Origin: a virus
Direction: 5' to 3' (one strand)
Length of the DNA: 31,838 bases
IMG/VR virus record: IMGVR_UViG_3300034068_000029
Span: 1-31,838 of that record
Numbering within the stretch: position 1 is the first letter of the stretch; every line of letters begins with the position of its first letter. This document shows positions 1 to 31,838 of this stretch, one piece after another. A model generated the notes under the pieces. The model saw only the letters and a program-made list of their open reading frames with translations. It had not been told where the DNA came from and made no database searches. The position numbers were made by a program, and so were the translations under genes.

Positions 1-3000
1 AGCGCTCTGGCTAAACCACCCTGCGCAACTTTAACTGCCACCGCACCTACTGTGCCTACACCCATCTCAGCACCTATAGTAAAGGCGTTGGTCAAAGTGT
101 CACGAACAAAGTTCATTGGCGCAAACGCTATGTTATAGCGGGTGTGGAACTGCCCCATTAAACTAGTTGTATTATTTAGAGCGTCAAGTAAAGGCTGGGA
201 TGCACGATAGCTACGACGGACAGCCTCACGAATCTTAGGATCATAAATAGCATAAATATCTATTGAGCCATCTGGGTTGTAATGGAAAAATGTATTTTCT
301 CCCCTAGTAAGAACTTCATCATCGGCAACCTTATAGCGGTCTTCAAATTTAACAGTTTTTAACTTCTTACCTTCTAATAATTTCTTATCTATTGCGTTTT
401 TAATAGCTAAGGTAATACCGTACTGTTCTGTTGTACCGTCAGGATTAGTGTATGTACCACCCCTACCAGCGCGCAGCGCAGCGCGCACTCCATCGGACAA
501 ACTTTGGAGTAATGGGTTTTCAGACTCAGATACACGACCATCAAAACCAACTTCTTTTTCTTGCAACTCACTACCGTTAGATTTACTGCTAAAATCTAGT
601 AAGTCGTCAATTTTAGATTCTTTTTCTTTTCTATCTGGTTTGCCTTTTAACGGCACATAATTTTCAAACCCATAAAAAGCCACAATATTACTGACAGGTT
701 CAGACCAGTAATTAGCTTTTTTATTAAGTTCAATAGTAGCTTTATGAATTTCTTGTAATGCATTTTTAATTGAATCTACAAGTTCTTTGTCTGGCGCGTA
801 GTATTTATTTAAAATATCATCACGAATCTGCGGACGAATACCTGCTACGTTGTAATAGTCAGAAGTCTCATCTAAAGAAAAATTAGAATTTGGTTCAGCA
901 TTAAAGCCAAATCCTTTTTCTTGCTTATTGTTAGCTACTAAAGTCTCTAAATAGGTGCGCAATTCTTTAGCAGTAGCTTCACTAATCCTATTTGATCTTA
1001 CTGCTTTTAATATAGTTTCTCGTGTCTCAGCTGCTTTAGCATTTAAAGGTACGCTAAGTAAATACTTAACATGTCTACGCTCTTGTTCGTGCAGTGCAAC
1101 AAAAACACCTTGTAGTTGTTTTAACGCCGTTTCTTCATCTATGTTTTTTGCTTTTGCGTAGTTACCAATTGCTTCATACAAAGCGTTAGACGGGTTGTAC
1201 ATTTTGACAAGAAACTCATCTTCAGCCCGCCCTGTAGACAACGCAATTTGAGTATATATAGCAGTCGTGTCGTCACCAGAATAAGTCATTTTATTAGCCA
1301 TAGCTAATAAGTCTTCCCAATTTTTAATGGGGTAGCGTTCATTCTGAAATAATCTTACTAGTTCTTTAACACCTGGTATGCTAGTAAAAGCTTTTCTTAC
1401 CTTTGAAGATGTTGGTTCTGGTTGTCCAGATATAGAAGACATAAAGTCTTCAGCTGATGTATAACTTTGCAGCTGTGGCATCAAAGGTTCTTTTGGTGCT
1501 TTGCCTTCTGCTACAGGAGCAAGAGCTGCCGTTGCTGGAGGTGGGTTTGTAGCCTCTAACGTACGACCTTCAGTCAAGATACTTTCTGTAGACACTAATG
1601 CGTAAGCCAAGGCTGTGAAGTCTTTACCTGGAGCAATACCAAGTAAATTTAAGATGTCTTTAACAAACTCAACAAAAGCATTAATTACAATATTGCCACG
1701 CTCGTATGGGAGGGCGTTTAATTGCGCTTGGAATTCAGGATTAGACATAGCCTCAGAGACAAACTCTGCAAGGTTCTTCATGCCGTACTTGTCTTTTAAT
1801 TCTGGATAAGTTTCTTTTAAGTGGTTGTATAACTTCTCAAGATTGGCAACGCCCTGATTAAACTTAACACCATCTTTGTGCGCTTTGATAATAGCTAGGG
1901 TGAATCCGTGCAGTGTTTCGTGCAGTACAACATGTGAAGTCATAGCGTCTTCACTAATGTAGGCTATATCTGTAGCTGCATCGTATTGCCCTAATTTGCC
2001 GCCAAGTTCACTAGTTGTTACCACACGTAGAGTAGGTAAGGTGTCTGACTCTAGTAAGCGTTTAGCTACTATCTTATCTAGCTTAGTAAATTGACCAGAA
2101 GTATCACTAGCTATTTCTTGCAAAGCACCACGCAAATCGCCGTGCATTAAGTTAGACATAAGCCCAATCGTAGTGCCACCACGCAACCCCTCTATAGCTT
2201 CTAAGTTAGCAGAACCGTAAGAAGGTATAGCCCTAAGCTCAGCCATTCTCTCTTCTATTAGAGACATCTTCTTAGGCACAGGAGGTTTACCAGCAACTTC
2301 TTTAGCTTCGGCTTTTTCTGCTTTAACTATTTTTTTGTATTCTTTTGGCGTGTAAACAACGCCTGGAATTACTTTACTCTTACGCTGAAGCATAGGTTTA
2401 GCTTCTTTAAACTCCAGCAAAGATTTATATTTTGCTACGGCGGTATCTACCATAGCCTTTTCTTCTGGGGCTAGAGCGTTATATCTATCAGCTGTTTTAC
2501 CAGAAATTAAATCTGTCGCTGCCTCTTTAACGTTCTTGACAGATTGCTTAGTTTTAACAACTTCTTCATCAGTAGGTTGTGCTGCTTTTAATTTTTGTTC
2601 TTCTCGCGCAGCAATAGCTTTAGGATATAAGTCTTCCTCAGTCACTCTAGGTTCAATAAACCTTCTTTCTGTTCCTGAAGTAAATGCAGATTCACCCATA
2701 AAAGGTTTTGGTGCAGGTGCTTGGTCTACTGCAGCTTGGTCTACTGCAGTTGTTTTTAGTGCCTGTAATTTATCTATTACTGAATTTGGTGTGTCTTTTG
2801 GCGTAACCTCAATACCATTTTCTTTTGCAATCCGTTTAAGATTGTTAGTCATCATAGCTGGCGTACCACCAGCTTCTACGCTTTTTAATAGCTCTTCAGC
2901 CTCAGGGGTTAATGTACGCTGCTGTTCCGCATCTCCAGCTCCAGCCTGCTCTGTAGTACCTCCAACGTCAGCCACTCCAGGTCGCTCAGATGCTGCAACT

Positions 3001-4343
3001 TCTGTGGGGGTTCCAGTTGCAGTGGGTCCGCCAAGTACTTCAGCGCCAACTCCACCTCCTGTAGTGTCAGTTCTGTCAGTAACATCTTGACCTCCTTTTA
3101 CGTCAATCGTTTCTTCTTCAGCTTTTTTAGTCTTACCTTCTGCTTCAGCTATGATTTCATCAGCTGTTAATTTACCCTGTACTGGAGCCGTTTCTGTTGT
3201 TGTGGGGGGAACTACGCCAGGTTCAGTAGTAGTTACAGGGGCTTGTGGCTCTTTCTGCCCAAACGGAATGTTAGTTATACCGCTAATTGCACCACCACCA
3301 ATACCACCTTTAAGTCCAGCATTGATGAACCGTTCAAAATTCTGTTCAGTAAAAAACTGTTTATTGTTATCTACAAATTTCTCAGCCGCAGCTGATGACA
3401 TCTCTTGAACTGCTTCCGTTGCGCCTTCTGTTGCAAAGCCTGTTAATACGCCCTTGCCTGCTCGTTTGTACCAAGCACCAATAAGTTCTTTCTCGGTAAG
3501 CCCAATACCTTTAGCCTTGCGCAATAGTGCTATAGGGGTGATTGCATCTAGTACGGAGTTAAAACCACCAAACAGAAGCGCAGCGCCAAGGTCCTCTTTG
3601 CCTGTTTCTTCAGCAACATTCTGGTAAACCTCAGGTACGTTTTGTATAGCTGAGCCACCCACTGCACCTACCGCTTGGTATTTAAGTGCTGTTTTTTGCG
3701 CCGCTTCACGTCCTGCTTTTACTCCAGCTTCTAAAGCTACAGTTTTAATAGCATCTAAAGTTTCTTTTTGCCCACCATATGCACCAGATTTTATTGCTGC
3801 TTGTACGGAATCTTTCATCAATTCACGCTTAGCTGCATCTGTAGCAGCTTTCTTAGCAGCTTGTTCTGCGGCTACCGCTGCACCACGCCCAACAACACCT
3901 GCAACGCCACCTGTAAAGATAGACGGGAGAATAGACGGAATTAATTCGCCAACTGACTCAACTATATAAGTTAGTAAATCATCTCCACCCTTAATATTTG
4001 TATAGCTAGGTACAGCTGATGGATACATTTGCTGTATGTATTGCTGTGCTTCTTGGGCTTCTTGCATCTGCCTATTAGCGTAATCGCCCGCACCCTGTAT
4101 TCCTATCTTCTCCCCAACACGCCCAGCCATAGCTGGTAGTACGTCCCCTACAAGCGACTGGAGACCCAGCGCACCACGTTTAACGGCGGGAACAAATGAA
4201 CTGATACCAGTTGCTGGTTCAGGGGTATATTCAGGGATAGGCGCTTCTTGGCTAGCAAGATAACTTAATATTTTACTTTTTGCTACATCAGGATCAGTAT
4301 CAGTTATCTCATACTTTTGCCCTTGATATTCGTAAATAGGCAT
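1..4343 (-). CDS. Large polyvalent virion protein with HExxH zincin domain (3' end outside window)
   Basis: An uninterrupted reading frame of 1447 codons starts at ATG 4343, preceded by AGGG six bases upstream, and stays open to the left edge, so the C-terminus is missing. Residues 125-165 are hydrophobic/Ala-rich (possible membrane-active segment). Residues about 370-600 are Pro/Thr/Glu-rich and low complexity. HETLH at 808-812 is a zincin signature, and Glu860 or Glu864 in EFVSEAMSNPEF is a plausible third zinc ligand. Residues about 1405-1420 (FAPMNFVRDTLTNAF) resemble the conserved core of LPD38-type domains of phage polyvalent proteins. Such proteins are known to be packaged and injected with the genome to act on host targets. 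It follows three internal-virion-type genes, which fits an ejection protein. The protease role is inferred from the motif; the LPD38 match is from memory of the family, not a search. Confidence 0.85.
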   Translation of the reverse strand, partial: MPIYEYQGQKYEITDTDPDVAKSKILSYLASQEAPIPEYTPEPATGISSFVPAVKRGALGLQSLVGDVLPAMAGRVGEKIGIQGAGDYANRQMQEAQEAQQYIQQMYPSAVPSYTNIKGGDDLLTYIVESVGELIPSILPSIFTGGVAGVVGRGAAVAAEQAAKKAATDAAKRELMKDSVQAAIKSGAYGGQKETLDAIKTVALEAGVKAGREAAQKTALKYQAVGAVGGSAIQNVPEVYQNVAEETGKEDLGAALLFGGFNSVLDAITPIALLRKAKGIGLTEKELIGAWYKRAGKGVLTGFATEGATEAVQEMSSAAAEKFVDNNKQFFTEQNFERFINAGLKGGIGGGAISGITNIPFGQKEPQAPVTTTEPGVVPPTTTETAPVQGKLTADEIIAEAEGKTKKAEEETIDVKGGQDVTDRTDTTGGGVGAEVLGGPTATGTPTEVAASERPGVADVGGTTEQAGAGDAEQQRTLTPEAEELLKSVEAGGTPAMMTNNLKRIAKENGIEVTPKDTPNSVIDKLQALKTTAVDQAAVDQAPAPKPFMGESAFTSGTERRFIEPRVTEEDLYPKAIAAREEQKLKAAQPTDEEVVKTKQSVKNVKEAATDLISGKTADRYNALAPEEKAMVDTAVAKYKSLLEFKEAKPMLQRKSKVIPGVVYTPKEYKKIVKAEKAEAKEVAGKPPVPKKMSLIEERMAELRAIPSYGSANLEAIEGLRGGTTIGLMSNLMHGDLRGALQEIASDTSGQFTKLDKIVAKRLLESDTLPTLRVVTTSELGGKLGQYDAATDIAYISEDAMTSHVVLHETLHGFTLAIIKAHKDGVKFNQGVANLEKLYNHLKETYPELKDKYGMKNLAEFVSEAMSNPEFQAQLNALPYERGNIVINAFVEFVKDILNLLGIAPGKDFTALAYALVSTESILTEGRTLEATNPPPATAALAPVAEGKAPKEPLMPQLQSYTSAEDFMSSISGQPEPTSSKVRKAFTSIPGVKELVRLFQNERYPIKNWEDLLAMANKMTYSGDDTTAIYTQIALSTGRAEDEFLVKMYNPSNALYEAIGNYAKAKNIDEETALKQLQGVFVALHEQERRHVKYLLSVPLNAKAAETRETILKAVRSNRISEATAKELRTYLETLVANNKQEKGFGFNAEPNSNFSLDETSDYYNVAGIRPQIRDDILNKYYAPDKELVDSIKNALQEIHKATIELNKKANYWSEPVSNIVAFYGFENYVPLKGKPDRKEKESKIDDLLDFSSKSNGSELQEKEVGFDGRVSESENPLLQSLSDGVRAALRAGRGGTYTNPDGTTEQYGITLAIKNAIDKKLLEGKKLKTVKFEDRYKVADDEVLTRGENTFFHYNPDGSIDIYAIYDPKIREAVRRSYRASQPLLDALNNTTSLMGQFHTRYNIAFAPMNFVRDTLTNAFTIGAEMGVGTVGAVAVKVAQGGLARA

Positions 4344-4351
4344 TTTTAACC

Positions 4352-6262
4352 CTAAGTAAGTTTTATAACATTACCGCTAGTGCCTTTTACTCCATACAAA
4401 GAAGGATCTGGATCTGGTAATTCTTTTCTAATTTTGTTTTCCAAAGCTTGTTTCTTAGCAATAAGACTATCATATTTTGCTTTTGCTTCTTTATCAGCTG
4501 GATTTTTAGATAATCTTAGCGCATAAGTTTGTAGCATCCCTAAGTCAATGTACTCTGGTCTTTTCGTATATGTATCTTCAAGCTTTAATCGTTGCTCTCT
4601 TACACTGCTTAACGCATTAGCATATTTAGCAGCGTTTGCTTGTGATTGAAGGTCTTTACGTAACTCACCAGTCATAGCAGTTGTAAGCATTTTGTTCTGT
4701 AAACTACCGAGTCCAGCTTCTTCACCAGCTCGCGCTCTTTGCAATGCACCATATTGCGCCACGCCCTGCGCTCCACCCTGACCGATATTAGTTAAAGCGT
4801 ATGGAGATGTACCACCCACCATACCTAACCCAGCAGCTAACATAGCAAGATACGGGTCTTGTTTACGAGCAGCTTCTAAACGTGCTTCACGCTTAGTAAA
4901 AGCATCTTGCATTTGAGCAAATAATTTGTCTTGCGCAGACATGGGAGCAGCTTCCGTAACAGCAGGGGCAGCACTAGCAACATTAGTTTCTGCGCGGTCT
5001 TTTAAAAACTTACCTATATTTTCTTCAGTAGCTCCACTCTGTCTTCCTTTGGCTTCATAACCTACTACAGGTCTTGTTTCGCTTGGTACTGGAGGGGTCA
5101 TTCTCGCTGCTATACCTGGAGCGGTACGTTGCAAGAATTCATAACGGTCTTCAGCTTCTTTACGCTTTCTAGCTGTTTCAGCTTCTTGAACACGCAAGGC
5201 GTCCATGTCGTAATTCTCATCGCCAAAGCCACCCATAGTTCCGCCGTCTTGGAAACGTTTAACTTCTCCACCACCAGCTAAGCTAACACCACGGATATAA
5301 CCTTGGGTTTCTTTTGGTAATTTGCGTAAGTCAGCACCAGCAGCTAGCCATTTATCAGTAGCGCCAGGTCCCATGTTGTAGGCAATCATAGCTAATTTGG
5401 GGTCGCCATAGCGTTTATACATAGCGGCTGCATACTCATCACCTACACGGCGCAATTCATTTGGATCGCTACTACTTGCTGGTTTAATACCAAAGCCTGG
5501 ATCTCTAGAAGTGTAGGGCATGACTTGCATCTCGCCTAATGCACCTTTAGATGATGTCAGTAAGTTACCTTCTTTATCATAGCGTCGTCCACCGCTTTCT
5601 TTAGCCATGATCTGCGCTTGTAGACGTTTTACTAAATCGTCTGGTCCTTTTTCTTCTTTGTCTTTAGACACAGCTTTGATGCCTACAGCAGGAGTTTGTG
5701 GTATAGGCTCTGCATAAGCAATCCCAGCGCCGCCTGTATCAGTATCCTGATAGGTATTAAGAATCATGCTCTCTAACCTAGCGCGCTGAAGTTCATCTAG
5801 GTAGTCTTCATACGACTCGTCAGTGTCATCGTCGTCATTATCAACGTCACCACCTGGGGCAAAGGCAATAATGCCGCCACCAGCCATCTGCATAGGAGGC
5901 ACGGGATTTTGAGCAATGCCCACTTCTTCAGGTAACTGTGGCATCCCTTGGGGCATTGGTTGAGGCATACCCATTTCTTGGGGCATCATCTGTGGAGCTG
6001 GAGCTGGGTTTTCAGCCTGAGCAATCTCCATCATGTCCTGTTCCATGATAGTGGGCGGAGTCTGTCCACTATTAACTAAAGCTTGATTACGGGCATTAGC
6101 TTCAATTATCTCGGCTTTTTTGCTAATAATTAAAGGCACTAATTCTTTTTGAATTTCGCCACGCTGAGCCATCTGCATAATTAAATATTGTGGCAGCAAC
6201 GCCATATCTTGGAGATTATTGTTATCTCGCTTTACTTCTTTAATTGCGTTTAATATGCTCAT
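4352..6262 (-). CDS. Internal virion protein with lytic transglycosylase (SLT) domain
   Basis: This 636-residue protein has an SLT-type transglycosylase domain at about 210-325: catalytic Glu222 in AKESGG, then GALGEMQVMP (240-249), then AYNMGPG (294-300), the usual order for goose-lysozyme-like enzymes. It would cleave the peptidoglycan glycan strand during DNA entry. Residues 70-125 are Met/Pro/Gln-rich. Two double-glycine segments flank the enzyme: MAGGGIIAFAPGG (126-138) and LAGGGEVKRFQDGG (328-341). The C-terminal half is helical and Ala/Gln-rich, typical of ejection proteins. The start overlaps the upstream stop (TAATG at 6262). It lies between another internal protein and the polyvalent protein, so virion-associated entry is more likely than a lysis role. 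An endolysin gene is present separately. Confidence 0.9.
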   Translation of the reverse strand: MSILNAIKEVKRDNNNLQDMALLPQYLIMQMAQRGEIQKELVPLIISKKAEIIEANARNQALVNSGQTPPTIMEQDMMEIAQAENPAPAPQMMPQEMGMPQPMPQGMPQLPEEVGIAQNPVPPMQMAGGGIIAFAPGGDVDNDDDDTDESYEDYLDELQRARLESMILNTYQDTDTGGAGIAYAEPIPQTPAVGIKAVSKDKEEKGPDDLVKRLQAQIMAKESGGRRYDKEGNLLTSSKGALGEMQVMPYTSRDPGFGIKPASSSDPNELRRVGDEYAAAMYKRYGDPKLAMIAYNMGPGATDKWLAAGADLRKLPKETQGYIRGVSLAGGGEVKRFQDGGTMGGFGDENYDMDALRVQEAETARKRKEAEDRYEFLQRTAPGIAARMTPPVPSETRPVVGYEAKGRQSGATEENIGKFLKDRAETNVASAAPAVTEAAPMSAQDKLFAQMQDAFTKREARLEAARKQDPYLAMLAAGLGMVGGTSPYALTNIGQGGAQGVAQYGALQRARAGEEAGLGSLQNKMLTTAMTGELRKDLQSQANAAKYANALSSVREQRLKLEDTYTKRPEYIDLGMLQTYALRLSKNPADKEAKAKYDSLIAKKQALENKIRKELPDPDPSLYGVKGTSGNVIKLT

Positions 6263-7200
6263 TATTTATTTCCAAACATATTGTATAAAGACAATCCTGT
6301 TAGTCCCATACCAGCCAATTGGCTTGCAAAACTAGGAGGAGGCGTAGTCTGAGATCCAGAGGTTGCGGTCTGAGTAAGTGGCACACCACGGGCTAAATTG
6401 CTCATAGTCTCAATACTGGTTAATGGATAGTTTAATCTAGACATTAAGTCTTGATACTGAGCATCTAACTGTTGCTGTTGTAGACCACGCTGGAGGTCGC
6501 CATATGCACCTTGGGTCTTAATGCGATCAATGTCTGAAGCTTGTTGAGCAGTACCCAAAGCACCGTAAGTTTGACCCAACTGACCATAAGTCTGACCTAA
6601 TTGACCATAACCAGCAGCTTGAGCCAATTGAGCTTTTTGCGCTGCTTCAAAGGCGTTCTGCATACCTGTAGCTTGGATGTTTCCTAATTTAGTCTGTAAA
6701 TTACGGTCTTGTTCGGTTTGCGAAAGTAACTGTCTAGCTCCACCATAAGTACCTTGACGGGCTGCGGCTAAATTGCCAGACATTAAACCTTTTTGTGCAT
6801 CCCTTGTGGCTTCTGCTTTGTTAACGTCAATAACATTTTGAGAGTAAGGAGACATATACATAGCGGTTTGCTCTGGGCTTAACATAGAACCCAACGCACC
6901 TAGACCTAAAGCGGTAGAACCAACACCTAACTGAGCCGCACCTGTACCTGTACCAAATTGAGTAGGCGTTGCCATCTGTCCCAACTGAGTGCCTATCTGT
7001 TGCTGCATAGGGGATAGACCAGCCACACGACCTGACCCTGCTAATCCCGCTTGTTGTAACGGGGCGCCATAGGTAGTTTGATAGTCTTTAGATAAAAGAG
7101 TCTGTGCCGTAGGAAGAACACCACCAGCACCCGTAATATAGGGGCGTAAGACCTCTGGGACGTCTGTTAGTGCTGTTGATATTGAGGTAGAAGTTGCCAT
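6262..7200 (-). CDS. Putative internal virion (ejection) protein, Gln/Ala/Gly-rich
   Basis: The product is 312 residues, started at ATG 7200 with AAAGGA six bases upstream. It contains MSPYSQNVIDVNKAEATRDA (116-135) followed by LAAARQGTYGGARQ (144-157), a combination I recognise from internal/structural proteins of many aquatic phages. A seven-residue unit (GQLGQTY) repeats at 199-216. The rest is long, Gln-rich and helical (160-255), with a Ser/Thr/Pro linker (275-290) and a short hydrophobic C-terminus (about 291-309). It has no recognisable enzyme motif. Its position between two other large internal-type proteins suggests it is part of the ejected core complex; this is inferred from context. 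Confidence 0.8.
   Translation of the reverse strand: MATSTSISTALTDVPEVLRPYITGAGGVLPTAQTLLSKDYQTTYGAPLQQAGLAGSGRVAGLSPMQQQIGTQLGQMATPTQFGTGTGAAQLGVGSTALGLGALGSMLSPEQTAMYMSPYSQNVIDVNKAEATRDAQKGLMSGNLAAARQGTYGGARQLLSQTEQDRNLQTKLGNIQATGMQNAFEAAQKAQLAQAAGYGQLGQTYGQLGQTYGALGTAQQASDIDRIKTQGAYGDLQRGLQQQQLDAQYQDLMSRLNYPLTSIETMSNLARGVPLTQTATSGSQTTPPPSFASQLAGMGLTGLSLYNMFGNK
6563..6610. repeat. 21-bp tandem repeat inside the internal virion protein gene
   Basis: Two 21-bp copies (6563-6583 and 6584-6604) plus a six-base partial third copy encode the GQLGQTY heptapeptide repeat. The copies differ at four bases, so this is an old in-frame duplication, not an assembly artefact. Confidence 0.75.
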
Positions 7201-7209
7201 ATTAGTCCT

Positions 7210-9033
7210 TTACGCAGGAAGATACTTGCGTGGGTTGATTTGTTTGCCTTGCTTTGGGTTGCCTGTGCGAGCTTTACGTATCTTATCCATCATTGAATAT
7301 AACTGTTTTGCACCAGCCTTGGAAGAACCGTTGCCTAAATGACTAACCACATCGGCTGGAATAACAAACTCCCCATCTGCTAAACGGGCTGGTTGCTTAT
7401 CGTTAATTGTGGCAGGGATAGAGTCTGACATTCCGTCTCCACCACCTGATAGGAATCTTGGAGTGCCACCTTCAGCGTATCCCATACCAAATAAACCCTT
7501 TTGGAGATTGCCCTGATCCATGCCCATAGCAGAGTAATCACCGCCTAGTTCATCATCTACTTGACCGCCCATAGCGTACAAAGTACTTTGTGAGGTAGGC
7601 AAACGAGCATATAGATTTTCACCTTCTCCGCTACGACCATAAAAGGTCTCACCAATAGATACATCACGGCTTGGATTAGGATTAAATTGATTTTTGCTAA
7701 CCACATCAGCGGCATAATCTCTTTGGCTAATAATGCTTGCCATAGCTCGGTCATATTCGGCTTGGCTAATTGCGTTGGCTCGTTTTGCTTCTTCAAGATA
7801 TTTACGTTGCTCTTCCATACCAGCAAGAGTTGATTCACCAGCAATAACTATTCCAGCCATTTTTATTGGGTCTATGCCTGTTTTTGCAGCTAATTTTATA
7901 GCCTCGTTTCTTGATATATCCCCAAGACCAAGCAAATTTTTAGCACCAGATGCAGTCTTACTAACACCTTCATAACCTTTTCCCAATACATTAGGTATAC
8001 CTTCTGTATAAGTTTCTGGAGTTATTACTTTATTTCCAAAATCTTGAACATTTTGTAAAGCGTTAGCGCCTGTATCATAAATATTTGAACCAACTTGCTT
8101 TGCTGCTGCACCGTAGTCTCCGCTTTTTAAATAGTCCGTAACAGTGTAGCCAGGACTTCCTGGACCGCCTAGTTGTGTTAATGGTGGAGTAGAAACTACT
8201 GGTGGAGGAACGGCTACTGATGGAGAAACGTTTACTGATGAAGAAACGTCTGCATATCCAGGATCAAAATTAGGGCTAGTTGACATAGTAGAAGGAACAT
8301 CATAATAACCAGGATCTACACTAGGGTAATAACCAGCTTGAGAAACCGCACCTTCATAAGGTACTGAGTTTAATAATTCTGGAGCAGCTTCTCTAGCTAC
8401 TGCTTCAGTTAAAGATTCTGTTGCGCCTTCAGTACCAGGCGGTACAGCGCCCTGCATATACTCACCTAACTCTGCACCAGCATAAGCTGTAGCGCCACCT
8501 ATTACAGCACCTTTAAGGTCAGCTCTTTCAAGAGAAGAACCTGTACGTGTTAAACCAGCTCCTTTAGCAGCTCCCAATGCAATGGCTAATGGTGCCGTAA
8601 CAGGGTTTGATGCAAGAACTACTTGTCCCACTGTAGCCCAACCACCTGGAATTGTTCTTGCCACTTGTTTATCAAACTCTGATAAACCTTTACTAGTAGG
8701 TTGAACAATGGCTTTTTCTATAGGTTGGAATATCTGTGTGCCTAACTTATTAGCAGCTTTATTAATATCACCAACAACTGGAATCTGATTAATTCCCTTG
8801 TTTAAACCACTACCAGGATTAAAAGGATTAACAAAAGCAACCGCACTTTGCGCTGCTCTAAATGGGTTACCAATTTTAAGGTATTCGGGTAAACCCGTAG
8901 CTGGGTTTCTTGTTCCTGAACCACCTAAAGCTTTTAAAATACCAGCTTCTTGAGGATTAATATGGGCAAGGATAGTATCGCCATTACGACCTTTGCTTTG
9001 GAGTTCTTTAGCGAGTGTTTTTAAGCCTGCCAT
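7210..9033 (-). CDS. Putative internal virion / tape-measure-like protein
   Basis: This 607-residue protein starts at ATG 9033 with AAAGGG upstream. The N-terminus (ILAHINPQEAGILKALGGSG, 21-40, then NPATGLPEY) is a conserved opening I recognise from large structural proteins of marine and freshwater phages. Hydrophobic stretches at about 133-160 and 172-190 could interact with a membrane. The middle (205-290) is Ser/Pro/Tyr-rich. The C-terminus has YAMGG, then YAEGGTPRFLSGGG (519-532), then SIPATINDKQPARLADGEF (539-557) and VIPADVVSHLGNG. The last two resemble the 'PGEFVI' signature of tape-measure C-termini. A basic tail ends in NPRKYLPA. A role in genome ejection or tail assembly is inferred from composition and neighbours. 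Confidence 0.8.
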   Translation of the reverse strand: MAGLKTLAKELQSKGRNGDTILAHINPQEAGILKALGGSGTRNPATGLPEYLKIGNPFRAAQSAVAFVNPFNPGSGLNKGINQIPVVGDINKAANKLGTQIFQPIEKAIVQPTSKGLSEFDKQVARTIPGGWATVGQVVLASNPVTAPLAIALGAAKGAGLTRTGSSLERADLKGAVIGGATAYAGAELGEYMQGAVPPGTEGATESLTEAVAREAAPELLNSVPYEGAVSQAGYYPSVDPGYYDVPSTMSTSPNFDPGYADVSSSVNVSPSVAVPPPVVSTPPLTQLGGPGSPGYTVTDYLKSGDYGAAAKQVGSNIYDTGANALQNVQDFGNKVITPETYTEGIPNVLGKGYEGVSKTASGAKNLLGLGDISRNEAIKLAAKTGIDPIKMAGIVIAGESTLAGMEEQRKYLEEAKRANAISQAEYDRAMASIISQRDYAADVVSKNQFNPNPSRDVSIGETFYGRSGEGENLYARLPTSQSTLYAMGGQVDDELGGDYSAMGMDQGNLQKGLFGMGYAEGGTPRFLSGGGDGMSDSIPATINDKQPARLADGEFVIPADVVSHLGNGSSKAGAKQLYSMMDKIRKARTGNPKQGKQINPRKYLPA

Positions 9034-9055
9034 ACAAGCCCTTTAGAGTTAAAGT

Positions 9056-9421
9056 TCATACCGTTACCGTTACCGTTCCCACATTACCCGTTCCTGATAC
9101 ACCTTGAACATCAACTAAATTCGAGTTGGCTACTACTGTGACACTGCCAACTGACCCAGTTCCCGACACCCCTTGTACATAGGCAAAGTTTAGCGAGACT
9201 ATTTTTAAGAACTCGCCATCCTGAAAGACTGTGCCTTCTGGCAAATTGTACCCCGATGTTGGCAAATTTAATAGCCGTAACCCGTCCATCTGTAAAGGAG
9301 TATTGGAGTCGCCTTGCGTAAAGTAAAGCCTTAGCGCCCCAATTAACTGGGACATATGTTGTTGGTCGTATTCGACTGGAGCCAGAGGTAAAGCTGGCGC
9401 ACGGAACCGTTGCATTCCCAT
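9056..9421 (-). CDS. Small structural protein with two GVSGTG repeats
   Basis: The product is 121 residues, and its ATG overlaps the stop of the upstream tail gene (TAATG at 9421). Residues 1-75 form a compact domain (start [31 protein letters not shown]) seen in small phage structural proteins placed after the large tail protein. Residues 78-121 carry two copies of a repeat (VQGVSGTGSVGSVTV and VQGVSGTGNVGTVTV). The same repeat fills most of the protein at 19108-19995. It is probably a virion surface or tail component; the precise role is unknown. Another frame (9111-9446) is open through the same region but lacks recognisable structure. Confidence 0.8.
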   Translation of the reverse strand: MGMQRFRAPALPLAPVEYDQQHMSQLIGALRLYFTQGDSNTPLQMDGLRLLNLPTSGYNLPEGTVFQDGEFLKIVSLNFAYVQGVSGTGSVGSVTVVANSNLVDVQGVSGTGNVGTVTVTV

Positions 9422-11469
9422 TATCTACGCCCATCTGGTCTGCCATCCAATCTAGGACTACCTAACTGCCATTGAACATTTAAGTCAGAAGATTGAATCT
9501 GAATAGCCATCTGTCTAGCCCTAGCCCGCATAAAAATCTGCTCGGTGTATATATCTACCGATGTCTCGATTACTGTGCCTGTCTCGGTGTTGGAATATGC
9601 GTTGCCAGGAAAGTTCCGTGGTTTTATTAACATTGTGACCGCAGGCAAGGTGGCAGTCGATCCCGCAAAGTTAAGGTCAGGGATAATCCGCTTAGTCAGG
9701 ATGAACTGATCTCCGTCCACAAGGTCAAAGTCTGATGAGGCAATAAAAGAGGTCATTGCCGTTGTGCCATCGTTTAAACCCTGTTCATGGTTATAGATAA
9801 TGCTGTCGGCAGTCATTGTGGTCTGGACTACAAGCTGGGAGATATTGACGGTATAAGTGCCTATCCCGCCTGTGCCAGTGCCTAGAGCAGTAATCTTAGT
9901 TCCTGTGGCTACGCCAGTACCAGTAATGACTGAGCCTACTTGCAGGGTTCCTGTGGATATTGCAGTCACATTTAGAGTTGTACTGTTATTAAGAGAACCT
10001 GTAAAGTAGGTTGCAGTTAATGCTTGGGGGTATTCTCTTAAAGACGAGTCTGACCACGCAGTGCGGTCTATCGTGCCGTAGTACCAGATCTTTTCTAGGT
10101 GGTTATAAATCACATAGGCGTTATTAACCTGACTATTAGCCGTTGGGTAGAACCACCAGACCTCATTCCAGCCTTCGTTTGTTCCTGAGATAATCTGGTC
10201 GGCTTGATCGTAGTTAAGGTTCTCAAATACGTGGTTTCTTAAGGTACATGGGAGGGTCTCTACCCGTCCGCCATAGGCGTAAAACTTATCATGCCCCATC
10301 CAATAAGCTGTGTTATTAACAGTAACGACCGCCCGTGGACTAAGGATTGAAATGTTATCGGCAAGCTCTGAAAGGCTAAAGACGTCCGTTGTACCCACAA
10401 ACTGCAAGGAATTAAGAGTTCCCTCTGTATATACAAGGATCTCCTGACGAGTTGCGATAGCACAGACTATGGCAGAACCACGAGAAACTCGTATAAAACC
10501 TGCTGAATTTGTGACTAACGGAGTCCAGACATTAGGTTGATCTTGAGTCGCCCAGCGGATTAATAAGGGATCAAATGACCCTCCCCCAAATGGAGTAGCG
10601 CCAAAACAAAGTAGGTGTTTATCGTTCTGGGAAACTAAAACTTGCGTTGCTTGAGTTGGAACGTCAGCAGGGGCAATACCATCTATGGTTGTAGCAGACA
10701 ACAAAGCGGCTCTAGTTCCTACACCGCCAGAATACTTCCAATAGTAAATCGCTCCATCACGGATGTTAGCCACTAGGTCATCGTCAAAGTTTTGTAAGAA
10801 CCAATCCCGTTGAGGTGCGTAAACAGGCGTAGCTGACCCTAAACCCCAGCCAACCGTACCCCATGTACCTGAACCCCAGCCGTATCCAGCAATACCGCCA
10901 TCGTTACCTATATTGATTTGGAAGGCTGCGGTAATAGAAGAACCACCACCTGAAACCGAGGATGAGGCTGCCGTAGCTGCTGTAATAGTAAAAGAGTTAG
11001 CATCAACATAAGCAATAATGAACTCAGTGTTTAGGTTTGGTGCTGTAATCCCACCAACCGCTACTGCACCAGAGAATGTGACATAAGACCCATCTGTAGC
11101 CCCATGACCTGAAATAGTTACAGTAACCGTTTTAGAGCCATTAACAGTGGTAAAGCAGTTATCTGTAGCCGTAGTAGTAAAAGTCTGCCGTATTGGGGTA
11201 ATGTCGTATAAGGTCTGCCCTGCTTCTATGTATAGTTTTCTAGACGTTCCAAGAGTTAGATAGTTATCTGCAGCGGTCGTGATCCAATTAAAGACTTGCC
11301 GACAGGTTCCCACCACAGTAAATAAACCATAACGAAGCCAGCCGCCCATTTTTTGAGGATAGCCTGAGCGAAAGCGGATTTTGTCGCACTCAAAGAACCC
11401 ACCCTCATTGGTGTAGTTAGTCTGATCTCTGTTTAATCCTGGTTTAAATTGTAGTTTCTGCAATGGCAT
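9421..11469 (-). CDS. Large tail protein (nozzle/tail-tubular-B-like) with inserted beta cassettes
   Basis: A 682-residue protein beginning [20 protein letters not shown], an opening I recognise from large tail proteins of aquatic podovirus-like phages. The body is rich in beta strands and aromatics (for example [20 protein letters not shown] at 435-454), consistent with a propeller or nozzle fold. Three insertions look foreign to this body: a beta cassette at about 109-175 ([19 protein letters not shown]), a Trp-Gly-rich segment at 196-210 ([15 protein letters not shown]), and a Gly/Thr cassette at 490-555 ([16 protein letters not shown]). Similar segments occur in other genes of the window. 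It follows the lysozyme gene by 11 bases. Nozzle assignment rests on size, composition and gene order, so the exact tail role is uncertain. Confidence 0.8.
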
Positions 11470-11480
11470 ACGGGTTTACC

Positions 11481-11957
11481 CTAGGATAAGAACAATGCTC
11501 GTTCATCGTTTCTACGAGTAACTAAGCCTTTCAGTACTTTACCCCCAGCGAGCGTATATTTCAAGAACTCTTCTGCTGCTTCTTCCATCTCGCCCCGAAG
11601 AACTTTCTGACGGAGGGTGCTGCGCTGTAGTGTTCCCAGACCAACATTGAAAGCAAAACTAACAAGAGCATCGAATTGACCTTGAGTGAGCTTAAGGGGA
11701 CAGTAGCGTTCAACGCCTCGCTCAAAGCGATTAAGATCGTCTCTAAGAATGTCATCTACTTCCTCCATCGAAAAGGTACGGTCATCTTTGTATTCCAGTG
11801 GGTAGGCATCCCGTTCTTCCATCTTTAACTGAGCCTGACGGGGGTAAAGTACATGGCCCACCCCGACCGTATGCAACTTGGCGGGGCAGCGGTAGGGACG
11901 CTGGCGGACACCTTCGTGGTGCTTAATCATTTTGATTGCTTTATCGCTTACTTTCAT
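11481..11957 (-). CDS. Endolysin, GH24 T4-type lysozyme
   Basis: The 158-residue product matches the GH24 lysozyme family in length and motifs. The catalytic site is readable as Glu15 (KHHEGVRQRPY), Cys24 (YRCPAKLHT) and Thr30 (HTVGVGH), with the E-8-x-5-T spacing of T4 lysozyme. The central Asp is replaced by Cys, as in some phage endolysins. FDALVSFAFNVGLG (95-108) and the C-terminal GLVTRRNDERALFL (144-157) are also family signatures. It cleaves the NAM-NAG bond of peptidoglycan at lysis. There is no signal peptide, so release depends on the holin, whose gene overlaps by four bases (ATGA) upstream. Confidence 0.95.
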   Translation of the reverse strand: MKVSDKAIKMIKHHEGVRQRPYRCPAKLHTVGVGHVLYPRQAQLKMEERDAYPLEYKDDRTFSMEEVDDILRDDLNRFERGVERYCPLKLTQGQFDALVSFAFNVGLGTLQRSTLRQKVLRGEMEEAAEEFLKYTLAGGKVLKGLVTRRNDERALFLS

Positions 11958-12439
11958 TTCTTACTAAATGCCTGAGTCCCGAACCAAAAAGATACAATTG
12001 ATGCCCAGATAATCTGGGTCTCATCATCCCATAGGAGGTTAAGCGCTACGTCAAATGGCACTTCCCGATGGAACGCAAACCAGAACCCAAACAGTTCTAC
12101 AAACATAAACATTATGAACATACCGTAGGTAATGGCTGGTCTGACCATCGCCCTAGAGTTAATAACCCACTGGGACGCACCTTTGCCAATCTCGATGTCG
12201 TGAGCATACAAAGACTCCCTTTCTTGGGCTTGAGTCTGCATCTCAATCTGTTGGGTCTTAATCTCTTCTACATGGGCTTGGGCGGCAAAGCCACGCTCTG
12301 CCATCTGGAGTTCCCGTTCGGTCTGCAAACGAGCCATTTCCATCTCATGCTTCTTGTCGGACTTGTCTTGGAAGAACCCTAATAGGTTAGGCAATCCTCC
12401 TGACAAGAAGGATATAAGGGTGGTAAACAGGGTAATCAT
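11954..12439 (-). CDS. Holin, three-transmembrane (GTA-holin-like) type
   Basis: This 161-residue membrane protein has hydrophobic segments at about 1-23, 101-122 and 141-158, separated by a long charged helix (25-85) rich in Glu/Gln/Lys. The segment SRAMVRPAITYGMFIMF (94-110) is the conserved core of the three-TM holin family named from gene transfer agents. It would form the inner-membrane lesion that releases the lysozyme encoded next. It is joined to both neighbours by ATGA overlaps, so the four genes from 13145 to 11481 look like one translationally coupled lysis unit. Family membership is from motif recognition. Confidence 0.85.
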   Translation of the reverse strand: MITLFTTLISFLSGGLPNLLGFFQDKSDKKHEMEMARLQTERELQMAERGFAAQAHVEEIKTQQIEMQTQAQERESLYAHDIEIGKGASQWVINSRAMVRPAITYGMFIMFMFVELFGFWFAFHREVPFDVALNLLWDDETQIIWASIVSFWFGTQAFSKK

Positions 12440-12696
12440 TTTTTAGACCTTTCTTCTAGCAATTTAACCCGTACATGAAGCTCATGGAGTTCTTTGTATA
12501 GCTCTTCCCGCATTTTGGCTCTGCGCTCGGCTGATATTGGGCTATCGGTGGGTACGCCCTCGCTTGTAATTAGGGCTGGCATCTTACCCTCTATCTGAGT
12601 AAGACGGGTTTGGAATGAGGATACTTGACCGAGTAGCCACGCTATACAGGCTACAAGAATCGGAATAACCGCCTTTAGTACGTCTTGCATATTCAT
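12436..12696 (-). CDS. Small membrane-anchored coiled-coil protein (spanin- or holin-accessory-like)
   Basis: An 86-residue protein with one N-terminal hydrophobic segment (about 8-25, VLKAVIPILVACIAWLLG), a linker with Pro, and a charged C-terminal helix (58-86, REELYKELHELHVRVKLLEE) that should form a coiled coil. This layout fits an inner-membrane spanin subunit or a holin regulator, and the gene sits directly upstream of the holin with an ATGA overlap. No lipoprotein partner (outer spanin) is visible in any frame I read, so spanin function is a guess from architecture and position. Confidence 0.75.
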   Translation of the reverse strand: MNMQDVLKAVIPILVACIAWLLGQVSSFQTRLTQIEGKMPALITSEGVPTDSPISAERRAKMREELYKELHELHVRVKLLEERSKK

Positions 12697-13145
12697 TTTT
12701 TAGACCCCCATACAATAAAATAAGCAATCCAACCTGCTGCCAGAAAGCACCAGAACTGCACCCACTTAACCTTTTCTAACTCCGCATCAAAGTACTTGCG
12801 GTCTTCCTTCTCTAGCCGTTCAATCTCGGTCTTGATGTCTAGCACTTTTTGCCACTCTTTAGTGCCGTGCTGCTTTATAAAGTCCACCCTTAATTTGTAC
12901 TCTTCATCGCTTATCTTCTTGCGGTGTTTGTACTCCTCAAGGGCTTTGAATATTGCCCGTTCCTTCTTAAACTCTGCTTCTCTACGCTCACGAATCTTTG
13001 CTTGCGCTTGCTGTCTTGCTACATCTACCGCTTCCTTCTGTACTTCCTCGATGTTCTTGCCAATCTCTCGCCCAGCCTCTCGACCAGTCTTAATCCCTTC
13101 GCTTATGCCCTTTGCACCAGCAGATAGTCCGAGTTCGTCTGACAT
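12693..13145 (-). CDS. Coiled-coil protein with C-terminal membrane anchor, lysis-region
   Basis: The 150-residue product starts MSDELGLSAGAKGISEGIKT and has a long highly charged helix (about 20-125, repeated Glu/Lys/Arg) ending in a single hydrophobic segment (128-146, VQFWCFLAAGWIAYFIVWG) and GSKK. A tail-anchored protein with a cytoplasmic helical domain fits the sequence. It overlaps the next lysis gene by ATGA and begins the lysis group. The Shine-Dalgarno is weak: AAGG lies about 16 bases from the ATG, so translation may depend on the upstream gene that ends eight bases before. Function is unknown; lysis control or virion-membrane interaction are possibilities. Confidence 0.75.
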   Translation of the reverse strand: MSDELGLSAGAKGISEGIKTGREAGREIGKNIEEVQKEAVDVARQQAQAKIRERREAEFKKERAIFKALEEYKHRKKISDEEYKLRVDFIKQHGTKEWQKVLDIKTEIERLEKEDRKYFDAELEKVKWVQFWCFLAAGWIAYFIVWGSKK

Positions 13146-13153
13146 GATTCAAT

Positions 13154-13366
13154 TTAGAACACCTTTCCGCCAGCGGCAGGTACAGAAGTAGCATGAATAG
13201 ATATATGCTGTTTAAGATTCAAAGGAGCGTTGCAGTCTGAGCAGGTATCTGCCTCTAGCTCGGCTTTATCTAAGTCGTAACCACAAGCGGCACAAACCAC
13301 TTCTATTTCGTGGTGCGGCTCAATTAAACCGCCTTCTAGTGTTCTAGCTTCTATAGTTTGTTTCAT
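13154..13366 (-). CDS. Small zinc-ribbon protein
   Basis: A 70-residue protein with CAACG (25-29) and CSDC (42-45), spaced to bind one zinc ion as a ribbon. The ends are short and lack other motifs. The gene overlaps the end of the kinase/nucleotidyltransferase gene by four bases (ATGA). Small zinc ribbons in phages often bind nucleic acid or polymerase, but nothing here chooses a partner. I do not recognise a specific family. Confidence 0.75.
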   Translation of the reverse strand: MKQTIEARTLEGGLIEPHHEIEVVCAACGYDLDKAELEADTCSDCNAPLNLKQHISIHATSVPAAGGKVF

Positions 13367-14190
13367 GTTAGCCCCATTTCTTTACGGATCTTGGTTGCTG
13401 AAATATTGTGCGTTGCATCATCAAAAGTCTCTTGCTCAATCTTGTAGCCAACGTCACGCCCGTAGGTAATGTTGGTAATATTAGGAACGACCTGAATCTC
13501 GTATTGCCCTTGAAACAACGGGTCTAAGTCTCTCTTAATGTTAGCTTTTACCTGCTCGATAGCAAATGGGTTGCTACCCTGCCAGCCCTGACAATCACGG
13601 ATCTGGATAACTACTTGACCCGTCTTGGCAATGGCTCGCTCAAACAAGGCTCTATGACCTGGATGCCACGGTTGCCATCTACCCAGCATCTGTACTGTTT
13701 CAGATTGCCAGTTAAAGGTAGGGCGTCTGCGGTTCTCAATAATGTGGTTGCCAATGAACTCAGCCCACTTCTCGCAGTTCTGCTCCGTAACACGGAAGTC
13801 ATATACTGTTGGCGGAATAAAGGCTTTGTTGGTATCCTCGTAACGACCAGCATCAATGGTATCCATCCAGATAGTCCAGTCGGCTTTGAAGTTATTACGC
13901 ATCTCTACGAGTGGTGCTACAAAGTCGCAGATAACATAATCACCGCCAGCTTCTAATGCAAACTGAGCCATACGCAAAGATTGACGAATACGACCAGCAT
14001 CTGTAAAGTCCCAGTCGTTGTATTTCTTACGAACCTCATCTGCATTGAACCAGTTAACCTGTGCGTTAAAGCTAGTAAAGGATTCGCCATAGTCTTTGCG
14101 AGTACCGTTTGTCTCTAGATACTTCTTTAAGGCTTCGGCTAAGTAAGTTTTACCTGAACCTGGCAAACCCATGATTAGTATCTTTTTCAT
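13363..14190 (-). CDS. Bifunctional APS-kinase-like / HxGH nucleotidyltransferase fusion
   Basis: This 275-residue protein has two domains. The N-terminal P-loop kinase (1-150) shows GLPGSGKT (8-15), NADEVR (49-54), DFTDAGRIRQSLRMAQFAL (61-79) and DFVAPLVEMR (89-98). The last two align with the APS-kinase pattern (…R…N…R…A, then 'FISPY…R'). The C-terminal domain (165-275) shows GRWQPWHPGH (170-179, the HxGH site), SNPFAIEQ (206-213) and ISATKIR (263-269), as in NMN/cytidylyl-type nucleotidyltransferases. If the kinase acts on APS it makes PAPS, the donor for the sulfotransferase encoded 2.2 kb upstream. Alternatives are a nucleoside/polynucleotide kinase or a NadR-like NAD enzyme with reversed domain order. 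Its ATG abuts the upstream stop codon. Confidence 0.9.
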   Translation of the reverse strand: MKKILIMGLPGSGKTYLAEALKKYLETNGTRKDYGESFTSFNAQVNWFNADEVRKKYNDWDFTDAGRIRQSLRMAQFALEAGGDYVICDFVAPLVEMRNNFKADWTIWMDTIDAGRYEDTNKAFIPPTVYDFRVTEQNCEKWAEFIGNHIIENRRRPTFNWQSETVQMLGRWQPWHPGHRALFERAIAKTGQVVIQIRDCQGWQGSNPFAIEQVKANIKRDLDPLFQGQYEIQVVPNITNITYGRDVGYKIEQETFDDATHNISATKIRKEMGLT

Positions 14191-14892
14191 TTATCTCTCT
14201 AAGTTATCGTTTCTAATAGTAGAACGTCCTTCTAATGGTCTACCAAGAATGGTTGTATTTGTTTTGTCATTATCCCAGTCATTGTAAGCAAAAATACCCA
14301 TCTGATGAATTGGGAATATATCTGCTCGCAACATAATGTCAAGCGGTGCGTTAATACCATACTTCAATACATGAGCAAGCATATTCTTTGCTACCGCTGG
14401 GTCAATAGCATAGCTGTGCGCTCGACAAATAAAATGATAGTTTGAACCTTCTGAAGCGTGTGGCGGTGTAGGTAATACCTTCCATCCTTGATTAACTTGT
14501 TCGTAACTACCCAAATAACAAATTGAATTAAATACTGAGTGTTGCGTGTAAGGCTTCACCATAATGGCATCATGCTCTAAAATAACAATTGGTTCATCGT
14601 CAAGCACACACTTCTGCCATAGGCTAATATGAGATAAGGCACAGGCTACTTCACCACGAGTTAAATAATGGTCGGTTACTTTTACCATTGCTGGAATACC
14701 ATTATGTTGAGTAGGTGGTTTTATTGGGTCTTTTATACCGTTATAAGCATCCCAGTATTCCCATGCCATACCTGCTAAATCACAACTATCTGCACATCGT
14801 TTTGCTTTTTCCTCTGATTCAACATGATGTTCAATGCGAATAATATAGGCTTTAGAAACGATTAAGTTGTAACTGTAATTAAGAGAAATCAT
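14191..14892 (-). CDS. Glycosyltransferase, GT25-like (LPS-type)
   Basis: A 233-residue protein with the GT25 signature: LTRGEVACALSHISLW (77-92), then VILEHDAIMV (103-112). The last holds a Glu-x-Asp metal/nucleotide-sugar site (LEHD where the family usually has LEDD). RAHSYAIDPAVAKNML further on is also typical of this family. GT25 enzymes add galactose or similar sugars to lipooligosaccharide or proteins. Its ATG overlaps the stop of the RCC1-propeller gene (TAATG at 14892), with only a weak Shine-Dalgarno, so translation is probably coupled. Placement between a probable adhesin and the APS-kinase-like gene suggests it modifies virion proteins or host surface glycan; the substrate is unknown. 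Confidence 0.85.
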   Translation of the reverse strand: MISLNYSYNLIVSKAYIIRIEHHVESEEKAKRCADSCDLAGMAWEYWDAYNGIKDPIKPPTQHNGIPAMVKVTDHYLTRGEVACALSHISLWQKCVLDDEPIVILEHDAIMVKPYTQHSVFNSICYLGSYEQVNQGWKVLPTPPHASEGSNYHFICRAHSYAIDPAVAKNMLAHVLKYGINAPLDIMLRADIFPIHQMGIFAYNDWDNDKTNTTILGRPLEGRSTIRNDNLER

Positions 14893-15992
14893 TAATCTTC
14901 TACACCAATCATAAAACTACCAGCTCTACAGGAGCTTATTTTAGACCAATTATCAGAACCAACTTGAACAGGAGAAGAACGATTGATTGTATCGCCTAAA
15001 CCTAATTGACCACTGCCATTGCTTCCCCATGTCCATAAAGTTTTGTTTGTTTTAATAGCACCCTTGTGGTATCCACTTGATACCGTTAACCAAGTATCAC
15101 TTCCAATTTGAACAGGAGATGAACGTTGAATTGTTGTATTATCACCTACTGCTCCAGTAGAATTACCACCCCATCCCCATAGAGTTCCGTCTGTTTTAAG
15201 AGCAGCACGAGTACCAGTACCATTTGCTGAAATAAATGACCAATCAAGTAATGAGCCTATTTGAACAGGAGAATCAAATTGGGTATAACTATTAGTGCCT
15301 AACTGACCTGAACCTGGAAAACCCCATGCAAAAAGCGCCCCATTTGTTCTTATTGCGTGTTCTCCATTATCACCAAGAGCTACGGAAGACCAAGAACCAG
15401 CAATCTGTACTGGAGACTTGATAGGAATACCAGTAGTTCCTTGACCAAGCTGTCCATTGCCATTATTGCCCCAGATCCATAAAGAATTATCAGTTTTTAT
15501 AGCAGCGCCCGCACGAGTACCGCCAGATACCTTTGCCCAAGTTAGCAATCCTCCAACTTGAGTAGGAGATGAGCGATCAACCTCATCTCCTTGACCTAAT
15601 TGACCTGTAGCATTTGGTCCCCATGTCCATAAAGATCCATTTGTTCTTACAGCTACACAAGCACCAGCGTACATAGTATTACTTACGCTAGACCAATCCA
15701 TTAAAGCTCCAACTTGAGTGGGGCTGGATCTTGCAACTCTATCATTTTGACCAAGCTGTCCTTTGTAGTTATACCCCCATGTCCACAGAGTGCCGTCAGC
15801 TTTAATAGCAGCAACACCATTACCACCACCGCTTATAACAGTCCATTCCTCATTATCTACTTGAACAGGAGAAGAACGAGAAATTCTATTATTTTGACCT
15901 AATTGACCAGCATTATTATAACCCCAACTATACATAAATGGAATTTGTGCTGCGCCAATGGAAGCTAATAAACCTTGAAGGATGCCAGTCAT
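14892..15992 (-). CDS. RCC1-repeat seven-bladed beta-propeller protein (probable tail adhesin)
   Basis: The 366-residue product is almost entirely RCC1 repeats. The WG-x(5)GQLG core recurs with Trp at residues 23, 72, 124, 174, 223, 274 and 322, about every 50 residues, and each is followed by RSSPVQ or a close variant. Seven repeats are the number of blades in a complete RCC1 propeller. The first 18 residues (MTGILQGLLASIGAAQI) are hydrophobic/helical and may attach the propeller to the virion. It follows the fibre-associated small gene with GAGAG as a ribosome site. RCC1 repeats are best known in eukaryotic and secreted bacterial proteins. A ligand-binding role at the tail tip is inferred from fold and from the fibre genes around it. 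Confidence 0.92.
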   Translation of the reverse strand: MTGILQGLLASIGAAQIPFMYSWGYNNAGQLGQNNRISRSSPVQVDNEEWTVISGGGNGVAAIKADGTLWTWGYNYKGQLGQNDRVARSSPTQVGALMDWSSVSNTMYAGACVAVRTNGSLWTWGPNATGQLGQGDEVDRSSPTQVGGLLTWAKVSGGTRAGAAIKTDNSLWIWGNNGNGQLGQGTTGIPIKSPVQIAGSWSSVALGDNGEHAIRTNGALFAWGFPGSGQLGTNSYTQFDSPVQIGSLLDWSFISANGTGTRAALKTDGTLWGWGGNSTGAVGDNTTIQRSSPVQIGSDTWLTVSSGYHKGAIKTNKTLWTWGSNGSGQLGLGDTINRSSPVQVGSDNWSKISSCRAGSFMIGVED

Positions 15993-15994
15993 TT

Positions 15995-16426
15995 TTACTC
16001 TCCCAATGCGTTAATATCTTCGTGCGTTACAGCAGAATTTATAGCATCTATGCGAGCTTCAAACAAAACACGAGCTGCGTCAACTGTGGCAGCGTTATAT
16101 TGTGTTTCAGGATATGCGTCTGTTTCTTTTGCAATTTCTGCATTAACTACAGATTTAAATACTTGTTTAACCATATTTCGTAACATATCTTTACGTTCAT
16201 CTATCGTAATTTCACGTTTCCCCCAAACAATCTGTGCTGGAGTTACATCAAGATTAAAATGATGCGTAGTTACTATTTCACGATTTGGGATTGTCTCTGG
16301 TATTAGCTCAACCGCTTCACGCCAGCCAGGTTCATTGGCTATTTTTTCATCCGATGGCTTGTAATCCAAAACGTTTAATATTTGACCGTCTTTTACCCGA
16401 ATCCAAAAGCCCGTTTTCGTAAGCAT
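15995..16426 (-). CDS. Small tail-fibre-associated protein (assembly/chaperone-like)
   Basis: A 143-residue protein whose start is fixed by a strong Shine-Dalgarno (AAGGAG, seven bases before ATG 16426). This places the first 80 bases inside the end of the sulfotransferase-glycosyltransferase gene in another frame, an unusually long overlap for this genome. The N-terminal half (GFWIRVKDGQILNVLDYKP) is beta-rich. The C-terminal half (ERKDMLRNMVKQVFKSVVNA, 77-onward) is helical and repetitive in Asp/Ala. The size and layout recall small tail-fibre assembly proteins, and it sits between the fibre and the propeller genes. I do not recognise a named family. Confidence 0.8.
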   Translation of the reverse strand: MLTKTGFWIRVKDGQILNVLDYKPSDEKIANEPGWREAVELIPETIPNREIVTTHHFNLDVTPAQIVWGKREITIDERKDMLRNMVKQVFKSVVNAEIAKETDAYPETQYNAATVDAARVLFEARIDAINSAVTHEDINALGE

Positions 16427-18161
16427 TGCGTAACTCCTTTTTCAAATTACTAAAGACTGATACCCAGTCGTTATGATTTTTTTGACGAAACAGCTTAACG
16501 CTGTCATACCACTCAGTCCCATTTCCAGGTTTAGCCCACAAATAGTAGGGCAAAATTGGAACTACAATCCATGTTGGTATTCCCATTGCACCAGCTAAAT
16601 GCGCTACTGATGTACATGAAGTAATTACAAGATCACAAGATGCAATAGTTTTTGCCGTTGCATCCCAACTTGAAAGATCTGATTCTTTTACCCAAACTGG
16701 GCAATGTTCAGAACCCGCATCACGTTGAAGACTTATGTATTCAACATCTAACCCATCAACTGCATTAAACATAAATTGAGGTGGGAATAAACGGTGTTGT
16801 TCGTGTTCAAACTGTGGATTTCCTTGCCAGCGCAGACCAATCCTAATCTTGTTACTTTTTTCTACATCAGGACGAGGTATATAAGATGATCCATCAATAT
16901 TTTTATATTGCCATTGAAGCGGTATAGACGCTGTCATAGATGGAACCCAAAAATCATGCACAACACCAAACATAGCTTCATGTTGGATTACCATATCCAC
17001 ACCTTCAGCTTTTCTAATCATTGTTGCTAGTGATCCTGAACAAGCCACAACCACCTGATTACCAAGCCGTTTTAACTCACGGGCAAAACGCAGTCCATGT
17101 ATTTGATCTCCAAGACCAGCTTCAAGATTTAAAAGAGCAGTGCCAGTTTGTAATCCATCCCAAATTGGTGTTGGTACTTTTGGTACTTCATTGCCAAATA
17201 CTTTTTCAACTCGCCCACGATTAATTAACGTCATACCGTCAAGCAGATTACCATTACGCAATTCATACCAGCCTCGATTAAAAGCAGCACGATTATTTTT
17301 TGGTTCTTTAATTGCTAATTCTTGTAGAATTTTTTTGCTACCTTCAAAATCACCTATTAGGCTTAGTGCTAATTGTTTACTTAAAGGATGAATTTCTTTA
17401 TTTTGTAACGGGTCATCTCTCCAAAAACATGGCTGTAAAAAATTTTGATATAGATGTTCTAAAACATCTTTACTATTTTGATTGTGTTGTTTTTTTAGTT
17501 CTGGTTTTATGTCATGCAATCCTGGCAACTGCCATACTTCTTCATCTCGTTCTTTTGGCGCAGTTTTATCTAAATGATTAAAATCGTACTCAAAAGACGG
17601 TAACTCAAGAAATTCTTCAATGTTACGCAATTGTTTTTGTGGGTCTTTTACTAAGTCTTCATATTCAATAAACAAAAAACATGACTTGTCATAGTTATAG
17701 CCTAATTCCAACACTTGATAAGACTGTTTTAAATGATTGATTAGTTCACTGTTGTACAAAAAATCTTCTAGGTCAGTTGGTTTTGCAATCCTTACAAGCG
17801 ATGCCGCACAATCTTCTATATTTCTAACGGTAGCAATAATTTTGGGTTTGTAAGGTAGCAGTTCTTTTAATACTCCAAGAGTAGTTGATTCTGCCCAATT
17901 ACGAGCTTTGTCAATTACAACAGGTTTATCAATGTGTTTATAACGAGCATCCATCATCCCACACAGTACTGCTTTAACTTGTTCAATTTCGGTAGATGCT
18001 TGCTCCGCAGAACTGTTTTTCCATGCGTTAAATGTATTAAACATCAACTCACCAAGACCACTAGTGGCACTAGCGTGTAATGCTGGATGTTGATTTAATA
18101 AAGCAGCAAGAACAGTACTGCCTGATCTTGGAAGTCCCGCAAGAAAATGAAACTTTTTCAA
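16347..18161 (-). CDS. Sulfotransferase - TPR - glycosyltransferase fusion protein
   Basis: I place the start at TTG 18161: it overlaps the upstream stop as TTGA and has AGGAG ten bases upstream. A GTG at 18188 would extend it by nine residues. The 604-residue product has three parts. Residues 1-250 are a PAPS-dependent sulfotransferase: FLAGLPRSGSTVLAALL (6-22, the 5'-phosphosulfate loop) and ATVRNIEDCAASLVR (110-124, the 3'-phosphate site with Arg113 and Ser121). Residues about 260-320 form TPR-like helices. Residues 340-595 are a GT-B-type domain with NLEAGLGDQIHGLRFA (345-360) and CDLVITSCTSVAHLAGAMG (509-527), as in TPR-linked GT9/GT41-like enzymes. It probably sulfates and glycosylates a shared acceptor. 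Neighbours are the tail fibre and its accessory protein. Confidence 0.92.
   Translation of the reverse strand: MKKFHFLAGLPRSGSTVLAALLNQHPALHASATSGLGELMFNTFNAWKNSSAEQASTEIEQVKAVLCGMMDARYKHIDKPVVIDKARNWAESTTLGVLKELLPYKPKIIATVRNIEDCAASLVRIAKPTDLEDFLYNSELINHLKQSYQVLELGYNYDKSCFLFIEYEDLVKDPQKQLRNIEEFLELPSFEYDFNHLDKTAPKERDEEVWQLPGLHDIKPELKKQHNQNSKDVLEHLYQNFLQPCFWRDDPLQNKEIHPLSKQLALSLIGDFEGSKKILQELAIKEPKNNRAAFNRGWYELRNGNLLDGMTLINRGRVEKVFGNEVPKVPTPIWDGLQTGTALLNLEAGLGDQIHGLRFARELKRLGNQVVVACSGSLATMIRKAEGVDMVIQHEAMFGVVHDFWVPSMTASIPLQWQYKNIDGSSYIPRPDVEKSNKIRIGLRWQGNPQFEHEQHRLFPPQFMFNAVDGLDVEYISLQRDAGSEHCPVWVKESDLSSWDATAKTIASCDLVITSCTSVAHLAGAMGIPTWIVVPILPYYLWAKPGNGTEWYDSVKLFRQKNHNDWVSVFSNLKKELRNAYENGLLDSGKRRSNIKRFGLQAIG
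16434..16439 (-). promoter_or_regulatory. Ribosome binding site fixing the start of the overlapped small gene
   Basis: AAGGAG lies seven bases upstream of ATG 16426 although it is inside the preceding coding region. It is one of the strongest sites in the window and supports a genuine 80-base gene overlap instead of a later start. Confidence 0.8.
18072..18076 (-). promoter_or_regulatory. Placeholder-free note: no site assigned here; the AGGAG used by the TTG start is at 18172-18176
   Basis: No regulatory element is claimed for this interval. The relevant ribosome site for the TTG start at 18161 is the AGGAG at 18172-18176, listed separately. Confidence 0.02.
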
Positions 18162-19078
18162 GTTAACCCTGCTCCTGAAATAATCCACTCGGTACTTGTT
18201 AATTTAACGCACGTTGCTATACCATTTGCAGCAAGAGTTCTACTGCCTGTTGTGCCATCAACAGCTAAACGCATGGTATCGGTATTAATTGCGATCGTTA
18301 CCACACCAGCAGCATTTTGATTTATAAATGTAATAGCTGTGCCAACTGGATAAGCAACTGAGGAGTTAGCTGGAATGGTAAAAGTTCGTGCTGTGGTATC
18401 AGCAGATGGGTGAAAAATTTGTTTACCAGAATCTGTAAGAACTAAAGTATAAGCAGTAGATTGTGAATTTTGTGGAATATTGCGAAACCCAACTGCATCT
18501 GTGCCGTCTACAGTACAACTACTCAAAGTACCACTGGACGGTGTGCCAAGAACAGGAGTTACTAAAGTAGGTGAATTACTTAGCACTACATTTGTAGAGC
18601 CTGTAGAAGAAGTCACGCCTGTACCACCAGAAGCTACTGGTAAGGCTGAACCAAGAGTCAACGAACTGAGGTACGTAATTGCATCTACTACGTTTGTGCC
18701 GTTGTTATAGACAAACATTGACTTACCAGCAGCGACTGCAATGCCTGTACCTGACGTGTTCTTTACCGTAACGGCATCGGCTAAACCGTTGTTAATAAGG
18801 TATAACTTCTCAATTTGACAACCTGAACCAAGGATTAAGTTCCTAGCCCCGCCAGAAGTACCTGTAAGGTTTAGTCGTAGGTTACGAGCTGTTTGAGCCG
18901 CATTAGTATCTGTAAGGGTGACTGTAACGTCCGAACTAGAAAAGGCGACATCCGCAGACCCTGTGATTGCTTCGCTAATTGCAACAGAGAAGTTGTTGTT
19001 GGTCGTGGTTCCCCATGTACCTGTCTGGTCACCTGTACCAATCAGCTCTATTTTAAGATCACTATATGACGATGCCAT
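18158..19078 (-). CDS. Tail fibre protein
   Basis: The 306-residue protein opens MASSYSDLKIELIGTGDQTG followed by TWGTTTNNNF, an N-terminal virion-attachment signature I recognise in tail fibre/tail proteins of many aquatic phages. The centre contains PVASGGTGVTSSTGSTNVVL (147-166) and TLVTPVLGTPSSGTLSS, the Gly/Thr/Ser repeat type common in fibre shafts. The C-terminus is beta-rich and ends with TSTEWIISGAGLT. The start ATG has AAGGA upstream. The compact length suggests a short fibre that relies on partner proteins, such as the propeller and repeat proteins next to it, for receptor binding. Fibre assignment is from the signature, not from a host-binding assay. Confidence 0.88.
   Translation of the reverse strand: MASSYSDLKIELIGTGDQTGTWGTTTNNNFSVAISEAITGSADVAFSSSDVTVTLTDTNAAQTARNLRLNLTGTSGGARNLILGSGCQIEKLYLINNGLADAVTVKNTSGTGIAVAAGKSMFVYNNGTNVVDAITYLSSLTLGSALPVASGGTGVTSSTGSTNVVLSNSPTLVTPVLGTPSSGTLSSCTVDGTDAVGFRNIPQNSQSTAYTLVLTDSGKQIFHPSADTTARTFTIPANSSVAYPVGTAITFINQNAAGVVTIAINTDTMRLAVDGTTGSRTLAANGIATCVKLTSTEWIISGAGLT
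18172..18176 (-). promoter_or_regulatory. Ribosome binding site supporting a TTG start
   Basis: AGGAG ends ten bases before TTG 18161. Because the candidate GTG at 18188 lies upstream of this site and has no comparable site of its own, the TTG overlapping the preceding TGA is the better start. Confidence 0.65.
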
Positions 19079-19107
19079 AATTTTTCCTTACCTAAATAAT
19101 ATCCGTT

Positions 19108-19960
19108 TTATGCTGCTATTTCAATCCAGTTCGGGGTTTGGCTAGTATCAATTTCTAACCAGAAAGATACCGTTCCAACCTGCCCTACTGACTGTACACC
19201 TGTAACACTTACATTTGGCGCACTTCCAACTACTGTTACTTGACCAGTTGAGCCTGTTGCCTGAAGCCCTGTAACTGGAACATTAATTACTAAGTCTACT
19301 GTTACGCTTCCTTGACCAACTGTGCCAACTACTCCTGTAACACTGACATTTGGTGCGCTTCCAACTACCGTTACACCAGCTACTGCTCCCGTTCCTTGAA
19401 GACCTGTTACTGGAACATTAACACCTTCTTGAATTCCTACCTGACCTATCTGTCCCGTACCACTAACACCTGTTAAATCTATTACACCTGTGCCTGTAAC
19501 TTCAACTCCGCCAATACTTCCTGTTGCTAGTAATCCTGTTACTGGAACGTTTGCCGCTGCGTTTACAGTTACACCGCTAATTGCTGCTGTGCCTGATACT
19601 CCTGTAACGCTAAATTCTACATTTGTAATAATTGCTACTGAACCTATTGCTCCAGTACCAGCTACTCCAGCACTACCTGTACCCCAGCCAGTAGAACCCC
19701 AGCCACCGTAACCCCAACCTTCAAGGTAAATTTCTATGTTTTCTTGCTTTTCTGCCTGACCTATTGCTCCTGTACCGCTAACACCTGTAAGACTTAGAAC
19801 AGAGGTCCCTGTAACTGTTACACCATTTACACTAGCTGTACCAGATACACCTGTAAGGCTTACACTAATATTTTCAGCTACTAATACTGTTCCTACAGCT
19901 CCAGTTCCTACAAGCGAAGTACTCCCAAATCCCCAAGGTGAGTCACCCCACTCACCGAGA
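19108..19960. repeat. Degenerate tandem repeat array within coding sequence
   Basis: The DNA encoding the GVSGTG repeats is itself repetitive. Near-identical 36-base segments start near 19204 and 19338, and shorter copies recur along the gene. Third-position differences between copies indicate divergence under protein-level constraint and make the region prone to recombination. Confidence 0.7.
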
Positions 19961-19995
19961 CCAAAGCCTTCTAGAGAAACTGATACATCAGCCAC
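19108..19995 (-). CDS. GVSGTG-repeat protein (surface/fibre-like, 11 repeats)
   Basis: I use GTG 19995 as start (AAGG ten bases upstream); the nearby ATG is out of frame and closes at once. The 295-residue product is nearly all repeats: about 11 copies of a 15-residue core (for example LTGVSGTGAIGQ, VTGLQGTGAVAGVTV) separated by short linkers. Two Trp-Gly segments, GEWGDSPWGFGS (near 14-25) and GWGYGGWGSTGWGTG (near 93-107), interrupt them. The spacing and Val/Gly/Thr content suggest stacked beta strands or a beta-solenoid. It ends DTSQTPNWIEIAA. The same repeat appears in the products at 9056-9421 and, degenerate, at 22571-22993. A structural surface role is likely; no enzyme motif is present. 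Confidence 0.85.
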   Translation of the reverse strand: MADVSVSLEGFGLGEWGDSPWGFGSTSLVGTGAVGTVLVAENISVSLTGVSGTASVNGVTVTGTSVLSLTGVSGTGAIGQAEKQENIEIYLEGWGYGGWGSTGWGTGSAGVAGTGAIGSVAIITNVEFSVTGVSGTAAISGVTVNAAANVPVTGLLATGSIGGVEVTGTGVIDLTGVSGTGQIGQVGIQEGVNVPVTGLQGTGAVAGVTVVGSAPNVSVTGVVGTVGQGSVTVDLVINVPVTGLQATGSTGQVTVVGSAPNVSVTGVQSVGQVGTVSFWLEIDTSQTPNWIEIAA

Positions 19996-20007
19996 ACCGC
20001 ATTAACC

Positions 20008-20445
20008 TTAAGCGATGCGAATAATTGCACCAGTCGCAGTAGCCGCTGGGAATACAATCGTAAACGTACCTGCTGTAGAAGACTTAGAACCACCAAAATC
20101 CAAGACAGCTACGGCTGGATTACCTGTTGCGGTGTCGTTATAAATCAAAGCGCCAAATGCTGTAATGGTCGCAGTGGTAAACGATAAGTCCGCAAAGTCG
20201 GTAAGCGCTGTAGTTCCAGAAGAAGTTGGAGTAACTTTACTTAGTGTTCCGCCCCCCAATGTGTACGAACCAGAAGCTGCTACTTCGTTAGTTGTTGTAT
20301 AAGCCGTGGTAGCCGCAGTAAACGAAGCTGAGTTGTTATACAAAGCTAGTTTGAATGTGTTACCTGTGCTTGCCGTAAAGTTATGAACGCCCTGTAAGAT
20401 TTGAACCTTAAAAGAGGTTGGCATGAAGTTACCTGTAAAAGCCAT
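20008..20445 (-). CDS. Conserved virion structural protein, small
   Basis: The 145-residue product starts MAFTGNFMPTSFKVQILQGV with AAGGAG upstream of the ATG. This opening, followed by HNFTASTGNTFKLALY, is one I recognise from small structural proteins of marine and freshwater phages. The remainder is Thr/Ala/Gly-rich and beta-strand-like, with no enzyme motif. It precedes the repeat protein and fibre genes, so a tail or baseplate decoration role is plausible. Function is not established from sequence. Confidence 0.8.
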   Translation of the reverse strand: MAFTGNFMPTSFKVQILQGVHNFTASTGNTFKLALYNNSASFTAATTAYTTTNEVAASGSYTLGGGTLSKVTPTSSGTTALTDFADLSFTTATITAFGALIYNDTATGNPAVAVLDFGGSKSSTAGTFTIVFPAATATGAIIRIA

Positions 20446-20733
20446 TTAAATTCTCCTTAATAAATTAGCAGCCTCAACTTCACCGCCCTGTACACAAATT
20501 TGAATGCAACTAGCCCTTTCGGACTGTGCTGCACGACTCAAATATTCAGAGATTGTACGCTCTAATGCTTCTCTAAAATACTTTGCTTGCTCTCGAATTT
20601 CGGGTGGGGCAGTTTCTGATACCCCAATGATCCTATTTACGCAGAGTTCTGTCAATTCTTCAAGCGGTAAACCGCCATAATTGCTTGTTTTTACGAGAGG
20701 GCTGATAATATCGCCAGTTTTAATTTCAAACAT
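20446..20733 (-). CDS. Conserved small helical protein
   Basis: The 95-residue protein has a helical body (LPLEELTELCVNRIIGVSET, then PPEIREQAKYFREALERTIS) and ends with VEAANLLRRI. Proteins with this arrangement (a helix with '...VSE.APP.IR.QA', then a basic C-terminal helix) occur in many aquatic phages near tail-adaptor genes. The ATG abuts the upstream stop and GAGGA is just upstream, so it is expressed with its neighbours. I cannot assign a function. Confidence 0.75.
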   Translation of the reverse strand: MFEIKTGDIISPLVKTSNYGGLPLEELTELCVNRIIGVSETAPPEIREQAKYFREALERTISEYLSRAAQSERASCIQICVQGGEVEAANLLRRI

Positions 20734-21435
20734 TTATGTCCTCTTTGCTTCTGGTGGGTTGTATTCCACCTCGTCTTTTACCGTATCTTTAATTTCAGAG
20801 TACTTTTTAGCCACAAACCGTTCGTTTTCTAGCCCTACGACCAACGGATCACTAAGGCGGTGGTAGCCGTACAGCTTACTAATAGTCGGCTCGCTGGTGT
20901 CTAACAGGCATGATCCTTGGGCTATACCAACCTTAATACCCCGTTCCATTGCCTTTGCCAGTAAAAACTCGCAACAAGCCCTACCTGCTTCGGCAAAGTG
21001 GACTACGTTTTTGTAAGAAAAATCAATCCCATACAGGTGGATTTGCCCTACTTTGGCAGCAATTGCATAACCAATAGCAAAGGCTACGGTGTTGTTAAAG
21101 TATCCCGTCCCGCAAGCATTCATTACTTCATCTAGGGGAAACTCTACTAATCCAGGACAACGGGAGTCTAATTCACAGGTATAGATTGGTCCTGTGTGCT
21201 TCTCTAGTACCGACCGCATAAGTCCCGTTTGAGTGCCTGCATCATCACTATCTAGGAATCGGCTGGCTGGATCCATCATAAAGACTCGGTCGTGGTAAAT
21301 GACCCCTGCCATAGCATTAATTGCCCATACTTCATCAATTGGCTGAGAATGGGTCTTGGCTAGGATGAACTGACTATGGGATTTACCCATTGCCACAATA
21401 GCAATACTTTTACCTGATAAATCTGGAACTTTCAT
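20734..21435 (-). CDS. Rossmann-like protein of unknown function (DUF115/MptE-like)
   Basis: This 233-residue protein has alternating hydrophobic strands and glycine turns: SIAIVAMGKSHSQFI (10-24), EVWAINAM (35-42), RVFMMDPASRF (50-60) and IHLYGIDFSY (132-141). The order resembles DUF115/6-hydroxymethylpterin-pyrophosphokinase-like proteins, some of which act in glycan or flagellin modification. HFAEAGRACCEFLLAKAMER (146-165) is a helical C-terminal section that includes two adjacent Cys. It overlaps its upstream gene by ATGA. A nucleotide- or sugar-handling role is only a suggestion from the fold pattern. Confidence 0.75.
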   Translation of the reverse strand: MKVPDLSGKSIAIVAMGKSHSQFILAKTHSQPIDEVWAINAMAGVIYHDRVFMMDPASRFLDSDDAGTQTGLMRSVLEKHTGPIYTCELDSRCPGLVEFPLDEVMNACGTGYFNNTVAFAIGYAIAAKVGQIHLYGIDFSYKNVVHFAEAGRACCEFLLAKAMERGIKVGIAQGSCLLDTSEPTISKLYGYHRLSDPLVVGLENERFVAKKYSEIKDTVKDEVEYNPPEAKRT

Positions 21436-22091
21436 CTAACTGGATACCTTACTTGTCCACTTCTGTAGGCGTCTTGACGGTTCTTACCATCGCCTAATTG
21501 TTTAAGTTCTGCCATTGCATCGTCATAGCGGGATTTGTAGACCGTCATGGTATCAGCGTCTGACTTCATAAATAAAGCTGCTTCTAGTAACGCCCCGTAT
21601 AAAAGAGCAGAGTCAAAGTTTGTCCCCAACCAAGACGTTCCAGCGGTAACAATTGACGTTGGGTAGTAAAAATAATGAAGCTCTGAGTTGTAACTAGCGT
21701 CTGGGGTAGGTCCTAGAATAAAAGAGTTGTCGTCAAAAACAGCGTAATACTGAGGTTTCCCAAAAAACGCTGAATCTGTATCAGGATAGGACTCACGGAT
21801 AAAGTTAACGTCTTTATTCAATAAGTAGTGGTACTCATTTGCCGCATCAATTACCGCAAGACTAAAGGTTGATAGCCAGTCTGAAGGAGTCGATAAGTAC
21901 TTATTTCCTACAGTCATAGTACCCGTAACGTTCTTGCGGATAGCAGGTAACTGCACCATGTTATAGATGCGTTGTTCTGCCAACTGCACAAAACGGGCAA
22001 TCTGCTCGGCAGACGTAAACGACCCGACTGTTGCTGGAAAATCGTTCTCAGCAAAGCCCTTAATGGCAGTAGTTAACTGCGTGTAGTTCAT
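21432..22091 (-). CDS. Head-tail adaptor (SU10-adaptor-like)
   Basis: The 219-residue product has the helical opening FVQLAEQRIYNMVQLPAIRK (33-52) and central TVGNKYLSTPSDWLS (61-75) followed by FGKPQYYAVFDDNSFILGP. This matches the pattern of adaptor proteins that sit under the portal in SU10-type short-tailed phages. It would connect the portal ring to the tail. Start overlaps the upstream stop as ATGA. The other adaptor-like gene (22986-23912) is 0.9 kb upstream, so the phage appears to have two stacked adaptor rings, or one of the pair is a tail tube protein. Confidence 0.85.
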   Translation of the reverse strand: MNYTQLTTAIKGFAENDFPATVGSFTSAEQIARFVQLAEQRIYNMVQLPAIRKNVTGTMTVGNKYLSTPSDWLSTFSLAVIDAANEYHYLLNKDVNFIRESYPDTDSAFFGKPQYYAVFDDNSFILGPTPDASYNSELHYFYYPTSIVTAGTSWLGTNFDSALLYGALLEAALFMKSDADTMTVYKSRYDDAMAELKQLGDGKNRQDAYRSGQVRYPVR

Positions 22092-22357
22092 CCCATCTTC
22101 CCGCTAGACATACGACCTTTAGTTGCAGCGCCAGCACCACGCATCTCAATCTTGCCGTATTGGTTTATAGGTTTACCCTTAAACTTACTAATCCCGCCAA
22201 CAGAAATATCCATAGTAGCCATTTCTTCTGCGCCAGTCATACCTTTGGAAGTTAGTCCTTTAGCAGAGATTGTCTTGCCCTTCATTGTATGGGGAGTAGC
22301 ATAGACTTTAGCGTCTCCAACTTCCTTGCCCATAACTTTTTTAGAGAACTTAGCCAT
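22088..22357 (-). CDS. Small basic protein with C-terminal RGAGAATKG motif
   Basis: An 89-residue protein, Lys/Met/Gly-rich and without acidic clusters. The C-terminus reads KIEMRGAGAATKGRMSSGKM (69-88), an ending I recognise from small basic proteins of aquatic phages. A double glycine occurs at ISVGGISKF. It is predicted to be mostly disordered. It is the last of the basic-protein run before the adaptor gene, with ATGA and TAATG overlaps on both sides. Binding to DNA or to a virion component is an inference from charge. Confidence 0.75.
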   Translation of the reverse strand: MAKFSKKVMGKEVGDAKVYATPHTMKGKTISAKGLTSKGMTGAEEMATMDISVGGISKFKGKPINQYGKIEMRGAGAATKGRMSSGKMG

Positions 22358-22560
22358 TATCGACCTCTTCCTGCGGATTTACGCATCATTTGGTTTTGGA
22401 CTTTTGCTAAACCACGTCCAATTTTCTTCATTACCATCTGGTCTTTACCGCCCATCTTTGGCTTTGCCTTCATGCCCAAGACTGTAGGACCTGAGTCACC
22501 TAAATTCTTGCCTTCAGTCTTGCCTTTTTTAGCAATTCCATCTGCGCTTTTCTTAAACAT
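22357..22560 (-). CDS. Very small basic protein with N-terminal ADG-KGKT tag
   Basis: I use ATG 22560, six bases after AAGGAG. An in-frame TTG two codons upstream is closer than ideal to the ribosome site. The 67-residue product begins MFKKSADGIAKKGKTEGK, nearly the same motif that ends three to four neighbouring proteins. The remainder is Lys/Met/Gly-rich and ends RKSAGRGR. It has no hydrophobic segment or fold signature. Net charge is strongly positive, so nucleic-acid or acidic-partner binding is plausible. Its start lies ten bases after the stop of the zinc-ribbon gene. Confidence 0.75.
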   Translation of the reverse strand: MFKKSADGIAKKGKTEGKNLGDSGPTVLGMKAKPKMGGKDQMVMKKIGRGLAKVQNQMMRKSAGRGR

Positions 22561-22570
22561 TTTCAACTCC

Positions 22571-22993
22571 TTATGTTGTTGTTACCGTTACACTACCTAC
22601 CTGACCTTCTGGTGCCAAATTGTTAGGGGTTAAACCATCATTTTGTGACCCCCCAACAGGGTTCCAGCCCCATTGAAATATTCTACTACCGCCTTCTGGA
22701 AACCCAACACCCGCTTCAGTATTATCGTTGCTTCCGTTAAGTTGTAAACCGCTTGTTCCAGATACTGTATAGCTTACATCAGGGCGTGGTTCCCGTACAG
22801 CCTGTGGATCGTCTACTGGGTACATACCTAACGACAACTGTGGCTGATCTGGATCCCAACAGCTAGGGCATACCTTAATATTCTTTACTTGCTGCTTAAC
22901 AATTAACTTTCTAAGCTCTTTTAACTTATACCGTTGACCGCATCGGTCACATTCGGCAATCGCAAATTTGCCACTACTAAATTTATTAGGCAT
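22571..22993 (-). CDS. Zinc-ribbon virion-region protein with WG and GSVTV tail
   Basis: A 140-residue protein with CDRC (15-18) and CPSC (42-45), a clear zinc-ribbon pair, in an N-terminal domain of about 50 residues. QPQLSLGMYPVDDP follows and is conserved in related phage proteins I recall. The C-terminus includes RIFQWGWNPVGGSQNDG and GQVGSVTVTTT, a fragment of the GVSGTG repeat found in two other genes. The start overlaps the adaptor gene by eight bases. It may be a structural protein with a metal-stabilised base and a decorated tail; the function is unknown. Confidence 0.78.
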   Translation of the reverse strand: MPNKFSSGKFAIAECDRCGQRYKLKELRKLIVKQQVKNIKVCPSCWDPDQPQLSLGMYPVDDPQAVREPRPDVSYTVSGTSGLQLNGSNDNTEAGVGFPEGGSRIFQWGWNPVGGSQNDGLTPNNLAPEGQVGSVTVTTT

Positions 22994-23912
22994 AGAAGGT
23001 CGTCCTAGGAACGAACCTAGAAGCGGCTTTTTCTCTGTCCTCCGTAGAAGCCATGAGCCACTGCTCCTCGTATTCTTGCTTTAAAAATTGCACTCGTGCC
23101 TGTCCGTCTGGTAGCTTTTGAGCCATATAGAAAGCCAATCCTGCCACCATACAAGGTAATAGGCGAAAGGGAATATCAGGCTCTACCGCTCCATTAGATC
23201 CAGCATCTTGAATCCTACGCAACCTCCAGTACACAAAGGTATAAGGACCACCGCCAGCATCGGGCGTGGGCCAAACGTTAATAGAAGGAAGGTTCTGTAT
23301 CGTAAGAGCCGCACCTGTTGTATGGGCAGCCGCTGTAGTACCGTTTTGACCACGGTAGCAGTTGGTTAATACATTCCCTACTACGTTGGCATAGCTGATT
23401 GTCTCATTGTCAATCTTGACAAATCCACCGATTGGAAGGGCGCTGGCGTCACTAACGGTGATAGATGTGGTCACAGCATCAATCGTGCCGTTTAAGGTCA
23501 CAGCGGTCGAATTAGACTGTCCTGTCTGGCGGTTAAACCAAACTTGAATAGGACGCCCAGTAGTTAGCTTATTAGGAATCGTAGAGTAGGTAGACTCTGA
23601 AATACGGCTAATATTGATGTCAATCTGATTGCTGGTAACACCGTTATTCTGACGGACTACATGGTCTAGAAGATCAATTGTGTTGACTGGAATAGGATAG
23701 ATACCTTGCCCAGTAACCATTGCAATTTGACCCTGCTCGATTGTCCAGAGGTTAATACCACGGTTAGCCCATTCAACCGTCAATAGGTTCAGGGATCTGC
23801 GGGCAGTTCGCATATCGTAACCAGTACGCAATTCCGTACCACAACGCTCAAAAGCCTCTTCAATGAGGTTATTAAGGTCTAGATTAAACGCAGAAGTTCC
23901 TGAAGTACTCAT
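22986..23912 (-). CDS. Adaptor / tail tubular A-like (T7 gp11-like) protein with inserted beta cassette
   Basis: The 308-residue product has a gp11-like helical core: NNLIEEAFERCGTELRTGYD (14-33) and ARRSLNLLTVEWANRGINLW (37-56), followed by TIEQGQIAMVTGQGIYPIP. The end (about 240-300) is helical with KLPDGQARVQFLKQEYEEQW. Residues 137-205 interrupt this pattern with a Thr/Ala/Gly cassette (TSITVSDASALPIGGFVKI; YRGQNGTTAAAHTTGAALT), which looks like an inserted beta domain. It would sit between portal and tail tube. Its ATG overlaps the upstream gene as ATGA. Confidence 0.85.
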   Translation of the reverse strand: MSTSGTSAFNLDLNNLIEEAFERCGTELRTGYDMRTARRSLNLLTVEWANRGINLWTIEQGQIAMVTGQGIYPIPVNTIDLLDHVVRQNNGVTSNQIDINISRISESTYSTIPNKLTTGRPIQVWFNRQTGQSNSTAVTLNGTIDAVTTSITVSDASALPIGGFVKIDNETISYANVVGNVLTNCYRGQNGTTAAAHTTGAALTIQNLPSINVWPTPDAGGGPYTFVYWRLRRIQDAGSNGAVEPDIPFRLLPCMVAGLAFYMAQKLPDGQARVQFLKQEYEEQWLMASTEDREKAASRFVPRTTFYA

Positions 23913-24157
23913 ATTTTCCTATATGGTTTTACTTTTGCTTTTACCTTTTTGGGCTGCGGCACGAACTGTTTTCCCTGTGCTTTTCCTTGCCGTTTTGCCC
24001 GTGTTGTTGCTGCGTACTCCTGTGGACTTAGGGCTTCGATTGCTTTTTTTGGCAGGTATCTCTCGCCTGTTTCGGACGACTTCTTCCCTGACTTGGTTGT
24101 CCATTTCTGGTCTCCCCAAGCCTTTAAAGAACGCTGAGATTTTGCCAATCCACTCAT
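23909..24157 (-). CDS. Small basic protein, DUF5872-like
   Basis: This 82-residue frame matches a family I recognise: KWTTKSGKKSSETGERYLPK (19-38), ALSPQEYAATTRAKRQGKAQ (42-61), GKQFVPQPK, ending in a Lys/Arg tail. It overlaps both neighbours as ATGA, which fits the local pattern. A second frame (23919-24167) is also open and basic, but it lacks conserved sequence and breaks the overlap pattern. High charge suggests nucleic-acid contact; the function of the family is unknown to me. Confidence 0.8.
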   Translation of the reverse strand: MSGLAKSQRSLKAWGDQKWTTKSGKKSSETGERYLPKKAIEALSPQEYAATTRAKRQGKAQGKQFVPQPKKVKAKVKPYRKI

Positions 24158-24426
24158 TTATAGCCACCGCCAGCTGCCTTATATTTTTTAGCTACCAACT
24201 GCGCTTTTCTAGCTGACCACTGACCTGCGCCAGTACCATGTGTTGCAGCTGCTTTTACCTGAGAAACAATCCGTTTACGTAAACTGGGTTTAGTGTAATT
24301 ACCCGCAGCATTAACTTTACCGCCTTCTTTATACTGAGTAAAGTCGGTATCATCCCTACGAGCTTTCTTAACGCCTCTGCCCATTTTAGTGGGCATAATT
24401 GCACCCATCCCACGACTCGGTCTCAT
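24154..24426 (-). CDS. Small basic protein with NAAGNYTKP motif
   Basis: A 90-residue protein rich in Lys/Arg/Gly. It contains MRPSRGMGAI at the start, YKEGGKVNAAGNYTKPSLRK (32-51) and GQWSARKAQLVAKKYKAAGG (68-87). This combination recurs in phage proteins I have seen from aquatic viromes, where it lies near the capsid genes. The double-glycine segment belongs to a motif shared across this cluster. ATGA overlaps link it to both neighbours. A role in packaged DNA or head assembly is possible but unproven. Confidence 0.8.
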   Translation of the reverse strand: MRPSRGMGAIMPTKMGRGVKKARRDDTDFTQYKEGGKVNAAGNYTKPSLRKRIVSQVKAAATHGTGAGQWSARKAQLVAKKYKAAGGGYK

Positions 24427-24665
24427 ACCATTTTTCCTCTGGTTTTACCTTTAATACAGCAACCATCTGCTCGTTTAGAAGCCATACCGCCTTTTTTAAA
24501 GTTATCGGGCAAATCTTGTCCCTTTTTACTCCCACCTGTATGTTTATCAAGAATTGATTGAAATCCTTGGTCAGCAGGTTTCTTACGAACATTGTCCGTA
24601 GGATTGGGGTTCTGTTTAGCTGGTGTTGCTGGAACAGAAGGGACAGGATTAACACGCTTAGTCAT
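24423..24665 (-). CDS. Small basic protein ending in the ADG-KGKT tag
   Basis: The 80-residue product has a Pro/Asn-rich N-terminus (1-30), a linker, and a C-terminus FKKGGMASKRADGCCIKGKT (56-75) followed by RGKMV. This is the clearest copy of the shared tag. Two adjacent Cys sit inside it, unusual for a phage cytoplasmic protein. It overlaps its neighbours by TAATG and ATGA. No enzyme motif or membrane segment is seen, so the tag may be the functional part. Confidence 0.75.
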   Translation of the reverse strand: MTKRVNPVPSVPATPAKQNPNPTDNVRKKPADQGFQSILDKHTGGSKKGQDLPDNFKKGGMASKRADGCCIKGKTRGKMV

Positions 24666-25243
24666 TACGCTCTAGTCTTCCCACGAACAGCACAACCATC
24701 AGCCCGCTTTGATGCTGAAGATACTTTTCCGCCAGACTTAAACTCACGCTTAAATTGTGTGCCTTTACCAAAAGCATCCTCCATAGGACCTGTAGATAGG
24801 TAGCGCTCTTTGCGAGCCTCTTGCTCCTTTTTTGGTAATTTAGAGATTGCATCAGCTTCTTTAGCCGCTTTTTCTCCCGCCTCTTTCTTAGCACGGCTAG
24901 ATAGAATCTTCTTACCCAACATACGAGCAGCGCCATAACCAGCGCCTAGAACCGCAGCAGCTTTACCAATAGGTAGAAAGTCTTCAACGCCTACACGCTC
25001 CAAACCTTTTTCTTGCGGTGGTTTAGTAGTTGTTTTTGGTTCGGCTTTAGGGGTAGCTTTAGTGGTAGATTTGGTTTTAGTGACAGGAGGCTCTTTAACT
25101 AGCTCACTGCTAGGCTCATTTTGCTTACGAATATATTCCATCGCACGGGCGCGCACATCGTCGCCAATACCAGGATTTTGCCCTTCTTTAGACTCAAACT
25201 CGGTCTCGCCACCGTCTTGAAACTTACGCATTTTCTTTTTCAT
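24665..25243 (-). CDS. Basic protein with hydrophobic centre and C-terminal ADG-RGKT tag
   Basis: This 192-residue protein begins MKKKMRKFQDGGETEFE, then a Lys/Thr/Pro-rich disordered section (45-78). A short Gly/Ala hydrophobic stretch follows (KAAAVLGAGYGAARMLG, about 93-109), then a charged helix, and the end is FKSGGKVSSASKRADGCAVR (168-187) and GKTRA. The FQDGG at the N-terminus also occurs in the transglycosylase protein. The possible membrane-contacting centre plus tags suggests a virion or ejection component; this is an inference. Translation is coupled to the downstream gene by TAATG. Confidence 0.78.
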   Translation of the reverse strand: MKKKMRKFQDGGETEFESKEGQNPGIGDDVRARAMEYIRKQNEPSSELVKEPPVTKTKSTTKATPKAEPKTTTKPPQEKGLERVGVEDFLPIGKAAAVLGAGYGAARMLGKKILSSRAKKEAGEKAAKEADAISKLPKKEQEARKERYLSTGPMEDAFGKGTQFKREFKSGGKVSSASKRADGCAVRGKTRA

Positions 25244-25244
25244 G

Positions 25245-25655
25245 TTAGCAAGTTCTCCCGCCTGATTTCATTTTAATCATCTTGCCTTTGGTCTTACCTT
25301 TGATCTCAATGCCACCACCTTTAGCCATGCCATGCATTTTTTTCTCGTGCCCTTTAACGGCTTTGGCAGCAACCTTCTTCATCATTGGTTTGTCTTTGGA
25401 AATATCTGAATGTTTCACGTTACCGCCTTTCTTCATGTAGCCCATTTTGTTGCGTACTTCTGTGGGCAGTTTGGATAATCCTGGGTTGCTATCAGAATCA
25501 ACTTCTTTTAAGCCACCAGCTCTGAATTTACGTCCTTTATCTGCTTTCATAAACTCTTCTCCTACGGATTTAGATACGCCAACTTTTTTGGCAAATTTTG
25601 GATTGTTAGCGACAGCAGCCATAAATCCGTGTTGTTTTTTAGATACGCTAGGCAT
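25245..25655 (-). CDS. Basic SKKQ-family protein with repeated GG motifs
   Basis: A 136-residue protein opening MPSVSKKQHGFMAAVANNPK, an opening I recognise in small basic phage proteins (similar to DUF3008). Four double-glycine segments occur, FRAGGLKEV (44-52), KKGGNV (75-80), AKGGGIEI (111-118) and KSGGRTC at the end, plus EIKGKTKGKMI (117-127). The sequence is Lys-rich throughout and likely disordered. It overlaps the membrane-protein gene by eight bases. It may bind DNA or another virion protein; the sequence alone does not decide. Confidence 0.78.
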   Translation of the reverse strand: MPSVSKKQHGFMAAVANNPKFAKKVGVSKSVGEEFMKADKGRKFRAGGLKEVDSDSNPGLSKLPTEVRNKMGYMKKGGNVKHSDISKDKPMMKKVAAKAVKGHEKKMHGMAKGGGIEIKGKTKGKMIKMKSGGRTC

Positions 25656-25899
25656 TTATTTTCCCCTGAATAAGCTGGTCAATTTTGCTTTCAAGCTTGT
25701 TAAAGCGTTGGTCAATGTGCTGCATAATGCGGTCAATTTCTGCTTGAGTAACGTTTTCACGAGCTACCTCCTCACGAGTCTTGTTTAATAAAATCCCTAT
25801 GCGAGCGAGTTCAGCAGATTTTTCTTTTGCCCATAAACCCACGAGAACCCCCGCTAATGATAGGATTGCGTTCCATAAAAGTAACATCTCTTGGCTCAT
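25648..25899 (-). CDS. Membrane-anchored coiled-coil protein
   Basis: An 83-residue protein with one hydrophobic segment near the N-terminus (LLLWNAILSLAGVLVGLWA, 6-24) and a charged coiled-coil helix (about 30-80, QRFNKLESKIDQLIQ). The plan is the same as the 86-residue lysis-region protein at 12436-12696, although sequence identity is low. It overlaps both neighbours (ATGA and eight bases). It is the only membrane protein in the basic cluster. A holin accessory or membrane-tether role is possible. Confidence 0.78.
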   Translation of the reverse strand: MSQEMLLLWNAILSLAGVLVGLWAKEKSAELARIGILLNKTREEVARENVTQAEIDRIMQHIDQRFNKLESKIDQLIQGKINA

Positions 25900-26216
25900 A
25901 CCATCTTACCTTTGGTTTTGCCACGAATCTCACAGCCACCGCCACGTACTGACCCACCTTCTTTGCAATTCCAAGCCCGTAGGGACTTATTAATACGTGA
26001 ATCGGGATCGTTGGCTGTTTTAGCAGATGTGAGCTTTTTCTTCATGCCTGACATCCTTGCACAGAACGATTTCTTGCGTGAACCGCCTTCTGGTTGTGGA
26101 CGTTTTAAGCCAGGTTTGCCAGGATTGGCTGCATTGTAGGAGGCACGACCTTTAGCGTTTAAACCACCTTCAGGGTTTTTACCTTCCTTACGAGTCCATG
26201 CAGGGGTCTTAGCCAT
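25896..26216 (-). CDS. Basic protein, DUF6321-like, with C-terminal KGKT tag
   Basis: The 106-residue product starts MAKTPAWTRKEGKNPEGGLN followed by AKGRASYNAANPGKPGLKRP, a family I recall as DUF6321, common in aquatic phages. RKKSFCARMSGMKKKL (47-62) is also conserved. The C-terminus adds CKEGGSVRGGGCEIRGKTKG (84-103) and KMV. Three Cys (52, 84, 95) are present in a small basic protein. It follows the glycosyltransferase gene with a TAATG overlap. The family function is not known to me. Confidence 0.82.
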   Translation of the reverse strand: MAKTPAWTRKEGKNPEGGLNAKGRASYNAANPGKPGLKRPQPEGGSRKKSFCARMSGMKKKLTSAKTANDPDSRINKSLRAWNCKEGGSVRGGGCEIRGKTKGKMV

Positions 26217-26986
26217 TATGCAACATCCTTTTTAGCATCAAGAGGTCTAATAAGAGGATAGAGATACTCTTCTCCAAAAGAACCTGCAAACTCTTCCATT
26301 CCTAGATGACCTAGCTTAATGGTGGGGTCAATCCATACTTCGTAACCGTGAGCCGTAGCACGATCACAGAAAAGATAATCCTCGCCTACATAGCCTTCTG
26401 GAGTGGATTTGAAGTCAAAGAATGAATAGCAAAACTTGTCTGGATGCCCGTCTACTACTCGGTCATCGTGGTATTTCCACTCAGGATGGTTGTCTCTGAG
26501 GGTCTCAAATACGTCTTTACGAATCAACATAAAAGCGGTAGCAATCCGTTTAGCCTTAACTAATCCGTAGGAATTCATATAAATCCCGCCATCAGCATCT
26601 TGCTCTAAAGTCGATATATAGACTTGACCTTTTTTACGGGCAACAGGAACTCCGCCTACGATACCCTTCTTAGGGTCAGTATTCCACGCCATTAGACGGA
26701 AGATGTCTTGTGGGTTAAACGTAATGTCCGAATCAATAAACATTAAGTCTGTGCAGTCTGACGCTAAGAAGTCTTTAGCAATTAAGTTTCTGACACGAGA
26801 CACAACTGAGCATCCAGAGATGTTGCAAATTTGAATATCAATTCCGTGCTTAGGAGCTTCTACAGCAAACTGAGCCATAGCAATAGCCAGTTTGACTGAG
26901 ACTTTAAAGTCATAAGCGGGAAGACCAAGCATGACCTTCCTACCTACTAAGTTAAAAGAACCTTGAGCTTGCGTTGGATTATCCAT
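26216..26986 (-). CDS. GT-A-fold glycosyltransferase-like protein
   Basis: The 256-residue protein shows GT-A features: a Rossmann-like start (KVMLGLPAYDF, 17-27), LMFIDSDITFNPQDIFRLM (81-99) with Asp85-Ser-Asp87 as the DxD metal site, and GEDYLFCDRATAHGYEVWID (201-220) with the Gly-Glu-Asp acceptor-base motif. KLGHLG follows (224-229). GT2-type enzymes of this shape transfer sugars from nucleotide donors. Its start overlaps the preceding gene by eight bases, in the middle of the virion genes instead of near the other glycosyltransferases. Capsid or tail protein glycosylation is a possibility; substrate unknown. Confidence 0.85.
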   Translation of the reverse strand: MDNPTQAQGSFNLVGRKVMLGLPAYDFKVSVKLAIAMAQFAVEAPKHGIDIQICNISGCSVVSRVRNLIAKDFLASDCTDLMFIDSDITFNPQDIFRLMAWNTDPKKGIVGGVPVARKKGQVYISTLEQDADGGIYMNSYGLVKAKRIATAFMLIRKDVFETLRDNHPEWKYHDDRVVDGHPDKFCYSFFDFKSTPEGYVGEDYLFCDRATAHGYEVWIDPTIKLGHLGMEEFAGSFGEEYLYPLIRPLDAKKDVA

Positions 26987-27464
26987 ATATCACCGTTGCT
27001 GTTACGCTTGAGCCAAGCCCAACAAAAATACCGTTAGGGCAGTAAATACCTTCGCCTGGAATCTTAACAGGTAAACCTATTGTATTAAATGTATCAAGTT
27101 CAACATAAATATTTGTGTACATTGTTACTGTACCAGTAGCAGATCCAGATGTAACGGAAGTTACTGTAAATGTATTAGCTGTTACGTTAGATACTTCGTA
27201 TACCCCATCACGCATGGTTGTTCCAGCCGCAACATCTAAAAATACTCGTTGACCATTTACCAAACCATTGCCATTAATTGTCACCGTAACCGTTGTTCCA
27301 GTTCTACTCCAAGTACCTGACTTTGAAACTGCTGGGTCTGCAACCGCCATGTTTCTTGCCGATACCGTACCACTAGTAACTGTTACATTTTTTAGACGAA
27401 CAGACTCTGTGGTGGCAGTACCAGATGCTGAAGCATGATACGATTTAACGTCATATTGCTGCAT
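26979..27464 (-). CDS. Beta-rich virion protein, downstream paralogue of a tandem pair
   Basis: This 161-residue protein shares its beginning (QYDVKSYHASASG; partner QYDVKSAHASASG), a central cassette (TVTVTINGNGLVNGQRVF; ANTFTVTS, about 57-108) and its ending (IPGEGI…VTATVIYG; partner IPGEGI…VTTTLFYG) with the upstream gene. The pair therefore arose by tandem duplication. The cassette resembles the beta domain inserted in the large tail protein. The start has only GGA nine bases upstream, within the end of the first copy. A decoration or tail-spike accessory role is inferred. Confidence 0.82.
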   Translation of the reverse strand: MQQYDVKSYHASASGTATTESVRLKNVTVTSGTVSARNMAVADPAVSKSGTWSRTGTTVTVTINGNGLVNGQRVFLDVAAGTTMRDGVYEVSNVTANTFTVTSVTSGSATGTVTMYTNIYVELDTFNTIGLPVKIPGEGIYCPNGIFVGLGSSVTATVIYG

Positions 27465-27468
27465 AGTG

Positions 27469-27951
27469 TCATCCGTAAAACAGCGTAGTTGTTACAGAAG
27501 CGGGTAAAGCAACATAAATACCATCTGTCGCTAAAATACCTTCGCCTGGAATCAGTGTATAAAAAGCCGTAGCAGAAGAACAGTCAAGCTCAACCAAAAT
27601 ACTTGCGTACATCGTTACATTTCCATTAGTTGTTGCTGAAGCCACTGCAACTGTAAAGGTGTTTGTGCCAACGGTAGCTACATCATACGGACCATCAGCA
27701 GCAGACCCAGAGGTAAAGTTTAAATAAACCCTGTCCCCGACTGCTAACCCATGATTATTAATAGTCACAGTACAAACAGTGCTTCCTGGAACATCATAAG
27801 TCCCAGACACACTGACGTTATTAGCAAAAACAGAATTAACTGTTGTAGACGCAGAAGGGGACATAAGAACCCCTTTTAAGCGAGTTCTATACCCCACCGC
27901 TACACCTGATGCGCTTGCGTGTGCTGACTTTACGTCATATTGCATTGCCAT
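27469..27951 (-). CDS. Beta-rich virion protein, upstream paralogue of a tandem pair
   Basis: A 160-residue protein with AGGA before ATG 27951. It shares its two ends and a central beta cassette (CTVTINNHGLAVGDRVYL; TNTFTVAVAS, about 59-108) with the gene that follows four bases after its stop. The N-terminal 55 residues are the most divergent part. No enzyme motif is present. It is probably a head or tail surface protein because of its place behind the capsid genes; the copies may have different partners. Confidence 0.82.
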   Translation of the reverse strand: MAMQYDVKSAHASASGVAVGYRTRLKGVLMSPSASTTVNSVFANNVSVSGTYDVPGSTVCTVTINNHGLAVGDRVYLNFTSGSAADGPYDVATVGTNTFTVAVASATTNGNVTMYASILVELDCSSATAFYTLIPGEGILATDGIYVALPASVTTTLFYG

Positions 27952-27953
27952 AA

Positions 27954-28118
27954 TTAATCCTCTTTATGTTCTGCTAGTGGGCGGTCTAATTCGGTTAACA
28001 ACACGTCCACCATTGCAATTGCTCCGTTAGCCTGTTGGATAAGATCTGAGTACTTTTGCCGTTGCTCAAGTGCCTGATTTCTCAAATCCAACAGGTACGC
28101 CTTATCTAACGCAGCCAT
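27954..28118 (-). CDS. 54-residue helical protein
   Basis: A short reading frame starts at ATG 28118, overlapping the stop of the upstream gene (TAATG), and ends TAA at 27954, two bases before the next gene. The product is helical and amphipathic: MAALDKAYLLDLRNQALEQR (1-20), then QQANGAIAMVDVLLTELDRP (28-47). The 'NGAI..VD..L.EL' pattern occurs in small coiled-coil proteins of many phages. It fills what would otherwise be a 166-base gap in a gapless region. It may be an assembly chaperone or minor head component; this is only a guess from size and location. Confidence 0.8.
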   Translation of the reverse strand: MAALDKAYLLDLRNQALEQRQKYSDLIQQANGAIAMVDVLLTELDRPLAEHKED

Positions 28119-28690
28119 TAGGCATTAAAGTTAGCAGCGGTAGCGGCAAGCAGGTAATAATCACTACCAGCAATTTTTACACGCAGTCCATGAGTAATCT
28201 CATTAACGTTGGTAATAGTACCAGTAGCGGCTAATTTAGCACCAGCAACAGTTACGCCAGCAAGGTTTAACAAGTAACCGTTAGTATCGACAGTTGCCTT
28301 GCCCGTACCGTTAACAGAAGCATAAATTAAAGAAGTGTTTGTGCCAGTAGATGCTGCAGTAGCACAGTTAAGCTCAATTTCAACAGGAGCATAAGTACCC
28401 GAAGAAGTGCCTGCCGATAGGGTTAATTCAGCAACAAAAGCTGAACCTAGACCTGAAGTAGAACCAGTAGCACCATAAACAACGTTTGCTTTTAACGCAT
28501 TTGTGAATGAACCCAAAGCGGCATCAGCGTTTAATTGGAACAGACTGCGACCACCAACACCGCCAGCGCCAGTCATAGTGACTTCGGTTACGCTTGCATT
28601 GAATGTAGCTGCACCTGTAGAGGTATTTGTAATATCAGTGATAAAGCCGTTGTCGGATGCCACTGGACCCGAAAAGGTAGTACGTGCCAT
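28118..28690 (-). CDS. Capsid-associated structural protein
   Basis: A 190-residue protein, the first gene after the terminator that follows the capsid gene, with GGAG upstream of its ATG. It is Ala/Thr/Gly-rich and beta-strand-like. The C-terminus ITHGLRVKIAGSDYYLLAAT (164-183) is a signature I recognise in structural proteins next to capsid genes in aquatic phages. It may be a head decoration or fibre protein. A product this beta-rich is unlikely to be an enzyme. Role inferred from position. Confidence 0.82.
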   Translation of the reverse strand: MARTTFSGPVASDNGFITDITNTSTGAATFNASVTEVTMTGAGGVGGRSLFQLNADAALGSFTNALKANVVYGATGSTSGLGSAFVAELTLSAGTSSGTYAPVEIELNCATAASTGTNTSLIYASVNGTGKATVDTNGYLLNLAGVTVAGAKLAATGTITNVNEITHGLRVKIAGSDYYLLAATAANFNA

Positions 28691-28795
28691 AATAATTCTC
28701 CATACAGAGTTAAGCTCATTAGTCTTGTATGCGTCTGCTGGGGCAGTCTAATAAGCTGGTTTACCCAGATATTTAAATCTTACTACAAATAAAAC
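28691..28795 (-). other. Leader between capsid terminator and next gene
   Basis: This 105-base stretch has no gene. It holds the GGAG ribosome site (28698-28701) and a six-base inverted repeat, CATACA at 28701-28706 against TGTATG at 28726-28731, whose stem base touches that site. I see no convincing -35/-10 promoter pair, although the terminator just upstream makes one likely, unless the terminator leaks. Confidence 0.4.
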
Positions 28796-28824
28796 AAAAA
28801 GGGGAGTTTTTGGCTCCCCTTTTT
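28796..28824 (-). terminator. Rho-independent terminator after the major capsid gene
   Basis: An 11-base perfect stem (AAAAAGGGGAG / CTCCCCTTTTT) encloses a seven-base loop, and the transcript continues with GTTTTATTTG. It begins ten bases after the capsid stop codon. This is the only clear terminator in the window; capsid mRNA may end here in most transcripts while the rest reads through. Confidence 0.9.
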
Positions 28825-28827
28825 ATT

Positions 28828-28841
28828 AGCCTAATTAGGCT
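28828..28841. repeat. 14-bp perfect palindrome spanning the capsid stop codon
   Basis: AGCCTAATTAGGCT reads the same on both strands. It includes the capsid stop codon (28835-28837) and lies three bases before the terminator stem in the transcript. It could form a second small hairpin or a protein site; it may also be chance. Confidence 0.5.
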
Positions 28842-29749
28842 CCAGCAGAACCCCACATACCGAGGGGATCAGACCAGCCAAAGCTGTAACGCTCACGAGA
28901 CTTGTAACGGACGTTACCAGTATCGAAGTCACCGTCCATGCTGTTGCTCAAAGGAGTACGAACGAAATGCTTCATACCATTTGGAACATCAGTACAGAGG
29001 AAGTAAGCATTTGGATCGGTCAGGTAGTTATTTACTGAATAACCATCTGGGATCGAACCATTGTTTACGATAGCGTTAATGTCGTTGTCTGCGGTAGCAA
29101 CACGAAGCTGGGTCTCTAAGAGACGGGTAGCAACGAACTGCAATGCAGGTGGAACGATTAACTTCTTAGGTTTAGCAGCGATTAACAAACTACGCTCATC
29201 TGTCCAAGCAGCGATCTGAATAACGGCAGCTTCCAAGGAAGTTTCGTTCAAATCCGCAGGGGTAGCCTGAGTGTTGCTGTTTACACCACCAGAAACCAAT
29301 GGGTGAGATGTCGAGAACAAAGGTACACCGTCACCACCGTAATAAACGGCAGAGTTAGTGAAACCGTTGTTTAACACAGCAGCAGCTTTAACCTGCTTGG
29401 TGTACGCCATAGCACGAGCCAAAGCCTTGGTATAACGAGCTGATAGGCTGTCATACAAGTTGTCCTCGATTGCCTCTTCCGTTAGGGAGAAGCCAAGGGC
29501 GATGGTTTCGTGGTTATAACGAGCTGTGAAAGCCTCTTGTGCATTGTCATAAGCGATGGCAGAACCCTCGTTTTTGACTGGTGCAGCGGAGAAGCCTGAC
29601 AGTTTTGTTTCTTCTTCAAACGAACGCTCAGAGGTCTCAGTATCGTAGATCTCTTTGTGTTGTTCACCATAAGTCGCATACTCAAGACCGAACAATGCGT
29701 TCAGACCTGGGAGCAACTCTTTCAGTAGTTGTGCGCGTGAAATAGCCAT
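28835..29749 (-). CDS. Major capsid protein (Mu gpT-like, HK97 fold)
   Basis: A 304-residue protein with a strong Shine-Dalgarno (AAGGAG, seven bases before the ATG). It starts MAISRAQLLKELLPGLNALF. Segments ERSFEEETKLSGFSAAPVKN (41-60), ALGFSLTEEAIEDNLYDSLS and PLFSTSHPLVSGG (143-155) are typical of capsid proteins of the Mu gpT-like group. The length fits a single HK97-type subunit. It is preceded by scaffold and decoration-like genes and followed by the terminator, the usual layout for the most abundant virion protein. No prohead protease is visible in the window. Confidence 0.93.
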   Translation of the reverse strand: MAISRAQLLKELLPGLNALFGLEYATYGEQHKEIYDTETSERSFEEETKLSGFSAAPVKNEGSAIAYDNAQEAFTARYNHETIALGFSLTEEAIEDNLYDSLSARYTKALARAMAYTKQVKAAAVLNNGFTNSAVYYGGDGVPLFSTSHPLVSGGVNSNTQATPADLNETSLEAAVIQIAAWTDERSLLIAAKPKKLIVPPALQFVATRLLETQLRVATADNDINAIVNNGSIPDGYSVNNYLTDPNAYFLCTDVPNGMKHFVRTPLSNSMDGDFDTGNVRYKSRERYSFGWSDPLGMWGSAGA

Positions 29750-29760
29750 TTAATTGCTCC

Positions 29761-30375
29761 TTAAGCTGCAGTTGCGACAGGGGTTGCACTGTAATAGGTA
29801 TGTACGCCAAAGTTGAACTTGACGATTACCTCAGTGAAAGATCCAAGCGCATTAACAGTCTCTGGTACACCCGCAATAATACGGAATGGAAGATTGGTTG
29901 TTGACGAGCTGGTACTGTTTAAAACGCCTTCGTTTGAATCACCAGAAGTTGTAGAGCCAGCGGTTGTCAAGATTGATACGTTGTTACCAACGTCAGTCTG
30001 AACTAAGCCACCAATGGTGGTTGCGTCTGACAATACTGCTACTTTGAAAAGTCCATCTGGATCGTCAGCTACAAACGCAGTAATATCCGAAGCGGTAATA
30101 GCGCCTGGATAGAATTGCTGTTGTAGCAACTGTTTGGTAGTTGGGTTTGTGAACTGACAACCCATAAAAATACCAACGGCATCGGTTGCGGTAGCTGTGG
30201 TTGAAACACGGCTCAAAGCACCATCTGTGTTCAGACGTACAACATCACCAAAGAAAATGGCGGTTGTAGAACCTGAAATGATGGGAATTGAACGAGTTTG
30301 ACCAGCAAATACCTGACCACCAATCAAATTGATTGGTCTGAACCCATAGGGTCCTGATACGGTAGGATAAGCCAT
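29761..30375 (-). CDS. Head decoration-like protein
   Basis: A 204-residue protein starting MAYPTVSGPYGFRPINLIGG, with AGGAG six bases before its ATG. FGDVVRLNTDGAL (42-54) and AVGIFMGCQF (66-75) suggest a small beta-barrel, and the C-terminus is FTEVIVKFNFGVHTYYS. Proteins with this opening and position just upstream of gpT-like capsid genes are widespread in aquatic phages and are found in virions. It probably decorates or stabilises the capsid, but could be a minor head protein. Confidence 0.85.
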   Translation of the reverse strand: MAYPTVSGPYGFRPINLIGGQVFAGQTRSIPIISGSTTAIFFGDVVRLNTDGALSRVSTTATATDAVGIFMGCQFTNPTTKQLLQQQFYPGAITASDITAFVADDPDGLFKVAVLSDATTIGGLVQTDVGNNVSILTTAGSTTSGDSNEGVLNSTSSSTTNLPFRIIAGVPETVNALGSFTEVIVKFNFGVHTYYSATPVATAA

Positions 30376-30394
30376 TTAAAACTCCTAATTAAGT

Positions 30395-30844
30395 TTAGTT
30401 ACCTTTTCCAAAAGTCACCGTAGATTTTTTCTCATTAAAGAGGGGCATCCTTGGGTCATTCTGGCGCATTAAATTATTGTCTACAGCGTCCATCTGACTT
30501 TCGGCTTGAATTCGGTAATGTTTATTACGTTGTTCAACGAACTCTTCTGGAGTTTTGCAAAGCAATAACCCGCCAATCTCAATGTTGTCCTTAAAGCGAC
30601 TATTGGGATCAACTAGCAGTTGGAATTTGGGTTGTTCTTCAAGTGCCACAGGTTCCCAACCTTCTCTTAGTTTCCCAGAGAGATTGCGGGGGTCCGCCTG
30701 ATTTAGCGTTGAAGTACGAATCCAACGATACTTATACCCAGCCTGTTTATCTGGCTCAGGGAGAAGCTCCGCTGGCGCCCACTGCTTAGGACGCTCACTG
30801 ATTTCTCTGGTATCTACTTCACGAGTAATTCTGTTGTTAGCCAT
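30395..30844 (-). CDS. Conserved head-region protein of unknown function
   Basis: The 149-residue product starts MANNRITREVDTREISERPK, with GGAGG six bases before the ATG. YRWIRTSTLNQADPRNLSGK (39-58) followed by LREGWEPV, and IEIGGLLLCKTPEEFVEQRN (89-108), form a highly conserved pattern I recognise between scaffold and capsid genes of many aquatic phages. It ends LFNEKKSTVTFGKGN. No catalytic motif is apparent. It may help prohead assembly given its location. Confidence 0.85.
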   Translation of the reverse strand: MANNRITREVDTREISERPKQWAPAELLPEPDKQAGYKYRWIRTSTLNQADPRNLSGKLREGWEPVALEEQPKFQLLVDPNSRFKDNIEIGGLLLCKTPEEFVEQRNKHYRIQAESQMDAVDNNLMRQNDPRMPLFNEKKSTVTFGKGN

Positions 30845-30845
30845 A

Positions 30846-31835
30846 TTAGGCCTCCATTTTTATAAGTTCACGGGCATATTGCTCTGGGGTCAAACCTAAC
30901 TTCTTCGCTATCGCAAGCTGGGACGTATTTAGCTTGATTTTCTTAGAAGATGTACTTCGACTCGCAGGTGCAACTACCGTACTCGGTTTTAACCGAGGTG
31001 TACTTTTTTCATCGTCAACTTTCTCCCCCTCGAAATTCTCAGGGAAACGCCTACGCATAGTTTCGTCTATGCGCTTGTAGTACTCGTCAGTAGTCGCATA
31101 TGCTAGCCCGTTTTCTTTGACAAGCTTCTCGTGAAGCCCTAAGGCTAGGCTTGTCATTTCGTCATCTTGACCAAACCAAGAGTTACGCTCTTGCCAAGCC
31201 GAAGCTTTTTGGTCACGGACAGGCGCTGCTTCCGTCTGTTGTGGTATTTTTACTTCATTTTCTTGCTCTTGTAAAGCCTTTCGCTGATTTATATTTTCAG
31301 CGTAGTTAGACGCCTTCTCAATTTTCATCTTAGCAGTGGTTAATTTATCCTGTGCTTCGACTAATTTTTCAGAATCACCAGCGTCATAGGCTTCTCTATA
31401 TTCCTTTTTAGCCATATCTAGCTCGCGCTCAGCACTCGTCTTAAACGAACTAATTGCTGCTTCATCGCTAGAATTAACCCTGCCTTTAAGCTGTTTTATC
31501 TCTTCGTAGAGGCTTTTAGCTACTTGAACAGCTTCTTGTTGTTCTCGTAAGGCTTTTTCTTTCTCCCTACGTTCGTCGTGATAAAACTTCCTAAAAGCAT
31601 CAATTTTGCTTCTGGCTTCTTGAGAATAGAGGTCTAACTCGTCTTTTTCGACCTTTTCTACAAATTCAGGTTTTGAAGTTCTACGCCCTCTATCTTCAAC
31701 GGGAGTGTCATCTTCAATCTCAATTTCAATCTTGTCTTCCTCTTCTACGGGTTTACCCTTAGATTCTACTTCTTCTACGGGTTTACCCTCGTCTTTTACT
31801 TCATCTATTTCATCAGGAAATTTGTAATATTCCAT
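30846..31835 (-). CDS. Scaffold-like head assembly protein (5' end may lie outside the window)
   Basis: This reading frame of 329 residues from ATG 31833-31835 is open to the right edge, so an upstream start cannot be excluded. Residues 1-65 are very acidic, with a ten-residue repeat. Residues 70-200 form a long charged coiled coil (KEKALREQQEAVQVAKSLYE). The basic C-terminus KIKLNTSQLAIAKKLGLTPE (299-318) followed by QYAREL matches the coat-binding end of phage scaffold proteins. It precedes the capsid genes, as expected for a scaffold. No protease active site is visible. Confidence 0.85.
   Translation of the reverse strand: MEYYKFPDEIDEVKDEGKPVEEVESKGKPVEEEDKIEIEIEDDTPVEDRGRRTSKPEFVEKVEKDELDLYSQEARSKIDAFRKFYHDERREKEKALREQQEAVQVAKSLYEEIKQLKGRVNSSDEAAISSFKTSAERELDMAKKEYREAYDAGDSEKLVEAQDKLTTAKMKIEKASNYAENINQRKALQEQENEVKIPQQTEAAPVRDQKASAWQERNSWFGQDDEMTSLALGLHEKLVKENGLAYATTDEYYKRIDETMRRRFPENFEGEKVDDEKSTPRLKPSTVVAPASRSTSSKKIKLNTSQLAIAKKLGLTPEQYARELIKMEA
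31741..31800. repeat. 30-bp direct repeat in the scaffold-like gene
   Basis: Two 30-base copies (31741-31770 and 31771-31800) are identical over their first 19 bases and encode the duplicated acidic segment containing GKPVEE. This is an in-frame tandem duplication. Confidence 0.8.
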
Positions 31836-31838
31836 ATC

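Follow-up and report, generated by a model that had tools for sequence, protein, structure and literature searches.

Does the phage represented by this window, the whole stretch of 31,838 nucleotides analysed here (IMG/VR record IMGVR_UViG_3300034068_000029), make its own PAPS and use it for sulfation? Viral cysC genes are as a rule assigned to sulfate assimilation (PMC9529941, PMC8190135), and our search of the literature on a phage sulfation system found nothing relevant. The most probable reading of the locus is a phage-encoded sulfation cassette, in which a nucleotidyltransferase (NTase) and a kinase would make PAPS and a sulfotransferase (ST) would use it on an acceptor. An earlier note had placed an APS-kinase-like gene at 13363-14190 and a sulfotransferase fusion at 16347-18161. 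Both sets of coordinates stand, but the note had missed the strand; the plus strand is full of stops at both ORFs, the plus-strand reading was rejected, and the two genes, like every other feature described below, lie on the minus strand.

The first gene (13363..14190) encodes a 275-aa protein that matches PHROG 10255 'kinase' (AF2 model, pLDDT 80.8) and that we propose to be a bifunctional kinase-nucleotidyltransferase acting as a compact PAPS synthase. Residues 1-150 (13741..14190) form an APS-kinase-like domain with the P-loop GLPGSGKT and the motifs NADEVR and DWDF..GR.RQ..RM, among which are invariant residues. The Pfam APS_kinase model (PF01583) matches residues 4-102 at 28.9 bits and, because this exceeds the curated cut-off of 21.1, the match is taken as real; it covers only profile positions 5-93 of 152, ending near residue 102, and TIGR00455 (apsK) gives 21.5 bits where its cut-off is 138.7. 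When Foldseek was run against PDB, every entry in ranks 1-24 was an APS kinase or an ATP sulfurylase/APS kinase, and a profile of the domain reached APS kinase 2yvu at 1.6e-10, with entries of these two kinds accounting for nearly all top profile matches. In the profile alignments, D51, R54, F62, R67, and R73 fall on positions that are conserved among APS kinases; the domain has the P-loop, the D-x-x-R, the APS-site F and Arg residues, and the fold. The Asn of the APS kinase RxxN motif is replaced by Gln. The consensus APS kinase lid, CExRDPKGLYKKA, is absent from the window kinase, where the shorter segment GR(F/Y)EDTNKxFxxP takes its place. The earlier note had raised possible clustering with nucleoside or polynucleotide kinases, an identity rejected here as APS kinases outrank all others by both fold and profile. 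The domain groups with APS kinases and is predicted to convert APS and ATP to PAPS. The note had recognised this domain correctly and had overlooked the NTase at the C-terminus. A megablast search of the window against phage isolates gave no match, and the kinase-NTase is present in only five phage isolates.

The second gene (16347..18188) encodes an ST-TPR-GT-like fusion of 613 aa from a GTG, or 604 aa from a TTG at 18161; the latter start has a 4-nt overlap with the stop of the fibre gene upstream and is plausible. Its sulfotransferase domain (17385..18146) contains a 5'-PSB (GLPRSGST) and a 3'-PB (VRNIEDCAAS), and Sulfotransfer_3 (PF13469) matches residues 15-199 of the fusion at 71 bits (cut-off 27). 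Across 13 relatives the key residues of the PAPS motifs (G.PRSGST; V-R and the following S) do not vary, and a profile of the domain finds 4gox, a polyketide synthase ST, at 1.1e-13, the CurM ST at 2.6e-10, and TPST1 at 2.1e-9 in PDB. Judged by these motifs and profiles, the domain is a PAPS-type sulfotransferase and is predicted to transfer sulfate from PAPS. The earlier note had quoted both PAPS motifs accurately within a 604-residue fusion, and had missed the fusion to a TPR-GT half and the SAR11 relatives. That half (16413..17384) shows a weak TPR signal and a single weak Glyco_transf_9 match; no Pfam family reaches its cut-off for the GT-like domain, and, for a GT9/GT41-type family, one of 12 members matches Glyco_transf_9, weakly (E 0.021). 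ST (265 aa) and TPR-GT (~350 aa) are separate adjacent genes in loci L029-L031, L038, L039, L042, and L044.

The GT25-like, RCC1, and tail-fibre neighbours named in the note are confirmed. A GT25-like glycosyltransferase of 233 aa (14191..14892) abuts the kinase gene and matches the N-terminal half of PF01755 at 58.8 bits (cluster 8, 22 loci). Next to it, at higher coordinates, lie a 366-aa RCC1-repeat beta-propeller (14892..15992; PF00415, 184 bits, seven repeats; cluster 2, 55 loci) and a conserved 143-aa cassette protein (15995..16426; cluster 3, 47 loci). Directly upstream of the ST gene lies a tail-fibre-like protein (18158..19078; PHROG 31104; cluster 4, 45 loci), which is so read from composition and position, PHROG 31104 itself having no function label.

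The linkage between kinase and ST across viruses bears on the destination of the PAPS. Among the 50 longest kinase-bearing viral contigs, ST occurs in 42 (40 over cut-off) and the PAPS reductase CysH (PF01507) in none, and CysH was rejected as the partner of the kinase. ST and kinase share one strand in all 54 pairs examined, with ST upstream in 53 and a median gap of ~1.1 kb. A neutral control from the same lineage, 41 contigs anchored on a lineage marker gene (12693..13145), contained the kinase in four and ST in three, and all three ST contigs carry the kinase (Fisher 3.8e-4); this value, like all of our kinase-ST association statistics, is uncorrected for phylogeny. The fourth kinase contig, which has no ST, ends at the kinase itself. 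Approximately half of the ST-anchored contigs are without an APS kinase, many of them being fragments, and a Pfam-recognised ST is absent from a few kinase contigs, e.g., L059 (G143, 162 kb) and L071 (G151, 236 kb). Cellular pairs also exist: in L097 and L107 the kinase has Sulfotransfer_1 genes next to it. The idea that the kinase is a generic phage gene unrelated to ST, suggested by hundreds of kinase matches against six ST matches, was rejected by locus comparison and co-occurrence. The kinase-ST pair is a conserved cassette, and many lake viruses of bacteria carry it beside tail-fibre genes. The co-occurrence in relatives whose absence, according to the earlier note, would refute its idea was found, and its proposal that the phage supplies its own PAPS donor to a phage ST is well supported by this linkage. 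The note's interpretation is supported in part; a sulfated virion glycan or tail protein, and an effect on adsorption or immunity, are possibilities that go beyond the linkage.

In our estimation the usual 'cysC AMG' reading, in which the kinase would be an auxiliary gene that helps the host to assimilate sulfate, is most improbable. Viral CysC is commonly so read, together with CysH (PMC9529941, PMC8190135), but the contigs sampled here pair the kinase with ST rather than with any PAPS reductase, and the kinase sits inside the fibre/glycosyltransferase block. The ST-kinase linkage indicates that PAPS in these phages goes to a sulfotransferase, and such AMGs should therefore be read differently.

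The remaining C-terminal third of the 275-aa protein is a nucleotidyltransferase of the HIGH superfamily (PRK01153/NMNAT, 1.3e-5), a mini adenylyltransferase at residues 160-275 (13366..13713) with the motifs GRWQPWHxGH, YGRxVGY, and ISATxIR and with standalone homologues in SAR11. Its profile finds NMNAT in PDB at 8.3e-9, and NMNATs are its nearest relatives. The ATP sulfurylase (Sat) model PF01747 has no match on the window protein and scores 14.6 bits (E 0.02; cut-off 24.3) on the standalone relative L315, where a SAR11 NTase of 126 aa is encoded at 7619-7999. Direct homology with canonical Sat was rejected, hhalign of the NTase against SAR11 Sat giving a probability of 0.4%. With the NTase alone, Foldseek returned a mix of PPAT, NMNAT, pantothenate synthetase, and ATP sulfurylase, none below 0.001, and the fold alone thus does not decide its identity. 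By sequence the domain is nearer to NMNAT than to Sat and is no canonical ATP sulfurylase; we propose that it is a non-canonical one, with sulfate as its likely substrate. The presence of this domain makes the 275-aa protein a candidate for a whole PAPS synthase, more than a kinase.

An unlikely alternative is that the kinase alone belongs to sulfation, drawing on host-made APS, and that the NTase does something else, such as adenylylation of NMN or another phosphate ester in NAD repair against host defence. The closeness to NMNAT favours it, as do kinase-only genes of 136-171 aa: among the 24 ST-anchored loci with a kinase domain, 11 intact loci carry such a gene and show no NTase. These genes, which count for the favoured cassette as well, indicate that the kinase is what ST needs. 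In Casjensviridae phages, moreover, the gene ahead of the kinase-NTase is NADAR-annotated (Bhz60) or occupies the same position. However, the NadM/NatV models fall far below their cut-offs on the window NTase (24.9 vs 127, 21.3 vs 181, and 22.8 vs 397 bits). The NTase is also only ~110 aa long and, when aligned with archaeal NMNAT, is missing the stretch that runs from the VP(V)xDI strand to the final GY strand, the nicotinamide-binding region of NMNAT.

The SAR11 relatives of the NTase also argue against that alternative. A standalone NTase gene lies immediately upstream of aprM-aprB-aprA, on the same strand and with gaps of 49-75 bp, in 15 SAR11 loci. In A. vinosum (Allochromatium) it is sat that precedes aprMBA (PMC3779200); the SAR11 gene, of 126 aa, holds this sat position. 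An NTase or kinase-NTase is present in 59 of 65 AprA-positive SAR11-family genomes, compared with canonical Sat in three. This placement before aprMBA and tracking of AprA point to sulfate/APS chemistry for the NTase. P. ubique is the cited case of a SAR11 sulfur-enzyme gap at Sat (PMC5069961). The NTase may be the missing Sat of SAR11: the ocean's commonest bacteria seem to be without a needed sulfur enzyme just where an NTase-related gene sits, and the 126-aa gene that takes the place of sat in the apr operon makes this gap testable by one enzyme assay.

We consider it improbable, and clearly more so than the kinase-alone alternative, that the kinase-NTase builds a donor of another kind than PAPS, a 3'-phospho-ADP-X, whose group the 'ST' would then transfer. 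In Campylobacter, the O-methyl phosphoramidate route reportedly described by Taylor and Raushel in 2018, a work cited in PMC6429109, is said to use a CysC-like kinase acting on cytidine diphosphoramidate; here too a nucleotidyltransferase, a CysC-like kinase, and a 3'-phosphonucleotide-dependent transferase would act in concert, and the lid and some substrate-side residues are unlike true CysC. Against this stand the aprMBA context of the NTase relatives, and the motifs and profile of the ST, which are those of ordinary PAPS sulfotransferases.

In the sulfation cassette that we favour, the NTase domain would adenylate sulfate (ATP + sulfate -> APS + PPi), the kinase domain would phosphorylate APS to PAPS, and the ST domain of the fusion would pass sulfate from PAPS to an acceptor. 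Beside the domains, conserved motifs, strict ST-kinase linkage, and PAPS reductase absence that were computed, we infer the two catalytic activities, the use of sulfate by the NTase, and the nature of the acceptor. The acceptor would probably be a sugar or protein built with help from the GT-like half of the fusion and the adjacent GT25, and it may be located on the tail fibre/RCC1 protein or the host envelope. A broader reading, to which we give somewhat less than even chances, is that a widespread freshwater phage family makes its own PAPS via a minimal two-domain synthase and attaches sulfate to a glycan or protein linked to the fibre or envelope, with the NTase representing an unrecognised ~125-aa class of ATP sulfurylase that would also fill the place of the missing Sat in SAR11 and complete sulfite oxidation by AprBA there.

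Among known systems, the window protein resembles PAPS synthetases (PAPSS1/2, the Aquifex ATP sulfurylase-APS kinase, and CysN/CysC) in joining an APS kinase and a nucleotidyltransferase of the ATP-sulfurylase superfamily in one polypeptide, and the kinase is N-terminal, which is also the order in human PAPSS. It differs in its size, which is about half or less, in its short kinase lid, and in its NMNAT-like NTase outside PF01747. The SAR11 standalone NTase shares its operon position with the dissimilatory Sat of A. vinosum (PMC3779200), and the NTase YGR(D) and ISATxIR recall the Sat GRD and SGTxxR loops; yet the NTase is far smaller, is without the other Sat domains and without detectable sequence membership, and has an HxGH loop of GRxQPxHxGH where Sat has QxRNPxHxxH. 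NadM/NatV provides the best sequence match (GRxQPxHxGH, NPF), whereas the NTase is shorter by a middle segment of ~30 residues, scores far below those families' cut-offs, and has a sulfur/ST rather than an NAD context, except possibly in Casjensviridae. The ST has the PAPS motifs and domain of PF13469 sulfotransferases (TPST, CurM ST) and of the phage STs of S-SKS1, S-SCSM1, and OM43 phages. Phage STs have been reported previously, with a function called 'unclear' (PMC10580990); unlike these, the window type is joined to a TPR-GT protein or lies next to one, and is paired with a predicted phage PAPS-making enzyme. Finally, the kinase is like the viral cysC AMGs in being an APS-kinase-like gene of environmental phages, and unlike them in being coupled to ST and, across 50 contigs, never to CysH.

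The window is a 31.8-kb piece of an uncultivated virus record with genes on the minus strand, arranged as proteins of the Phage_capsid_4/Mu-gpT capsid and SU10-adaptor types, one that resembles a tail fibre, the cassette, and then lysis genes. In transcription order, the cassette comprises the tail-fibre-like protein (18158-19078, minus strand), a fusion of a sulfotransferase with a TPR-GT-like domain (16347-18188, minus strand), a conserved 143-aa protein, an RCC1 propeller, a GT25-like enzyme, a protein that joins an APS-kinase-like domain to an adenylyltransferase (kinase-NTase; 13363-14190, minus strand), and finally a zinc-ribbon-like protein, all on the minus strand and mostly abutting or overlapping one another. 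Away from the cassette, a second glycosyltransferase-like gene (26216-26986, minus strand) matches Glyco_transf_21 (22.3 bits vs 21.7), and a very large ORF of at least 1447 aa (3-4343, minus strand) extends past the window start; its product resembles an internal virion or polyvalent protein.

The first half of kinase-NTase scores above the Pfam APS_kinase cut-off. APS kinases head a kinase-domain profile search against the PDB (1.6e-10) and fill ranks 1-24 when the AlphaFold model of the protein (pLDDT 80.8) is compared with the PDB by Foldseek, in agreement with the APS-kinase-like N-terminal domain of the earlier note. The usual APS kinase loop is CExRDPKGLYKKA; a shorter conserved GR(F/Y)EDTNKxF segment takes its position here, and the substrate identity of the kinase is therefore not certain from sequence. 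In the sulfotransferase half of the fusion the 5'-PSB and 3'-PB residues are invariant, bearing out the PAPS-binding motifs read there previously, and PDB matches of this half are to PAPS sulfotransferases. Its other half, the TPR-GT-like domain, reached no Pfam family at cut-off, and the two halves are separate adjoining genes in several relatives.

Relatives of the kinase were found on at least 592 viral stretches in a scan. Among the 50 longest contigs of 80 fetched, Sulfotransfer_3 occurs in 42 (40 over cut-off) and PAPS reductase in 0/50. Of the remaining eight, several break off close to the kinase or retain just the TPR-GT portion of the fusion, and in at least one (L064) the gene before the kinase is sulfotransferase-like by motif reading, with no Pfam match. 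As a neutral baseline, the downstream neighbour (12693-13145), selected for neither gene, served as anchor; its identity in fetched relatives is 89-97%, except for one identical contig. On 41 such contigs of at least 10 kb, the kinase occurs in four and the sulfotransferase in three, and all three sulfotransferase contigs carry the kinase (Fisher 3.8e-4); the co-occurrence in relatives called for earlier is observed. A sulfotransferase-anchored search recovered an APS-kinase domain at E <= 0.001 in 24/47 contigs (23 over cut-off), 12 NTase-fused and 12 kinase only (one truncated by the contig end), and no NTase was detected in the loci of the latter. Sulfotransferase and kinase share a strand in 54/54 loci, with a median gap of ~1.1 kb. 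Kinase-bearing contigs span 11 kb to 236 kb, and some neighbourhoods look T4-like on our own reading of cluster sequences, making this a travelling cassette and not single-lineage synteny. We consider it likely that PAPS made by the kinase serves the phage sulfotransferase.

Casjensviridae phages (L088, L090, and L091) encode kinase-NTase at 34-39% identity after an NADAR-annotated gene (Bhz60) or a gene of the same position, with MazG- and cysteine-dioxygenase-annotated genes nearby; no sulfotransferase annotation was found near it in these three.

In cells, the kinase adjoins Sulfotransfer_1 genes at two loci (L097, L107) and lies among polysaccharide genes in SAR11 (L098, L346, L347), consistent with surface glycan sulfation. 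In polysaccharide islands of SAR11 (L334, L349, L350), a short gene that we take by eye to be pyruvate-kinase-like turns up repeatedly, next to the kinase or close to it. In some phage cassettes (L045, L053-L057, L060, L065), UDP-galactopyranose mutase-like and methyltransferase-like genes suggest a dedicated glycan. Because the cassette adjoins the fibre gene and glycosyltransferases, a fibre- or envelope-linked glycan or protein is favoured as acceptor. A host-envelope target, for example in superinfection exclusion, fits equally, and sulfation of the virion rather than the host surface is a tentative reading.

The second half of kinase-NTase is a small HIGH-superfamily adenylyltransferase with conserved GR(W/Y/F)QP(W/F)HxGH, YGRxVGY, and ATxIR motifs. 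The simplest single hypothesis, towards which we lean, is that it is an ATP sulfurylase, which would interconvert ATP + sulfate and APS + PPi, running towards ATP in SAR11 and supplying APS kinase in the phage fusion. Against this, sequence comparison found no membership of PF01747, the canonical ATP sulfurylase (Sat) family, and the closest sequence relative is NMNAT.

The ATP sulfurylase reading can be set beside the bacterial genomes with kinase-NTase, which are mostly SAR11 and in which the domains occur as a fusion, as two neighbouring genes (L103, L106, L110), or apart. At 15 loci (L315-L325, L328, L330-L332), a standalone NTase of 126-130 aa, with 53-57% identity to the window domain, lies immediately 5' of aprM-aprB-aprA with gaps of 49-75 bp; the genes before it are usually those for a TENA/PqqC-family protein, an MFS-type transporter, and a PLP-type enzyme. 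In SAR11 genome G171 (L354:6422-7937), where AprA gave no match, the NTase gene is instead followed by a permease that by eye is TauE/SafE-like, of the sulfite exporter type. AprA is over cut-off in 65/147 SAR11-family genomes, of which 59/65 have kinase/NTase (counted at E < 1e-15, which shuts out weak P-loop matches; a few counted hits are kinase only) and 3/65 canonical Sat; the kinase/NTase-AprA association over the 147 gives Fisher 1e-15, uncorrected for relatedness. The lack of sat in SAR11 is on record (PMC5069961; PMC10356861), and the standalone NTase is a candidate for the enzyme that would fill this gap; in Allochromatium it is the ATP sulfurylase gene sat that directly precedes aprMBA (PMC3779200).
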